From Cellvibrionaceae bacterium (GTDB lineage Bacteria; Pseudomonadota; Gammaproteobacteria; Pseudomonadales; Cellvibrionaceae), in contig JANQJP010000015.1 of NCBI GenBank assembly GCA_028281575.1, forward strand, positions 1 to 64,000: 64,000 nucleotides of DNA, in the 5' to 3' direction. Below the pieces are notes generated by a model. That model was not told where the DNA came from. It did no database searches and saw only the letters and a list, made by a program, of their open reading frames with translations. Positions 1 through 64,000 of the stretch are shown piece after piece. Position numbers and translations under genes: made by a program. Position 1 is the first letter of the stretch. Each line of letters opens with the position of its first letter.

Positions 1-40
1 TTCCCAGTTATGGTTTGAAAGCAGCTGACAGAAACCAGTA

Positions 41-100
41 CAGTGAAACCTGTCTATAGTGGTCACTGTATGAGCAGGCCACTCCCCTATTAGCAGCCAG
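41..100. repeat. Partial arm of a pogo/Tc1-like inverted-repeat element
   Basis: The sequence from 41 starts cagtgaaacctgtctatag just after a TA dinucleotide. It matches the 5' arms of the elements at 290 and 1,170. No clear opposite arm was found nearby, so this is probably a solo or truncated copy. The end coordinate is approximate. Confidence 0.4.
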
Positions 101-289
101 TGGCCACCTTTCTACAACAGCCAATTTTTTTTTCGGCCCAAGGGTGATTAGTTTCTTTTGATAGCACCAATGTTTGCTGTCTGCAATGAGTGTAATCAGA
201 TAGGGCCTGATAATATATCAAATACGCAACCCTATGTACATGCAGCACATTTCATATATATATTGAGTGAAGGGTGCTTGTGGTTAGAC

Positions 290-441
290 CAGTGAAACCT
301 CTGATAGAGGGATCCTCCAAGAAAGTGGCTCCCTCCCTTCAAAGACACTTTTCTGGACCCAGTTTCCAAAAAATAGGAAAACCTCTCAACAGGGAGCAGA
401 ATCACTAACCCCAAAATGTCCTTAGCAGAGAGGCTCCACTG
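290..441. mobile_element. MITE-like element, copy 1 (about 152 bp)
   Basis: The left arm cagtgaaacctctgatag and the right arm agcagagaggctccactg (whose complement reads cagtggagcctctctgct) are imperfect terminal inverted repeats. TA follows the right end; on the left the base pair is AC, so the target duplication has decayed. It holds no coding capacity. The arms resemble those of pogo/Tigger-type DNA transposons and their non-autonomous derivatives in animal genomes. That family assignment is from memory of arm sequence only. Confidence 0.5.
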
Positions 442-1169
442 TAGCAGAACAGTGTTTACATTATTCCAATTAGGCAATAATTTGCTTGAGTAGTTTAAAG
501 CTGTGATATACAGTTGGTGGCATGTTGTAGGTCAATGAAAGGTGCCTAATTGCAAGGCGTGTCATAATTGAGCCTATTGTTGAAATTCTCAGCTTATTAC
601 CTTTGTCAAAGCACTATGTACACGGTTATAGTAACTTTGAAATTGGTGTGCTTAAATTGTCTGGAGCTAGCTGTGGTGGGACATTGTAATGTTAATATAC
701 TCTCTGCTTTTCAAAAGGTGCATTTTTTGGTCCTAAATGTGCCTGCAAAACTAATTTTATGACCTGTTAGGAGAAGTCACATAGGGTATCAATCAATTTT
801 CAAGGATGCATTTTCACCCTCTGACCTAGCAATGAAATTCCAGCCAGGAGTTGTGATAGACCCCACACAGTTATATGAAAGTACTGAACAGGGTCTTGGC
901 CTGCTCTATTATGGTTGTATATAGCTCAAGTGCAAGCCACCTGTATGTAGTACGGGTAAATTTTAAGGCCTTCTTCTTTCCCCATTTTATGACCTAAACG
1001 TCCTTCCTCACCGAATTCCCAGAATCCCCATCCTAATTAATGCCTACTTCCCAAGTTTCCTACTTCCATCATGATTCCCTGTGCTTCCATCATGATTCTA
1101 TAATATGGCTTTAAAATATCCAAGTAATTTCCTGGGACAAGGGAGTTCGGATAAGGAGATTTACCTGTA

Positions 1170-1345
1170 CAGTGAAACCTCTTAAAGATCACTCCGAATA
1201 AAGGACACTCTCCCAACAAAGAACACTTTTTTCTTAACCCTTTTCCCGTAGCAATAGTTCATATTAACCTCCAGTGAAAGGACGACTTCTCAGCAGAGGA
1301 CAAAATGGCTGGATTCAAAGTGTCCTTTTCAGAGAGGTTCCTCTG
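1170..1345. mobile_element. MITE-like element, copy 2 (about 176 bp), TA flanked
   Basis: The left arm begins cagtgaaacctcttaaag at 1,170. The right arm ends at 1,345 and its complement begins cagaggaacctctctgaa. TA dinucleotides flank both ends (1,168-1,169 and 1,346-1,347), as expected for Tc1/mariner/pogo insertion. The interior is related to copy 1, including phrases such as aaagtgtcctt and gcagaggacaaaatg. It is non-coding and non-autonomous. Confidence 0.55.
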
Positions 1346-1445
1346 TAGTAATTCATACCCCAACAGCCAAAATCTTTGTTTCACCCACCCTTATAATCAT
1401 GTCTGGACATGGTTGCAAACATTCAAAAAAATTTTTCCTCTGCAG

Positions 1446-1571
1446 GAGATGGATGATCTGTCTTCAGTTCAACCAGTTCGCGACCCAGGTCAAAGTTCAA
1501 CAGGAGGCGTGGCCTCAACTGAAGGCAGTAACAGTAGTTTGAATGGAGCACCAACTCAAAGCTCATCTTGA
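1446..1571 (+). CDS. Putative terminal exon of an unidentified animal gene
   Basis: A pyrimidine-rich tract followed by ctgcag ends at 1,445. An open frame runs from GAG at 1,446 to the TGA at 1,569-1,571. It encodes a 41-residue Ser/Gly/Thr-rich tail starting EMDDLSSVQPVRDPG and ending APTQSSS. The composition suits a disordered C-terminus. I do not recognise the protein. No AATAAA signal is visible on this strand before the converging gene at 1,883. The acceptor and the sharp end of low-complexity bias are the only evidence, so this is tentative. Confidence 0.4.
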   Translation, partial: EMDDLSSVQPVRDPGQSSTGGVASTEGSNSSLNGAPTQSSS

Positions 1572-1831
1572 TAGAGTGTAAAATCTTTAGAACTAGTATT
1601 TTATGGCAGTCTATCACTTACAATGGTCATACAATTGTGGTAAATTGTAAAAAATTTTGTGACAAAAAGCACTTTGCCTGGTCATTTTTTTTTTTTACAC
1701 AGCATCATAAAAACAGTAAGATTTTATTGATAGTCTTGCATGAATTTATGGTGGTTAACTAAGAAATGAAGTTGTGCATATAATGACGTAAAAAATTGTG
1801 CAGAATTCATGTGATCACTAAAAAAACATAT

Positions 1832-1837
1832 TTTATT
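1832..1837 (-). promoter_or_regulatory. Poly(A) signal for the Rolling stone-like gene
   Basis: The complementary strand reads AATAAA here, 46 bases past the stop codon of the exon that ends at 1,883. This is the usual place for a short 3' UTR in animals. Confidence 0.45.
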
Positions 1838-1882
1838 AATTCTTAAAAAAAAAATTTAAAAAATATGGTGACAGCATGTATG

Positions 1883-2809
1883 TCATACTTTGGATATCTC
1901 GTCTATCACTATATCCCCATTATGATTGGTCCCTTCTCGGCTTTCTCGAAAGGGGTGTCGTCTTACGTCCCGAAAACAGCAACCAATTCGAGTGACTATC
2001 ACGTCTCGTAGCCAGGCCAGCAGGAAAAGGCCAAGATAAATTGGAATGCATCCCACGGCAATGACTACGACAAACAAGATTGCTAAAGGCAGGTCGTTGC
2101 CGTAATCAAGAGCGCCGTAAATATAGGGGTCACCCAAGTGACTGGTGCCACCAGCGGCAAAGTAGATGATGGTGAAGATGACATACACGATAGCAAATAT
2201 TGTGGCATAGAGTGTGTGGAGGAGCTGGTATGGGATTCGGGACAGGAGCAAATCAATGAAGACGATTAGGACGTTGATACCGTGGAGATGGATAGCCGGT
2301 GCATCCAGTCCTGAACAGGTTTCTTTGACGGCCATTTCTCCACTAGCTGAACCATTGCTTGATGCATTGTCACCGCTCATTTCTGAAGCTGTCCCTGCCC
2401 CACCCATTTCACCGTTGTCATCGTCGTCACACGGTGAGTAAACGAATAACCAATACCCGAGAAATATCAAAATGGCGCTAGCATTGGCCACAATGTAAAG
2501 ACACCAGATGATTTTGACATACCAGCCGATATTGTCCTGTTTGTAGACCCGTGCAAGCGGGAAGTCCTTTTTCGGCAGGTAACAAACAAGCCTCTCTCTT
2601 TTGGTGTAGTACACAATGCCGTAGGCGACACACAAGATGGCAAGAGAGCCCATGCTGATTGTGAGAAGGGCAAAGCCTAGGTTGGATAGGAAGATAGGCC
2701 AATGGGGCCCAAATTCATCGTGTCTGGCGTAGATGTGGAGGATGAGCCATATAAGGAGGTAGAAGAAGACTAGGACTCTGTAGACCATGAAGACTGGAAG
2801 ATAGAGCCA
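1883..2809 (-). CDS. Rolling stone (Rost)-like multispanning membrane protein, large 3' exon of an animal gene
   Basis: The reading frame encodes a protein of several hydrophobic spans. It starts at WLYLPVFMVYR, and the last third contains YGALDYGNDLP followed by a long hydrophobic span and a basic tail. This layout (YR in helix 1, a loop ending in a LDY/LDW-like motif before the final helix) matches animal Rolling stone proteins, whose function in myoblast fusion is known from Drosophila. The frame stays open to an ATG at 2,890, but the codons upstream of 2,809 are Ser/Pro/Cys-rich because they read a polypyrimidine tract ending CACAG at 2,810. I therefore take 2,809 as the exon edge and the first 27 codons as intron. 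An acidic, low-complexity insert (CDDDDNGEMGG region) lies in one loop. The upstream exons are not in this window. Confidence 0.6.
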   Translation of the reverse strand, partial: WLYLPVFMVYRVLVFFYLLIWLILHIYARHDEFGPHWPIFLSNLGFALLTISMGSLAILCVAYGIVYYTKRERLVCYLPKKDFPLARVYKQDNIGWYVKIIWCLYIVANASAILIFLGYWLFVYSPCDDDDNGEMGGAGTASEMSGDNASSNGSASGEMAVKETCSGLDAPAIHLHGINVLIVFIDLLLSRIPYQLLHTLYATIFAIVYVIFTIIYFAAGGTSHLGDPYIYGALDYGNDLPLAILFVVVIAVGCIPIYLGLFLLAWLRDVIVTRIGCCFRDVRRHPFRESREGTNHNGDIVIDEISKV

Positions 2810-2866
2810 CTGTGAGGGGGAGGAAGATGAAGAGAGAGGGCAGGAGGACACAGGTGGAGTGGAATA

Positions 2867-2887
2867 AAGCGAAGCACTGCTTCGCTT
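2867..2887. repeat. Perfect 10-bp inverted repeat with 1-base spacer at the host/bacterium join
   Basis: The sequence aagcgaagca, one base, then tgcttcgctt forms an uninterrupted palindrome. It sits where intron-like sequence of the animal gene gives way to bacterial sequence. It may be natural, but a hairpin at a chimeric junction is also typical of template switching during amplification. Confidence 0.6.
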
Positions 2888-2998
2888 CACGTAACGACCC
2901 TTATCTATGATTTTGAGTTGCAGGGATTTATGCGTTTTCCGAACCGTCTCCCCTAACTTCAGGCGTATCGAGGATACGAATTAAAAAATAATCGTGAC

Positions 2999-3559
2999 TT
3001 AACTGCCTGTCTTTAATTCCCGAAATAACCATGCTTTCGCGCTGCGAATTTCTCGTTCGACTGTTTTTACTGATGTGTCAATCGCGTCGGCAATTTGTTG
3101 ATTTTCCATGCCGGCAAATACACGCATTTCCATCATTGCAGCGCCGCGTTTGCTCAGGGATTTATATTTATTGAGGGCGTCGTCGATGTCGATGATTTCA
3201 AACTGATTGCCGACCCCGAGAACTTCTTCATTGAGGGTGATGTTTTGTTGGCCGCCGCCGCGCTTGTCTCGGGCTTTTGCGCGTGCGTGGTCAACGAGCA
3301 CGCGGCGCATTAAAGTGCTTAATATACATAAAAAGTGCTGGCGATCCTGCCAGGCGACGTTGCTGCCAAGCAGACGTTCATACGCTTCGTTTATCAATGC
3401 GGTGGATTGCAGGGTGTGTCCAGCATTTTCGCTGCACATATGCCGGGCGGCAATTTGTTTTAGCTGGGGGTAAACTGTTTCAAACAATTTCGCTGAAGCG
3501 TCACCGTCGCCTGCCTGCCATGCGTGAAGAAGTTGTGTAAGTTCCTGGGCTTGTGTCAT
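2999..3559 (-). CDS. ECF-type RNA polymerase sigma factor (kinase-associated subgroup)
   Basis: This 186-residue protein should direct RNA polymerase to a small regulon. The N-terminal half holds sigma region 2 (LINEAYERLL through FLCILSTLMRRVLVDHARAK), and the C-terminal half holds a region 4 helix-turn-helix (GMENQQIADAIDTSVKTVE). The pattern of region 2 followed by VDHARAKARDKRGGG is that of the Sig-70_X6 type ECF factors (TIGR02999), which often sit beside Ser/Thr protein kinases instead of classical anti-sigma factors. Here a kinase lies 0.9 kb away, divergent. The gene follows the outer-membrane protein gene by 9 bases on the same strand, so the two are probably cotranscribed. It is the last bacterial gene before the join to animal DNA. 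Confidence 0.85.
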   Translation of the reverse strand: MTQAQELTQLLHAWQAGDGDASAKLFETVYPQLKQIAARHMCSENAGHTLQSTALINEAYERLLGSNVAWQDRQHFLCILSTLMRRVLVDHARAKARDKRGGGQQNITLNEEVLGVGNQFEIIDIDDALNKYKSLSKRGAAMMEMRVFAGMENQQIADAIDTSVKTVEREIRSAKAWLFRELKTGS

Positions 3560-3568
3560 GGCCGGCCA

Positions 3569-4420
3569 TTAAAAAAGATAGACAACACCGACGAGGAGCG
3601 ATTCGTAGGTTTCGTCGGCATCGAATTCCAAATCTAAAAATTCAATTGTTTGTTCGTAATCGTTAATCTTATATTGCGCTTGGAAATAAAGGTTTTCGGT
3701 AATTGGACTAAGAAAGTGTGCGCCAAAACTGTAGCCACGGCTTACGCCTTGTTGCACGCCAGTGAGATCGTCGAATTCCAAATCTGGGTCGATAAGTCCA
3801 GCAAGATCGATGATATCAAATGGGCTATCGAGGATGTCTCCAGCGTCATCATCATCGTCGTCATCAGCAACGTCGCTAAAGAACTGGTTTTCGGTGTCGA
3901 GGTCGGCGTAGGCGAGCGAAAGGCCAAAAACATTTTTATTGATAACTTTGGTATAGCCGACACCGATAAAAAAACCGTCTTGCTGATAGGATTCATCGCG
4001 TTGTAGGCCACCTAAGCCAATATTATCGAGTTCCTCAGGGTCGCCGGGAGACAAGGACAGTTCTGTTTCGTTATCTTTATATCCAGCAAAAACAGACCAC
4101 GACGGCGTAAACCGATATCCAAAAGTAAAATCGATGTCGTAGCGGTTGGCGCTGCCGATATCCTCCTCTTCTGAAATTGAGATATCCTGCATATTGCGCG
4201 AATAGGAAAGTGTGGAAAAGAAGTCTTTATGTGACGCGCCGACAGACACTTGGGCAATGCGGTAGCTCAAAATACTGTCGAGTTTTTTTGTGTAGTCAAA
4301 GCGACCAAAGCCGGTTTGAAAGCCCACATTAAATTTTGCAGCAGATGCGCCGATGGAGATCAGGCCGGAACTTAAGGCCAAGCCAAAACAAAGTCCTGCG
4401 TGCAAACGAGTCACCGCCAT
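3569..4420 (-). CDS. Outer-membrane beta-barrel protein with an acidic insert
   Basis: From the ATG at 4,420 this is a 283-residue secreted protein. I chose that start because GGGGAAAGG precedes it and a Sec signal peptide ending GASA follows; a frame extension to 4,582 would run into the divergent kinase gene. Alternating hydrophobic residues, repeated aromatic strand ends and a C-terminal VVYLF (final Phe) mark a small beta-barrel. One loop has a run of seven Asp (DDDDDDDAGD), which could bind divalent cations or face the outside as a flexible acidic patch. The substrate is unknown. Its location between the sigma factor and the kinase suggests that it is part of, or the main target of, that signalling pair. 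Confidence 0.7.
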   Translation of the reverse strand: MAVTRLHAGLCFGLALSSGLISIGASAAKFNVGFQTGFGRFDYTKKLDSILSYRIAQVSVGASHKDFFSTLSYSRNMQDISISEEEDIGSANRYDIDFTFGYRFTPSWSVFAGYKDNETELSLSPGDPEELDNIGLGGLQRDESYQQDGFFIGVGYTKVINKNVFGLSLAYADLDTENQFFSDVADDDDDDDAGDILDSPFDIIDLAGLIDPDLEFDDLTGVQQGVSRGYSFGAHFLSPITENLYFQAQYKINDYEQTIEFLDLEFDADETYESLLVGVVYLF

Positions 4421-4471
4421 TAGCCTTTCCCCAAATAGTTTTTTTAGGACAGGTATGTTATAGGTAGCGCC

Positions 4472-6550
4472 TTGGCTTCTCAAGGTCGGTCGTCGCCTGA
4501 ACTTATGCTGCAAATTCCCGGATATACAATCATACGTGAGCTTGGGCGCGGCGGCATGGCCACGGTATATCTGGCCGTTCAAAACAGCGTTAACCGACGC
4601 GTCGCGTTAAAGGTTTTATTACATTCAGCGACTGGCCGGGATGCCGATATCTCAGCGCGGTTTATGCGCGAAGCGCGTATCGTGGCGCAGTTACAACATC
4701 CCAATATTGTCGCGATTTACGATGTCAGCGAGTTCGACGCCGGTGTTTATATGGCGATGGAGTATTTGCCTGGCGGCACTCTGGCGGAACGCTGTTCCAA
4801 CACATTTATTGCACGTGACGCACTGCTGCTTATTGGAGAGCTTTGTAACGCATTGGACTACGCGCATGCGCGCGGTTTTATTCATCGCGATATTAAGCCG
4901 GACAATATTTTATTTCGTGAAGACGACACTCTGGTGCTCAGTGATTTTGGCATTGCGCGCGCGCTGCAATCTGATACGCGCATGACGCGCACGGGAATGA
5001 TTTTAGGTACGCCGCGTTATATGAGCCCGGAGCAAATTCAAGGCGTGACTTTGGATGCGCGCAGTGATCTTTATAGTCTGGGCATACTCTGTTTCCAGCT
5101 GTTGACAGGCCAAACGCCATTTTCGGCGGAAAATGTCATGGCGATTGGTATGCAGCATCTTTCACAGCCCGTGCCGGAGTTGCCGAAAGCTCTCGCTTTT
5201 CTGCAGCCTTTCGTGAATAAACTGTTGGCAAAAGAGTTGGGTGCCAGGTATACCAGCGCGGTTGATGTTGCCGAGCAGGTAAAAGCGATGCTTGCTGAAA
5301 ATGAAGCGGCGCTTGATCAGTGTTGGTTCGATGCCTATCGGGCGCCGGATCGGGATGGCTCGACAGGCCATTCGCTTTTAGAGCTAAAACACGTGAAGCA
5401 CCCTTTGGTTCGGCCTTTAATACTTGGTGGTGTTTTAGCGGTCGCGGCGATATTTGGGTATTTCTTATTTAATCCTTTTTCCCAGAGCCTTGATTCGTCG
5501 TCTCCCCAAGCCAGGTTGAATTCGGGTTCCAGTTTTAATCCGGTAATAGGGAATAATGCGCTACAGTTGAGCACACGCGACGAAAAACTTGCGAGGGCTC
5601 AACAGCTCGCACTGGAAGGAAAGGTGCTCGCGACTTCGGGCGAGCACGCGATTGGTCTTTATCGCGAATTGCTCAAAGAGACGCCCGAGGACGATGTTTT
5701 GAGTGCAGCGCTCGATACACTAATCGCTTCGCAACAAAACCGCCTGGACCTTTATATTAAAGCGGGTGATGTTGCGAGTGCGGAAGCGCTTCTTGTGGCG
5801 CTTAAACAGCATACAGATTTGGGGGAAGGGCTTGCTGTATTTGAAGCGAAGTTAATGGCACAAAAAAAACGTATCGCTAACGCTGCGCGCGTAGACGAGT
5901 ATTTAACACTTGCTCGTGCAGCGGAACAACGCGGAGAATTATGGCAGCCGCGGGAGACAAATGCCGCTTACTACTACGGGCGGATTTTAAATCTCGATCC
6001 TCAAGACCGCTTTGCGACTACACGTTTGGTGAGAATTAAAACGTCATTAGATGCGAGTATTCGCGATGCGATTGAGGAAGAGCAGCCTGAAAAAGCCAGT
6101 GAGTTACTGGCATATTTTGATCTGGTCGAAGTGGATATGTCTGCTCGCCAGTCTGCTAAAGATACATTGGCGAAAGAAATAGCTGTCATAAAAAGTGCAA
6201 TTGCGCGCAGGGAGAAAGCGCTGCGAGATTTTGTAGAACTGCAGCAAAAGTTTTCCCATATTATTGATGATCCTGAAATGCGCGCTGATAAAGCCCAACA
6301 GGCAGTGGATCTTCTGAATCGAATGGCCGAGCTGCAACCGACAGAAAATGTATCACCGATGCAGCGTTCGCTTGAAGAACGTGTGTCGGTGCGGGTGGGT
6401 GGTCTGATTAAAACCAAGTCCTTCGATGATGCTCTGGCGCTGATGGATGCTGCAGAGTCTCTATTGGGCGAGACACCCAAATTTCGCAATTTCAAGAAAG
6501 ATATTGAGGAAGAAAAAAATAGTGAAAGCCTAATGCCCTTGTCGTTCTAA
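4472..6550 (+). CDS. Transmembrane Ser/Thr protein kinase (PknB-type)
   Basis: This 692-residue Hanks-type kinase has a glycine loop GRGGMATVY (about residues 25-33), the ATP lysine in VALKVL (47), the catalytic loop HRDIKPDN (138-145), DFG (158-160) and GTPRYMSPEQ in the activation segment. A single membrane span near residues 311-333 separates the cytoplasmic kinase from a roughly 350-residue periplasmic part. That part is helical, charged and TPR-like and carries no PASTA repeats. The start is taken as TTG at 4,472; an in-frame ATG at 4,505 is the alternative, and both lack a strong ribosome site. It is divergent from the barrel/sigma pair across 51 bases, so promoters are shared or overlap. 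Phosphorylation of the sigma factor by this kinase is a reasonable inference from known ECF-kinase pairs but is not shown by the sequence. Confidence 0.85.
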   Translation: MASQGRSSPELMLQIPGYTIIRELGRGGMATVYLAVQNSVNRRVALKVLLHSATGRDADISARFMREARIVAQLQHPNIVAIYDVSEFDAGVYMAMEYLPGGTLAERCSNTFIARDALLLIGELCNALDYAHARGFIHRDIKPDNILFREDDTLVLSDFGIARALQSDTRMTRTGMILGTPRYMSPEQIQGVTLDARSDLYSLGILCFQLLTGQTPFSAENVMAIGMQHLSQPVPELPKALAFLQPFVNKLLAKELGARYTSAVDVAEQVKAMLAENEAALDQCWFDAYRAPDRDGSTGHSLLELKHVKHPLVRPLILGGVLAVAAIFGYFLFNPFSQSLDSSSPQARLNSGSSFNPVIGNNALQLSTRDEKLARAQQLALEGKVLATSGEHAIGLYRELLKETPEDDVLSAALDTLIASQQNRLDLYIKAGDVASAEALLVALKQHTDLGEGLAVFEAKLMAQKKRIANAARVDEYLTLARAAEQRGELWQPRETNAAYYYGRILNLDPQDRFATTRLVRIKTSLDASIRDAIEEEQPEKASELLAYFDLVEVDMSARQSAKDTLAKEIAVIKSAIARREKALRDFVELQQKFSHIIDDPEMRADKAQQAVDLLNRMAELQPTENVSPMQRSLEERVSVRVGGLIKTKSFDDALALMDAAESLLGETPKFRNFKKDIEEEKNSESLMPLSF

Positions 6551-6639
6551 AAGGGGCTGGTTTTCTTTGCTTAATACAGCACATATTATTATGACCTTAT
6601 ATGATATAACGTGATCAAAACCAATAAGGAGTGAGTAAG

Positions 6640-7269
6640 ATGTTGAATAAAATGAAACTGGTTCTATGCGTTTGTGCGATGGTCTGCAGCACTGTGGCTT
6701 ATTCGGGCGGTAAAGATGTCAGCAGGCCCGGAAAAACCGGTAGTAGCAAGCTCGATAGTTTCGTAAAGTCCAGTTTTGACCTGTATGACAAAAACAGTGC
6801 CCTGTTTAAGCGCGTCGACGACCTTGGGATTTTGACCGCTTCTATGGTAAGCGATCCTGTGGGCTTTACCGCTGAAACAGGCTCGGGCAGTGTGGACGAC
6901 GCTGTAGTTACCGCAAAGTCCCAATCTTCGGCGGAAGTACAAAATTGGCAGAACTTTTTGAAAGGTAGATCAGTGTCAGACGTCGCTGACAGTTTGGAAG
7001 GCAATACTAAAACGGCATTTTTATCGCGGATTAAAGGTATTAGCAATACCTTCGACGTGAATAAAATGGGCGATTCGGCAACTGGCGTGGGTGCGGAAGC
7101 ACAAGATTTGCTTAGTAGCAGTAACGAGTTAATTCGCGATGTACCCAAAAATCCACTCAAGATAAAAAAATACATGCAGTCACTTAACGCAGCAAAAAAA
7201 GTGTTAAAAAAACTAGCTGTTGAGTATCCAGAGAAAGTGGGCGTGCTTTCCAAATTTCTTGGTAGCTAA
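6640..7269 (+). CDS. Secreted protein of unknown function downstream of the kinase
   Basis: This is a 209-residue protein with a signal peptide (VLCVCAMVCSTVAYSGG). The ATG at 6,640 is preferred over the GTG at 6,631 because the AAGGAG site occupies 6,626-6,631. The mature part is Ser/Lys-rich and mostly predicted helical, without Cys or recognisable motifs; the end (MQSLNAAKKVLKKLAVEYPE) looks like an amphipathic helix. It follows the kinase by 89 bases on the same strand and may be its periplasmic partner. I do not recognise a family. Confidence 0.6.
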   Translation: MLNKMKLVLCVCAMVCSTVAYSGGKDVSRPGKTGSSKLDSFVKSSFDLYDKNSALFKRVDDLGILTASMVSDPVGFTAETGSGSVDDAVVTAKSQSSAEVQNWQNFLKGRSVSDVADSLEGNTKTAFLSRIKGISNTFDVNKMGDSATGVGAEAQDLLSSSNELIRDVPKNPLKIKKYMQSLNAAKKVLKKLAVEYPEKVGVLSKFLGS

Positions 7270-7280
7270 ATAAAGCGGGT

Positions 7281-8171
7281 TTGTCTTGTTTGTCGAATAA
7301 ATACCAAGATATTTATCCCTCTGAAGCACAGTTGCGCAGCACAGATATTGCTCGCGCAGCCGCGGCCGAGTTGCTGACGCTGGAATACTTTGAGGCTGAG
7401 CCCGACGAGATGCCAACACAAGTATTTGATCAGCACCATATTCTTATAAATTTAAAAGACGAAGCTCACCGCGTGGAAAACTGGCGCGCCGGTGAGCATC
7501 GTGATTTTATTTATCATCGAGATGAAATTGTTGTTACGCCGGCGGGGGTGGAAAGTGGCTGGCGCTGGTATGCAAAGTCCAAAGTCATCGTCATTACTTT
7601 AGAGCCAACCAGGCTCGAGCGTTTTGCAAAAATTGAACTCGGTATTTTGCTCACGGATGTGCAGCTAAAAAATATTCCACAATTTATTGATAAGGATATC
7701 ACTGAGGCGGGCGAAATGTTACTGCGGGCGCTGCAAATGCGTTTGCCTGGTTCTGATGTGATGTATGAATCGCTCGCGCGCGTATTTTTGGTTAAGTTAA
7801 TTCAAAAATACGGTCTTGAGCGTGGTGACGAATATGAATTTTCCCGCAGTTTTTCTTCCCGGCACTACAAGAAGGTACTCGATTTCGTCGCTAAACATTT
7901 TAGTCAGTCGATAAGCCTGGAACAGCTCGCGGCGGAAGCGAATATCAGTCCTTACCATTTTTCACGTTTGTTTAAACAGACCATCGGGCAGTCACCCCAC
8001 CAGTTTGTGATGTCTTATCGCATCGAGCGATCCAAAGAGATGTTGGCGGACCCGGGTAAGCTGATGATCGACATCGCGCTTCAATGCGGTTTTTCAGACC
8101 AGGCCCACTTCTCACGCGTTTTTAAGCAGGTAGAAGGTGTTACACCCAAAGCCTGGCGCCAGTCGAAATAG
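7281..8171 (+). CDS. AraC/XylS-family transcriptional regulator
   Basis: This 296-residue regulator has an N-terminal cupin-like sensing part (residues about 35-170) and a C-terminal pair of helix-turn-helix motifs. The first is SLEQLAAEANISPYHFSRLF and the second is MIDIALQCGFSDQAHFSRVF, with the usual family ending GVTPKAWR. The start is uncertain: TTG at 7,281 gives the full frame with no clear ribosome site. It lies 121 bases before a secreted hydrolase and an NTF2-like protein on the same strand, which it probably controls. The ligand is unknown. Confidence 0.85.
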   Translation: MSCLSNKYQDIYPSEAQLRSTDIARAAAAELLTLEYFEAEPDEMPTQVFDQHHILINLKDEAHRVENWRAGEHRDFIYHRDEIVVTPAGVESGWRWYAKSKVIVITLEPTRLERFAKIELGILLTDVQLKNIPQFIDKDITEAGEMLLRALQMRLPGSDVMYESLARVFLVKLIQKYGLERGDEYEFSRSFSSRHYKKVLDFVAKHFSQSISLEQLAAEANISPYHFSRLFKQTIGQSPHQFVMSYRIERSKEMLADPGKLMIDIALQCGFSDQAHFSRVFKQVEGVTPKAWRQSK

Positions 8172-8292
8172 CAAGAATCTTCAAAAAACACCGCAATTCG
8201 TTGCAAGAATTACGGGTACCTTAGTTCTAAAGTGACCACTAAAACGAACCCCCGTTTTTAAATCACTGTAACAGGTCCTAAGGAGACAGCTT

Positions 8293-9249
8293 ATGAACAG
8301 AGTAATAGCAGGCACGGCTTCAGCACTCGTATTGGTTTCGACATTGAGTCAGGCGGCAACCGTACAGCGCGTGAGCTTTGAGCATGGCGGACAGGTATTG
8401 AGCGCCAACTTGTACTTGCCCGAGAGTTATAAAGCAGGGCAGAAACTGCTGGGCGTCGTTGTAACGGGTTCGTGGACCTCGGTCAAAGAGCAAATGGCAG
8501 GACACTATGCAAGTGCGCTGGCGGATCAGGGCTATGCTGCGCTAGCGTTTGATTTTCGCGGTTGGGGAGAGTCCAAAGATGCATTGATGTACGTGGAAGA
8601 TCCCGCGCGCAAAACAGACGACATTATCGCTGCGGCTAACTTTCTAGCTAAGAAAAATGAAGTCGATTCAACAAAAATCGCCGGTTTGGGTGTTTGTGCC
8701 AGTGCCGGTTATATCGCCGATGCTGCGTTAGCTTCCGACACAATAAAATCTATCGCGCTGGTTGCGCCGTGGTTGCACGATGCTGAAATAGTAGATGCGG
8801 TTTACGGTGGCAGCGAGGGGGTGGATGCACTGATCAAGCTTAGCCGTGATGCCGAGCAAAAATATACGAGCACCGGTTTGGCGAGCATCGTCACCGCCGC
8901 GAGCGAAACCGACACAACAGCGGTTATGCAGGGCGCAACATATTATACCGATACGGATCGCGGATTAATCCCAGAGTATGACAACAAATTTAATTTAATG
9001 ACATGGGAACCCTGGTTGCGCTACGACGCGATTAAAACATCGAAGGCGTTGGAAAAAGCGACTTTAATTGTTCACTCCGATGCCGCTGCTATTCCGATGG
9101 GCGCGAAAAAATTCGCAGAAAATATGGGCGATAATGCTGAACAATTGTGGCTGGAAAATGTCACGCAGTTTGATTTTTATGACAACCCTGCATATGTCGG
9201 TGAAGCTGTGTCTGCCGTGACGCAACATTTTGCCAAGACATTGAAGTGA
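8293..9249 (+). CDS. Secreted alpha/beta hydrolase
   Basis: This 318-residue protein has a signal peptide ending LSQAA and an alpha/beta-hydrolase core. FDFRGWGES lies after strand 4. The nucleophile elbow is GVCASAGY, in which the nucleophile could be the Cys (as in YcjY/dienelactone-type enzymes with G-x-C) or the following Ser. The later part supplies an acid and a His, but I cannot assign them firmly. A strong ribosome site (AAGGAG) precedes the ATG. It is followed after 10 bases by the NTF2-like gene, which makes a two-gene operon behind the AraC regulator. The substrate is probably a small ester or lactone; this is not determinable here. Confidence 0.75.
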   Translation: MNRVIAGTASALVLVSTLSQAATVQRVSFEHGGQVLSANLYLPESYKAGQKLLGVVVTGSWTSVKEQMAGHYASALADQGYAALAFDFRGWGESKDALMYVEDPARKTDDIIAAANFLAKKNEVDSTKIAGLGVCASAGYIADAALASDTIKSIALVAPWLHDAEIVDAVYGGSEGVDALIKLSRDAEQKYTSTGLASIVTAASETDTTAVMQGATYYTDTDRGLIPEYDNKFNLMTWEPWLRYDAIKTSKALEKATLIVHSDAAAIPMGAKKFAENMGDNAEQLWLENVTQFDFYDNPAYVGEAVSAVTQHFAKTLK

Positions 9250-9259
9250 GGTAGAGGTA

Positions 9260-10201
9260 ATGAAACGATACATTAAATTAATGACGGGAGTGTTTATCGT
9301 GGCCTTGCTTCAAACGGCATATTTGCGTGCAGATACACATAATGAAGATAGTGTCAGAATCCAAACAATAGTTGAGAGTGTTGGTGTTTATGCAGACAAC
9401 GGAAACTTTGAGGCGTTGGAAAAGTTGTATGCCGATGAAATCGAACTCGACTATCGCTCATTAACGGGCGGTGAAATAGCGCTTAAAAGCCCTGGCGCTC
9501 TGATGAGCGAATGGGCGTCGGTGTTGCCTGGTTTCGATGTTACCCGACACGCGGTTTCGAATATAGCGGTCAAGGTGAAAGGTAATAATGCCGTTGCTAC
9601 TGCGCGAGTTGTCGCTGACCATTATGTCGATGAGTTATTTTGGCAGGTCGAGGGCAGTTATCGTTACGAGTTAAAAAAGCATGAAAATACCTGGTGGATT
9701 ACAACGCATGCATTTAACTTGGAAAACGAGAAAGGCACGCGCGATGTGTTTGGTCGCGCAATTGAGAATGCCAAACGAAGCCCGGTATCGTACCTCACTC
9801 GGCAAAAAACTGAGCAGGCTGTTCGTATTTTTTTAAGCGCACTTGAAGAAAAGGACATGCAGGCGTTTGCCGATGTTTGGGCGGATGATGCTGTACAGGA
9901 TATGCCCTATGCGCCACAGGGGTTTCCAGGTCGCGTGGAGGGTAAGCAGGCATTGCTGCGCCACTACGCCGACTGGCCAAAAAACAGCGGTGAAGCCGAC
10001 TTTACTTCTCAACTCGTATTCTACCCAATGCAAAATCCTGAGCTGGTATTTGTTGAGTTCAAAGGCGACGTTTTTATCGTTCCGACCGAGCGTCAATACC
10101 GTCAGTCTTACGGCGGGCTTTTTCACGTAAAAGACGGAAAAATAAAGTTTTTTAGGGAGTATTTTAACCCGGAGCCTTTTAAATACGCGTTTGGCTTGTA
10201 A
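9260..10201 (+). CDS. Secreted tandem SnoaL/NTF2-like domain protein
   Basis: This 313-residue protein starts with a hydrophobic signal sequence (FIVALLQTAYLRA). Two cone-shaped NTF2/SnoaL-like domains follow. The first, at about residues 30-155, starts VRIQTIVESVGVYADNGN and includes the aromatic-rich strand WQVEGSYRYEL. The second, at about 185-310, starts AVRIFLSALEEKDMQAF and ends with GKIKFFREYFNP. Such domains bind or isomerise small hydrophobic molecules. Fusion of two in one secreted protein is unusual. It is coupled with the hydrolase upstream, so the pair may act on the same compound in the periplasm. Confidence 0.7.
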   Translation: MKRYIKLMTGVFIVALLQTAYLRADTHNEDSVRIQTIVESVGVYADNGNFEALEKLYADEIELDYRSLTGGEIALKSPGALMSEWASVLPGFDVTRHAVSNIAVKVKGNNAVATARVVADHYVDELFWQVEGSYRYELKKHENTWWITTHAFNLENEKGTRDVFGRAIENAKRSPVSYLTRQKTEQAVRIFLSALEEKDMQAFADVWADDAVQDMPYAPQGFPGRVEGKQALLRHYADWPKNSGEADFTSQLVFYPMQNPELVFVEFKGDVFIVPTERQYRQSYGGLFHVKDGKIKFFREYFNPEPFKYAFGL

Positions 10202-10430
10202 TACATCAAACATACGCGTGGACAGTGACTAAAAGATCAGTGCCTCATTTCCATGAAGGGCTGGATCTCCTCACAATGTGCATATAGCTTTACCTTTCTG
10301 AAATATAGGCAGTAGTATACTGACCAACCGGCGAGGAGCGGTCTTTCATCGCTTGTTTAACGCATTCTAACTTATCGCTCCTTTTGCATTGTCGAGTTTT
10401 ATATAGAATCACGATACCTAAGGAGTGAAT

Positions 10431-11342
10431 ATGAAATATTTTACCATCGCCGCATGCAGTTTGGTCTTGCTTGCCTGTTCCGAAAAAGAAGCTGTCGAGG
10501 TGGATGTTATTGAATCTGCGCCGGCAGAAGTGTCTGTAGAAACTGAAGCCCCAGATAATCAAACCTTGCTCGGCAATGTGCTCGCTGCGCAGAGTGACGA
10601 GGCAAAAGCGCGATACGAATTTCGTCATCCACAGGAAACGCTCACTTTTTTTGGCGTTGAGCCCGGCATGAAAGTACTTGAGGTATTACCTGGAGAAGGC
10701 TGGTACTCCAAAATTCTCGCGAGCTATTTGGGCAGCGATGGTGCGCTTATTGGTGCTGATTACAGCCTGGATATGTGGCCCAATTTTTCATTTGTAAATG
10801 ATGAATTTATTGAAGGCCGTAAGCAGTGGCCAGCGAAATGGACGGCAAATGTAGAAACCTGGGGTGGCGGTGCCGGCGCAGATGCGCAAGCACATACGCT
10901 CGCAGATCTGCCTACAGAACTCGATGGTACTTTGGATACGGTTCTATTTATTCGCGCGCTGCATAATCTCTCACGTTTTGAAACAGAGGGGCAATACCTT
11001 ACGCAAGCGCTTGGCCGGGCAAATACCTTACTTAAAGAAGGTGGTTTTGTGGGCGTCGTTCAGCATCAGGCTTCTGAAGAAAAAGATGATGCCTGGGCGG
11101 ATGGTTCACGAGGCTATCTTAAGAAATCGTTTGTTGTGAATGCATTTGCTGCCGCCGGATTTGAACTGGTTGACGAAGCTGAATTTAACCAGAACCCAAA
11201 AGATGTACCCGGTGATGACGATATTGTCTGGCGCCTTCCGCCAACCTATTTTACCAGTGGTGATAACGAAGAAATGAAGCAGCAATACGCGGCGATAGGT
11301 GAATCCAATCGTATGACTTTGTTGTTCCGTAAAACAAATTAA
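10431..11342 (+). CDS. Lipoprotein SAM-dependent methyltransferase-like protein
   Basis: From the ATG at 10,431 (ribosome site AAGGAGTGA) this is a 303-residue protein with a lipobox (VLLACSEK), which places it in the envelope. The body is a class I methyltransferase fold of the COG4798 type. PGMKVLEVLPGEGWYS is motif I, GALIGADYS follows strand 2, and TLLKEGGFVGVVQHQ lies near strand 5. A methyltransferase exported beyond the cytoplasm would lack SAM, so the fold may have another use or the protein may face the cytoplasm. It stands alone and ends in a clear terminator. Confidence 0.75.
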   Translation: MKYFTIAACSLVLLACSEKEAVEVDVIESAPAEVSVETEAPDNQTLLGNVLAAQSDEAKARYEFRHPQETLTFFGVEPGMKVLEVLPGEGWYSKILASYLGSDGALIGADYSLDMWPNFSFVNDEFIEGRKQWPAKWTANVETWGGGAGADAQAHTLADLPTELDGTLDTVLFIRALHNLSRFETEGQYLTQALGRANTLLKEGGFVGVVQHQASEEKDDAWADGSRGYLKKSFVVNAFAAAGFELVDEAEFNQNPKDVPGDDDIVWRLPPTYFTSGDNEEMKQQYAAIGESNRMTLLFRKTN

Positions 11343-11347
11343 TCGTT

Positions 11348-11388
11348 TGCTCTCCGGCATTTTTAGCTTGGCTGGAGAGCATTTTTTC
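11348..11388 (+). terminator. Rho-independent terminator
   Basis: The stem tgctctcc / ggagagca encloses an 18-base loop region and is followed by six T. It lies 6 bases after the methyltransferase stop codon. Confidence 0.75.
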
Positions 11389-11637
11389 TGTTTTGCTTAG
11401 TAAAGTCACTTGACCGTGAGTTTTGCTTTTTCAATGTATGCGTAAAAAGCAAAAAAGGCAGTTTCTTGTGCCAAAAAAACAATAGTAGTACCGGTAAAGA
11501 AAAAATTATTTTTTCCTATCAAAATATTCAGCAGGCAAATTGCTTTCCCAGATATAGTGTCCTATATATTATTATCGGGTTTTACCGCCATCCTCTTCCG
11601 AATGGCGCCGTCGCATGGGTCGTAGAATATTTTGCTA

Positions 11638-13947
11638 ATGATAAAACGTCACCTGCCATTTAATTTTATATATGCCCTTCTGTTTACCGCACCGATATAC
11701 GCAAATGAAACCGGTAACACCCAACGTGGTTCCAACGATCTATTGGAAACCGATGACGAGGAGTTATTGGTAACTGCACGAAAGCGAGAGGAGTCTTTGC
11801 TTGAAGTACCTATCTCGGTTGTTGTGTTCAATGAAGAAGCGCTGAACAAGCCTACCGTGGTCAATTTGGAAAGCCTTGACGGTTTAACGCCAAACATGGA
11901 GTTTGGCTCGTCTCCTCCTGTATCAGGTACCACTAACGCAGCCACTGTTTTTATAAGAGGCATTGGGCAAAACGACTTTCTTGCAACGAATGACCCAGGT
12001 GTGGGCATTTACTTAGACGGTGTTTATATCGCTCGTTCCGTGGGGGCAGTGCTCAGACTGGATGACATCGAACGTGTGGAAGTGCTGCGTGGTCCACAAG
12101 GCACACTGTTCGGGAAGAATTCTATCGGAGGCGCCATTCAGGTGATTTCCCGTAAGCCCAGCGATACGTTTCAATCGCGCTTGGGTGTGACGCTCGGGGA
12201 GTTTAATCGGCGCGATACTTCAGCGAGTTTTGAGGGACCAATTACCGAAAATTTAAGTGGTCGGTTGTCTTTATTGGAAGAAAATCGCGATGGCTATGTT
12301 GAACGTCCTTTAGCTGATGAGTATCTGGGAGACGTGAATTCCCAAGCCGCGAAAGGAGTATTGCACTGGGAGCTATCTGGGTCATCTGAGCTAATGTTGT
12401 CTGTTGATCATACACGCCAGCGTCAGAATGGGGCGCCCGAGATCGCTGTCGAAATTGCTGAATCTCGCGATGCGGCAACTTTGCTAGGAATCCTTCCGGG
12501 CCAGTGGACTTCTTACGAGACATTCAATGTTTTAATCGCTCCGCAATTTCAATCTCAATGGGATTCGCGCTGGGTACCTACCGATAATCGTTTTTTAAAT
12601 TATGGCACTGGTGAGGTACGAGATGATATAGATGTGACTGGCGTAGCGCTGACAGGGCGTTTTGATTTGACGCCATCTCTAAGTCTGACTTCTGTTACAG
12701 GCTATCGAACAATGGAGGGTGTTTACGCACGTGACGCAGATGCTTCTCCGTTAAATTACGGTCAGCTTAAGACAGAAGATGAGCAGTCGCAGTACAGTCA
12801 GGAATTGCGTTTGAACGGTCGAGTTGGTGACTCTTTGTCTTGGACAACTGGTATTTTTTACTTCAAAGAAGATATCGATAACCGCCAAGATGTCATCATT
12901 ATGCAGGGGCTTTTTGAGGCGACAGCTGGCACTGCCGACGCTACCTTTGACGTAACCAATATTCTGGAGGTTAATAGTAGTGCCTTATTCGGGCAGGCTT
13001 CCTGGGATATTGATAACCGTTGGTCAGTGACAGGAGGTCTGAGGTTCACTAGGGAAGAAAAAGATTTTTTTGTTGATATTGCTGCCGTAAATATTGCCGC
13101 TCAAGTCATTGGCCCTGTCCAACGTCCGCAAGACGCATGGACAAATCTGCTACCGATGCTGAGCGTGGATTATAGATTTAGTGATGCTAGCCTCGCTTAT
13201 ATAAGTTATAGCGAGGGATTTAAAAGCGGAGGGTACAACGGCCGTTTGGTGAATCCTCCTGCCGATCCGGTTACTGGAGAACCGACCATCGATACTTTTG
13301 ACCCTGAAGAGGCAGAATCTTTTGAGCTTGGTTTTAAACAGAATTTTAAAAATATTTTTTTGCAAAGCAGTGTATTTGAAACGAATTACACCAATTTGCA
13401 GGTTTCAGTATTTTCCCAAGGCGCAAATAATCCAATCACTGTTACCATTGACAATGCCGCGAAGGCCCAAATTCGGGGAGCCGAATTAGAAGTCCAGGCC
13501 GATATTGATGAACGTTTGATAATTAATTTTGGCGCTGGGTATCTTGATGCAAAGTATCAGGAACTGGAAATAAATACCTTACTTAACCTCGACGCTAAAC
13601 TGCAAAAAATTCCTAAATGGAATTTTTATCTTGGTGCAGAACAAAAGGTTAATCTTGGGCGGCATGGCGATCTCCGTTTAGGTTTAGACGCTAGCTACAA
13701 GAGTAAAACATATAACGATCCGCTCAATACGGAGTCAGTCTCTCAGGATGGTTTTGCACTTTATAATGCTTTTGTTACTTGGGAGGCCGATTCTACTGGG
13801 TGGGTGCTTTCCTTCTTTGGTAACAACCTTTCTGATGAGGAGTACTTTTTGAGCGGAGTTTCTGACCTGGGTTCTTTTGGTGCTTCTGGAGCTACTTTAT
13901 CGAGAGGTCGTGAATTTGGCTTCGAGCTTCAATATACGTTCAAATAG
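11638..13947 (+). CDS. TonB-dependent outer-membrane receptor
   Basis: This 769-residue receptor takes up a large or scarce ligand using TonB energy. A short signal peptide ends YAN. Then come a TonB-box-like segment with the plug start (LLVTARKREESLLEVP), the plug core (RGPQGTLFGKNSIGGAI) and a barrel with an aromatic C-terminus (ELQYTFK). The ATG at 11,638 is preferred to the TTG six bases upstream. The plug style is that of the Caulobacter/Cellvibrio receptors for sugars, siderophores or vitamins, so the ligand is not predictable. A solute-binding protein gene follows after 13 bases on the same strand. Confidence 0.9.
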   Translation: MIKRHLPFNFIYALLFTAPIYANETGNTQRGSNDLLETDDEELLVTARKREESLLEVPISVVVFNEEALNKPTVVNLESLDGLTPNMEFGSSPPVSGTTNAATVFIRGIGQNDFLATNDPGVGIYLDGVYIARSVGAVLRLDDIERVEVLRGPQGTLFGKNSIGGAIQVISRKPSDTFQSRLGVTLGEFNRRDTSASFEGPITENLSGRLSLLEENRDGYVERPLADEYLGDVNSQAAKGVLHWELSGSSELMLSVDHTRQRQNGAPEIAVEIAESRDAATLLGILPGQWTSYETFNVLIAPQFQSQWDSRWVPTDNRFLNYGTGEVRDDIDVTGVALTGRFDLTPSLSLTSVTGYRTMEGVYARDADASPLNYGQLKTEDEQSQYSQELRLNGRVGDSLSWTTGIFYFKEDIDNRQDVIIMQGLFEATAGTADATFDVTNILEVNSSALFGQASWDIDNRWSVTGGLRFTREEKDFFVDIAAVNIAAQVIGPVQRPQDAWTNLLPMLSVDYRFSDASLAYISYSEGFKSGGYNGRLVNPPADPVTGEPTIDTFDPEEAESFELGFKQNFKNIFLQSSVFETNYTNLQVSVFSQGANNPITVTIDNAAKAQIRGAELEVQADIDERLIINFGAGYLDAKYQELEINTLLNLDAKLQKIPKWNFYLGAEQKVNLGRHGDLRLGLDASYKSKTYNDPLNTESVSQDGFALYNAFVTWEADSTGWVLSFFGNNLSDEEYFLSGVSDLGSFGASGATLSRGREFGFELQYTFK

Positions 13948-13960
13948 AGTACGGTTGTAT

Positions 13961-14725
13961 ATGAATATTTTTTTTGTGGTCGTTGTCTTTTTTTTGGGAG
14001 CTTTATTTTTAAATAGTCTAAATGCGCAAGAGTCTAATGGACAATCGACCGTGATACTGTCCGGAGTTTCTCTTGAATTGAGACTCCAGGAGGGAGGAAA
14101 AACTCAATACAATGAGCTGCTCCACGAGATGCGAAAGGCCGGCCTTAAATTTGATTTATCGATTGCACCGTTGAGTCGAATAATTCGTGATGCTGGCGAT
14201 CACAAAGGCTGCTTTTTTCCAACGTCCATAGCAGGACTTAAATATACTGCTCCCCAGCACAAGGAATTTTCCCTAATTGAATCAGAACCAGTCGACTATA
14301 TTAGTCTGCGGGTATTTACTCGTTCAGACGAGGAAAAAGTAACCTCGGTTAGTGAGTTGTCGGGGAAAAAGGTTGCGCTTTGGCTCGGTTACGATCCAGA
14401 TACTTTTCTAAAGGGGGTCGATGCAATTGTTGAGGAAACACCTACTGAAAAAGTACGAGTTAAAATGCTAGCTGCCGGAAGAATTGATGCCGTGATAGGT
14501 TTTACGCCTGATGTAATGCTTGCAGCAGAACGGCTCAATTTGCCTATTCCTCACTACGACGAGAGCCTCGCGTTGTTTCGTGACGTAAATGCATCAGCAG
14601 TATGTCACGATACCGAGAAAAATCATGCTTTTATTAAAAGGTTTAATGACATTTTGGCGCACTTTAAAGAAAGTGGAAAACTTCGCAAAATCTTAGGGTC
14701 TCACGCGAAAATAGATTTAGATTAA
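13961..14725 (+). CDS. Periplasmic solute-binding protein (SBP_bac_3-like)
   Basis: This 254-residue protein has a signal peptide (FFLGALFLNSLNAQ) and a type II periplasmic binding fold. Features are APLSRIIRD in lobe 1, SELSGKKVALWLGYDPDTF at the lobe crossover and GRIDAVIGF in lobe 2. The frame opens earlier, but the ATG at 13,961 gives the signal peptide and lies 13 bases after the receptor stop. No ABC permease is nearby. It may be a stand-alone sensor-type binding protein working with the receptor. A related protein is encoded at 40,352-41,005. Confidence 0.75.
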   Translation: MNIFFVVVVFFLGALFLNSLNAQESNGQSTVILSGVSLELRLQEGGKTQYNELLHEMRKAGLKFDLSIAPLSRIIRDAGDHKGCFFPTSIAGLKYTAPQHKEFSLIESEPVDYISLRVFTRSDEEKVTSVSELSGKKVALWLGYDPDTFLKGVDAIVEETPTEKVRVKMLAAGRIDAVIGFTPDVMLAAERLNLPIPHYDESLALFRDVNASAVCHDTEKNHAFIKRFNDILAHFKESGKLRKILGSHAKIDLD

Positions 14726-14855
14726 TTTTTAGTCTGTTAATTATATTCGAATTACCCGGGTTTTAGGAGGCAGTTTTATCCTACTGTGCAGGGGATATAC
14801 TGGCCTGCATCGGAGTATAAAAAAGCTTCTAAGTAGATGTGAAATTCACAAGAGC

Positions 14856-15806
14856 TTAATACTTCCAGAGAATGGCAATATGATGGCCACCAGCGGAAGG
14901 TGCGAAGAACAGTATCGTGTCTCCTCTCACTATATCTCCTTTACTCACCCAGTGGTTAAGTGATACTGGAATATTAGCTGCGATCATATTTGCGCATGTA
15001 TCGAGAGTGTGGCGTATTTTTTCCGATGGAATTTGAAGTTTTTCAGCCCACATGTGCATCATTTTTAGACCAGATTGGTGAGTCAAAAATTTATCTATTT
15101 TAATATCGCTATTTCGATCTAGTAGGCTTTTCGCAATAGAAACAGGAAACATTATGAGGTCTTTTGTAGCGGATATACTTTCCGGTGGAGAAATTCTGAA
15201 AAATTCTTTTTTACCAGTGATGATAGGGTTACTAATCACCATTGATTCAAATACTTCGGGTGTAGTATTGTTTGCTTGATTAATATCAATGAATGAATCG
15301 CCTTCGGCGTCGACAATTATTGCTCCAGCGCCATCACCAGCAAAAGCATAACCTTCTGACGTCTTGTCTAAGCCAGTATTTACCCAGTTGGCTGAGCTTA
15401 CAATAAGAATTTTTTTGTTTTTTCCTGTTTTAATTAGTGAGTCAGCAAGATTTATTGCGGATAGGAATGAAGAACAACCTGTGTTAATAGGAAGTACAGA
15501 TGCAGACCAAGCACCTATTCGGTGTTGGATGAGGTTCAGATCATCTCCGTACACATGTTCGCTTGGTTGAATGATCCCTATAATTAAGTCAATATCCCCG
15601 GCTGTATATTGGCTTTTTTCAAGCGCATCTTGTGCAGCGTAAACCGCCATTTCCAATCCAGATTCTTCCGGCGAAGCGTGTCTACGCTCTTTAAACCCGG
15701 TAAAAAACTCGTTAATTGATTCGAATAAAGACGTGCCTTTTGCGAAATAATCGTTGGGAACGACAGTTTTAGGCAAATAGCTGCCTGTCGCCTCGATGCG
15801 TGACAT
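14856..15806 (-). CDS. 3-oxoacyl-ACP synthase III-like ketosynthase
   Basis: This 316-residue thiolase-fold enzyme has a complete KAS III triad: Cys111 (INTGCSSF), His243 (FLTHQSG) and Asn273 (CANMIAANIP). These lie almost at the E. coli FabH positions 112/244/274. The start at 15,806 follows a GAGG site; the frame opens a little earlier. It would join an acyl-CoA starter to a malonyl or other acyl carrier, or transfer an acyl group. It lies 54 bases downstream of a ThDP enzyme on the same strand, away from any fatty-acid synthesis gene, so it is likely a specialised enzyme and not housekeeping FabH. The KAS III plus ThDP pairing recalls acyloin-type pathways such as xenocyloin, by analogy only. 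Confidence 0.85.
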   Translation of the reverse strand: MSRIEATGSYLPKTVVPNDYFAKGTSLFESINEFFTGFKERRHASPEESGLEMAVYAAQDALEKSQYTAGDIDLIIGIIQPSEHVYGDDLNLIQHRIGAWSASVLPINTGCSSFLSAINLADSLIKTGKNKKILIVSSANWVNTGLDKTSEGYAFAGDGAGAIIVDAEGDSFIDINQANNTTPEVFESMVISNPIITGKKEFFRISPPESISATKDLIMFPVSIAKSLLDRNSDIKIDKFLTHQSGLKMMHMWAEKLQIPSEKIRHTLDTCANMIAANIPVSLNHWVSKGDIVRGDTILFFAPSAGGHHIAILWKY

Positions 15807-15860
15807 AGTGACCTCATTAATTAAAAACAATAAAAAGTGTGGTTATCGATTTACCAAGTG

Positions 15861-17759
15861 CTATCCACCTGGTGTTGCAGAGCCGTTGACTGCTAGGCCT
15901 TGGATTCGATCCCCCATCGGAGGTACCTCGTCTCGGTCGATACGTACATCGATTAATGTAGGGCCACCTCGTGAGAAAAGCTCGAGCATGTCTATCACGT
16001 CCAGCTCCTGGGGAGAATCCACGACGATGCCGTCGATTCCCATGGCCTCTGCCATTGCAGCGTAGTTGACTTCATTTAGCTCCCAGCCAATGGTCTCTTG
16101 ACGGCCGAGCCGTTGTCCATGCATGACCATACCTAGCGCAGCATCGTTTAATACAACAAATACCACAGGTAAGTTTTGTTGAGCTGCTACCGTGATTTCT
16201 TGAGCGCTCATCAAGTAGGAGCCGTCTCCGACTAAACAAAGTGTCGGCGCTTTATGGCCAATAGCACTGCCAATCGCTGCGCCAATCGCCCAGGCCATCG
16301 AACCATAACCCATTGCAACACGATAGTAACCTTCGCTATTCGCCGTGGCTAAATAGTGCGTCGCCCATGACCAGGCATTTCCGGCATCTACAAAAATACG
16401 TGTTTCCTGAGGTAGGTTTCGCGTGAGGTAATACATAAGTCTTTGTGGTTTTATCGGGCACGCGTTACTTTGACATTTATCGGCTTCCTGCAATGTTACG
16501 TGGCTGCCCATAAAGTTGCGGGGCATTTCCGAGCTGATCTTGCTCCATCGACGGCCCCATTTACGAACAACGTTTACGTTTTCATTTAACTGGGAGAAAA
16601 TCGCCTGAAGATTGCCAAACACGTGTAAGTTTGCCATGGGTGAGCGGGTAAAATGCTCGACCGATGCATCGATATGCACGAGTTTTGTATTTAATAGATC
16701 GTCATTCCAGCCACTGGTGCCAAGCTCGCCAAGCGCCGCTCCTACGGCGAGAATCAAATCCACTTTTTCGTTGCGAAATAATTCTTTTGCACTGTCGTGC
16801 CCGGCAAAGCCGTATACGCCGCGATATTGAGGGTGTGTTTCGTCAACCCAGGCTTTGCCCATTGGGCCCGTTACAAAAGCGGCATCGGTAAGTTCGATAA
16901 ATTTCATGATTTCTTTACTGGCTTTACCGGCGCCGTCGCCTATGTACATCGCAATTGTGTCGACGCGGCCGAGCTTTTCACACAGGCGATTGATGGCAAC
17001 GTCGTCTGATACGTAGAAATCGTGAACGAGAAGGTCTGAATGAATGTGCGGCTTAATTTGTGCCGGTGCGCGCAATATGTCTGAGGGCACACTAATGTGA
17101 ACGGGGCCGTTGGGCAGGCGATGTGCCGTCATGATCGCTGATACGAGCTTACTTTCGAATTGCTCGTGGTGAGAAATCAATGTGTTAAAGCGTGTGCAGT
17201 GGCGAAATAGACCAATGGTATCGATTGCCGTGCAACTCGATTCCTGCAGTGCCCGTTTGCCAAATTTGGGCAGGGGTGTCTGCGCGGTAATTGCCAGAAT
17301 GGGGATTTCGTCGGCCAGCGCCGAACTAATGCCGGTGATTAAGTTTGTGGCGCCGGGACCGGTAGTCGCGCAGACGACGCCCATCTTGCCTGTTTCTCTG
17401 TAATAGCCGTCAGCCATAAAAGCCGCACCGCATTCATGGCGAGCGACGACCAGGCGCGGTCCTCCCTTGCGTTCTGAGCGGGCGAGAGCGTTAAAAAGTG
17501 GTTCGATTGCGCCACCAGGAACACCAAATACGACATCTATCCCTAATTGTTTTAAATACTCGACAATCATGTCGGCGTAAGTAGCATCTTCTATCTCTGG
17601 ACGGTTGACTGTCGAAAGATGGGAGCACATATCCGAAACCACACCATTATCTTGCTTCGCTGTCTTTAACATCGTATGCACAATCTCAAATGGGCTGTCA
17701 CGTGGGTTGCAGTACTTCGGCGAGGCGGAAATATAGACTAATGTGGAATTAAATGTCAC
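15861..17759 (-). CDS. ThDP-dependent enzyme of the acetolactate synthase family
   Basis: This 632-residue enzyme has the three-domain layout of acetohydroxyacid synthase-like carboligases. The pyrimidine-binding domain starts at about residue 60 (VVFGVPGGAIEP) with the activating Glu in ARHECGAAFMADGY. A central domain follows, then a C-terminal ThDP/Mg domain with GDGSYLMSAQE and, 27 residues on, NDAALGMVMHGQ. The N-terminus is about 45 residues longer than usual; starts at residues 30 or 44 are possible. No small regulatory subunit lies nearby, which argues against branched-chain amino-acid synthesis. Together with the KAS III gene 54 bases downstream it suggests formation of an acyloin or diketone that is then acylated (inference). 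Confidence 0.85.
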   Translation of the reverse strand: MTFNSTLVYISASPKYCNPRDSPFEIVHTMLKTAKQDNGVVSDMCSHLSTVNRPEIEDATYADMIVEYLKQLGIDVVFGVPGGAIEPLFNALARSERKGGPRLVVARHECGAAFMADGYYRETGKMGVVCATTGPGATNLITGISSALADEIPILAITAQTPLPKFGKRALQESSCTAIDTIGLFRHCTRFNTLISHHEQFESKLVSAIMTAHRLPNGPVHISVPSDILRAPAQIKPHIHSDLLVHDFYVSDDVAINRLCEKLGRVDTIAMYIGDGAGKASKEIMKFIELTDAAFVTGPMGKAWVDETHPQYRGVYGFAGHDSAKELFRNEKVDLILAVGAALGELGTSGWNDDLLNTKLVHIDASVEHFTRSPMANLHVFGNLQAIFSQLNENVNVVRKWGRRWSKISSEMPRNFMGSHVTLQEADKCQSNACPIKPQRLMYYLTRNLPQETRIFVDAGNAWSWATHYLATANSEGYYRVAMGYGSMAWAIGAAIGSAIGHKAPTLCLVGDGSYLMSAQEITVAAQQNLPVVFVVLNDAALGMVMHGQRLGRQETIGWELNEVNYAAMAEAMGIDGIVVDSPQELDVIDMLELFSRGGPTLIDVRIDRDEVPPMGDRIQGLAVNGSATPGG

Positions 17760-18111
17760 GCTTTAGACCTGTAAGGAATATCGACGTTCGCAAAAAGCAT
17801 CTTTTTTTATAAGGATGCATTTTATGACAGTTCGAGGTTTTTGTTGGAAAGGCCCTAGGTTTAATGGGGGTTGAGAGCGAGGTAAGTCTTTGCAAACAAG
17901 GGTTAGCTAATGCACTATCCCGGAAGAAATGCTTTTTCTTATTCGAAAAAAGTATAGATTTTTTGGGCGGTTTTACGCATACATAAGTGAATATTACTAT
18001 AAATACTCACTTTTTTTGTCGACAAGTTCACAATATTCTCCGATAAGCGGCATGAATACGTCTGCACTTAAACTTTTTGACATCTGCTACGCAACACTTA
18101 CAAATTTGGAT
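17760..18111. other. Intergenic region without a recognised gene
   Basis: This is 352 bases between the ThDP gene start and the end of the GGDEF/EAL gene. It is AT-rich and presumably holds the promoter for the ThDP/KAS III operon. I see no convincing hairpin terminator, RNA or small gene. Confidence 0.5.
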
Positions 18112-20556
18112 CTATAGCCGATGAACAACGACAGAATTTTTTTCGCCTTCACCGGAATTCAGATATTTTTCGCTAAATTGTGCTAGGTCCAGGGGCCTGT
18201 CATACAAGTAGCCCTGATACCATATGTCGCTGTGGGCATTCAGCCAGGAAGCTTGCTCATTTGTCTCAACGCCTTCGGCAACAACGCGAAGGTTTAGACG
18301 CTCCGCAATTGCAATGACTGAAGATACAAGTGCTTCGTCCTGAGGGTCGACGGTAAGGTCTTTGATAAACGATTTATCGATTTTAATCTTGTTTACTGGC
18401 AGTTTTTTCAGATAACTGAGCGAGCTGTAGCCGGTACCAAAGTCATCGAGTGCGAAGGTAATCCCTTGAAGCTGAAGAAACTTAATTTTTTGAATCACTT
18501 CCTCCAGTCTTTCCATCGCAGCGCCCTCAGTAATTTCAAACTCGATATGGGTACCATTGATATTAAATTGGGTAAGCGTTGATTGGATTGTCCTTACGAA
18601 GTCCGTTCTATGTAAGGTATTTGCGCTTAGGTTAACGGAAATACGAAAGTCTTTTGGTAGTTTTTCTTTCGCATTTGACTCACTGATAAATTCGCATACC
18701 CGCATGAAAACCAGATAATCCACATCCCGAATCATGCCGGATTTTTCTAAAAACCCGATAAACTCTGTTGGTGGAACGGTGCCTTTTTCTGGATGAGACC
18801 AGCGAATTAATGCTTCAGCGGCGACAAGCTTCTGAGTGTGGCCATCGATAATGGGTTGCAGTTTTAGAGAAAACTGATTTTGTTGAATCGCCGTTCGTAA
18901 TTCGGATTCCAGGCGCATCAAGTTGTTGGCCTCTGTTGCCATGGATTCTTCGAAAAGCTCATAGCAATTTCGGCCGCTCTGTTTGGCTTTGTACATCGCT
19001 GTGTCAGCGAATCTCAACATGGTTTCTGTATCACTGTCTTCAAAGGGGTACAGTGCAATACCTATGCTCGCTCCGACAATAAATTCACGATTTCTAAGTG
19101 TGATGGGTGCGCTGATTCTTTTTAATAAACGTTTGGCAAGACCGGTTGCTTTTTGTTTTGCGGGGCCAATATCACTGTGCAAATTAGGCAGGCTCAAGAC
19201 AAACTCATCGCCACCCAAGCGCGCGAGCGTATCGGTTTGCCGTTTTTGCGACTGCATTCTTTTTGATAACTGAATGAGCAGTTCATCGCCAAGAGAATGC
19301 CCCATGGTGTCGTTAATTCGTTTGAAGTCATCCAGATCGACAAATAACAGTGCGCCGTAATTTCCCTCGTGTTTTGCTTCAGAAATGTCGCGTCGGAGGC
19401 GATCGTAAAGCATATTGCGATTGGGTAGGTCCGTTAAGTTGTCGAAATATGCGAGATGCTCAACTTTTTCTTCAGCTTGCACACGCTCGGTTATGTCTAC
19501 GCCAATAACGAGAATGCAGGGATCGCCGTAAAAACTAAAGGGTACGTAGGTCATCTGCATTGTATAGGTATTACCATCGGCACTGGTGAGCTGTTGTTCT
19601 ACATCCGGTCCGCGTTGGCCGTCGAGATCCGCGCGCTTAATGTTAATTAAAATTGTATTTGCTTCGTCGTCATCAATAGCGCGATGTATGTTGTAGTAAT
19701 TTTTACCAATAAGCTTTTCTTGAGAGAGTTTATAAAACGCTTCGGTAGCTGAATTTAAAAATACAAATTCACCATGGCGGTTTACCGCAAATACCTGGTT
19801 GGGGCTTGCATCGAGAATTACCCGCAACTGTTCTTCGCTTTGCATTAACCCGGTTTGGCGTTGCTCAAGCTTGGTGATAAAGGTATTTGCAGCCTCAACA
19901 ATGTTTCCAAATTCATCGGCCTGGTGACCTTTAATGTGCTCGATCCGTTTGCCTTCGGTGCGGTCGGGCTGAATTTGGGTAAAGCGTTTTGAAATAGTGG
20001 TGAGTGGTCTTGCCAGGGTGTGGTGGTAGAGCACCATTAACACCAGGGCCAGCGCCATATTGCGCAATAGTCCAGAAACGAAAACGGTTGTAGCGCGTTC
20101 GTAAAATGCACCGAGCGCCGCGTCGTTGCTAATAAGCAATACGATTTGGCCTTCGTAAGTGCCGTCTGAATATATAAGATCGAGTTCATATCGTCGCACT
20201 TCGTCCATAACCAGGCGGGTAAACCAGCGGGTTTTTGAGTCGGCTATCGGCGCGCTGTGTTGCGCCATTGCTTCACCGTTGTCGTCGTAGATCGCTGCAT
20301 AGGTGAGGAATTCATAGTATTCGAGCCCGCGGACGACCTCATTCGCCAGTCTGTTGTCGAGCAGGTGCACAGCGCGCTGTGCAGCGTTCTCGGTGACGCG
20401 AAAAATCTCTTGAACATTGGTATCTATATGATTGCGCTGGCGGCTAAAATCCAGAAATACCTGCGCTATAGCGATAGCCATCCCGAGCAGAAGTGCAATC
20501 GTCAAGCTCGATCGCATGAGCTTGAAGGGGATGCGTTGGAAAAAATCGAATTTCAT
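18112..20556 (-). CDS. Membrane GGDEF-EAL c-di-GMP enzyme with PAS domain
   Basis: This protein of about 814 residues has, in order, a first membrane span, a periplasmic sensor of about 120 residues, a second span (LLRNMALALVLMVLYHH), a HAMP-like linker, a PAS domain (VILDASPNQVFAVNRHGEF), a GGDEF domain with intact RLGGDEF, and an EAL domain with AAEALIRW, DDFGTGYSS and KIDKSF. Both catalytic signatures are complete, so it may both make and break c-di-GMP, or one half may be regulatory. The ATG at 20,556 is preferred to the TTG three codons earlier. It is divergent from a GNAT gene and likely controls surface attachment or motility. Confidence 0.9.
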   Translation of the reverse strand: MKFDFFQRIPFKLMRSSLTIALLLGMAIAIAQVFLDFSRQRNHIDTNVQEIFRVTENAAQRAVHLLDNRLANEVVRGLEYYEFLTYAAIYDDNGEAMAQHSAPIADSKTRWFTRLVMDEVRRYELDLIYSDGTYEGQIVLLISNDAALGAFYERATTVFVSGLLRNMALALVLMVLYHHTLARPLTTISKRFTQIQPDRTEGKRIEHIKGHQADEFGNIVEAANTFITKLEQRQTGLMQSEEQLRVILDASPNQVFAVNRHGEFVFLNSATEAFYKLSQEKLIGKNYYNIHRAIDDDEANTILINIKRADLDGQRGPDVEQQLTSADGNTYTMQMTYVPFSFYGDPCILVIGVDITERVQAEEKVEHLAYFDNLTDLPNRNMLYDRLRRDISEAKHEGNYGALLFVDLDDFKRINDTMGHSLGDELLIQLSKRMQSQKRQTDTLARLGGDEFVLSLPNLHSDIGPAKQKATGLAKRLLKRISAPITLRNREFIVGASIGIALYPFEDSDTETMLRFADTAMYKAKQSGRNCYELFEESMATEANNLMRLESELRTAIQQNQFSLKLQPIIDGHTQKLVAAEALIRWSHPEKGTVPPTEFIGFLEKSGMIRDVDYLVFMRVCEFISESNAKEKLPKDFRISVNLSANTLHRTDFVRTIQSTLTQFNINGTHIEFEITEGAAMERLEEVIQKIKFLQLQGITFALDDFGTGYSSLSYLKKLPVNKIKIDKSFIKDLTVDPQDEALVSSVIAIAERLNLRVVAEGVETNEQASWLNAHSDIWYQGYLYDRPLDLAQFSEKYLNSGEGEKNSVVVHRL

Positions 20557-20689
20557 TTGAATCAATTACCATGGCCAGCGTCGACCCGCGCTTCCACTGG
20601 CCGGTGGTTAAAGTTTAGACTCAGATTTGGCAGAAAACAACGCAAGCTAGGGTTGCAAATACGCTGCCTCAGCTTTTTAATACGGTGCA

Positions 20690-21214
20690 ATGTGTACATT
20701 AAAAGATATCGTTTTTACCAAGGCTTCGCTAATGCACGCAGACGCAATGTGTGCGTACTTTGCAAGGCTATCAAATCAAACCAGACGATATTTTGGTCCG
20801 CATGCATTTGATAGACAAACGGTCATTGATCGGGTGTGTTCGGGTGATCTTTTGGGTTTTGTTGCTATAGACCAAGTGAATGGTGAGCTTGCGGCGTATA
20901 CCGTGGTAAAGCCCGGTTATCTCGACTTTGAGATGGAGCGCCTCGCAAGCTACGGCCTTGTGTTTGATGGTGAGAGCGATTACACCATTGCGCCATCCGT
21001 TGCCGACGCCTACCAGTCTAAGGGTTTGGGCAGTCGGTTTTTCGCTTTCGTGCTTGCTCAGTTGCGGGATCGAGACGGCAAGAAAGTCGTGTTATGGGGC
21101 GGTGTTCAGACAGAAAATACCCGCGCGTATCATTTTTATTTGAAGCAGGGCTTTGAGGTTCTTGGTGAGTTTGAGCACAACGGTAGAAACGTCGATATGC
21201 TCAAGTATTTATGA
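20690..21214 (+). CDS. GNAT-family N-acetyltransferase
   Basis: This 174-residue protein has the acetyl-CoA-binding loop signature in YQSKGLGSRFFAFVLAQL and the typical late motif NTRAYHFYLKQGFEVLGEF. The acceptor substrate is unknown. It is a single gene divergent from the c-di-GMP enzyme, and its stop lies 39 bases from the converging GH9 gene. A GC-rich imperfect hairpin at about 21,219-21,249 may serve as a two-way terminator. Confidence 0.85.
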   Translation: MCTLKDIVFTKASLMHADAMCAYFARLSNQTRRYFGPHAFDRQTVIDRVCSGDLLGFVAIDQVNGELAAYTVVKPGYLDFEMERLASYGLVFDGESDYTIAPSVADAYQSKGLGSRFFAFVLAQLRDRDGKKVVLWGGVQTENTRAYHFYLKQGFEVLGEFEHNGRNVDMLKYL

Positions 21215-21253
21215 AGGCGGGCCCGTCCCGTTCGGGAGAGAGCCCACCTGTCA

Positions 21254-23173
21254 TCAGGGTTCTTCAGCGCGGGCGGCTTGCAAAATACGTGGTGCAACTT
21301 CCGTCGCAAAGTAGACAACCGGTACGAGTGACGCATTGCCGTCTATTGAAATTTCTCGCGAAGCCCAGCCGGTGCCGGTAAGCGCAAACATTTTCATGCC
21401 GGGTTGCGAGCCAAATGCAGGCATGTCGGGATCATCGGAGTTTGTCCAGTTGTTTGGTCCGAGGGCGAACTTCCCATCAATATCGTCGCTGACGAGTGCA
21501 TCGTGTGTGCGCGAGACGGCCTGCTCGATATGCGGGGAGTTTTTCGCGGTATACATCGCGAGTGCCACAGCGTTAGTGCCAGACATTTGGTCTAAAACTT
21601 TTAGAACGGCGTTAGTGTAGGTTGCGGCTTTGGCGAAGTTCTGCCTTTCGTATTCCAATTCAGCGGCAGCCATAACGAGGCGCGCGTCGTTTAACTGCAT
21701 ACGATTTGAGCCCCAGCGAAAATTGTTATCGATATCGTCTTTATCGTTTGAGTCCCAAAAGTCAGATTTGACGTCAAATGTGACGCCTGGATAGCCGACC
21801 TGCTGGTAGCCGATAACTTTTTCTGCGTATTCAATGAGCCCTTGCTCGGCTTTTGTCAAATCCATTCCCTCCGGGCGATGCGTAAGCAGGGATAAGGTCG
21901 CCTCGGGAGATACCGCTCCCCAATAAAAGTGGTCGACCCGCAAATGGTGTGGGTGGGCTTCCACTGACGTCTTATATGCGTCGGCGTCGCTTTCCAGGCC
22001 CAGTGCTCGAGCAGTAAGGAATAATTCGACTAATGCTGCATAGATGTCGTCATTGATATTGTTGTCGCTAGGGTCCGCCTCAGGTCCGCTGGCGCATGGA
22101 TCGCGATGTGAACGGGGGTCTCGCCACAAGCTCCAGTTGTCGTTGTTTGGATAATAACCTCCCTCTCCGCCGAAAGCGCTTGGCGGTTGGCATAATGGGT
22201 CTTCACTCTGCGCATTATCAAATGCCAGTTTGGCGAGTGAGTAATTGGCCTGGACTTCCGCCTCTGTACCGTATTTTTTATGCAGGCGCGCCATTGCTGC
22301 TGCGGTGCGAACGAGCGAGTAGGTGGCTTTGCTTTCTGGTTTGCTGATGCAGGTTCCCGATGTTCCGGGTGCGCCTGGACAGAGGGCATAGGTGGTGTTG
22401 GTAAATGTATGAAATTTAGCGACGGCTAATTTTTCGCCAGGGAAAATGATTTTATCGAGAGGGTCAGAGAAATAGACGAGCTCGTCGTAGACGGTGGACA
22501 TTTCCGCTGAGTGTTTTTGATAATAATCGTTAATCGATGGATATTCTTCCAGCAGGTTGATAAGGCTCCACTGGGCTTCGGCGGCGTTAACGGGATAGTA
22601 GCCCTGGTCGCCAGCATCTGCGATAAAATTAAAAGTGACCTCATGGTCCGTCCAGTTATCGACGGCGCGGTTAAAGACATCACCCTGGCGTCGATGGTCC
22701 CTAAAAAAGTCATAGAATTTGTATTTTATTCTGCCATATGGGTCATTGCTGATTGCGAAAGGGCTGGAGCTGTTGGCTTCGACACTTAAGTAGTAGTTGT
22801 CTCCCTGTTCACGATAACTGGAGAAATCAATTAGAAAGAAGCTATCTCCAGAGGCGAAGTCGTCAACTCTGCGCTCGTTCGTCTCGCCTTTTGCAACAAC
22901 CTTTCCCTCGCCATTTCTGAGCTCCCATGAAATCGGGCCTTCATCGCTGCTCAAATAAACGGCGATTTTTTCCTGGTTAGGAAGATAACCTGCATAATTA
23001 ATTCTAAAGGGGTTGAGCAGTTGGCTACCATCGTCGTAGCCTGTGGTCGTTTTAGCGGCTTCTTCGCTGACTATTTCGGCTTTGCCGGGGTCAGACGTAT
23101 CTTTGCTACAGCTCTGAACGAGCGCAATTAGTCCTAGCAAGGTTATCAGTGCTAAGTATTTGGTTGGCTTCAT
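21254..23173 (-). CDS. Glycoside hydrolase family 9 lipoprotein (endoglucanase or related beta-glycanase)
   Basis: This 639-residue enzyme has a lipobox (IALVQSCSKD), so it is anchored in the outer membrane or periplasm. An N-terminal Ig-like cellulase domain starts INYAGYLPNQEKIAVYL, and a GH9 alpha/alpha barrel follows. DAGDQGYYPVNAAEAQW carries the Asp pair that supplies the catalytic base. The C-terminal segment ASREISIDGNASLVPVVYF corresponds to the usual NE-x-x-INWN acid region, with RE in place of NE. GH9 enzymes cut cellulose, mixed-linkage glucan or cello-/chito-oligosaccharides. The anchored form and divergent end suggest oligosaccharide trimming. No carbohydrate-binding module is present. 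The S9 peptidase gene lies 92 bases upstream on the same strand. Confidence 0.85.
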   Translation of the reverse strand: MKPTKYLALITLLGLIALVQSCSKDTSDPGKAEIVSEEAAKTTTGYDDGSQLLNPFRINYAGYLPNQEKIAVYLSSDEGPISWELRNGEGKVVAKGETNERRVDDFASGDSFFLIDFSSYREQGDNYYLSVEANSSSPFAISNDPYGRIKYKFYDFFRDHRRQGDVFNRAVDNWTDHEVTFNFIADAGDQGYYPVNAAEAQWSLINLLEEYPSINDYYQKHSAEMSTVYDELVYFSDPLDKIIFPGEKLAVAKFHTFTNTTYALCPGAPGTSGTCISKPESKATYSLVRTAAAMARLHKKYGTEAEVQANYSLAKLAFDNAQSEDPLCQPPSAFGGEGGYYPNNDNWSLWRDPRSHRDPCASGPEADPSDNNINDDIYAALVELFLTARALGLESDADAYKTSVEAHPHHLRVDHFYWGAVSPEATLSLLTHRPEGMDLTKAEQGLIEYAEKVIGYQQVGYPGVTFDVKSDFWDSNDKDDIDNNFRWGSNRMQLNDARLVMAAAELEYERQNFAKAATYTNAVLKVLDQMSGTNAVALAMYTAKNSPHIEQAVSRTHDALVSDDIDGKFALGPNNWTNSDDPDMPAFGSQPGMKMFALTGTGWASREISIDGNASLVPVVYFATEVAPRILQAARAEEP

Positions 23174-23265
23174 GCTTTATTTAGCCTCTGTTATTTTGGT
23201 TATACAAAGTGTGTTAGGCGGTTATTGGTGCCAACAGGCCCTAGCGAAGTCAAGCACGTTTTTTA

Positions 23266-25203
23266 TCAATTTGAAAGGTGCTCGGCCAAAAAATTATCCA
23301 TTGCTTCAAAGGTTGCAATTCTATTTTTATTGATACTCAGATAATGTGAACCATCCTTTAGCTCAATATAGGTGATGTCCTTACGCGCCTTCTGCAGCGC
23401 GTTGCGCATTTTTCGGCTTTGTACAACGCTTACTCTTCTATCTTTGTCTCCGTGAATTAATAGTACAGGAGCGGATATCGTCTCGGCATGGTTCACTGGT
23501 GATCGTGTTTTGAGGTCGCTGCGTTTAGAGCCTATTTGTTCTTTGACTATTTCCCCGGATAAGTAATTTTGGCGAGACCTGACTAGCCTGGCGAGATCGG
23601 TAATGCCTGCGAAACTCACAACGCATTTGTACAAATCAGGTGTTTTAACGGCTCCCATTAACGCTGCATAGCCACCATAGCTGCCGCCGACGATACAGAT
23701 TTTTTCCGGATCGGCGTAGCCCTGTTCTATCATCCAGCGCGTGCCGTCTTCAACATCGTCCTGCATCGCGAGCCCCCAACTTTTAAGTCCGGCTTTCATA
23801 AAGTCGTGGCCGTAGCCGCTGGAACCACGAAAGTTCATTTGCAACACTGCGTAGCCCCGGTTTGCGAAAAACTGGGTCCAATAATCGAAACCATTGCCGT
23901 TGTGACTGATGGGCCCGCCGTGCGGAAATATAATCGTCGGCAGTTTTGTGTGTGTTTCTTGGCCGTGCGGCAGTGTCAGAAAGCCCTCTATTTCCAACCC
24001 ATCGCGCGCTTTGTAGCTAATCGCCTGTTTGACTGCCATAGACTTTGGATCGAGTGCCGAATAACGTAGACCGATGGGTGTCATTGTGTTTTTATCCCGA
24101 TCTGCAAGCAAATACATGCCTGGGTCGGTGCTATTGGTCGCCAGTATGATAAAGCGCCTTTCGTCTTGGCTCATGCTGGTGATATAGTTATCTGTGTCAG
24201 GTAATCCTTGGCTCACCGATCGCTGAATTGCTTTGTACTTCTCATCCCAAAAGGTGTAGCCCGAATTGCTCGGCTCGGTAATGCCCACTACTTTTTGTTC
24301 CACTTGGGAGTATATGAGCCTTCCGTCGATGTCGTAGTGCTCGTTGTGGTGAATGAGTTTTTTCTCTAGGTTAGTGTCGCGTAAATTGACGAGAAATACC
24401 GCATATTTTCCTTTGTATAGTGCTTTTACATACAAGTGATCAGGGTTTTGGGCGAATCCCAGCGGCCATGCTTGATTGTCTGCGAAGCTCTCAAACTCCC
24501 AAAGTGTTTGCCATTTTTTCGTGCCGGGGAAGCGGTGGATGATTTTATAGTCGGTGTCCTCCCAATGATGGCCTATACGCACGTTGTGCTGCCTGTCTGT
24601 CATCCAGGACCTTATCTTTGGCTTACTCGACTGCACCATTCTGATTTTGGATTTATTTAGGGCGACTTTGTAGACCGTATCATCGCCTGGAGTATAACCA
24701 TCCACTTGTAGCAGAAAATGCTGATCATCCTTCGGCAGCATGTCAACGATCTGATCCTGAATTTGCGGCATGTAATTAAAGCGGTCGTAGTATCTTTTGG
24801 GGATCGCGTTTCGCGTCTTTTTTGTGTGCGTATCTAAAATTAACAACCGTGTTTCGGTTGTGGGCACGCCGAAGCGCACTGCCGGGAATTCTGCGCTAAC
24901 GAGCATTTGCTTATTGTTCGCCCATGCAATCCAGTTTATTTCGTACTTTTTATTATCTGCGTAGATGGGGTAGGTTCTTTTGTCGGTTTCCAGGTCGAGA
25001 ATTTCGATAATGGTGCCCTTTCTTTCTTCTGTTTCCAGTCGCCTAAGTGAGGCGACTTTCATCCCGTTTGGTGAAAGGCGCATCTGGCTGGTATCGGGCA
25101 GACTGGCGAAGGCTTTTACCGGCAGTGTTTCTGTTGCAGCAACCAGCGGTGGGGACATGATTGACATTAACAGGGCAAAAAATACAGATAGTCGCTTGAG
25201 CAC
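23266..25203 (-). CDS. Secreted S9-family prolyl oligopeptidase / acylaminoacyl peptidase
   Basis: This 645-residue secreted serine peptidase starts at a GTG (25,203) behind AAGGAAA; the signal peptide (LSVFFALLMSIMSPPLVAA) supports this start. The first 400 residues form an irregular beta-propeller. The C-terminal hydrolase carries Ser in GGSYGGYAALMG, Asp in LLIHGDKDRRVS and His in KDGSHYLS. Enzymes of this type degrade short peptides in the periplasm and are common in marine polymer-degrading bacteria. The GH9 lipoprotein follows 92 bases downstream. Confidence 0.9.
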   Translation of the reverse strand: MLKRLSVFFALLMSIMSPPLVAATETLPVKAFASLPDTSQMRLSPNGMKVASLRRLETEERKGTIIEILDLETDKRTYPIYADNKKYEINWIAWANNKQMLVSAEFPAVRFGVPTTETRLLILDTHTKKTRNAIPKRYYDRFNYMPQIQDQIVDMLPKDDQHFLLQVDGYTPGDDTVYKVALNKSKIRMVQSSKPKIRSWMTDRQHNVRIGHHWEDTDYKIIHRFPGTKKWQTLWEFESFADNQAWPLGFAQNPDHLYVKALYKGKYAVFLVNLRDTNLEKKLIHHNEHYDIDGRLIYSQVEQKVVGITEPSNSGYTFWDEKYKAIQRSVSQGLPDTDNYITSMSQDERRFIILATNSTDPGMYLLADRDKNTMTPIGLRYSALDPKSMAVKQAISYKARDGLEIEGFLTLPHGQETHTKLPTIIFPHGGPISHNGNGFDYWTQFFANRGYAVLQMNFRGSSGYGHDFMKAGLKSWGLAMQDDVEDGTRWMIEQGYADPEKICIVGGSYGGYAALMGAVKTPDLYKCVVSFAGITDLARLVRSRQNYLSGEIVKEQIGSKRSDLKTRSPVNHAETISAPVLLIHGDKDRRVSVVQSRKMRNALQKARKDITYIELKDGSHYLSINKNRIATFEAMDNFLAEHLSN

Positions 25204-25697
25204 TTGATTTCCTTCATATCCTTGTTTGGTACAGAGCAATTTATCGCTGGGACGAGATTAGCATTTGGTTTTTTACATGGCTATCGCGGAGTGATTTGCA
25301 CTTGGCGTTACCGTTTTCTCAGGTAATAGGGTACTTTATCGCGATAAACAAGCTTCGGGTTGAGAAATATTCGGACGTTTTCGCGGTCTTAAGGAGGCAA
25401 AATGCCTGGTTTGTATCAACGGTGTACAAGGCGGTCCATTAAATAGCCTGGCGCAATGTGTTTGATCGCGAGTTTCGAGTTGTGGTCAGAGGTGCTCATG
25501 AAGGATATCGTCACATTAGTGGCGTGATTTTATTTAATCCTAGACTCCGTATTCGTGGCCTTTGTGATAAATTTAGCTTTTCTGGGGGAAATGGTAACTT
25601 CCCCGTTACTTTTAGTGTCGCCTTTAACGTTTACGTGGTATATATCGGCTTCGTCTATCACAGTTTCGCGAATTAGCGTGGTAGCAAATCTTTAAGA
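25204..25697. other. Intergenic region between divergent genes
   Basis: This 494-base spacer must hold the promoters of the S9 peptidase and DUF1631 genes. Apart from the tiny frame at 25,402-25,446, no coding or RNA feature is convincing. A longer frame from a GTG at 25,458 has no ribosome site and no recognisable protein character. Confidence 0.5.
25402..25446 (+). CDS. Possible 14-residue leader peptide
   Basis: A textbook ribosome site (AAGGAGG, 25,391-25,397) sits four bases before an ATG. The frame reads MPGLYQRCTRRSIK and stops with TAG. It is 252 bases ahead of the DUF1631 gene. It may be a regulatory leader, or simply a chance match or the start of a lost gene. Nothing supports its function beyond the strong initiation site. 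Confidence 0.25.
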   Translation: MPGLYQRCTRRSIK

Positions 25698-27062
25698 ATG
25701 GTTCACACGAAAATGGACGAACAATCGACTTACGCACAGATTCTGCAAAAGCAAACCGACTCGGGACTGCAGCTGCCCAAAATATTGGGGGATGTAGAAG
25801 AGGGTGTTCTCAGTCAATGTGAGCGCCTGCTGGAAAAAGCGTTTCTCGAAGCTGACGATATGCTTTACGAGTTTGCTTTGGATTCATCTTCCGCTTCGCT
25901 GGAGCTCGACTATTTCGATACTTTACGTGATTTACGTGTGAAAAAAGGTGAAATTATTCACCGCACCTTATCTGTGACTTCGCACGGTTTTTGTCGCCTG
26001 GTCGATCAGACCCTGACGCTTGATAGTCATCTGCTCGAGAACGAAACCGGGCTGGCTCTGGTGAGCAGCGATGGCTTTGAGCAAAATCTGGCGTTGCGCA
26101 AAACCGCTAATAGTGAAATCAAACGCTCGAAGGCATCGCTATCAAAACTGGAAACCCGTTTGGATCACATACTGTTGGAAACCAAAGTTGACGCAGAAAA
26201 CAACCCCTTGGATTTGCGGCGCATCACGTCTGCGTTTATTAAAGCAACTGACGACTTGCTCGATTTGGGTGCAAACTCGCGAGGTCTGCTGTTTAAGCTT
26301 TTTTCAAAGGAAGTCCTCCAGAAGTTCTCTTCACTGGTTGGGAAGGCGAACGAGGTGTTGATAGATACTGGGGTATTGCCGGATCTAGATACTCCCAAGA
26401 AATCGCCAGACCCAAAACCCTCACCTAGATCAAAGCGGCCTAAAAACGGCTTCGGTCAATCTGACGATCTCTCATTGAGCGAGGCCGTGGCCGCTTTACG
26501 GGGTATGCGCCGTGGGGACGAAGCAAATGCCCAGTTGCATCAATTGATTCAAGCTTTTGATGGTGCTTTGGACGATTTCAGTTTTTTAAATCAGGCAGCG
26601 TCCCAAGCCGGCCTAGCGCCTGTTGCTTCGGCTTCAAATGCCAAGCCTTCGCACGCTTTGACAGAGCAAAATGAGCGGCCTCGGTTTGAGTCGAGATATG
26701 ACTCGGCGACTGGTCGCGAAGATGCGGCGCAGGCGGTTACCGATTTTTTTGACGTCGTGATGCAGAGCGAAGACATTCCTTTAGCTGCTCGAAATCTGAT
26801 CAGCCGTCTTCAGATCCCGGTGTTAAAAGAGGCCATGGTGTGTTCTGACTTTTTTACCAACGAGTCCCATCCTGCCCGTCGTCTGATTAACAAAATTATG
26901 TCTGCATGCATTTATATCGAGCAACTTGATACGCCACATCAAATCCAGATTCAGGAGGAAATGTTCGTGGTGGTTAACAACGTTGCCCGAGATTACCGAA
27001 TGGACCAGCGCATATTTATCGAAGCCTATTTTTTGATTAACCGTTTGCTCGAACGCGACTAA
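25698..27062 (+). CDS. DUF1631-family protein (short form)
   Basis: This 454-residue protein has both conserved ends of DUF1631 (PF07793). The N-terminal part has EADDMLYEFALDSSSASLE, then YFDTLRDLRVKKGEI. The C-terminal part has NLISRLQIPVLKEAM followed by SHPARRLINKI. The middle is Pro/Ser/Lys-rich and shorter than in typical members of 700 or more residues. Members are sometimes labelled thymidine phosphorylase in databases without basis. The role is unknown, possibly envelope or signalling related. It is followed after 21 bases by pgpA, so the two may be cotranscribed. Confidence 0.75.
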   Translation: MVHTKMDEQSTYAQILQKQTDSGLQLPKILGDVEEGVLSQCERLLEKAFLEADDMLYEFALDSSSASLELDYFDTLRDLRVKKGEIIHRTLSVTSHGFCRLVDQTLTLDSHLLENETGLALVSSDGFEQNLALRKTANSEIKRSKASLSKLETRLDHILLETKVDAENNPLDLRRITSAFIKATDDLLDLGANSRGLLFKLFSKEVLQKFSSLVGKANEVLIDTGVLPDLDTPKKSPDPKPSPRSKRPKNGFGQSDDLSLSEAVAALRGMRRGDEANAQLHQLIQAFDGALDDFSFLNQAASQAGLAPVASASNAKPSHALTEQNERPRFESRYDSATGREDAAQAVTDFFDVVMQSEDIPLAARNLISRLQIPVLKEAMVCSDFFTNESHPARRLINKIMSACIYIEQLDTPHQIQIQEEMFVVVNNVARDYRMDQRIFIEAYFLINRLLERD

Positions 27063-27083
27063 TGTGAGCGGGTCTTAGGCGCT

Positions 27084-27557
27084 ATGCTCAAGTTAAAAGA
27101 AATTGTGCGGTCGCCGCAACTAGTCCTCGCTTTTGGTTTCGGCTCTGGCCTTGTAAAAATAATGCCAGGAACTGTCGGCACGGTCGCGGCTATTCCTCTG
27201 TACATAATACTTAGTAAGTTAAATCCTCTCGCATATCTCCTCGTTCTTATTGCCGCTGTGGTTATTGGTATCTATGTCTGTGGTTACGCGGCGGAAAAGC
27301 TCGGCGTGCCTGATCATGGGGCGATAGTTTGGGACGAATTCGCGGGCTATTGGGTCACTATGTTTATGGTTCCCTTCGCATGGGAGTGGATTCTCGCAGG
27401 TTTTTTTCTGTTTCGCTTTTTTGATATTTTGAAACCGTGGCCAATTTCCTGGCTTGATAAGCACGTACATGGTGGCGTTGGGATAATGGTGGATGATATC
27501 CTGGCTGGCTGGCTGGCTGCCGGGCTCCTTCACCTCATAATTGTATTTGCCAGCTAG
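27084..27557 (+). CDS. pgpA: Phosphatidylglycerophosphatase A
   Basis: This 157-residue inner-membrane enzyme removes phosphate from phosphatidylglycerol phosphate, the last step of phosphatidylglycerol synthesis. The family marks are FGFGSGLVKIMPGTVGT near the N-terminus, AIVWDEFAGYWVTMF, and FRFFDILKPWPI followed by GIMVDDILAG, with several membrane spans. Length and motifs are normal. In many gammaproteobacteria the gene follows thiL; here it follows DUF1631. Confidence 0.92.
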   Translation: MLKLKEIVRSPQLVLAFGFGSGLVKIMPGTVGTVAAIPLYIILSKLNPLAYLLVLIAAVVIGIYVCGYAAEKLGVPDHGAIVWDEFAGYWVTMFMVPFAWEWILAGFFLFRFFDILKPWPISWLDKHVHGGVGIMVDDILAGWLAAGLLHLIIVFAS

Positions 27558-27853
27558 CTTTCACCAAGTGCTGTGATCTCAGCGGTGAATTGGCGAGTTC
27601 TCTCTTTACTTTTCGTTTTTTTCCTCAAACGCAAATGTCTCCAATCCAAAAAATTTAATCTGCTTGTAATGAGCATCGCGGTCACAACGACGGATCGGGC
27701 GTGTGTTAATGTGGCACTGCAGTGATTGTGCGGTAAAAGGTAGACTTTTATACTGGTGCCTCTTACGCAGGTGTGTACGCGCTTTAGCAGAATTGATAAT
27801 AAAGATGGGCGTGCAGCCATTGTACTTAGCGATAGTTGGTGAGGGGGTGACAA

Positions 27854-29356
27854 ATGGGTGAAATGGGTATTTCGACGCTGACACTGGCGTTTCTGCAAAT
27901 TCTGACATATCTCTTTATTTTCGTTGTTGGCGCTGGTTTTTTATGCGTTGCTGTCATGTACATCAGCGACAAGACCCAAACCCAAAGCACCCTGCGTCGC
28001 AACTACCCGGTGCTCGCGCGATTTCGCTATTTCTTCGAGCACATGGGTGAATTTTTTCGCCAATATTTTTTCGCGTTGGATCGCGAGGAAATGCCATTTA
28101 ACCGTGCGGAACGCTCGTGGGTTTATCGCGCTGCGAAAAATATCGACAGCACTGTCGCCTTTGGTTCCTCGCGAGATCTGCGTCCGCCAGGAACGATTTA
28201 TTTCGTCAACTGCCCGTTTCCCACGCTGGAGCAGGACAGCGCAGAAGCCGCAGAGGTCACTATTGGGCCTTATGTTAAGCATCCTTATACGACCACTTCC
28301 TTGTTCAATATTTCGGGAATGAGCTACGGTGCCATTTCGATTCCCGCCGTAAGAGCGCTTTCGATGGGTGCGCGCGAAGCGGGCATTTGGATGAACACGG
28401 GGGAAGGTGGTCTTTCGCCCTATCACTTGGAAGGTGGCGCAGATATCGTGTTTCAAATTGGCACTGCGAAATTTGGTGTGCGCAAACCAGAGGGCGGTTT
28501 TGATCCTGAAAAGTTGCGTGAAGTAGCAGCGAATGAACGAGTCAAAATGTTCGAGATAAAACTCAGTCAAGGTGCCAAGCCCGGGAAAGGCGGTATATTG
28601 CCGGGTGCAAAAGTTAACGAAGAAATTGCACGAATCCGTGGTATTGGGATTGGCGAAGATGCAATCAGCCCGAACCGGCACCCCGAAGTCAATAGTGTTG
28701 AAGATTTGTTGGACATGATTAACTTCGTTCGAGATACAACGCAAAAACCGGTTGGTTTTAAAGCGGTTGTGGGCGCATACGGTTTTTTTGAGTCCTTCTG
28801 TAAATTGATTGTGGCGCGGGGCATTGAGAGTGCTCCAGACTTTATCACCATTGATAGTTCTGACGGTGGTACAGGTGCTGCGCCGATGAGCTTAATTGAT
28901 AACATGGGCATGCCAATTAAAGAGAGCCTGCCGCTTGTTGTCGATATACTGAAAAAATATGGCTTGCGCGAGCGTGTAAAGGTATGTGCCAGTGGTAAAT
29001 TAATTAACCCGTCAGAAGCTGCGTGGGCGTTTTGTGCGGGAGCGGATTTTGTTAATTCTGCTCGGGGTTTTATGTTTGCACTCGGCTGCATTCAAGCACT
29101 TCAGTGTAATAAGAATACTTGCCCAACAGGCATTACAACTCACGATAAAAAGCTACAGTATGGACTTAAGCCGGAAAGCAAGGCGGAGCGAGTCGCGAGT
29201 TACGCGAAAAATATGACCAAAGAAATAGGTATTATTGCGCATTCTTGTGGCGTTCCAGAGCCCCGGCGTTTGAAGCGATACCATGCACGGATTGTTATGA
29301 GTAACGGAAAATCCGTGAGTATGGACGAACTTTATCCGGAAACGCCTGATAGTTAA
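27854..29356 (+). CDS. FMN-binding glutamate synthase-family protein (GltB-domain only)
   Basis: This 500-residue protein begins with a membrane span (LTYLFIFVVGAGFLCVAVMY) and is otherwise the FMN/Fe-S synthase domain of glutamate synthase (PF01645). Features are FNISGMSYGAIS, GEGGLSPYHLEGG, KLSQGAKPGKGG, DSSDGGTGAAPMS, and CNKNTCPTGITTHD with the cluster cysteines. It lacks the glutamine amidotransferase domain, so it cannot be a normal GOGAT. A good GAGGGGGTGA ribosome site sets the start. Stand-alone proteins of this kind act as methylamine-glutamate-type synthases or have unknown roles. It precedes an acetolactate-synthase-like gene by 165 bases on the same strand. Confidence 0.85.
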   Translation: MGEMGISTLTLAFLQILTYLFIFVVGAGFLCVAVMYISDKTQTQSTLRRNYPVLARFRYFFEHMGEFFRQYFFALDREEMPFNRAERSWVYRAAKNIDSTVAFGSSRDLRPPGTIYFVNCPFPTLEQDSAEAAEVTIGPYVKHPYTTTSLFNISGMSYGAISIPAVRALSMGAREAGIWMNTGEGGLSPYHLEGGADIVFQIGTAKFGVRKPEGGFDPEKLREVAANERVKMFEIKLSQGAKPGKGGILPGAKVNEEIARIRGIGIGEDAISPNRHPEVNSVEDLLDMINFVRDTTQKPVGFKAVVGAYGFFESFCKLIVARGIESAPDFITIDSSDGGTGAAPMSLIDNMGMPIKESLPLVVDILKKYGLRERVKVCASGKLINPSEAAWAFCAGADFVNSARGFMFALGCIQALQCNKNTCPTGITTHDKKLQYGLKPESKAERVASYAKNMTKEIGIIAHSCGVPEPRRLKRYHARIVMSNGKSVSMDELYPETPDS

Positions 29357-29521
29357 TATCTGTGTGTTCATTTGTTGTGTTTTATTCGGATAGTGGATGT
29401 GTCTTTACGCGCCACAACGTTTTTACCATGTGACTTAGTCGCTCTGCGTGTGTCAGAATTCGGGTACCCGGTGCAACTAACCGCGTGTTTCAGAACAATA
29501 ATCTCTCAATAGGAGCAGGCA

Positions 29522-31174
29522 ATGACAACTAACGCATCCGATCTATTTATAAAAGCGTTGGAACGAGAAGGCGTAGAAAGAATTTATGGTGTGCCTGGTG
29601 AGGAAAACTTAGATTTTCTCGAGGCGCTGCGCAAATCCTCAATCGAACTTATTTTAACGCGACACGAGCAGGGCGCAGCGTTTATGGCTGCAACCTACGG
29701 GCGTTTGACCGGGAAAACAGGGGTTTGTGTGGCTACTTTGGGGCCGGGTGCAACCAACTTTGTTACTGCCGCGGCGTATGCTCAGCTGGGCGCATTTCCG
29801 ATGATGATGATTACCGGACAAAAACCAATTAAGCACAGCAAGCAGGGGCAATTCCAAATTGTCGATATCGTCGACATGATGCGGCCTATCACGAAATACA
29901 CCAAGCAGATTGTTAACGTTAATATGATTCCGAGCATTGTGCGCGAGGCATTTAGAGTGGCGGAAGAAGAGCGTCCTGGTGCTGTGCATTTGGAATTACC
30001 TGAAGATGTGGCCGCTGAGCCGGTTGATGAAAAAACCACGCCAATATTTTCGAAGAGTCGTGTGCGTATTCCCCACGCAGATGAATGTGTGATCGACGAG
30101 GCCAAAACACTAGTAGAAGCGGCCGAATTTCCGTTGTTGCTAGTCGGTGCCGGGGCAAATCGCAAGCGCGTAAGCAAGGCGCTTACCGAGTTTGTTAACG
30201 CCACGGGTATGTACTTTTTTAATACGCAGATGGGTAAAGGTGTGATTGATGAGAGCAGTGACAAATTTATTGGCACTGCTGCACTTTCCGACAACGACTA
30301 TATTCACTGCGCGATTGATCGATCAGATTTGATTATTAACGTTGGCCATGACGTCGTTGAAAAACCACCGTTTTTTATGGAACACGGTGGCAAAAAAGTT
30401 ATTCATGTCAATTTTAATTCTGCAATTGTTGATAACGTTTATTTTCCTCAATTGGAAATTGTTGGCGACATCGCTTCATCGATAAGTCGTTTGACGCAAA
30501 AGCTCGGTAAGCTCAACGATGATTACAGTTATTTTGAACGGGTGAAACAGCAATTAGATGAGCGAACAGCTCGAGACACTAAAGTGGCTGATTTTCCAAT
30601 GACACCTCAGACTCTTGTTGGTGCCGTGCGCGAGGCCATGCCCAAAGACGGTATTATTGCCCTCGATAACGGTGTCTATAAAGTATGGTTTGCGCGCAAT
30701 TACGATGCGTATGAGCCCAACACCATTTTGTTGGATAACGCACTGGCGACAATGGGTGCGGGTTTACCTTCGGCAATGGAAAGTGCACGTTTATACCCAG
30801 GACGCCGTGTCATGGCCATCTGTGGCGACGGTGGCTTTATGATGAACTCACAAGAGCTTGAAACCGCAGGTCGTTTGGGGCTGAACTTAATTGTGTTGAT
30901 TCTCAATGATAGTTCTTATGGCATGATTCGATGGAAGCAATACGGCATGGGCTTTCAGGATTATGGGCTCGAATTTAATAACCCGGACTTCGTAAAATAT
31001 GCAGAGAGCTATGGCTTACATGGGCACCGTGTCGAAAGCACCGAAAGTTTTGTTCCACTTGTGAATTCCTGTTTCGAGCAAGGCGGCGTCCATTTAATTG
31101 ACTTACCTGTCGATTATTCTGAGAACACCAAGGTGCTTATTGACGAATTAAAAGAAAAAATCTGCGTTGTCTAA
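29522..31174 (+). CDS. ThDP-dependent acetolactate synthase-like enzyme
   Basis: This 550-residue carboligase is close in layout to catabolic (AlsS-type) acetolactate synthases. It has RHEQGAAFMAATYGR with the activating Glu, GPGATNF, GDGGFMMNSQE and NDSSYGMIRWKQYG for ThDP/Mg binding. No regulatory subunit gene is present, which favours a catabolic or specialised role. The ribosome site AGGAGCAGGCA precedes the ATG. It is 14 bases ahead of an aldehyde dehydrogenase gene, so the pair probably handles a 2-oxoacid-derived aldehyde or acetolactate-like compound. It is distinct in sequence from the ThDP enzyme at 15.9-17.8 kb. Confidence 0.88.
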   Translation: MTTNASDLFIKALEREGVERIYGVPGEENLDFLEALRKSSIELILTRHEQGAAFMAATYGRLTGKTGVCVATLGPGATNFVTAAAYAQLGAFPMMMITGQKPIKHSKQGQFQIVDIVDMMRPITKYTKQIVNVNMIPSIVREAFRVAEEERPGAVHLELPEDVAAEPVDEKTTPIFSKSRVRIPHADECVIDEAKTLVEAAEFPLLLVGAGANRKRVSKALTEFVNATGMYFFNTQMGKGVIDESSDKFIGTAALSDNDYIHCAIDRSDLIINVGHDVVEKPPFFMEHGGKKVIHVNFNSAIVDNVYFPQLEIVGDIASSISRLTQKLGKLNDDYSYFERVKQQLDERTARDTKVADFPMTPQTLVGAVREAMPKDGIIALDNGVYKVWFARNYDAYEPNTILLDNALATMGAGLPSAMESARLYPGRRVMAICGDGGFMMNSQELETAGRLGLNLIVLILNDSSYGMIRWKQYGMGFQDYGLEFNNPDFVKYAESYGLHGHRVESTESFVPLVNSCFEQGGVHLIDLPVDYSENTKVLIDELKEKICVV

Positions 31175-31188
31175 CCGGGATTGAAACC

Positions 31189-32571
31189 ATGCATGAAATT
31201 ACTTCACCGTTTGACGGATCACTGATAAAAACACTACCGACAAATACGCTTGAAGATGCGGAAGCCATGCTGGATAAAGCACGTTCCTTATTTAAGGATC
31301 GCGATGGCTGGCTGCCACCGCACGAGCGTATCGCCATATTAAAACGTCTCGCCGCATTGGTTGAAAACGAAGCTGACGACTTTGCGATGCTTATTGCGCG
31401 TGAAGGTGGCAAGCCGCTTATGGATGCAAAGGTAGAAGCCGCACGTGCAATTGATGGCATTCATCTCGCAATAAAAGAACTGCCGCATGTGATGCGCGGC
31501 GAAGAAATTCCGATGGGGCTTACTCCTGCGACGCAAGGACGCATGGCGTCTACGGTATATGAACCTGTTGGTGTTGTCGTTGCGTTGAGCGCGTTTAATC
31601 ACCCGTTGAACCTTATTGTGCATCAAGTGATTCCGGCTGTTGCCGTGGGTTGCCCGGTGATTGTAAAACCTGCCAGCACAACCCCATTAAATTGTTTACG
31701 CCTATGCGAATTACTCACGCAGGCCGGCCTGCCCGACGGCTGGTGTCAGCCGATTATTTGCGAAAATGATGTCGCAGAAAAACTGGTGACCAGTCATAAA
31801 ATTCATTTTATGACCTTTATCGGATCGGCGCGTGTGGGTTGGATGCTGCGCAGCAAGCTTGCACCAGGAGTTCGTTGCGCGCTCGAACACGGTGGCGTCG
31901 CGCCGGTAATTGTCGGTGAAGACGCAGACCTCGATACAATTGTTCCGTCATTGCTAAAAGGCGGTTTTTACCATGCCGGGCAAGTGTGCGTATCTGTACA
32001 GCGTATTTATGCGCCAAGTGATAAAGCCGAGGCTTTGGCGGAAAAACTCGCTGAAGGGGCAAAGGCACTTGTTGTTGGCGACGCGACACTTCCGGAAACT
32101 GACGTTGGGCCGCTGATACTCCCACGCGAAGTTGAGCGGGTCCACACGTGGGTCAGCGAAGCTGTTTCAGGTGGTGCCGAATTAAAATGCGGCGGAAACA
32201 AACTCTCCGACACGACCTATGCTCCAACGGTTATTTTCAATCCTCCAGCAGATGCAAAAGTGTCCACCAATGAAATTTTTGGCCCGGTTGTCTGTGTATA
32301 TGCTTACGATGACAGACTGGAAGCAATTGAGCGGGCGAATTCTCTCGACGTGGCGTTTCAAGCAGCGGTTTATACTCGGGACTTGGAAACCGCGTTGGAT
32401 ACAGCCGAACGTTTGGATGCCTCGGCAGTGATGGTTAATGACCACACGGCATTTAGATCCGACTGGATGCCTTTTGCTGGTCGACGTTCGTCTGGATACG
32501 CGGTCGGTGGTATTGGTTATACCATGCACGATATGGTGCAGTTGAAAATGACGGTGTTTAATCGTTCGTAA
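31189..32571 (+). CDS. NAD(P)-dependent aldehyde dehydrogenase
   Basis: This 460-residue protein has the ALDH fold: YEPVGVVVALSAFNHP for the cofactor site, VIVKPASTTPLN with the conserved Lys, CALEHGGVAPVIV with the general-base Glu (LEHGG in place of the usual LELGG), HAGQVCVSVQRIY with the catalytic Cys, and EIFGPVVCVYAY near the end. It oxidises an aldehyde to an acid; the closest groups are glyceraldehyde-3-phosphate/phosphonoacetaldehyde-type ALDHs, but the substrate is open. It is cotranscribed with the ThDP enzyme (14-base gap), which may supply its aldehyde. Confidence 0.9.
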   Translation: MHEITSPFDGSLIKTLPTNTLEDAEAMLDKARSLFKDRDGWLPPHERIAILKRLAALVENEADDFAMLIAREGGKPLMDAKVEAARAIDGIHLAIKELPHVMRGEEIPMGLTPATQGRMASTVYEPVGVVVALSAFNHPLNLIVHQVIPAVAVGCPVIVKPASTTPLNCLRLCELLTQAGLPDGWCQPIICENDVAEKLVTSHKIHFMTFIGSARVGWMLRSKLAPGVRCALEHGGVAPVIVGEDADLDTIVPSLLKGGFYHAGQVCVSVQRIYAPSDKAEALAEKLAEGAKALVVGDATLPETDVGPLILPREVERVHTWVSEAVSGGAELKCGGNKLSDTTYAPTVIFNPPADAKVSTNEIFGPVVCVYAYDDRLEAIERANSLDVAFQAAVYTRDLETALDTAERLDASAVMVNDHTAFRSDWMPFAGRRSSGYAVGGIGYTMHDMVQLKMTVFNRS

Positions 32572-32599
32572 TAAAAAAGCTACCAACAAAAAACCTTAG

Positions 32600-32704
32600 C
32601 AGCCTGCTGAAAAAATCAATGATATTGCCTTCGGGTTGTTAGCGCGTGGGCACAAGCCTGCAGAGCAAGCCCTTGTTGATTTGGCGAAAGAAGTGAGGAA
32701 CTAG
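32600..32704 (+). pseudogene. Remnant of an unidentified coding region (34 codons)
   Basis: A protein-like frame starts abruptly after a TAG and reads QPAEKINDIAF, then GLLARGHKPAEQALVD and LAKEVRN before a TAG. It has no start codon or ribosome site, so it looks like the tail of a deleted gene. The family is not recognised. Confidence 0.3.
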
Positions 32705-32708
32705 ACCT

Positions 32709-33746
32709 TTACTTCGTTACGCCGCGGCAGGAAAAATTGGGAATTTTATTATTTTTTTGGATGCTGACCCGGTCATATTTTTTTACCTGATTTGCCAAGT
32801 CCGCCTTGCCAACTTTAATATAAGCCCGCCTTTCCTGAACGCCTTTAATGACATTTGCTGTACCGATTTTAGTTACCGAACTTCCGTCCTGGATAGCGCC
32901 AATTCTTTCTATCATAACGCTGTCGCCACGCTCAAATCCCGCGCCAATACCGCCACTGATTTCGAAGAGGTGAATTTCACCATCGCTATGGTAATTTAGG
33001 ATATAGGCTTCAGGACTAAAATAGTCGCTTAGTAAATGACTGGCACATTGAGAGAGGTCCTTGAGTACAGCTTCGCGCAGCTCTTGTGAAAGCTGTTTAT
33101 TTACGCCTGCTTCCTCTGGACGTTGACAGCTGCCGAGCGCTTTAAAACTATCGCTTTTCTCGGCGACAAGATTCCATTTTTTTACGCGACGTTTCAATGG
33201 AAGTTCTTCAATTTCAAATGAAATTCCCGCACGTGCTTTGTATTTACATTTGCCTGGCCGGGGTTTGTCTTCTTTATCGACAATATTTTTAACATGATTG
33301 CTAAGTGGCGTACTGTAGCGCGTTTCCAGACTGGATTCGTCCATTACACCGATAATAATCGCATTGGTTTTTTGTGTGCCCGTCGACTCGATGCCCTCTA
33401 ATGATTTTCGTTGAGCGAGTTGAATTTCCCGCTGAATATCTGCCCGGCTGGTGGAGGCGACTTCCAGAAATTTCACTTTGGAACGGTTTAATGTGCGGTT
33501 AATACGTCCGAGTAATTCCTGTTGAATCCTGAGCTCATCCTGTATACCTTCGAGTGAGGCCAGTGTGAACAATACACGCGTGGGGTTGCCTTCCAAATCG
33601 GAGTCATGAGGTTTATTGGCTTCTGGAAAATAATCCCTTTTCGGCGGAATATCCGATTTGGTGGGCATAAGTTGGCAGGCGCTAAGCATGAATGTGCTGG
33701 CAACTACAATAAAAAAACGTGTGATATACATGGTCATTTTTTTCAC
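32709..33746 (-). CDS. Lipoprotein with a CsgG/FlgT-like C-terminal region
   Basis: This 345-residue protein has a lipobox (FMLSACQLM). The middle has a mixed alpha/beta domain (TRVLFTLASLEGIQDELR through NAIIIGVMDES). The C-terminal 90 residues resemble the curli CsgG or flagellar FlgT end domain: GDSVMIERIGAIQDGSS, then VTKIGTANVIKGV and KKYDRVSIQ. It is preceded on the same strand by an LPP20-type lipoprotein gene ending 12 bases upstream. Such pairs are known around outer-membrane rings and secretion pores. The exact role here is unknown, and the domain match is by eye. Confidence 0.55.
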   Translation of the reverse strand: MKKMTMYITRFFIVVASTFMLSACQLMPTKSDIPPKRDYFPEANKPHDSDLEGNPTRVLFTLASLEGIQDELRIQQELLGRINRTLNRSKVKFLEVASTSRADIQREIQLAQRKSLEGIESTGTQKTNAIIIGVMDESSLETRYSTPLSNHVKNIVDKEDKPRPGKCKYKARAGISFEIEELPLKRRVKKWNLVAEKSDSFKALGSCQRPEEAGVNKQLSQELREAVLKDLSQCASHLLSDYFSPEAYILNYHSDGEIHLFEISGGIGAGFERGDSVMIERIGAIQDGSSVTKIGTANVIKGVQERRAYIKVGKADLANQVKKYDRVSIQKNNKIPNFSCRGVTK

Positions 33747-33758
33747 AGGAAAAATTTG

Positions 33759-34751
33759 TTAAGCATTGTTAATAAGCGTTTGTAGAATATCGGTTTGCTC
33801 CAGTTTGCGGTAGAGTTTTTGGTGCAGTGCTTTGTGTCCCTTATTTCGACCGTAAACAACAACGCTATCTTTAACGTGGAACTGTGACAGAACATCATTG
33901 TGTTTATCGATAAGTCTCAGCCACAAGGTGCCGTCCACGTATGTTTCACTGCCGATGCGTTGGGTTTCATACTTCAGCGACAGTGAAATAAATGCACTTT
34001 TTTTGCGCGCCTTCTTCATTCTAATATCTTCATTTGCCAGTTGTTGACTGACAAGCGCATCTAGCGAACGAATCTTTGTTTCGTTGTTTAAACCCACAGC
34101 TTTAAATTTGCTGTTATGGTCCAGTGACTGCTTGTAGCGTGCGTAAACACCTTCGTCTTTTCGGTAATTATCGCCGTCGAAGATTTTCAGCAGCGTGGTG
34201 TTGTTAAATTGTCGTTCAGCAATATTGCGCTTTTCCTGCAATCGCCACCAACTCGAAAACGAAGGTTCCTTATTTAGGTCAAGTACTTGTCTGAGTGTCG
34301 AACTATCGCGTTGCAGTGCTGCCTGTTGTTGGATTACCAACGCTGACTTCGCTAGTTGAGCGAGTGCGTAATAACGGTTGGGACAACGCTGTTGGTGCTG
34401 CCTGGTGATCTGTGCGCTCGCCAGTGTAATGTCGGAGACGACTACCTGTGTGTGACTTTCGAAGACCTCGCGCACATAGTTGCCATCCTGGATCATAGTA
34501 AGATTGGCTTCGGAAGCGATGCTTGAGCTTATCTGGCTGGCGAGGTTGTTAAATGCTTCGTGCTTGGCTTCTTGCAGGCTGATGCCTTCACCGCTGGCAG
34601 CTAGCGAATGCGCCGCTGACGGGGGTTCTGTGAACCAGGAGGGAAGCGGTTTTTGCGGTCCGATACATTGGATTGATCCACAGCCACTTAGTGCGATAAG
34701 TGCGTTGAGCAATACAGCTCGCCACGACCAACGTCTGATGCTAGCGCTCAT
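33759..34751 (-). CDS. LPP20-family lipoprotein
   Basis: This 330-residue protein has a lipobox (ALIALSGCGS). An LPP20 domain (PF02169) follows: LPSWFTEPPSAAHSLAASGEG, then a helix with AKHEAFNNLASQISSSI and an end strand with RYYALAQLAKSAL. The rest is helical with a basic C-terminus. LPP20 domains occur in FlgP and in envelope lipoproteins that work with CsgG/FlgT-like partners. The next gene downstream on the same strand encodes just such a partner. Confidence 0.7.
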   Translation of the reverse strand: MSASIRRWSWRAVLLNALIALSGCGSIQCIGPQKPLPSWFTEPPSAAHSLAASGEGISLQEAKHEAFNNLASQISSSIASEANLTMIQDGNYVREVFESHTQVVVSDITLASAQITRQHQQRCPNRYYALAQLAKSALVIQQQAALQRDSSTLRQVLDLNKEPSFSSWWRLQEKRNIAERQFNNTTLLKIFDGDNYRKDEGVYARYKQSLDHNSKFKAVGLNNETKIRSLDALVSQQLANEDIRMKKARKKSAFISLSLKYETQRIGSETYVDGTLWLRLIDKHNDVLSQFHVKDSVVVYGRNKGHKALHQKLYRKLEQTDILQTLINNA

Positions 34752-34836
34752 AGCCTGACTGTTCTTTTCAAATGCCTGTTGTGAGAGGGGAATTTGATGA
34801 TACAGATATGGCGGCGTGTTTACGAGGGGCGGTTAT

Positions 34837-35895
34837 TTAAAAACTTTCACCGAATACACGTGAGATGCGCTCTATTTCCTTTCTTGCCGCAGTTGCGATG
34901 CGTTTTTGTGCGGCTTTGATTTCAGCGTTTTCCTCCTTGAGGCAACCGATCACAACAATATTCTCGTCGTTGGATTTATTTGCCGGTCCGGTGTAGTTAA
35001 AGCTTCCCCAAATAGACACTGCATCGTCAATGGTCATAAGTTTATGGTGAAGTTTGCCGAGTTTCCCCCGGTTTCCAGCCACCCCCACAGTGATCCCTGC
35101 TTCTTTAAGCCCGTGCGAAGCCGCCCATTTTTGGTTGGCCATCCGCCGGTCGAGAACGGCATTGACTTTAATGCCATTTCTGCTCGCGGCGATTAATGCG
35201 TCGTCGATGCCGGACGAATTTGAGAAGGTAAACACGGCGAGATCAATCCGCTTTCTCGCCTTTAATATGTGCTTCATAATTTCCATTTCTGGCGAGTGGT
35301 CGGGTGCAAACAAGGGTTTCACTTGCATGCCAGATACCAGAGCGATCTTTGGTTTTTCTTCTCTATCTAAACTGAACTTTCCAAAATTGCCTCTTTGAAT
35401 TTCCTTAAATTCTTTTTTATAGGCATTCGCGACTTCAGCGTCATTAATTTCTACTATATGATTTAGATTCCTGGTAACACCTGTGGTTGTGAAATTTGTT
35501 GATCCAGTGAGCACCCTATTGCCGAGAATCATAAATTTCTGATGGAAAATATCGGTGTTAAAATCGCTTTTTACATCGACTGTCGAGCGCAGCATCGCGT
35601 TGTATAAAAAGCGATTTATTTCGTGCCTGCCTTTGGGCTCGAACGCGTCGAGCGGTATTTTCGCGCCGAGTAAATAACTTTGCTCAATTACAACATCAAT
35701 CGTCACGCCGCGTTGTCTGGCTTTGATAATAGCTTCCGCTATCGGTCGATGATCTATTTCCTGTACTGCGATCATCAATTTTTGGCGACGTTTGGCGGAG
35801 TCAATAAATGCGATGATAGGATCAACCAGGCTATCGGGTGCCGATTGCTCTTGAGGGCCGAGGTGAATGGTGATATTTCCTTCGCGAATAGGCAT
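34837..35895 (-). CDS. Phospholipase D-like protein with one altered HKD motif
   Basis: This 352-residue protein contains two PLD repeats. The second motif is complete (HHKLMTID, followed by GSFNYT). The first reads HQKFMILG followed by GSTNFT, so the usual Asp is replaced by Gly. This resembles the minimal HxK(x)nGSxN forms of nuclease- and cardiolipin-synthase-like members. No signal peptide is visible. It may be a nuclease or a phosphodiesterase. It sits in a row of envelope and secreted protein genes on the same strand, 27 bases after the metzincin gene. Confidence 0.8.
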   Translation of the reverse strand: MPIREGNITIHLGPQEQSAPDSLVDPIIAFIDSAKRRQKLMIAVQEIDHRPIAEAIIKARQRGVTIDVVIEQSYLLGAKIPLDAFEPKGRHEINRFLYNAMLRSTVDVKSDFNTDIFHQKFMILGNRVLTGSTNFTTTGVTRNLNHIVEINDAEVANAYKKEFKEIQRGNFGKFSLDREEKPKIALVSGMQVKPLFAPDHSPEMEIMKHILKARKRIDLAVFTFSNSSGIDDALIAASRNGIKVNAVLDRRMANQKWAASHGLKEAGITVGVAGNRGKLGKLHHKLMTIDDAVSIWGSFNYTGPANKSNDENIVVIGCLKEENAEIKAAQKRIATAARKEIERISRVFGESF

Positions 35896-35922
35896 GTGGC
35901 CGTCCTTTTTCCTGTCTGCGCA

Positions 35923-36912
35923 TTACAGTCTGATTACGTTGAAGTCGTAACAGCTTCTATCGTGAATAATCTTGTAGTCGCCTTTGCTTAGCGCCCATAC
36001 GGAGCATCCGTAACTGCGGCGCAACCAAGCTGCGACGTAGGGGGCTTTGCCGGCAATGTCACGATCACAGGTTAGGATTTTCACGACTGCGCCGTAACGG
36101 TAGTATACCGTTTTCCAACTACATCCGTCCTGCATGGGTGTCAAGCCGTGCGATAATTGAAGGTGTCGATGATCGACGAAATCCTCGGCTTCGTTATTTA
36201 CTGCAAGGCTGGCGTCTGCTTCTTCAGGTTGACCCGCTGGAACACCGCAGGGACTCCCTTTACATATATCTATTCGCGGATTGGAAAACACATGTAATCT
36301 GGATGCCTGAAATGACGAATAGTAAGCCATGATAGTGCGGAAATTTTCGGTTTCTCCATGGCCGCGTGCGTAGGTGTACAGTACACCACCTTCCGGGTCT
36401 TCAATGAAATCGTGCCTTAAGCCCATATTGTGGCCAATTTCATGAGCGAAGGTTGTAACGCTACATCTGGGATCTACTACTGAAAAAGCCCAATCCGGTG
36501 ATACGGTGACATAAGCTATCCCGCAGTAATCATCGATTGGAGAAAGTTGTATAACAAAGTCCGCAGCGTACTGATCCCGCAGTGCTGCAATGGTGTCACT
36601 GCTTCTTATATCAGTTAACGTTGCACGGCTATCCGCATCTCCGGCATCCTCATAAAATTCGACGGTGGCTGAACGTATTTCTAAGTCTATATCGCTGTCA
36701 CTGAAGATATCATTTACTTCATCAACCCATGTTGCGACGGTTGTTTCAACACCATTTGTACCGTTGAGACGTTCTTCCGTAAAGTTATCATATAAAACGA
36801 GTATATCAATTTTGTTTGTTGCCGATGCTGTCTGGGATATTGCAAGCAGGCTCAGTAAGTTCGCCAGCATAACGAAAAAGTTTTTCACGTACCTAACGTT
36901 TGTTATTAACAT
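35923..36912 (-). CDS. Secreted metzincin zinc metalloprotease
   Basis: This 329-residue protein has a signal sequence (MLANLLSLLAISQTASA) and the extended zinc site HEIGHNMGLRHD (His157, Glu158, His161, His167), with a Met-turn in RTIMAYYS. This is the metzincin pattern of the M12/reprolysin and peptidyl-Asp metallopeptidase groups. A Cys-rich C-terminal part of about 70 residues (DGCSWKTV, LTCDRD, YGCSVWAL, RSCYDF) probably folds as a disulphide-bonded lectin-like or substrate-binding unit. It follows by 35 bases a gene for a membrane-anchored protein that could be its inhibitor or chaperone (inference). Confidence 0.85.
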   Translation of the reverse strand: MLITNVRYVKNFFVMLANLLSLLAISQTASATNKIDILVLYDNFTEERLNGTNGVETTVATWVDEVNDIFSDSDIDLEIRSATVEFYEDAGDADSRATLTDIRSSDTIAALRDQYAADFVIQLSPIDDYCGIAYVTVSPDWAFSVVDPRCSVTTFAHEIGHNMGLRHDFIEDPEGGVLYTYARGHGETENFRTIMAYYSSFQASRLHVFSNPRIDICKGSPCGVPAGQPEEADASLAVNNEAEDFVDHRHLQLSHGLTPMQDGCSWKTVYYRYGAVVKILTCDRDIAGKAPYVAAWLRRSYGCSVWALSKGDYKIIHDRSCYDFNVIRL

Positions 36913-36947
36913 TATTATTCTCCAGTGAGTGTATTATTTTTCTCCGA

Positions 36948-37694
36948 TTAGTGTTCATGCTTGGCATTAATAGTTGCGTCCGAGACGACGGCGTCACTTT
37001 TTTCTTCATTAATAACGAAGAGTGCATCTGACGAGTGAATCCACCCCTTGCCATCAAAGAATTGGAATTCGTAGATGCCGTCTGGTGTTTTAACTGTTCC
37101 TGCTGTTAGCGATTTTCCTCGTGAAATTGTAAAGCGACCATGTTCATATTCGGACATGGAACCTTTCCACATAAGAATATCCCCCCTGGTTTTAACTTCG
37201 GCAACAACGAGTTCGAATGTTTGATTGAGCGAGGGTATACTCAAAGGTAAGGTGTCGCCAATCATCAAAGATTCAATCCGTAAGGGGTTGGTTTCCAGAA
37301 ATACGCGGCCATCGTTAAACTCATAGTCGCTAAGGGGCAGGTCGGTGTGTGGTCCGCCGGAATAGAGCCATGCTTCCTTTTGTAAAAGCGCCTCTTTGAC
37401 AGCCGTCTGATCAAAAATTTTACCTTTGCGGCGGTGAGACATTTCAGCCACTCTTTCCGCCAACGTCATACTTTCACCATTAGGGTTTGTAGTAGTTTTA
37501 GCGATTGTGTATTTCCGTAAAATCGCTTCGATATCGATTTCGTCTTCCTGCAATTCGTTCGCAAACGAGTCGTTATCAGCTTCCGTGCTGGTAGTGGTGT
37601 CGCTTATTAAGTTGTTAAGCTGTAGTATTGTGAAATACGCCAGCCCACCTATAAAAATTAAGCCGATTAGAGTTTTAACGGAATTAGATTTCAT
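36948..37694 (-). CDS. Membrane-anchored periplasmic protein of unknown function
   Basis: This 248-residue protein has one N-terminal span (VKTLIGLIFIGGLAYFTILQL) and an exported, acidic remainder. The latter half looks like a compact beta-domain (RIESLMIGDTLPLSIPSLN, FELVVAEVKTRG, GTVKTPDGIYEFQFFDGKG). The segment with TVKTPDGIYEF and a Trp-Ile end resembles propeptide or inhibitor domains found with secreted proteases, but I cannot assign a family. It is directly upstream of the metzincin gene on the same strand. Confidence 0.6.
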   Translation of the reverse strand: MKSNSVKTLIGLIFIGGLAYFTILQLNNLISDTTTSTEADNDSFANELQEDEIDIEAILRKYTIAKTTTNPNGESMTLAERVAEMSHRRKGKIFDQTAVKEALLQKEAWLYSGGPHTDLPLSDYEFNDGRVFLETNPLRIESLMIGDTLPLSIPSLNQTFELVVAEVKTRGDILMWKGSMSEYEHGRFTISRGKSLTAGTVKTPDGIYEFQFFDGKGWIHSSDALFVINEEKSDAVVSDATINAKHEH

Positions 37695-38045
37695 ACGTCC
37701 AACAAATTATTTTTATTTTAAATGGTATGTGTTTTTGCTTGGATATCACCGTTGCCGGTATGTCAAAGGCCCCAATGTTACTGCAGAACAGAAAAATTAT
37801 TATATTTTTTGTACAAAAAAAGACGATATTTTAATAAGCACTAAGAATGCCCGGCGAGTTATTTTTAATAATACGAGCTGCTGCTTGACTATATCGTCAG
37901 ATGTTAATTGAAAATTATAATAATTAAAAGAGGGTATGGTGACTATCGATAAAGTATCTGTTTAGTTAAAACCGAAGCTGAAAAATTATCTAATTGTTAA
38001 ATCAATTTTCTGGTGTGAGATAACAGTCAGTCATAAATATTTATA
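37695..38045. other. AT-rich intergenic region
   Basis: This is 351 bases with many short A/T runs, upstream of the five-gene row and downstream of a possible small ORF. It should contain the promoter for the row. No gene, repeat or terminator is clear. Confidence 0.45.
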
Positions 38046-38189
38046 TCAAACGAACTGTAATTCGGGAATTGGTATGTGTGTTTTTAAAGTGAAAACTTCG
38101 GTGCCAATAAGATCATATTCGCCTGGAAGTTTGTTTCTGTGCAAGGTGAATTTGTGCTGGCATCGTCCGTGATAAACATTGATTGGCAT
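38046..38189 (-). CDS. Possible small or decayed gene (47 codons)
   Basis: A frame beginning MPINVYHGRCQHKF and ending IPIPELQFV has a protein-like composition. The same frame stays open upstream to about 38,305 (AHARQLRAVAITTLKSTVA) but has no start codon there. It may therefore be the C-terminal remnant of a longer gene. No ribosome site is clear. The family is unknown. Confidence 0.3.
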   Translation of the reverse strand: MPINVYHGRCQHKFTLHRNKLPGEYDLIGTEVFTLKTHIPIPELQFV

Positions 38190-38375
38190 GTTTTCTATCG
38201 TACGAGCAACGGTACTTTTAAGAGTCGTTATTGCTACTGCACGTAGCTGGCGTGCATGAGCAGCAAAATGAGTATTAGGAGCTGCAGTGAAGTGTGATTG
38301 TCGCTATATTCGTTGGCACGATTTTTCGCTATGATTTTTGTACTCGACAGAACGACCTTTTTTTGAGGGGTAGAC

Positions 38376-38653
38376 ATGAGTCATAGTGATGTCGTCCCGC
38401 GTTGCGTGACGGTATTTAAATCTTTGGGCGAGTTGATAGGTGTTCCTAGTGTCTCACTAAAACCCGATACCTCAGCTGGCGGCGTTGAGCTTGCAGAGAT
38501 TACGCCTGATACCGTTCGATGTGTAAATTGTGGCTCGTATCTGATGGAGAAAAGTAAGACGCTTTTGCCGATGCAGAGGATGGTTACACTTATCGAGACA
38601 ACGTCGGTGGCATGGAGCATGTGAAAAGGTGCATGTGTCTTTCATTGTTATAA
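38376..38653 (+). pseudogene. Small gene of 82 codons, possibly frameshifted from about 91
   Basis: A GAGGGG site precedes the ATG at 38,376. The frame gives 82 residues with DTVRCVNCGSYLMEKSKT and stops at 38,624. Near a run of four T (about 38,561-38,570), one extra base would switch to a frame that reads ADAEDGYTYRDNVGGMEHVKRC and ends at 38,653. That version would combine CVNC with HVKRCMC, like a small zinc-binding domain. A real frameshift, a sequencing error or chance are all possible. The function is unknown. Confidence 0.35.
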
Positions 38654-38797
38654 AGGACATTGACTATTCAAAAGGCAAAGGTGTAATGGATTCAATAGAT
38701 ATGAAAGATTGTGAGTTGAAAGTGTAAGGCTAAAGTTGTGCAGTTATGAGGTCTTTTATTAGTTCTTTAGTTCTGATGCCACGTTAAATGGCCCATA

Positions 38798-40315
38798 TTA
38801 AACTTTAAATCTGGACATAAGCTCTCTTATTTGTTGTCCAGCACCGCCTAATCTTACGCTAACGTCCTGGCCTTCAGTTGCAGCTTCCTGCGTTTTCGAG
38901 GCCTCGACCGATATGTAGTTTAGATTTTCTTGAATAACGTCCGTAACGGCAGTTTGTTCTTCGGCAGCGCTTGCGATTTGCGTATTCATATCGTTAATCG
39001 TCGAAATTGACTGAACAATATGGGCGAGTGACTCACTCGCTTGATTGGCGAGGGTGATCGTATCTGTGCCTTGCTGCTGACTCTCGTTCATTGCCGAGAC
39101 GGCATGGGTAGTCCCGTCCTGCAATTTGGTAATCATGCCTTGAATTTCTTCGGTACAGTCCTGCGTTTTGGCTGCCAGCGCGCGCACTTCATCTGCGACC
39201 ACTGCAAAGCCCCGGCCTTGTTCGCCGGCGCGCGCGGACTCGATTGCGGCGTTGAGAGCCAACAGGTTTGTCTGTTCGGCGATACCGCGAATAACTGCCA
39301 GTACCGACGTAATTTCCTGAACATTACTGTCTACTTCATTTACCACCTGGGCGCTGGATTCGATTTTTTCCGCCAGTGCGCTTAGCGATACAACGGTATT
39401 CGTCAGTACTTGCGTCGCGGTTTGGCTATCGCTGTTTGCCTGGTTCGCCGCCATGGCTGCAGACGCAGCGTTAGTGGCAACGTCTGCGGCGGTCGCGCTC
39501 ATTTCATTCATCGATGTCACGGCGGTTTCTATTTCTTTTTGTTGGCTGGTTGCCTGTTGATTGGTTTTTTGCGTCACTGAATGAATCGACGAAGTGGACG
39601 TATGTAAAATATCAATAGCGCCGATAACTTGCGTAACAATTGCATGAATCTGATCGATAAAAAGATTAAATTTTTGTGATAAATCTGCAATTTCATCATC
39701 GTTTTTAATTGCCAGGCGCTTGGTGAGGTCACCGTCGCCACTTGCAATATCACTCAGTGCATCGCGCATATTGACAATAGGACCAAGCACGATTTTACGC
39801 ATCAAATAAGCGCTTACGACGATAAGCAGTACCAACATGATAACGATTTGCCAAAACAAAGTGATGAGCGAGTCATTGACGATATTGTCGAAGCTACTTG
39901 AATCAATTTGTAAAACGACGCGTCCAACCTCGTTATCCTGACCATCGTTATAAATGAGCGTTTGTTCCCGCGTATTATTCCATGAGGGCGCACGCTCGAT
40001 GCGTATTAATTCTCCGTTAGCGTCTTTTCTCAAACCTATCAGCAAATTATTGTCGTCAAACACCAGGATACCTGTTGTTGTTGCGACGGTGAGTTCGGAT
40101 CTAACAACCTCTTCCATACGCTCGGTTTCATAGTTCCATATAGTGCTGGGCAGACTGGTTTGAATGCGAGTCAGCGACGATTCCGTTTGCAAAGCCAGCT
40201 GCTTTTGCATTGCAGACTTGTTGCTGAGGTAGTTGTAAATACCAAAGCCCACGAGCGTAAACACGATAAATACGGCATAGAACACGCCAAACTTAAAAGT
40301 AACGGATTTAAACAC
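38798..40315 (-). CDS. Methyl-accepting chemotaxis protein
   Basis: This 505-residue chemoreceptor has two membrane spans (about residues 8-28 and 165-190) around a periplasmic sensor of about 130 residues, a HAMP domain ([15 protein letters not shown] region) and a long coiled-coil signalling part. The conserved hairpin is [21 protein letters not shown]. The start is GTG at 40,315. It lies 36 bases after a periplasmic solute-binding protein gene, which suggests that the binding protein presents its ligand to this receptor. Confidence 0.92.
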
Positions 40316-40351
40316 GACAGAATCTATATCCCGATGTCAGATTAGATGAAA

Positions 40352-41005
40352 TTATTTCGTTAAATACGTATTGAACGTTTCAACCAGATCAGCTGGCGCA
40401 CCACGACATACCATTGCGTCGGGATGTACGGCGACAGGCTTGTCTTTATCGTGAGGGAAGGGTGCTTTGCCAAGCGACTCAAATGCGTCATAGGCGTCGG
40501 GAACATAGGCTACCATTGCGTCGATGCGATCGTTTTCGAGCTTGCTAATATTGGCGGAAATCACCGATGTTGACTGTGCATCTAAGTTGGCCGCATCAAA
40601 ACTTTTGCCGTAGGGCATACCGTTGCGAATGCCTACTCGTTTGCCTTGAAGCTCGTCGAGGCTAGCGTAAGCTGGCTTGCCAGGTGCTGAGAATATATAG
40701 ATTTTTGCCACTCCCATTGCTTCAGTTTCAACGACGTCACTGCCAAAATCGTAAAATTCTGTATTTAGATTGGCTGGGCTCCAGCAGCAATTATTGCAGT
40801 TGGCAAAGTTTTTTTCGACCCGAGCTGGCGGTAGCACTTGCAGACTCGCTTTACCCGGAGCAACCAGTGCCTTATTGATAATTTTGTCATAGATACCTTG
40901 CCCGCCTTTTTCATGTAGACCAGGAATATCAATAGCGTAGATCGTCGTTTGGGCGAAGGCTGTTGTAGAAAAGCATACAAGGAGTGACGCCAAAAGTCGC
41001 TTCAT
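40352..41005 (-). CDS. Periplasmic solute-binding protein (SBP_bac_3-like)
   Basis: This 217-residue protein has a signal peptide ending TTAFAQ and a type II binding fold with LDELQGKRVGIRNGMPYG at the lobe crossover and NDRIDAMVAYVPDAY in lobe 2. A Cys-rich stretch NCNNCCW is unusual and may bind a metal or form disulphides. No permease genes are nearby. The chemoreceptor gene follows after 36 bases, so a sensory role is likely. It resembles the binding protein at 13,961-14,725 in fold only. Confidence 0.75.
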   Translation of the reverse strand: MKRLLASLLVCFSTTAFAQTTIYAIDIPGLHEKGGQGIYDKIINKALVAPGKASLQVLPPARVEKNFANCNNCCWSPANLNTEFYDFGSDVVETEAMGVAKIYIFSAPGKPAYASLDELQGKRVGIRNGMPYGKSFDAANLDAQSTSVISANISKLENDRIDAMVAYVPDAYDAFESLGKAPFPHDKDKPVAVHPDAMVCRGAPADLVETFNTYLTK

Positions 41006-41179
41006 AATCGTTTCTCAATAATGTGCGGTTGGATGTGAGTGTCGTGTGCTTCGACATAACTGCTCCCTGCGTGGGGAGGGGTATCTTGAAGTCTAGGGCA
41101 GCTCAGAGGAATGGCAAGTTTGATTCCAGTTTGTCGATGGCGTTGAAAAGCACCAGGCCTACCTGTAAAAAAATGTTTT

Positions 41180-42115
41180 TTAGGCCAGTAAGCGCGATTT
41201 ACGGTACTCTCCAGGGTTTTGGCCAATAGTTCTTTTGAAGGCTTTGCTAAATGATGCCAGGGATTCGTAGCCGATGGTCGACGCAACCTGGTCTAACGAA
41301 AGCTTATTTTCACTCAACATTTTACATGCGTATTGCATGCGCCAGTTGACGACATATTGCATCGGCGATAAGTTGAGGTATTGCTTGAACTTTTCAGCGA
41401 ATAAGGACCTTGACATACAGGCCCGCTCGGCCAGTTTCTCAACCGTCCATTCGGCCGCGTAATTGTTATGAAAGGCCTCAATACCTCTGGATATATTGGG
41501 GTCATTTAATGCCGCTAAAAATCCTGCCTGCTTACCTTGCTCCTGATGCCAAAAACGTATGGATTGAATAAAGATAACTTCTGATAGTCGTTTAATAATC
41601 GCAGTGCTGCCAACTTGATCGCTTCGCGCAACATGTGCCATAAATCGCAATGAGTCTTTCATCCAGGAAAAGTTGGCGCCGTCGTTTTCGTTGCGAATAA
41701 TATACGGTGGTAAATAATCGACGAGTGGGTGCCGATAGTTTTCATCAAATTCAAAATGCCCGCAAACAAGTTGCGTATCGTGCTGAGAAGTCTCTGAGCC
41801 AAACTGAAAAATACCTTCGCCTTGATAATTTGCTTGAGCAAAAGCTTCGTCTAATGGCATTGATTCACTATTTGGTTGATCACTCAATATATGAGAAACC
41901 CCGTGTGGAATAATAATTAAATCTCCGACCGACAAAAGTTTTGCTTCATTCATATCATCCGCTTTTACCCAGCAATGCCCCTGTGTGACATAGTGAAATC
42001 GAGCAACACGTTTATAAGAAGGAACCTGAATACTCCATGGCGCGCTGAAGTTTGTCGCAAAATAAAAAACGGCATCAAAGTGTAATAAATCTAAAACCCG
42101 GCTTAAGGCATCCAT
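41180..42115 (-). CDS. AraC-family transcriptional regulator with cupin sensor
   Basis: This 311-residue regulator has an N-terminal cupin domain (FHYVTQGHCWVKADD, GDLIIIPHGVSHIL) and two C-terminal helix-turn-helix motifs (TVEKLAERACMSRSLFAEKF and LDQVASTIGYESLASFSKAF), ending GQNPGEYRKS. The His-rich cupin edge is typical of the cupin_6 AraC group. It is divergent from the YHS-domain gene across 191 bases, which is its most probable target, and it lies upstream of the binding-protein/chemoreceptor pair. Confidence 0.88.
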   Translation of the reverse strand: MDALSRVLDLLHFDAVFYFATNFSAPWSIQVPSYKRVARFHYVTQGHCWVKADDMNEAKLLSVGDLIIIPHGVSHILSDQPNSESMPLDEAFAQANYQGEGIFQFGSETSQHDTQLVCGHFEFDENYRHPLVDYLPPYIIRNENDGANFSWMKDSLRFMAHVARSDQVGSTAIIKRLSEVIFIQSIRFWHQEQGKQAGFLAALNDPNISRGIEAFHNNYAAEWTVEKLAERACMSRSLFAEKFKQYLNLSPMQYVVNWRMQYACKMLSENKLSLDQVASTIGYESLASFSKAFKRTIGQNPGEYRKSRLLA

Positions 42116-42306
42116 AGCTCTTCTCTCACTTGAAAGTCGATATTTGCGCTAATAGTAGTTCAGATGAACAGGAAATGGCAGGCGTCTGGACGATCTGACA
42201 AGAACTACGGCGTATCGGACATTGTTCATGTTCGTTGTGTCTCTATACTGGCCTCATCTTGATAACACACAAGACCTTAATCCAACTTTATCTAAGAGAG
42301 GAAATT

Positions 42307-42768
42307 ATGAAATTATTAAAAAACTCCGTGCTTACTTTTTTGGGTGCACTTTTTATAGCGCTGACTATGAACGTATTTGCCGATTCAGTTAGCGATAGCG
42401 TTGTGGGCGCAGGTGGCTATGACCTTGTGTCTTACCAAACGAGCAAAAAACCGCTGCCAGGTAATGGTAATTTTGTAGCGACTGTAGACGGTGTAAATTA
42501 TTTGTTTTCCAGCAAAGAAAATCTAACTACGTTTAATAGTGATCAAGAGAAATATCTTCCCCAGTACGGTGGTTTTTGCGCCTATGGTACGGCAGTAGGT
42601 AAGAAATTTATTGGTGATCCAACAGTGTGGGAAGTTGTTGATGGAAAACTTTACTTTAATCTGGATAACAGCATTAAATCTGTTTGGGTAAAAGATATTC
42701 CAGGTAATATTAAGAAGGCAGATAAAAACTGGAAGAAAATTAAAAACGTTCCAGCGTCTAAGCTTTAA
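42307..42768 (+). CDS. Secreted YHS-domain protein
   Basis: From the ATG at 42,307 (AGAGAGGAAATT ribosome site) this is a 153-residue protein with a signal peptide ending NVFAD. The YHS domain follows: GYDLVSYQTSKKPLPGN, then YLFSSKENLTTFN and YGGFCAYGTAVGKKF. YHS domains are thought to bind metals such as copper. The frame opens 24 codons earlier, but only this start gives a signal peptide. It is divergent from the AraC gene and ends in a two-way terminator. Confidence 0.82.
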   Translation: MKLLKNSVLTFLGALFIALTMNVFADSVSDSVVGAGGYDLVSYQTSKKPLPGNGNFVATVDGVNYLFSSKENLTTFNSDQEKYLPQYGGFCAYGTAVGKKFIGDPTVWEVVDGKLYFNLDNSIKSVWVKDIPGNIKKADKNWKKIKNVPASKL

Positions 42769-42816
42769 GATACTTTGAAGGACTACTTTTGCTGTAGGGC
42801 TATTCAGGGTACAGTT

Positions 42817-42857
42817 GATAAAAACCCCCGTCATCAAGGATGGCGGAGGTTTTTATC
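42817..42857. terminator. Bidirectional Rho-independent terminator
   Basis: An 18-bp stem from gataaaaacccccgtcat to its near-complement atggcggaggtttttatc (one A/C mismatch and one G-T pair) surrounds a 5-base loop. The A-run on one side and T-run on the other let it serve both the YHS gene and the converging glycosyltransferase gene. Confidence 0.85.
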
Positions 42858-42922
42858 GGGTAGAGGCGGGGAGTGAACGTCCGCCTATTAAATGGGCGAG
42901 TTGCACTTTGCAAGGACAGTGC

Positions 42923-43984
42923 TTAAGTAAATAAAACCTGCTTTACCTTACGTATGACATTCTGATATACAATATTTGCTTCAAGATGTTCAAATACGAA
43001 CTCACGCCCTTTGCGCCCTTCTTCTATCAAATACTCGTCCGGCATACTTAATAAGTACTGTGCAGTCTCAACTGCTTCGTCAATTGTTTTCACGGCATAC
43101 AGGCCTCCCTTACAATCCTTAAACACGTGTTCATAGCCGGGGTGATAACAGGTAATATGAGGTACGCCTGCTGCTAGGGATATTGGTAAACGATTTGAAA
43201 AATAATAAGGTACTGTATCAAAATGATCCCAGTTGATACTAATCCTGGCTGAACGGATAGTGTCCTCCTGCTTGTCAAAGGGCAACATTCCTCGAGAAGC
43301 CTCTAAGCCATCCCAGCCTCGGCCAAACAAGGCGAACCTTTTACCAAACCTCTCCGACAACTTTTTAGCCATGATTTTTCTTCTTTTCCCTCCTGGAAAA
43401 TATCTTCCAGGAATCCGGGTATTACCTAAGTTGGCAATCATCACTAGGTCGTCTTCCCGGTTCAAGCTCGGTTCCCAAGGGGTTCCCGAACGCACATTAT
43501 CAAAATTATGAGGTGCATAATGTATCCGTTTGGCCCCAAACTCCATCGACAGTTGAGCAAAAATTCCCAAACCAACCAAGAAAACCATATCGGCCTCTTT
43601 TACTATCACTTTCATAGGTTCACTAAAGGTCTTAAAATATCGACCATAGGGATCAGCTTCGTGATAAATGAGTTTTGGTTTGGAGGGTATATTTTTAAGC
43701 TCCGATAAAAACGCCTTTGTAATTTTAAATTGGTCTATGTGCTGCCAAAAGATGATATCGGGTTCAAAGTCTCGGGCCTCTTCTAGAATCTTGACGCAGG
43801 TTGCCTCATAATCTCCTTCCAATTGACTCGATTCGTACAAAAAAGAGTATGTGTGGAGTCCAGACAGCTCACCGTCATCCAGCATTTTTTGAAAAGCTTT
43901 ACGGGCACCAATTTGTTTTGTCTTGTTGTCGAGTGTTTTTTCATTGGGTAAATGGAGCAAACGGAATGGTTTATCCTGACTCAT
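42923..43984 (-). CDS. CgeB-like glycosyltransferase (GT-B fold)
   Basis: This 353-residue protein has a GT-B layout: an N-terminal Rossmann part with DFEPDIIFWQHIDQF, and a C-terminal part with DLVMIANLGNTR, RFALFGRGWDGLEASRG, a loop containing NRLPISLAAGVPHITCYHPG, and the closing EEGRKGREFVFEHL. This matches the Glyco_trans_1_2 (CgeB) group, which modifies spores, flagella or envelope sugars. It is a single gene between a terminator and the tmRNA gene; substrate and acceptor are unknown. Confidence 0.75.
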   Translation of the reverse strand: MSQDKPFRLLHLPNEKTLDNKTKQIGARKAFQKMLDDGELSGLHTYSFLYESSQLEGDYEATCVKILEEARDFEPDIIFWQHIDQFKITKAFLSELKNIPSKPKLIYHEADPYGRYFKTFSEPMKVIVKEADMVFLVGLGIFAQLSMEFGAKRIHYAPHNFDNVRSGTPWEPSLNREDDLVMIANLGNTRIPGRYFPGGKRRKIMAKKLSERFGKRFALFGRGWDGLEASRGMLPFDKQEDTIRSARISINWDHFDTVPYYFSNRLPISLAAGVPHITCYHPGYEHVFKDCKGGLYAVKTIDEAVETAQYLLSMPDEYLIEEGRKGREFVFEHLEANIVYQNVIRKVKQVLFT

Positions 43985-44266
43985 AATCGTAAAGTTTAAT
44001 CCAAGAGTTGTTGGTTAAAGTTGTCTAGTTTGTGCTATTTGCATACTCGTTCCGTCTTCAGCCTGGTTATTCAACACCAATTTTTTGATGGAACGTAACT
44101 CCTGCCTTCCTGTTTCTTTGCAGGAATAGAGGCAATACTCATGCAGGCTTTAATTAAGCCGTAGTGTTGACTCGTATACATAAAGTGTAATCGGTGGTCT
44201 CAACGGCGCTAATCCTCGAGCCAATCATTATGCTCCAAGACTCTGCACCCAGAGTAAATAAATATG

Positions 44267-44623
44267 TGGTGGAGGCGGGGGGATTTGAACCCCCGTCCGT
44301 CAGCACTACTTCCGCGGCTCTACATGTTTAGGTCCGTTTATTGATTTAACTCTTTGCAGCCCAACGGGCAGGACGTAAAGAGCGAGTCTACTGAATATTT
44401 AACCTGCCAGCCGCAGACGTGCCTTTGGGCGATCCAGTTCTAGATGACAGTCAATTACGCGGCACTGGCACCTTGTAAATGACCGCTAGCAAGCGATTAA
44501 GCTGCTAGAGCGTAAGAATCGTCGTTTGCGACTATTCTGTTACAGCTTTGGATTAAGGTGATTCGCTGTCATCACCACATGCACCTTGGACCTCGTTACC
44601 GGCGTCGAATCCTAATCGCCCCC
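44267..44623 (-). ncRNA. ssrA: Transfer-messenger RNA (tmRNA)
   Basis: The complementary strand begins GGGGGCGATTAGGATTCGAC at 44,623 and ends with a T-arm of the form GATTTGAACCCCCG's complement and a genome-encoded CCA at 44,267, giving a one-piece tmRNA of 357 nucleotides. The tag frame encodes ANDDSYALAA then TAA (about 44,487-44,523 region). It rescues stalled ribosomes with SmpB, whose gene lies 18 kb away at 62,888-63,367 and not next to it. No integrase lies downstream, so this copy of a favoured integration site appears unused within the window. Confidence 0.95.
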
Positions 44624-44909
44624 ATGATAGATCGCGCTCGCCGGCCTGGCGATTACGGCTATCTGTGAGTCTCGCACAGAAGAGAACCCTTGATCTGGTC
44701 GCGAAGTATACGGCGATTGAGCGCAGGAGCCAAGCGGTCGGTTCAGAGTAAGGTGTTTCGTTGGTGTTGAAGATAAAATAGCGCATGAGTCGACGTTCGG
44801 GCGCAAAGCATTTCATCGGCAAGTCGCGATATTAGGCTTGCGCCTCGAAACCCGTTAACATCGCCTGAATTTAGGTGTGAGTACAAAATACTATGGAAGG
44901 AACGGTTTT

Positions 44910-45608
44910 ATGAAAGTAGATGGTTATCTCAAGGCGCTTACGGTGGTTAAGGATACATTGATCATCGTGATTATCGGCGTTATCGGTTGGCGTTATTTCC
45001 CCCTGCTGATGGATCCATCGCAAACGTCAAACTTTGAAATTGCGGAAATTAATTTGCTTGTGGTTAAACTCAAGCCGGAAGCTTCCGAACGCGCGGTAGC
45101 AGCGCCTGTGGAAGTGGCGGAAACACTTCCCTCCGCTCGCAGAGAGCGTCAGGCAGCTGTAAGGTCCAGCCGGGCACCGCAGCCCGCAGCGCCTGCGACA
45201 TCCAAAAGTGCGGCGAGCAATAAATCGGTGACGTATTTTGCAGGCCAGCGCAGTATTGATGGCGCGCCAACACAAATCACGATTCCAAAAGAAAATGTTG
45301 TTACCCAACAGGCTGTACGCGCGAGTGTAGCCATTGAAGGTTGGAGTTATTTCGGTACTTACAAAGACGGCAAGTACAACGATCTTATTTTTGATTTGGG
45401 GGAGCACACAAAACCGGAAGCGCTTGTCGGTCAAATCCTGAAGGCCAATACTGATGTATTTGTGCGCGATGATTATCCGAAATTTGTACTCGGTTGGACT
45501 AAAGGTGACCGTATGGGGGTGATAAAACAGGGCACCGCCATTGAGATCAAAGAGGTTAAGCTGATCCCGGCGAAAGGCGGTGGCTCCCGTATTTGGGTCA
45601 AAAGCTAA
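44910..45608 (+). CDS. Single-span membrane protein of unknown function
   Basis: This 232-residue protein starts at an ATG with a GGAAGGAA site. One N-terminal span (DTLIIVIIGVIGWRYFPLL) is followed by an Ala/Pro/Arg-rich linker of about 70 residues and a compact C-terminal domain (VAIEGWSYFGTYKDGKYN, then FVLGWTKGDRMGVIKQG and GGGSRIWVKS). The layout is that of an anchored periplasmic adaptor. The family is not recognised. It converges on the type III PKS-like gene with only 3 bases between stop codons. Confidence 0.65.
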   Translation: MKVDGYLKALTVVKDTLIIVIIGVIGWRYFPLLMDPSQTSNFEIAEINLLVVKLKPEASERAVAAPVEVAETLPSARRERQAAVRSSRAPQPAAPATSKSAASNKSVTYFAGQRSIDGAPTQITIPKENVVTQQAVRASVAIEGWSYFGTYKDGKYNDLIFDLGEHTKPEALVGQILKANTDVFVRDDYPKFVLGWTKGDRMGVIKQGTAIEIKEVKLIPAKGGGSRIWVKS

Positions 45609-45611
45609 GCC

Positions 45612-46718
45612 CTAGCTTGCGAGTGCTCTATCGATAAATTGCAGTTCTTTGCGCTCAGCCACAACGTTTTCGAGACACAGCAGTGTCGATACAATTCCCG
45701 GTGCGAGCGCGAAAAACTGAAGGCGTGGTGCGAGACTGGCTCCCTGTAACAATGCCTCGTTAAAGACGAACATTAACGAGGCGGAGCCGACGTTGCCGTG
45801 CTTAATAAGGACGTCGCAAGAGCGTCCAGTGACTTTTTCTAGCACGGGATAATCTTGAGCGACGCGCTCCATTAAGGCGCGACCACCGGGGTGCAAGATA
45901 ATCGGTTCTTCCAGGTTTTGTTCGGTAAACAATTTACCCAGCTCGCCGCCTATTTGGTTGCGAATATCTTTACCCACAGCCATAAACGGCTGATTTTCTT
46001 CATCGGCGCCAAAATCGTTTTGATCGATGGTGTTTTCCCATTGCCGTGTGCGTAAGCTGGCTGTTTCAAACCGAAGCAATGCTTCGTCGCTGGACTCTAC
46101 GCCGAGCAACATGGCACCGCCGCCGTCTGAGGGAAGACAGTGAGCAACCAGTTGTTCGAAGCTCGGCGCATTCGCGTGGTGGCGCGCTGCTGACTGCGTC
46201 GCCATGGCCTCAGCGCACACCACGCAAACATTGCGGCAGCCGTGAGTGTTGATCAACATCGTTGCCAGATAAATAGCGTGTGTTGGGCCAGCGCAGCCCA
46301 GGCCCGTGAGATCGTAGCACAAGACGTCTGCAGGGAAGCCAAAACGTTGTTGCACTATACGGCTCATACTCGGAAAGCCGTTGAAACTGCTGGACGCGAT
46401 GATAAGTGCATCGCAATCCTGCGCGTGCAGGTCGCTTGAAAACAGTTTTTCGAGCGAGCGTTCAACGATGGACAATGTCGCCTGGCTAACCATCTTTACC
46501 CAATCTTTGCGCTTGGCGGCTTCATCGGGGTGGATTTCAAAGTAGCGCTGATGGATGCCTGAGCGTTCGTGAACGAAGCGCACCAACTGGCATACCTCAT
46601 CAGGATCATCCAGGTCTTTGAGCTTTTCGTGCAAAATTTCGGCTAAATCTGTTTGAGGGAGTGCGTGAGCGCCAGGGCTAAGTGCAAAGCCACGCATAAA
46701 GGTGGTTTTTGAGTTCAT
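45612..46718 (-). CDS. Type III polyketide synthase / chalcone synthase-like ketosynthase
   Basis: This 368-residue thiolase-fold enzyme has a complete triad: Cys142 (DLTGLGCAGPT), His276 (ILHPGGRALME) and Asn309 (KHGNVGSASLM). The HPGG motif and the 33-residue His-Asn spacing match chalcone synthase-type enzymes, while the N-terminal region is closer to KAS III. It would extend an acyl-CoA starter with malonyl-CoA (or methylmalonyl-CoA) to a pyrone, resorcinol or ketone. It is divergent from the methylmalonyl-CoA mutase gene across about 230 bases. Methylmalonyl-CoA supply and the pyrrolyl-carrier operon 5 kb away make it a candidate partner enzyme, by inference only. Confidence 0.75.
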   Translation of the reverse strand: MNSKTTFMRGFALSPGAHALPQTDLAEILHEKLKDLDDPDEVCQLVRFVHERSGIHQRYFEIHPDEAAKRKDWVKMVSQATLSIVERSLEKLFSSDLHAQDCDALIIASSSFNGFPSMSRIVQQRFGFPADVLCYDLTGLGCAGPTHAIYLATMLINTHGCRNVCVVCAEAMATQSAARHHANAPSFEQLVAHCLPSDGGGAMLLGVESSDEALLRFETASLRTRQWENTIDQNDFGADEENQPFMAVGKDIRNQIGGELGKLFTEQNLEEPIILHPGGRALMERVAQDYPVLEKVTGRSCDVLIKHGNVGSASLMFVFNEALLQGASLAPRLQFFALAPGIVSTLLCLENVVAERKELQFIDRALAS

Positions 46719-46946
46719 CTAACTTCTCCGATGAGCTGCATGTGATTTTATTGTATTGTCGGCCTACTTTATAGCTTCTTAGGTGTCGACAGCCTGCGAG
46801 CCATTATCGCGTTTCTACCGCATAAATGAATATGGGTTCGAACGAAAATCCGGTCGTGTAAAAGCAACAGCCGTAGTCGTCTAAAATAACATATTTACGA
46901 TTATTTAGGTTCGATATTTTGCGTATATCACGCTACGATTGTGCGT

Positions 46947-49136
46947 ATGAAGTGTCAAAAAAATAACCCCCACCTTACCGCAGGTGTTGAATACACGCCG
47001 CCCACGACCGCGTTCATGGACTGGCAGCTTGCAGCTCAAAAGCTCCAGGCAAAGGGTGGTCCCGCGTCGAGTAGTGACAGCCCGGAGGGTATCGAGCTCC
47101 AATCTCTTTACACGCATCAAGATATCTTACAGCTGCCCTTTACAGATACTTTGCCAGGCTTCGAACCCTTTATACGGGGTCCTCAGCCGCTTATGTACAC
47201 TGCGCGCCCATGGACAATTCGCCAATATGCGGGCTTTTCCACGGCGGAGGCGTCCAACGCCTTTTACAAAAAAAACTTGGCGGCAGGTCAGCAGGGCATT
47301 TCGGTCGCTTTCGACCTCGCTACGCACAGAGGCTATGACTCCGATCACCCGCGTGTGAAGGGCGATGTTGGCAAAGCTGGCGTGGCGATTGATCACGTCG
47401 AGGATATGAAAGTTTTATTTGATGGTATTCCGTTAGATAAAGTGTCCACCTCCATGACCATGAACGGGGCCGTGCTACCCGTGCTGGCCAACTATATCGT
47501 AGCTGCGGAAGAGAGCGGCGTTGCCGCGAATGAGTTAAGCGGTACGATACAAAATGATATTCTTAAAGAATTCATGGTTCGCAATACGTATATTTACCCG
47601 CCCGGTCCATCCATGCGTATCGTTGGTGACATTATTGCGTATTGCGCTGAGTACATGCCCAAGTTTAATTCTGTTTCAATTTCGGGCTATCACATGCAGG
47701 AAGCGGGAGCCGATGCGGTTTTAGAGCTTGCTTACACGCTTGCGGACGGATTGGAATATATTAGAGCAGCCTTATCTCAAGGTCTCGATATCGATGATTT
47801 CGCACCGCGCCTTTCTTTTTTCTTTGGCATCGGCATGAACTTTTATACGGAGATTGCCAAGCTTCGCGCCGCGCGTTTACTTTGGGCGCGCATCGTCAGT
47901 GGGTTCAACCCCAAAAATCCTAAATCCAAAATGCTGCGCACGCATTGTCAAACCTCTGGGTGGTCACTTACCGAACAGGACCCGATGAACAACATTGTGC
48001 GCACGACGATTGAAGCTATGGCGGCAGTATTTGGTGGTACACAATCGCTGCATACCAACGCCTATGATGAGGCGCTTGCACTGCCGAGCGAATCGTCGGC
48101 AAGAGTCGCGCGCAATACGCAAATTATTTTGCAGGAAGAAACAGGCATTCCCTCCGTCGTAGACCCTTGGGGAGGCTCCTACATGATGGAGAGCCTTACT
48201 CAGCAAGTTGCTGATCGGGCATGGAAGCTCATACAGGACATTGAAACGCAGGGCGGAATGTCAAAGGTAATAGAAAAAGGTATTCCGAAACTGCGCATCG
48301 AAGAGGCAGCAGCCAAACGGCAGGCGCGCATCGATAAAGGAGAAGACACGATTGTCGGTGTTAACAAATATCAATGCGATAGCGATGAGCCTTTGGATAT
48401 TTTGGAAGTCGACAACGACGCTGTTCGAAAGTCACAAATCGATCGTTTGCTGCAAATCAAAAAAAGCCGCGATGAGGGGGCAGTAAATGCGGCACTGAAA
48501 AAGTTAAAAAAATGCGCATCGAGTGGTGAAGGAAATTTACTCGCTTTATCTATCGAGGCGTCGCGCGCACGCTGTACCGTTGGCGAAATTTCTGATGCTT
48601 TGGAAAATGTTTGGGGCAGGTATAAAGCCAATGTGCAAACAGTATCCGGTGTTTATTGCGACAGTTATAAAGATGATGAGGCGTGGATGAATATTGCTGA
48701 AGATATAAATGTTTTTGTGTCTGAGTATGGCCGTCGCCCGAGAATGCTTGTAGCAAAAATGGGGCAGGATGGTCACGACCGCGGAGCGAAAGTCATTGCC
48801 ACTGCGTTTGCCGATGTCGGTTTCGATATCGATCTTTCACCTTTATTTTCCACACCTGAAGAAATTGCCAAGCAGGCGATAGACAATGATGTGCATGTTG
48901 TCGGTGTATCGTCCCAGGCGGGTGGCCACAAAACGCTTGTTTCAGAGCTTATTCGCGCGCTAAAAAATCACGCTGCTGAAGACATCGTCATTATTGTCGG
49001 CGGTGTTGTTCCAAAACAGGATTACGATTTTTTATATGAATTGGGTGTGGCGGGTATCTATGGTCCTGGTACGAAAATCCCATTGGCTGCGCGCGAAGTC
49101 ATGAACAAGATCCGCGACGTCTATCCTCTAAAGTAA
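46947..49136 (+). CDS. scpA: Methylmalonyl-CoA mutase
   Basis: This 729-residue B12-dependent mutase interconverts succinyl-CoA and methylmalonyl-CoA. The N-terminal TIM-barrel has [50 protein letters not shown] and [15 protein letters not shown]. The C-terminal B12 domain has DGHDRGAKV with the cobalt-ligand His, and SSQAGGHKT. Substrate and cofactor domains are in one chain, as in the large or homodimeric form. A GTG two codons earlier (46,941) is an alternative start. The mutase chaperone MeaB follows after 15 bases. The pair serves propionate/odd-chain breakdown or methylmalonyl-CoA supply. Confidence 0.93.
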
Positions 49137-49151
49137 TAAGGCAAGGTGTAA

Positions 49152-50117
49152 GTGTTCGAGTTTAATTTGGCCCAGCTTCGCCAGGGCGACAGGCGTATGC
49201 TGGCGAGAACGATTACATTGCTTGAAAGTCGCCTGGCTGAAGACAGCGCGCGAGCCGATGATATTGTCGAGACAATTTTCCCGTATACCGGCGACAGCAT
49301 TCGTATAGGTATCTCAGGTGCGCCTGGCGTCGGAAAGTCAACATTTATCGAAACGTTTGGCATGCTGTTACTGGAACTTGGGAAAAAGGTAGCGGTACTT
49401 GCTGTGGATCCAAGTTCTCCCACCGTGGGTGGCAGTATTTTGGGTGATAAAACGCGTATGGCTAAATTGGCCAATCATACCAGAGCGTTTGTGCGTCCGT
49501 CTCCGGCCTCAGGCAGCATCGGTGGCGTGCATCAAAAAACGCGCGAAGCGATGTTTGTCTGTGAGGTTGCTGGCTTTGATATTGTGATTGTCGAAACTGT
49601 TGGTGTTGGTCAGTCGGAATACGAAGTGGCGTCCATGGTGGATTTTTTTATGGTGCTGCTGCAACCGAATTTAGGTGATGAGCTACAAGGTTTAAAAAAG
49701 GGTATTTTGGAATTAGTTCATGCCATTGTGATAAACAAGGCGGATGGAGAAAATACCGTATTAGCGGAACAGACTAAACATCAATATCAAAGCGCCTTGC
49801 AGTTTTTAACTGCGGCTTCAGATTGGCGAACAAAAGTCAGTACCTGTTCAGCGCTGGATAATCTTGGTATTGGCGAAATATGGAGCTATGTCACTGATTT
49901 TTTTATGCAGGCGAAAGCTAGCGGGGAATTTGCGTATCGGCGTGCGCAACAAAACGAGCGCTGGATGACATCATTACTCAATGCGTCGATGTATCAGCGG
50001 CTGGAACGCGACGCGGCTATCCAGGAGCTGAAACGAGATTTGACTAAGCAGGTTGTCAACCTGGAAATACCCGCCTATGTCGCAGCTAAAAAAATCATTG
50101 CGTTGCTGAATAAGTAA
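49152..50117 (+). CDS. meaB: MeaB/ArgK-family G-protein chaperone of methylmalonyl-CoA mutase
   Basis: This 321-residue GTPase loads and protects the B12 cofactor of the mutase encoded just upstream. It has a P-loop (GAPGVGKSTFIETFG), VDPSSPTVGGSILGDKTRM for metal and effector binding, FDIVIVETVGVGQSE as the Walker B/switch segment, and VINKADGENT for guanine specificity. GTG at 49,152 is taken as the start. Length and gene order (mutase then chaperone) are typical. Confidence 0.92.
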   Translation: MFEFNLAQLRQGDRRMLARTITLLESRLAEDSARADDIVETIFPYTGDSIRIGISGAPGVGKSTFIETFGMLLLELGKKVAVLAVDPSSPTVGGSILGDKTRMAKLANHTRAFVRPSPASGSIGGVHQKTREAMFVCEVAGFDIVIVETVGVGQSEYEVASMVDFFMVLLQPNLGDELQGLKKGILELVHAIVINKADGENTVLAEQTKHQYQSALQFLTAASDWRTKVSTCSALDNLGIGEIWSYVTDFFMQAKASGEFAYRRAQQNERWMTSLLNASMYQRLERDAAIQELKRDLTKQVVNLEIPAYVAAKKIIALLNK

Positions 50118-50131
50118 GCTGTCGCCAAATA

Positions 50132-51124
50132 CTAACGTTTCGCCTCTTGCAATAGGTTTTGTGTATGAACATTTAAGTGTTTTTTCCCAAAGATGTAGAA
50201 AAACAAGCATCCACCGATCAGAATTGCGAATGAGAACATCAGGTGTAGGGTGTCGACTTTCAAGATTATTAACGCCCCGAGATATTGAACAGCCAGAATT
50301 ACAAACAGTGAACGCGATATAAACAACCGGTTTCTTCCGCTGATAAATTTAGCGCCCAGCGGCGCAATAAAAATAACAACGGGAATAGCTGCGATTAAAA
50401 ACTGCAGTACCAGTATGTTTAAGCCGCCATCGAGCGCTTGTACCAGTGTGCCAAAAATTGAGAGGCTCGCCATTAATATTACCGTTGTTGGCGTCGCAAC
50501 TTTTTCTGAAAGATTAAACCAAAGAATCATCATAGTGAACGTGAGTATATCGATACCACTGCCGACAACCGCGCTGATCATGCCACCGAAAAAGCCGAAT
50601 AACGCAATTACGATATAATCTTTAATGCCACGAATAGTAATGTCTTCACAGGTGTTTTTAACAAGGTAGTTTTTGGCGAGCATAACAAAGCCAAAGCTCA
50701 ACCAAAAAGAAACAAAAAATATTTTAACTATCTTCGGGCTGAGTTCTCCGGCAACTTCATAGCGGCCGACGAGATAACCCAAGAACGCAACGGGAAGTAC
50801 TGCGCGAATGACTGGCCAGCACACTTTAATTTTACTGCGGATTATGTAGTGGCTTGCCGACGTCATGCCGAAGCTTTGAATTGCGAGTGAAAATGATGCG
50901 CCGATGGCGGGCGGAAACCCATATAACAAAGTGAGGGCAGGAAACGCAATTGCGCCTCCACCTTCAGAGCTGGCGCCCGCGATAAAGGCGCCGAACATCA
51001 TGATAATGGCTATGGGCCAGCTATCCGACAGGCTCGACCACAAGTCAAAGTACTGGGCAATTGCAAACCATATGATTAAACACAGGGCGATAATCGGGGC
51101 ATTTATTCTTAGTATTTGTATCAT
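50132..51124 (-). CDS. TauE/SafE-family membrane permease
   Basis: This 330-residue protein has about eight membrane spans and the family marks: GASSEGGGAIAFPALTLLYGF near the start and GFFGGMISAVVGSGIDILTF at the repeat. Members export sulfite or sulfonates or move other small anions. It lies 149 bases downstream of the halogenase gene on the same strand, so it may be transcribed with the pyrrole operon and export its product or handle halide/sulfur compounds. That link is inferred from position only. Confidence 0.8.
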   Translation of the reverse strand: MIQILRINAPIIALCLIIWFAIAQYFDLWSSLSDSWPIAIIMMFGAFIAGASSEGGGAIAFPALTLLYGFPPAIGASFSLAIQSFGMTSASHYIIRSKIKVCWPVIRAVLPVAFLGYLVGRYEVAGELSPKIVKIFFVSFWLSFGFVMLAKNYLVKNTCEDITIRGIKDYIVIALFGFFGGMISAVVGSGIDILTFTMMILWFNLSEKVATPTTVILMASLSIFGTLVQALDGGLNILVLQFLIAAIPVVIFIAPLGAKFISGRNRLFISRSLFVILAVQYLGALIILKVDTLHLMFSFAILIGGCLFFYIFGKKHLNVHTQNLLQEAKR

Positions 51125-51273
51125 GTTATATGCACCTAGCTACTCCCTTAGTAACGAGCATCTAATCTGTGTTTCCCGGACCTTCGTTTGGTCGGAAGCG
51201 CTTAAATCAGACTAAGGGATTTGCTTTTTATATAATTATTTATATTCAGCATCCTGGCTGAACGGGAAGCAAC

Positions 51274-52578
51274 TTAAGCAAAATTTAAGTTTACCGGTTT
51301 AACAAAATTGCACTCTGTTTGTTGTATACCAACAGAGTGGAGTAGCTTTTCGATTCCCTCCTTGCGACTGATCATTGCGGCCGCACTTAGCATAAGCTGA
51401 ATATCCGTTTCACTGTGCATCGTCAACATGTCGCTACCCAGTGAAAATTCATCAATGTCGCGCGTGTTATCTGGAAATGCGATTAACCGGAAAATATCGA
51501 GGCGTGCACGATAAAGCTTGTCGAAAAACGTTTGAAAATACGGAAGCTTGTCTGGCGATTTAAGCGCATTTTCTATCGCCCAGGCCGCCATATAGCTGCC
51601 ATACATACCAAAAGTCACACCCGCCGAGTTAATTGGATCGACAAATGCCGCAGCGTCTCCAGTAATAAAACAATTGCCGTGGTAGAGTTTCGACGGTTTG
51701 TAGGAATAATCTTTAATGGCATTAATCGGTGCGTCAGACAATGTGGCGTCAGAGAGTAACTTACTGAAAACTGAAGACTGCTCAATAACGGCTAAAAAGA
51801 TGGAGCGCAAATCGCCATGGATTTTTTTCAGGCGTTGAAAATCACGTTTTTCAAGCACCAGGCCGACGCTTGTTTCGTGACGCATGGGTATATGCCATGC
51901 CCAGCCCCATTCGCCAATCGAGTCGATGGTTGTTACAGGTGGGATATCGCGTACTTGTGAGAACGGCCTAATATTTTCGTCAAAATCAAGGTAGCTGCCT
52001 CCTGTAAAATAACCCCAAAGCGCCACAAAACGGAATTCCTCGTCGAATTCTCTAAAGCCGTGCTGCGACGCCATTAACGCGTTTTGGCCACTGCAGTCCA
52101 CAACATATTTAGCTCTTATCTGACCTTTATCACTATCGTTTGCTGCTTTATAGACAATATCTGCATAACCGTCTTTTTGTACGATTTCTTTGACAAGCAC
52201 GCTGTCAAAAGCAAAAGCATTTTTTTCTTTCGCGTGGTCAAACAATAATTTATCAAAAATATCGCGTTCGACGTGAAGTGCCGGACGGTCAAAGCCAAAT
52301 TGCTTAAATGAAACCTTCCGGCTTTGGTTTTGCCAGGTAACAATACCGCCTGACTTGCGAATAAATTTTTCTTGTTCAATTTTATCGCTAACACCAATGG
52401 CATCACAAAAGCGCCAAAAGTAGGGAATTAAACTTTCTCCAACGTGTGGGCGTGGAAAAGTTTCTTTTTCCAGCATAACAACGTCGTAGCCTTTATCGGC
52501 CAGTAGGCTGGCGGCTGTGGAGCCCGAAGGTCCACCGCCGACAACGAGGACGTCGCATTGCGCGGGAATGTCGTTCAT
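51274..52578 (-). CDS. Flavin-dependent halogenase of the carrier-protein-bound pyrrole type
   Basis: This 434-residue protein has the FAD site VVGGGPSGSTAA (Gly14-Gly19), GESLIPYFW, and a candidate catalytic lysine Lys75 (FIRKSGG). The halogenase signature W-x-W-x-I-P appears as WAWHIP (226-231) and the F-x-x-P-x-x-S-x-G signature as FVDPINSAG (312-320). Carrier-bound pyrrole halogenases such as PltA and Bmp2 share this form. Its ATG overlaps the carrier-protein stop (ATGA), with AGGAG just upstream, so translation is coupled. It would chlorinate or brominate a pyrrolyl-S-carrier using FADH2 from a separate reductase, which is not seen here. Halogen and position are unknown. Confidence 0.88.
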   Translation of the reverse strand: MNDIPAQCDVLVVGGGPSGSTAASLLADKGYDVVMLEKETFPRPHVGESLIPYFWRFCDAIGVSDKIEQEKFIRKSGGIVTWQNQSRKVSFKQFGFDRPALHVERDIFDKLLFDHAKEKNAFAFDSVLVKEIVQKDGYADIVYKAANDSDKGQIRAKYVVDCSGQNALMASQHGFREFDEEFRFVALWGYFTGGSYLDFDENIRPFSQVRDIPPVTTIDSIGEWGWAWHIPMRHETSVGLVLEKRDFQRLKKIHGDLRSIFLAVIEQSSVFSKLLSDATLSDAPINAIKDYSYKPSKLYHGNCFITGDAAAFVDPINSAGVTFGMYGSYMAAWAIENALKSPDKLPYFQTFFDKLYRARLDIFRLIAFPDNTRDIDEFSLGSDMLTMHSETDIQLMLSAAAMISRKEGIEKLLHSVGIQQTECNFVKPVNLNFA

Positions 52579-52847
52579 GTCGAACTCCTGGTTATTTTAT
52601 CTGCGATACTAAGCACGTAGTTTGTAATAGTATCTATTGTCATAAAGTTATTGGGCAGGATGTCTTCGGGTGGAATTTCTGCTTCAAACGTCTCGTTGAT
52701 AAAACTCACTAATTTAACCATTGACAGTGAATCGATAATGCCAAGTTTAAGAAGAGGCGTGTCTGGTTCGAGGTCATCACCTTGTCCGTCGAGAAGAACT
52801 GTATTTATAAAACCTGTGATTTTTTGTTCGATAGTCGCTTTATTCAT
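52575..52847 (-). CDS. Stand-alone peptidyl/acyl carrier protein
   Basis: This is a 90-residue carrier protein with the phosphopantetheine site GIIDSLSMVKL (Ser40) preceded by PDTPLLKLG, then the acidic helix II and IPPEDILPNNF. It carries the activated proline and later the pyrrole as a thioester. It lies between the adenylation enzyme and the halogenase and overlaps the halogenase by 4 bases. Its ribosome site is weak and sits directly beside a heptamer repeat that separates it from the adenylation gene, so its translation may depend on that spacing. Confidence 0.9.
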   Translation of the reverse strand: MNKATIEQKITGFINTVLLDGQGDDLEPDTPLLKLGIIDSLSMVKLVSFINETFEAEIPPEDILPNNFMTIDTITNYVLSIADKITRSST

Positions 52848-52863
52848 ATTTCTGTCAGCTTTT

Positions 52864-52891
52864 GTTATTTGTTATTTGTTATTTGTTATTT
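52864..52891. repeat. Heptanucleotide tandem repeat (4 x gttattt) across a stop codon
   Basis: Four perfect copies of gttattt cover the last codons and the stop of the adenylation gene and part of the short spacer before the carrier gene; a partial copy adjoins at 52,861-52,863. Gain or loss of a unit would alter the last residues of the adenylation enzyme and change the distance to the carrier-protein start. Confidence 0.9.
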
Positions 52892-54380
52892 GTAATTGCT
52901 TTATGGCTACCCTGTCTTTTTTGCCGTTGGGTGTTCTCGGCATTTTCTCCAAATAGACCAGACGATCTGGAATCATATAATGTGGCATATTATCCGCACA
53001 GTATTTTTTTATATCCAATAGGGTTGGTTTGGTCTCTCTGTAGGTAAGTGCGATCATTAACTTGGCGTTGCTTACAAATGCAACGGCATCTTCTACTGGT
53101 TGGTATTTTAATAAAGAGGATTCAACTTCTTCCGGTTCAACTCTATAGCCGCGCACTTTAAGCATGTAATCTTTTCTGCCAATGTAGCGATAGACGTGGT
53201 TTTCCAGGACCTCAACCAAGTCGCCAGTTCTGTAGGTATTTTCGTTTAGCGCCACCTTGCCCCAGTAGCCGTGCATGACTGTTGGGCCTTTTATGATGAG
53301 CTCGCCTTTTTCCCCTATCTGAGCTTCGTTACCGTCCTCTGTTTCTACCCAGGCCTGGTTACCGCAACATACGTTACCGATCGGGATACTGGATGCATCC
53401 GGTGCAATATTTTTTATCTCATAACAAGTGCATACATTAGTTTCTGTTGGCCCATAAAAATTAAATAAACGTTTGTCGGGGTAGTGTGCTCGAAGTTGTC
53501 GAAGTTTTTCCATCGGAAATACCTCGCCAGCGAAAACCAGCGTATGCAAATCCGGTAGCGCTTCGTTCATCAAATCCCCGCCCTCCATCATCATTGTGAT
53601 AGCCGTTGGTACGGAGTACCAAATACTTATTTTGTTCTTGACGGTGAAGTCCTTTAATTGCAACGGGGAATAGGCGATTGCTTCGGCGATAATATGTACG
53701 CTGGCGCCCGTTAAAAATGCAACGTACAAATCAAAAACCGATAGGTCAAAATGGAAGCCGGCGTGATTCGATATTCTGTCTTCGGGCTGAACATTTAATG
53801 TTTTCGCTGCCCAGCATATAAATTCCAGCGCATTTCTATTTGAAATACAGACGCCTTTGGGTTTTCCTGTAGACCCAGAGGTATAAAGAATGTAGGCCAA
53901 ATCGTTCGTGCGAATGACTGGTGAGTCAAAGGGTTCGGCCGAATAATGGGCTAAGTCGCGCCAGCCAAGCGTTTCAGTGTCAGCACTTGGAAGTTCATCA
54001 TCAAAAATAAAATAATGGATATCAAAATATCCCTGTTGCAAAAATTTTTGCTGTGCGTCAGCCGTCGTAAGTAATGTAAAAATGTTGCAGTCATCAATAA
54101 TACTGCAGCCTCTTCCGACGGGATCCAGTGGATTAATCGGAACATAAATCGCTCCGAGACGCAGAATCGCCTGCATGGCGACAACCGTTTTATAAGACTT
54201 GAGCGAGTACAAGCCGACCCTGTCGCGAGGCTCTACTCCGCATGCGCTGAGCAGACGTGCGAGTTGATTGGCACGCTGGTCGAGTTCGCTGTAGCTTAAC
54301 GTACCGTCATAAGCACTAACCGCGAGCCGTTCAGGGTGCGTCTTTGCACTGTTTATAACGATGTCTTTTAAAAGCGTCAT
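52872..54380 (-). CDS. Stand-alone adenylation enzyme, probably L-prolyl-AMP ligase
   Basis: This 502-residue enzyme has the adenylation core motifs in order: LYTSGSTGKPKGV (A3), HFDLSVFDLY (A4), FYGPTETNVC (A5), YRTGDLVEV (A7), GRKDYMLKVRGYRVEPEEVE (A8) and PRTPNGKKDR with the catalytic Lys (A10). It has no fused carrier or condensation domain. In the PltF/Bmp4 type of pathway such a protein activates L-proline and loads it onto the free carrier. Proline specificity is inferred from the dehydrogenase and halogenase partners. Its ATG overlaps the dehydrogenase stop (ATGA), so the two are translationally coupled. Confidence 0.87.
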   Translation of the reverse strand: MTLLKDIVINSAKTHPERLAVSAYDGTLSYSELDQRANQLARLLSACGVEPRDRVGLYSLKSYKTVVAMQAILRLGAIYVPINPLDPVGRGCSIIDDCNIFTLLTTADAQQKFLQQGYFDIHYFIFDDELPSADTETLGWRDLAHYSAEPFDSPVIRTNDLAYILYTSGSTGKPKGVCISNRNALEFICWAAKTLNVQPEDRISNHAGFHFDLSVFDLYVAFLTGASVHIIAEAIAYSPLQLKDFTVKNKISIWYSVPTAITMMMEGGDLMNEALPDLHTLVFAGEVFPMEKLRQLRAHYPDKRLFNFYGPTETNVCTCYEIKNIAPDASSIPIGNVCCGNQAWVETEDGNEAQIGEKGELIIKGPTVMHGYWGKVALNENTYRTGDLVEVLENHVYRYIGRKDYMLKVRGYRVEPEEVESSLLKYQPVEDAVAFVSNAKLMIALTYRETKPTLLDIKKYCADNMPHYMIPDRLVYLEKMPRTPNGKKDRVAIKQLQITNNK

Positions 54381-55492
54381 AAGCCCAGCTCCGCAGCGAT
54401 AATGTCGCGCTGCATTTCAGAGGTGCCTGAAAATATTTTGGTGCCTACCGCGTCGCGCAAGTAGGATTCTATTCCTCCATCGGCGTTATAGCCTTGGCTA
54501 CCAAAAATTTGCACTGCGTCCAAGCTGATCTTGAGAAAGGTTTCGCTGATAACAATTTTTGTCATTGAGATTTCCATATCTGCTTTCTTATTCTGGTCAA
54601 GAAGCCAGCAAGCTTGGTGAAGTAAACACTGTGCGGATTCAATTTTTATTTGATTGTCGACAATGGCGTGTGAGATTGCTTGATTTTTTCCGATCGGCTT
54701 ACCAAATTGCTTACGTGATTTTGCATGATCAATACATTGTTGATGCAAACGCTCCATAACACCCAAGAAACCGGCGAATAAACATACACGCTCCCATTTC
54801 ATGGAGTGTTTAAAAATAATCAGTCCCTGTCCTTCTTCTCCGATTCGATTTTCTACTGGGATCCTGCAGTTGTTAAAAGAAACAGCGCTTCCTCTGGTGC
54901 TGTTAAAGCCCATTTTTTCAAAGGTGTCGCCGATGGTGATTCCGGGTGTATTTTTTTCGACAATAAATGCACTGACACCCAGGTAGCCGAGCGCAGGATC
55001 GGTAACTGCATAAACAATAAATACATTGGCGACGGGGCCGTTAGTTACGTAGGATTTCGTTCCATCGAGAATGTAGTGGTCCCCTTTTTTTATTGCGGTC
55101 GATTTAATATTTGAAGAATCCGAGCCCGCTTCTTTTTCCGTCATTCCGTTGCCAGCTATCCAATCCCCTCCCGTGAGCAAAGGCAGGTATTTTTTCTTCT
55201 GTTGCTCTGATCCGAATTCTACAATCGGCATCAAACACGCATATAAATGCGCGCAAACCGAAAACATTAAACCGGTATCCTCACAGCCATTGCCAAAAGC
55301 TTGGGTGATATTTGCAGAAGTCGTTATGTCGTAACCTTGGCCGCCATAGCTTTTTGGTACGGAAAGTCCAAGTAAGCCGAGCTCGGCACATTTTGTCCAA
55401 CTGTGCTTAGTTATTTGTGATAAACCAATACAGTGTTCGCGGTAATAATCGAAAAGAGATTGCTGCTCTGGCAGCCACCCTACGGCTAACAT
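54377..55492 (-). CDS. Acyl-CoA-dehydrogenase-like flavoenzyme, probable prolyl-S-carrier dehydrogenase
   Basis: This 371-residue flavoprotein has the acyl-CoA dehydrogenase fold: AGNGMTEKEAGSDSSNI, the FAD/adenine contact SYVTNGPVANVF, MGFNSTRGSAVSF and the C-terminal QIFGSQGYNADG with FSGTSEMQRDI. In pyrrole pathways (PltE/RedW/Bmp3) such enzymes oxidise prolyl-S-carrier in two steps to pyrrolyl-S-carrier. It is the first gene of a four-gene operon (GAGGAG ribosome site) that continues with the adenylation enzyme, carrier and halogenase. An ordinary fatty-acid dehydrogenase would not be expected in this setting. Confidence 0.87.
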   Translation of the reverse strand: MLAVGWLPEQQSLFDYYREHCIGLSQITKHSWTKCAELGLLGLSVPKSYGGQGYDITTSANITQAFGNGCEDTGLMFSVCAHLYACLMPIVEFGSEQQKKKYLPLLTGGDWIAGNGMTEKEAGSDSSNIKSTAIKKGDHYILDGTKSYVTNGPVANVFIVYAVTDPALGYLGVSAFIVEKNTPGITIGDTFEKMGFNSTRGSAVSFNNCRIPVENRIGEEGQGLIIFKHSMKWERVCLFAGFLGVMERLHQQCIDHAKSRKQFGKPIGKNQAISHAIVDNQIKIESAQCLLHQACWLLDQNKKADMEISMTKIVISETFLKISLDAVQIFGSQGYNADGGIESYLRDAVGTKIFSGTSEMQRDIIAAELGL

Positions 55493-56692
55493 CGTTTCTT
55501 CTCCTCAATCAAAAAAAATAACGGATGCATTAACGACAAGCACAGCTCGGGGAGCTTGAAAAAAAAAGAAAAAAATGCTCTTTTTTTTATTTTGTAAATA
55601 AATTTTATACGTGCGTATGAGGTTAAACTTGAGCCTGATCAAGTTTAATTCGACGGTGTGGTATAAGTTGGTGCTTATATTGCGCATGCACAAATAATTT
55701 GCGCAAGGTCTGTATCGGTCATGGAATAAATTTATGTTGGAAAAACTGCTAGTGAGATTAGCATTTTTATTATAGTTATCAGTCACATTCTTGGCCTCAG
55801 TACTGCCTAATCCCTAAGGTTTAGAAATCGAACCCTTCGTCAGTTCGCAAGAAGACAAGAAACAATCAGCTTTCGTTTAAAACTGTAGTGTGGAACAACT
55901 CCCTAAAATTGTGCTGCGTTTTCCGTTGTTTATCCGCGAGGCAAAGCTTTTCATCAGGGGGCGGGCATACCATACCAAATGATGAGAGCGTTTCGCGGGT
56001 GCTTGTTTGTCTTCTTGTTCAACGTTATACCCTTAGGTGGCGCACAATTCAACATTTTTTTGCAAATTTTGCGACGTTCGAGTGTTTCGACCCTCTCTAC
56101 AGGCATTTGTTCCGCAAGTTTTGCGTGAATGTGCAGGTCTCTTTGGTGAGGCCCCATCCATTGGGGCCGGAGGGTGTAGCTGCCTGGAGCAGCTGGCTGG
56201 GGGCTGTGAGTGCACCTAATGCTGATGATCGGCCGCTGACAGGGACCTCTGTAGAGCGTCAATGAACCAACCTTTGCGCTAAACACCTGGCATTAGCCAC
56301 TAATAACTAAACCGCCAAATGAAAATGCTCTTTTTAGTATCAATAGTTACTATGATAAGGTTTTGCGATCTAAGAACACCTGTTTTTTATTACTAAAAAA
56401 GTGGTATTCTATTCGAAGTATAAATAAGGGCATTTTTAATAACTAAATATTTAACCCGAGCGGTTTTTCGAAACAAAAAGCAGCAAAAATTTACCTGATA
56501 GTCTCCAAGCAGTGTATTTCTTCAATCGTTATTGAGAATTTGTCTTAAAACGACAAACGTTTTCCAGCGTAATTGGTACTTAACGATTGTTTAGCCGTCG
56601 CTTTGATAGGTAAAGGCCGTGGTTTGTGGCCTTGCTTTGCTTCGACGGCGTATGAGATTGGAGGCTGAAATGTCATTGGGGTAGGGACAGAT
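55493..56692. other. Long intergenic region upstream of the pyrrole operon
   Basis: This is 1,200 bases between the divergent operon start and the acyltransferase gene. The part next to the operon (to about 55,790) is AT-rich with long T and A runs and should hold the promoter. From 55,888 to 56,290 a more GC-balanced stretch stays open in several frames, but none has a ribosome site or recognisable motif; it could be a decayed gene. The rest is AT-rich. No RNA, repeat or clear terminator was found. Confidence 0.5.
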
Positions 56693-57667
56693 ATGAATAG
56701 CTCAGCCAGGATTCTATATATTGATTATCTTCGTGCGATATGTGTTCTCTATATAGTCGGTTATTGGCATTTATTTAACTATACGAGCTATTTTCGCGAC
56801 TACGACAATGTTTATACACGCGTCGCAACGCTGATTATTCTCGGGCTGTTTGTCTTTATCTCCGGTTACCTGTTAGCTGTAAATTACGGCGACAAAGCGA
56901 GCGTGGGGACTTTCTTTTTGAAGCGCTTCTTGCGAATTTATCCCTTGTACGCGCTCGCTGTTGCTATGTTTTATTACTATGGCATCAATGACGCCGACGT
57001 ACTTGTTAAGTCGTTATATCTTATTTCAATGTATCAGGGACCGCCGCCGTATACGCTCTGGTTTATCACCATGTTGATGGCATTTTATTTGATTACCCCG
57101 ATATTAATGCTCGCGTCGCGGAATGACTTTGTATTTTTACTTTTTACGCTGGGGCCGTTAATTGCCACCGCAATTTATTCGTTCAATACAGATGGTGTGG
57201 ATTTGCGTTTGCTACTCTATTACCCCTGCTTCTGTGCTGGTATCTATTGTGCCAGGAACGGAATCGTCACGGGTGCCTTTAATTTTTGGACGGCAATTTT
57301 GATGCTCTTATTCGGTTTAGCGTTGCATCGACTGCCAATTCAGTCGCCTCAGCTGGATCACTTGTCTCAAGTGCCGTTGATTATCGGAGGTTTATATCTT
57401 GTGATAGGTTTCTGCGACGCTTTCTCGCGTTTTTTTGTAAAACTACGCTTGATTATGTTGTTAAGTTATTGCAGTTTTTCGATGTACTTATTTCATCGTC
57501 CAGTCTACGTCGCGATAAAGCAGGTATACTTTCCGGTCGACCCCCTTGATCAATTTCTTTATTTGTTGCTTATTGGTGTCACGCTAACCTTGGTGATCGC
57601 GTGGTTCGTTCAAAAATTTTATGACGCTATTTATTTCAAAGTGTTGTCAGTTTTTGGTTGTAAATAG
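56693..57667 (+). CDS. Acyltransferase-3 family membrane protein
   Basis: This 324-residue protein has about ten membrane spans. The family start is IDYLRAICVLYIVGYWHLFN, with the conserved Arg and a His in the first helix, followed by KRFLRIYPLYAL and TLWFITMLMAFYLITP. Members transfer acetyl or succinyl groups to sugars or lipids at the inner membrane. A GGGACAG site precedes the ATG. It stands alone, converging on the GH3 gene. A role in decorating the product of the neighbouring pyrrole operon is possible but unsupported. Confidence 0.82.
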   Translation: MNSSARILYIDYLRAICVLYIVGYWHLFNYTSYFRDYDNVYTRVATLIILGLFVFISGYLLAVNYGDKASVGTFFLKRFLRIYPLYALAVAMFYYYGINDADVLVKSLYLISMYQGPPPYTLWFITMLMAFYLITPILMLASRNDFVFLLFTLGPLIATAIYSFNTDGVDLRLLLYYPCFCAGIYCARNGIVTGAFNFWTAILMLLFGLALHRLPIQSPQLDHLSQVPLIIGGLYLVIGFCDAFSRFFVKLRLIMLLSYCSFSMYLFHRPVYVAIKQVYFPVDPLDQFLYLLLIGVTLTLVIAWFVQKFYDAIYFKVLSVFGCK

Positions 57668-57739
57668 GTCGAATGTTCTTTGTGTAATATAGTTACGTGT
57701 TTTATTTTGGAGTGGCAACATTCTTATCGTCGGAAATTC

Positions 57740-58954
57740 CTAATTAGACCTTTCTATTTGGTCTTCGAGGCATTGAAGGGCTTTGTAGTATTTGTCGTAG
57801 TCCCACGCGATTAAAATATAATTGACGCTGGTCGAGTATGATTTCCACATGCTTTGGCAAAACCCTCGATTGTAGATTGCTCCCATTGTCATATCGTCTG
57901 TAACCAACGTCCCTTGAAATCCGAGTTGATTTCGTAGCACTTGATCTATCACTTTTTTTGAAGTTGAAACGGGGTGCTTTTTATCTACTTGGCTTAATAT
58001 AACATGAGACAACATTATCCAAGCGGAAGTCTGTTTAGTTAATTGAATAAACGGAAGCCAATCACTAGAGGAGAGCGTTTGGATGTCAAGGTCTAATTCG
58101 GCGGAGAAATGGTGAGTATCGGTGGGTACTTTAGCCAGGCCGGGAAAATGTTTTAGTGTTGCACTAACGCCATTTTTTTCCAAGCCTTTTATATATGGGC
58201 CAGCTAAGCTTACCACTTCGTGGGGTAGTGGTGAAATCGCCCGGCTTATGATGAGTGAATTGAAATCTAAGGCACTCGGGGCGCTTAGCGGTTTAAGATC
58301 AACAACCGGGCTAAAATTTAAGGTGACGCCGAGTTCGGCCAATAACTTACCCTGCTTATCGCCATATTTAAATGCTTCGACTTCTGGCTCAGATGACGTT
58401 ATCAGTTCTGCGAGCGGTGCTTGTTTTTCTATAAGGGGGGAGAGTCGTGATACTGGTCCTCCTTCTTGGTCGCTTGCTATGATTAACGGAGGGAGGTCGA
58501 GTTTGTATCTTTCTTTTTGAAGCGAAGCAATGAAGTTTTTCAATTCTTGGTGAGTTATATTTTCGATATTTCTTTTAGATAAAAATATACCCGCTATTCC
58601 CTTGCTTGAGAGACGTCTAACTTCCTGTTTGTCGTTATAGCCGATAATAAGACGACTATTAATTGTTTTTTGGGTTTCGGACGAATTGTACAGTGCGTGG
58701 TGTTTCGTGCGTTGAAGTTGGTATTCCGTAAGCAAGGCCAATAATACTAGCCCTGAACATACTGCCTGGACACCAATGTTGAATAGTTTTCCGCGAGAAA
58801 ATTTTGTTAATAGCGCAGTGAAAAGAGCTAAACCCACGAGTAGTGGAGTTTCAATGCTTCTAATAGCTAAAAGATGCGGGTCGTGCAGATTTATTGCCCA
58901 AAAACTAAGAACTAATATCAGCAATAATATTAGTACGTTGACTACCTTTCTCAT
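57740..58954 (-). CDS. Membrane-anchored glycoside hydrolase family 3 (NagZ-like)
   Basis: This 404-residue protein begins with three hydrophobic segments (about residues 6-24, 33-50 and 57-80) and then a GH3 barrel. The barrel carries PPLIIASDQEGGPVSRL, LKHFPGLAKVPTDTHH (the NagZ-type His/Asp acid-base loop) and LVTDDMTMGAI with the nucleophile Asp. NagZ enzymes recycle peptidoglycan in the cytoplasm as soluble proteins; this version is tethered and may face the periplasm, acting on chito- or muro-oligosaccharides. No companion recycling genes are nearby. Confidence 0.82.
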   Translation of the reverse strand: MRKVVNVLILLLILVLSFWAINLHDPHLLAIRSIETPLLVGLALFTALLTKFSRGKLFNIGVQAVCSGLVLLALLTEYQLQRTKHHALYNSSETQKTINSRLIIGYNDKQEVRRLSSKGIAGIFLSKRNIENITHQELKNFIASLQKERYKLDLPPLIIASDQEGGPVSRLSPLIEKQAPLAELITSSEPEVEAFKYGDKQGKLLAELGVTLNFSPVVDLKPLSAPSALDFNSLIISRAISPLPHEVVSLAGPYIKGLEKNGVSATLKHFPGLAKVPTDTHHFSAELDLDIQTLSSSDWLPFIQLTKQTSAWIMLSHVILSQVDKKHPVSTSKKVIDQVLRNQLGFQGTLVTDDMTMGAIYNRGFCQSMWKSYSTSVNYILIAWDYDKYYKALQCLEDQIERSN

Positions 58955-59101
58955 AAATATAAGCTTTCTATCAAAGAAAAGTTAATAGTGGAGAAGCTTA
59001 AATTTTTAGCTTGACTGGATCAAGCCCGGTTTAAGCGTGCGTCCAGGCTGGGAGATCGTACGTCTAAGTGTATGGAAGATGTCGACAGGTTTGTGACAGG
59101 G

Positions 59102-60241
59102 TTATTCCGTTGCATGTTTTGCCGCGTGGGTGAGTTCCACCACGGTTTTCTTTACGCGTTCGTCGAGCTCAAGCCCTTGATTCATATGATTTTCGGATTC
59201 GCCAATCGCCTGTTGTAGAATGCCTATAAGCTCGGCTTCCTGCTCTTCGGTCAAGCCCATTGAAAATACGGATTCTTCGACGGTGTTCACCATGCGTTCA
59301 AATATGTTCATATTTTCACGCTTGTGTTCTTTTTCCAGTGCCTGAATATCGTCCAGTTCCGAAAGCGCCTTCATCATTGCATCGCGTACATTTGCTGCGC
59401 GCTTGTGTGAGCGGGCGTTGCGCTGATCAAAATATTCGAGTTTGGCGTTTGCCCCCTCGAGCAGGATCATTAGGTTGTCTTTGATGGAGCCGCGTTTGTC
59501 GAGTTCTACCGGCATATTTTTTACAAAGAGGACGATATTTTTTTGAATGGCAAATAGCCGAGCATCTTTTTCAAAAAATGGTTGGTGATAGTTTTGGAAA
59601 CGCTTAAGTAGTTCAGCTTCGAGCTCGCTTACGGGACCGTTGGTGGAAGCGCTCTCTTCCATTGAATCTGCACTTGCGTAAGCGACGGCACTGAGTCCGT
59701 AATTTTCTATGGTACCTAAAAGTAAGTTGAGCAGATCCGTAGCTGTATTTACCGTAAAACTGGCTCTAAGAAAATTAACAATGTTCCCGAGGCTGCCAGA
59801 CTCGGTCATGACGGTTTGCACAAGCTGGTTGGCCGCGCTCGCTTGCTGTTTTAATTCCACGCGGTTACTTCGTAATTGAAGTGTTCGCTTGAGTTTGGAA
59901 TCCAATACGTCGGTATCGAAGGGTTTGGTTACGTAGTCAATCGCGCCTGCATCGTAGCCGCGGATGATCTCATCCGTTGAGTTGTGTCCCGATAAAAAGA
60001 TGATATCGATATCATCAAACTTGTTGTTGTCACGAATCATTTTGCAGGTTTCATAGCCGTCGGTTTTTGGCATTTCCACGTCGAGCAAAATAATGTCGGG
60101 TTTGGGGTGCGTATTGAGCGACTCGAAAGCCTCCTCTGAATTTTTACATAGGATCAGTTCATAGGCATCGTTGAGCAGCGTTTCGAGGATGAGTCTGTCC
60201 TCAGGTGAGTCATCTACGATCATAATCGTGTTGACAGTCAT
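59102..60241 (-). CDS. Response regulator with unclassified helical output region
   Basis: This 379-residue protein has a receiver domain (residues 1-125: MIVDDSPEDR, the phospho-acceptor Asp in IILLDVEMPKTDG, Lys in YVTKPFD). A helical C-terminal part of about 250 residues follows, containing NAKLEYFDQRNARSH and MNIFERMVNTVEESVF. No DNA-binding, GGDEF or phosphatase motif is visible. It is 10 bases downstream of an HPt gene, so phosphate probably reaches it through that protein. No histidine kinase is adjacent. Confidence 0.85.
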   Translation of the reverse strand: MTVNTIMIVDDSPEDRLILETLLNDAYELILCKNSEEAFESLNTHPKPDIILLDVEMPKTDGYETCKMIRDNNKFDDIDIIFLSGHNSTDEIIRGYDAGAIDYVTKPFDTDVLDSKLKRTLQLRSNRVELKQQASAANQLVQTVMTESGSLGNIVNFLRASFTVNTATDLLNLLLGTIENYGLSAVAYASADSMEESASTNGPVSELEAELLKRFQNYHQPFFEKDARLFAIQKNIVLFVKNMPVELDKRGSIKDNLMILLEGANAKLEYFDQRNARSHKRAANVRDAMMKALSELDDIQALEKEHKRENMNIFERMVNTVEESVFSMGLTEEQEAELIGILQQAIGESENHMNQGLELDERVKKTVVELTHAAKHATE

Positions 60242-60251
60242 CGGTACTCGC

Positions 60252-60839
60252 TTAGTCGTGTTTACTAATAAAGCTGCGAATTGTCGTTCGGAGATCGTCG
60301 AGACGAAAATCTATAAGTTGACGCTCGACTAAATCGACGACATCCGCATTTTGAGAGTGGCTAAAATTTAGTTTTAGTTCTTCTACCAGGGACAGTGACT
60401 TGGCCAAGTCATAGTGAAGGTGTTTTTCAATATCGTGCAGGAGCTGACACATCCTTTTGACACTGCCGACGTCACTTTGGTTTATGAGTTCGACACATTT
60501 TTCCAGTTCGTCGAGCCTTTGCTGCAGTAGCGAAAGTTGCGTGTCAATATCAGCTATCTCAGCTGCTTGGAATGTGATTTCCAGTTGTGCGGCCTGGGCG
60601 GAAAGCGCCTCTGCACCAAGACTCGCAGCAGAACCTTTGATTTGATGCACGAGTCGTTTGGCGCCATCTAAGTCGTTGGCTGCGGTAAATTCTTCGAGCT
60701 TAATTCGAGCGTCTTTATTATTGGTGTACAACGAGTTGAGCAATAGAACGACGCGATCCTGCTTGCCGCGCAATCGCGCGACGGCGCCGTTAAGATCAAA
60801 CCCGTCGATTTCTGGTAAGGCCACTACATCTTCCATCAA
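60252..60839 (-). CDS. HPt phosphotransfer protein
   Basis: This 195-residue protein has an HPt domain in its first 120 residues: PEIDGFDLNGAVARLRG, then RLVHQIKGSAASLGAEALS with the phospho-accepting His. The remaining about 80 residues are helical and may be a dimerisation or second four-helix unit. It relays phosphate between a hybrid kinase encoded elsewhere and the response regulator immediately downstream (10-base gap). Confidence 0.85.
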   Translation of the reverse strand: MMEDVVALPEIDGFDLNGAVARLRGKQDRVVLLLNSLYTNNKDARIKLEEFTAANDLDGAKRLVHQIKGSAASLGAEALSAQAAQLEITFQAAEIADIDTQLSLLQQRLDELEKCVELINQSDVGSVKRMCQLLHDIEKHLHYDLAKSLSLVEELKLNFSHSQNADVVDLVERQLIDFRLDDLRTTIRSFISKHD

Positions 60840-61101
60840 TAAACTAGGGAGTTTCGTGAATTTATGCAGATAAAAATCAGCGTAAGTGTATTTAGTATAG
60901 ATGCGAAATTGCGCTTGCTCAGACTTGTGCGGCGATAAAATACTTTCGTTATAAAACGAGGTGTCAAACCATCAATTCGGCAATTAACCTGCTGGTTGTG
61001 TATTTGAAAACATTTGCACAGAGGTGTGCGCGTGCAGCGTTTAAGTAATTGAAAAAAAAGAATTTTTCTAAGGTCCAGGCGCTAAGTTAAATATTTCGTT
61101 A
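60840..61101. other. Intergenic region upstream of the HPt gene
   Basis: This region likely contains the promoter of the HPt/response-regulator pair. The short dyad cgtt-ataa-aacg near 60,950 is too weak to interpret. No other feature is seen. Confidence 0.4.
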
Positions 61102-61239
61102 TCACGAAGCCTCTGCGAGCTGGCGTTGAACATAGTTGGCGTTATTGTTCAGCAGATGCGACAAAATCTGGCGGAATTTCATTTTCACCAGCAGAGCCAT
61201 TATTACACCCAAGATGCCATCCCTGAGTGTGGATTTCAC
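61102..61239 (-). CDS. Possible 45-residue small protein downstream of the symporter
   Basis: A GTG-started frame, 19 bases after the AGCS stop on the same strand, encodes VKSTLRDGILGVIMALLVKM, then KFRQILSHLLNNNANYVQRQ and LAEAS. The first half is hydrophobic and the second amphipathic and polar, as in small membrane-associated regulators. A weak GGAAT precedes the start. There is no homology evidence. Confidence 0.3.
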   Translation of the reverse strand: MKSTLRDGILGVIMALLVKMKFRQILSHLLNNNANYVQRQLAEAS

Positions 61240-61258
61240 TATTCCGGACGAAGCACGA

Positions 61259-62791
61259 CTACTTTAGGCGCTCTCGATAGTCTGCCACTTCTTGTTTAAC
61301 GACAGGTGCAAGAATGTAAAGACCAACTAAGTTGGCCAGACTCATGGCGAAAATCATTGAATCTGAAAAAGTGATAACGTTCCCGAGGCTGGCCATGGAA
61401 CCGAGCACGATGAACAGACAAAACAAAATTTTGTAGGAATAAGAGGCGGTTGACGATCTGCCAAACAAAAAAGCCCAACTAATTGAGCCGTAATAGGACC
61501 AAGACAACATCGTGGAGAAGGCGAAAAGAATCACGGCCGCAGCGAGAATGCCTTTAAACCAGGGGAGCACGCTTGTAAATGCGGCCGATGTCAGCGCTAC
61601 GCCTCCGAGATTCGAGTGCTCTGAGTAAGCCCCGGTAATGATGATGACGAGTGCCGTCATTGTGCATATCACAACGGTGTCGATAAAGGGCTCGAGCAGC
61701 GCGACAAACCCCTCTGTAGCGGGCTCTTTTGTCTTTACTGCCGAGTGGGCAATAGCGGCAGAGCCAATACCCGCTTCGTTCGAAAAGGCCGCGCGTTGAA
61801 AGCCCTGTATCATGGCGCCAATCGCTCCGCCAACGACGCCTTCGGGGCTAATTGCACCCCTGATAATCGCGCCGAAGGCGGAGGGGATTTCACTGAAGTT
61901 GCTGAGCAAGATAAATACGGCTGTGATCAAATAGACCGCGGCCATAAACGGCACTAAGCGCGCGGTGACTTTAGCGATGCTCTTTATGCCGCCAATAATG
62001 ACGACGGCGACGAGCACCGCAATAATGGAGCCAAACAGCCACCCTTTGTTTGCAAAAAAGCTGTTGTTGCCACCTGTAGCTTCTACTGTCATCGAATAGG
62101 CTTGGTTGGCTTGAAACATATTGCCGCCACCAATTGAGCCTCCGATACAGCAAATGGCGAAAAAAACGGCCAGTATCCTGCCTAGATCGCCAAACCCTCT
62201 CTCGGCCAGGCCAGCGGTTAAATAGTATTTGGGCCCGCCGGAAACGGTGCCATCCGCATGGTACATGCGGTACTTTACGCCGAGCGTACACTCGGCAAAT
62301 TTGGATGACATGCCAAGCAATCCCGCAATGATCATCCAAAAGGTTGCGCCTGGCCCACCGACGGAAATGGCCACGGCAACCCCGGCGATGTTGCCGAGAC
62401 CGACGGTGCCTGAAAGCGCAGCGGTCAGTGCCTGGAAATGCGACACTTCACCGGGACTATGCGGATCTGAGTACTTGCCGCGGACGAGATCTATCGCGTG
62501 GCGAAAGCCCCAGACGGATATGAACTTTAAGTAGATAGTGAAAAACAGCGCGCCCAACGCCAGCCATACGACGATCCAGCGTATGCCGAAGTCGTCGCTG
62601 AGCGAAATTTCAGAAAAAATAATGCCGGCGATAAAGTCCGAAACGGGTGCAACTTGCAGGTCGACACATTCGTCAATGCTCATTTCTGATTCAAGACACT
62701 CAGAAAAACTTTGTGTTTGCTCGGTTGAAGCGAAGACTGGGACTGAGAAAAATACACACAAAAGGAGGGTCAGTTTGAACAAGAAGCGCAT
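61259..62791 (-). CDS. Sodium:alanine/glycine symporter (AGCS family)
   Basis: From the ATG at 62,791 this is a 510-residue transporter with an unusual N-terminal signal peptide ([18 protein letters not shown]) and a Cys-containing, exported segment of about 45 residues before the first membrane span. The family core is clear: [53 protein letters not shown]-type loop, [17 protein letters not shown] and [13 protein letters not shown]. It brings in alanine or glycine with sodium ions. The start at 62,809 (TTG) would hide the signal peptide. Confidence 0.92.
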
Positions 62792-62887
62792 GATTTTCCC
62801 ACTGGGCAAGATGCAAAGTAGCGATTTTAGCTGCTGTAGCCGAGATTACCAGAGCGCGGGCAGGATCTCGGCCACTATGGGTGTGGG

Positions 62888-63367
62888 TTAACGTGCTGAA
62901 TGGAGCGCGCGTTGCTTTTCTCGATTCCAATCGCGCTCTTTTTCGGTTTGACGTTTGTCGTGCAGCTGCTTGCCTTTCGCCAAGCAGACTTCGCACTTAA
63001 CCAGGTGTTTTTTCCAGTAGAGCGCAGTAGCGACGACGGTATGACCCTTTTGATCGGCGTAGCCAGCGAGTTTGCTTATTTCTTTTTCGTGCAGTAGAAG
63101 CTTGCGGTAACGTGTAGGTTCACAAACAAAGTGCGTGGAAGCCGTAGCGAGCGGTTGTATTTGGCAATTTAATAGGAATGCCTCACCATCTTTAATAAAG
63201 ACATAGCTATCCGTGAGTTGTGCTTTACCCTGTCTAAGACTTTTTACTTCCCAGCCTTGCAGCACAATACCTGCTTCGAATTTTTCTACGATGAAATAGT
63301 CGAAGCGAGCTTTTTTGTTTTGTGCGATTGTATTGCTGGACGCTTTACCGCCACCTTTTTTTGCCAT
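62888..63367 (-). CDS. smpB: SsrA-binding protein
   Basis: This 159-residue protein binds tmRNA and brings it to stalled ribosomes. The family pattern is complete: [32 protein letters not shown], then [16 protein letters not shown] and a basic C-terminal tail ([19 protein letters not shown]) that mimics mRNA. It is divergent from ratA-rnfH, an order common in gammaproteobacteria. Its RNA partner lies about 18 kb away. Confidence 0.95.
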
Positions 63368-63489
63368 GGGCGCGGATTATAAGGACAGTTGCCCGACTTG
63401 TCCCGTGCATTTGGATTTGACGCTACTCTTTTCTTGAACGGCTCGGTAGAATGCGCCGTCATTAGTATTCACAGGCCCCAGGGTGTTAG

Positions 63490-63921
63490 ATGGCAACGAT
63501 TGAACGCAGCGCCTTAGTGCCTTTTTCGGCGCAACAGATGTTTGCGTTGGTAAACGATATTGAAAGCTATCCTAAATTTATGCCCGGCTGCGTCGATGCA
63601 AAGATAATGCGGCGAGGAGATGGTTGGTTGGAGGCCCAGCTCGACTTGGCGCTCATGGGCATCCAGCAATCTTTTACGACTCGCAATGTGCTTGAAGTAC
63701 CCGAAAGGATGACTCTGTCATTAGTCGACGGCCCATTTCGTTCATTTGACGGTGAATGGTGCTTTGATGCATTAAACGAAACGGCGTGTAAGGTTAAGTT
63801 TCGGCTTAAGTTTGAAATGTCCAATCCGTTCGCAGCGATAGCACTTCCTCAAATGCTCAAACGTGCCGCGTCGCAGCAGGTTGAAGCTTTATGCAAACGC
63901 GCAAAAAAGGTTTACCTATGA
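63490..63921 (+). CDS. ratA: RatA-like START/COQ10-domain protein
   Basis: This 143-residue protein has the Coq10/START fold: RSALVPFSAQQMFALVNDIESYPKFMPGC at the start and the later FRLKFEMSNPFAAIALPQML. In E. coli RatA is reported to inhibit ribosome subunit joining; the wider family binds ubiquinone-like lipids. It overlaps rnfH by 4 bases and is divergent from smpB, the standard gammaproteobacterial arrangement. Confidence 0.9.
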   Translation: MATIERSALVPFSAQQMFALVNDIESYPKFMPGCVDAKIMRRGDGWLEAQLDLALMGIQQSFTTRNVLEVPERMTLSLVDGPFRSFDGEWCFDALNETACKVKFRLKFEMSNPFAAIALPQMLKRAASQQVEALCKRAKKVYL

Positions 63922-64000
63922 CCGATATAGAGCCTATTTCTGTAGAAGTGGCCTATGCGCTACCCGAGCGGCAAAAAATAATCCAGGTGTTCGTTGAGCC
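63918..64000 (+). CDS. rnfH: RnfH family protein, 5' end only
   Basis: The ATG overlaps the ratA stop. The 27 visible codons begin MTDIEPISVEVAYALPERQ, the RnfH/UPF0125 ubiquitin-like signature. The gene runs off the window. The role is uncertain although the family is named after the Rnf complex. Confidence 0.85.
   Translation, partial: MTDIEPISVEVAYALPERQKIIQVFVE

Follow-up and report, generated by a model that had tools for sequence, protein, structure and literature searches.

Animal DNA joined to the left end of a Cellvibrionaceae contig at a dispersed structured repeat is almost certainly an artefact rather than a gene transfer

Introduction

Does a bacterial contig that opens with animal introns and exons record the movement of DNA between an animal and a bacterium, or a false join between the genomes of two organisms that shared a sample? 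The question is raised by the window analyzed here, a stretch of 64,000 nucleotides that comprises bases 1–64000 of contig C52 (95,480 bases), such that the first base of the window is also the first base of the contig. C52 is part of a bacterial genome of 3.89 Mb in 102 contigs that is 99.86% complete and 0.36% contaminated. If true, an animal-to-bacterium transfer would be remarkable; nothing in the present analysis supports a transfer, and the join is almost certainly an ordinary artefact.

Composition and Gene Content of the Left End

The initial annotation claimed a change of DNA type near the left end of the window, and this change is real. The tetranucleotide distance of bases 1–2852 from the rest lies 8.2 s.d. 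beyond that of bacterial segments of the same size. The CpG observed/expected ratio is 0.42 in bases 1–2852 and 0.21 in their non-coding part (1–1882), as opposed to 1.25 for the rest and 0.96–1.41 for 2,852-base segments elsewhere in the window. TpG and CpA are both in excess in 1–1882 (1.27 each), and this part harbors no open frame of at least 100 aa. To the right of 2,853, the sequence is gene-dense, with 52–99% of the bases of sampled segments in open frames of at least 100 aa and a bacterial CpG content throughout. Composition and gene type switch abruptly at a single point. Bases 1–2852 are unaltered DNA of the methylated-animal type and occur once in the genome (Table 1).

The intron and exon structure that had been described left of the join is likewise borne out. 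On the minus strand, a single exon, open throughout, scores above the curated cut-off against the Rost (“rolling stone”) profile; it is the last coding exon of an animal gene for a membrane protein of this family. A splice acceptor, CTGCCCTCTCTCTTCATCTTCCTCCCCCTCACAG, precedes it, with an extended pyrimidine tract in which 88% of 42 nt on the minus strand are pyrimidines; hence the sequence up to approximately 2852 is the 3′ end of an intron. A second gene terminates at 1571 on the plus strand; its putative last coding exon (1446–1571) follows the acceptor TTCCTCTGCAG, and the two genes would thus be convergent. The bacterial-looking “ORF” at 1883–2890 is an animal exon, followed by an intron and then by a bacterial repeat. 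Short repeats with CAGTGAAACCT are found at 40, 289, and 1169, and the repeat pattern ACAGTGAAACCTNT of the animal side has exact matches, genome-wide, solely in the first 1.2 kb of C52.

Rost was detected in none of the 368 other genomes of the class, so that C52 is the sole carrier among the 369 searched. No Rost relatives were found among solved structures or among viral contigs.

The host is likely a sponge, on the basis of the strength of the CpG depletion, the compact convergent genes, and the probable symbiont setting. Sponge genomes can show strong CpG methylation and CpG depletion (PMC7385117). The bacterium is probably associated with an animal. Among the titles and abstracts returned by literature searches on Exilibacterium and on Cellvibrionaceae in sponges, none deals with the join or the repeat.

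Table 1. Features of the window and of the dispersed repeat in the genome
Feature	Position	Strand	Basis
Host (animal) DNA, foreign to the bacterium	1–2852	.	Composition, single copy, runs to the physical end of C52
Putative last coding exon of second animal gene (EMDDLSSVQPVRDPGQSSTGGVASTEGSNSSLNGAPTQSSS, then stop)	1446–1571	+	Acceptor TTTTTCCTCTGCAG before the exon; sequence read directly
Last coding exon of animal Rost membrane-protein gene	1883–2809	−	PF21534 Rost, E 9.3e-13, 48.6 bits vs cut-off 26.8
3′ end of the intron preceding the Rost exon	2810–2852	−	Pyrimidine tract and AG acceptor (CTTCCTCCCCCTCACAG directly before TGG), truncated at the join
Join	2849–2853	.	Comparison with dispersed repeat copies
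Right half of dispersed structured repeat, including palindrome 2867–2887; left half of this copy absent	2853–2950	+	About 40 genomic places align from 2853 or a few bases off
ECF sigma factor, first bacterial gene	2999–3559	−	TIGR02999, 190 bits vs cut-off 126; PF07638
Full repeat copies, examples	L097 G000:C99:8772-8984; L098 G000:C48:16889-17099; L125 G000:C102:101860-102160
Contigs starting at repeat copies	C2, C10, C13, C16, C55, C56, C69, C84, C91
Contigs ending at repeat copies	C6, C9, C12, C19, C32, C38, C77, C83

The Join and the Dispersed Repeat

The foreign part had been taken to extend to 2880 and the bacterial side to open with an operon. The boundary belongs at about 2852, and what lies first on the bacterial side is half of a dispersed structured repeat, its right half, which runs from 2853 to approximately 2950. 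Starting at 2853 or a few bases away, this half aligns to about 40 further genomic places at 75–92% identity. In other copies of the repeat, the left half ends in GGAGCTACAGG directly before GGTGGAG, while in the window the animal intron replaces the left half. The join thus falls where the right half of the repeat begins, immediately before its hairpin. An ACAGG microhomology leaves it ambiguous by a few bases, at approximately 2849–2853 (the repeat copies read CTACAGGGGTGGAG and the window reads ACACAGGTGGAG).

A perfect 10-bp palindrome had also been placed at the junction. It is exact (AAGCGAAGCA-C-TGCTTCGCTT, 2867–2887), and hairpins with arms of 10 and a loop of 0–5 number two in the window vs none in three shuffles. 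It is not, however, a feature of the join, since the same hairpin recurs in dozens of copies of the dispersed repeat.

The repeat is a multi-branched long hairpin of approximately 200 bp that is present in dozens of copies. A search with a full-length copy lists 57 matches under a capped scoring, some of which are partial pieces of the same copies, such that 57 is not the exact copy number. Of 14 copies that have long flanks left and right (the copy in the window not counted), none is located within an open frame of 150 codons, which makes the repeat intergenic. At least two subfamilies are present. For 13 copies from a single subfamily, pairing across the 18-bp outer stem (columns 2–19 with 196–213 of alignment A2) reaches 97%, and both sides have changed in 12 of the 18 pairs, so that the sequence varies and complementarity is kept. 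The covariation score of the complete structure as drawn is 0.261 vs 0.114 in shuffles, none of 500 of which reaches 0.261; with the partners slid by 1–3 columns it is at most 0.091, a comparison that favors the drawn over the slid versions because the structure was derived from the same sequences.

The repeat may represent either a structured RNA or a mobile palindromic element that is held symmetrical by templated correction, as such correction may maintain the symmetry of palindrome copies without any RNA function. An Rfam search of the repeat returned no family at the gathering score and only sub-threshold matches of the chance type. Some relatives within the family, including other genera, carry full-length or half copies, and more of them carry the part with the inner hairpin (query 38–80); the repeat core is present in Exilibacterium and in a gammaproteobacterial MAG. 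The left loop of many copies holds tandem units of approximately 47 bp (around GACTGCATGGATGCAGGAGGTAGAATAACGCAGGAGCAGTTATC) in variable number, for example, in L063, L064, and L113 (G000:C53:34370-34900) and at many contig ends, and breaks in the assembly are frequent within these units.

The Repeat at Contig Ends

At least 17 of the 204 contig ends of the genome lie within 250 bp of a repeat copy, while approximately 0.8 are expected by chance (P about 1e-18); the count is a lower bound because it was taken from search matches. Several of these contigs stop within the ~47-bp tandem repeats of the loop. The repeat therefore ends contigs across the assembly, and the left end of C52 is one more such end, with a host fragment added. 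Structured repeats of this ~200-bp family are consequently sites of contig breakage or misjoining in these bacteria.

When the complementary arm expected of the absent left half was used as a query (at most 3 mismatches), only the window itself matched, so that the true continuation was not located at another contig end. The right end of C83, which has a weak 19-base match, was considered as the partner half and was rejected, as it is another, internally deleted copy of the repeat.

Bacterial Genes Right of the Join

The first bacterial gene, for an ECF sigma factor, has no match in three other genomes of the genus. It directly follows, on the same strand, a gene at approximately 3569–4420 (minus strand) that has no Pfam or NCBIfam match. 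A PknB-like Ser/Thr kinase is encoded at 4472–6550, divergent from the ECF sigma gene. Farther along the window, a tmRNA gene at 44267–44623 carries the tag ANDDSYALAA.

Origin of the Join

The reading preferred in the initial annotation, a chimera, is supported by an animal piece that is unaltered, occurs once, lies at the contig end, and is joined at a repeat that breaks contigs. We conclude with very high confidence that C52 is an in vitro or in silico chimera of host animal DNA and the left end of a bacterial contig, the latter from a gammaproteobacterium that probably belongs to the family of Exilibacterium. Animal DNA from the same sample would have been joined to this end, where the true bacterial sequence runs into the ~200-bp repeat, a long multi-branched hairpin in which internal tandem repeats are common. 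Both polymerases and assemblers would halt at such a repeat, and through one chimeric fragment or false path, the 3′ portion of an animal intron may then have taken the position of the left half, which is missing. The source of the false join could be a chimeric fragment, amplification across the hairpin, or an assembler path; we infer that the joining took place during library preparation, amplification, or assembly. Two points stand against a chimera: the arm-sequence search did not locate the left half of the repeat copy at another contig end, and the rest of the genome appears clean, as at 0.36% contamination, host DNA is not common in the assembly.

The same join could be explained if animal DNA of the host had truly, and very recently, been transferred to the bacterial chromosome, at or via the repeat, and the far end had not been assembled. 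The sequence is continuous in the assembly, the bacterium is probably animal-associated, and repeats can act as recombination sites. However, a piece embedded in a chromosome would have recipient sequence on both sides, and here the animal segment reaches the first base of the contig; therefore, no bacterial flank shows an insertion. The animal DNA also retains its CpG depletion (0.21) with TpG/CpA excess, its intact splice acceptors, and its exon ends, and Rost is absent from the 368 other genomes; thus, nothing indicates that the segment has resided in a bacterium. Furthermore, the join falls at a repeat that breaks the assembly, and half of the repeat copy is missing. Such a transfer is, on this evidence, very improbable.

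The converse event, in which a 92-kb piece of bacterial chromosome is integrated in an animal genome, would yield the same join, yet it is hardly conceivable for a contig that belongs to a 99.86% complete bacterial genome, shares a dispersed repeat family with the other contigs of that genome, and is gene-dense with bacterial CpG from 2,853 onward. Equally implausible is a left side that is bacterial after all, as a non-coding or prophage region. Its location on the contig speaks for this and nothing more, while its CpG depletion, its lack of open frames in 1–1882, its tetranucleotide composition (z 8.2), and its exon of the animal Rost family, which is absent from the 368 other searched genomes of the class, all speak against it. 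The earlier advice that the left end be treated as foreign to the bacterium fits all the evidence, with the boundary at approximately 2852, and bases 1–2852 should be dropped from the bacterial record and annotation.

Comparison with Known Systems

The left end of C52 shares with the animal Rost family (PF21534) a profile match of the last exon above the curated cut-off, and it differs in that the window has this last exon alone. The repeat resembles the dispersed palindromic repeats of bacteria (REP/BIME, ERIC, and MITE-like elements) in being intergenic, dispersed, present in many copies, and able to form hairpins. In contrast to these, it is approximately 200 nt long and multi-branched, has an outer stem that is variable yet complementary, and belongs to no Rfam family at the gathering score. 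The contig as a whole has no notable difference from the chimeric host/symbiont contigs that arise in metagenome assembly or whole-genome amplification, with which it shares an abrupt switch at a repeat or hairpin, a foreign piece at the contig end, and an unaltered eukaryotic gene structure.
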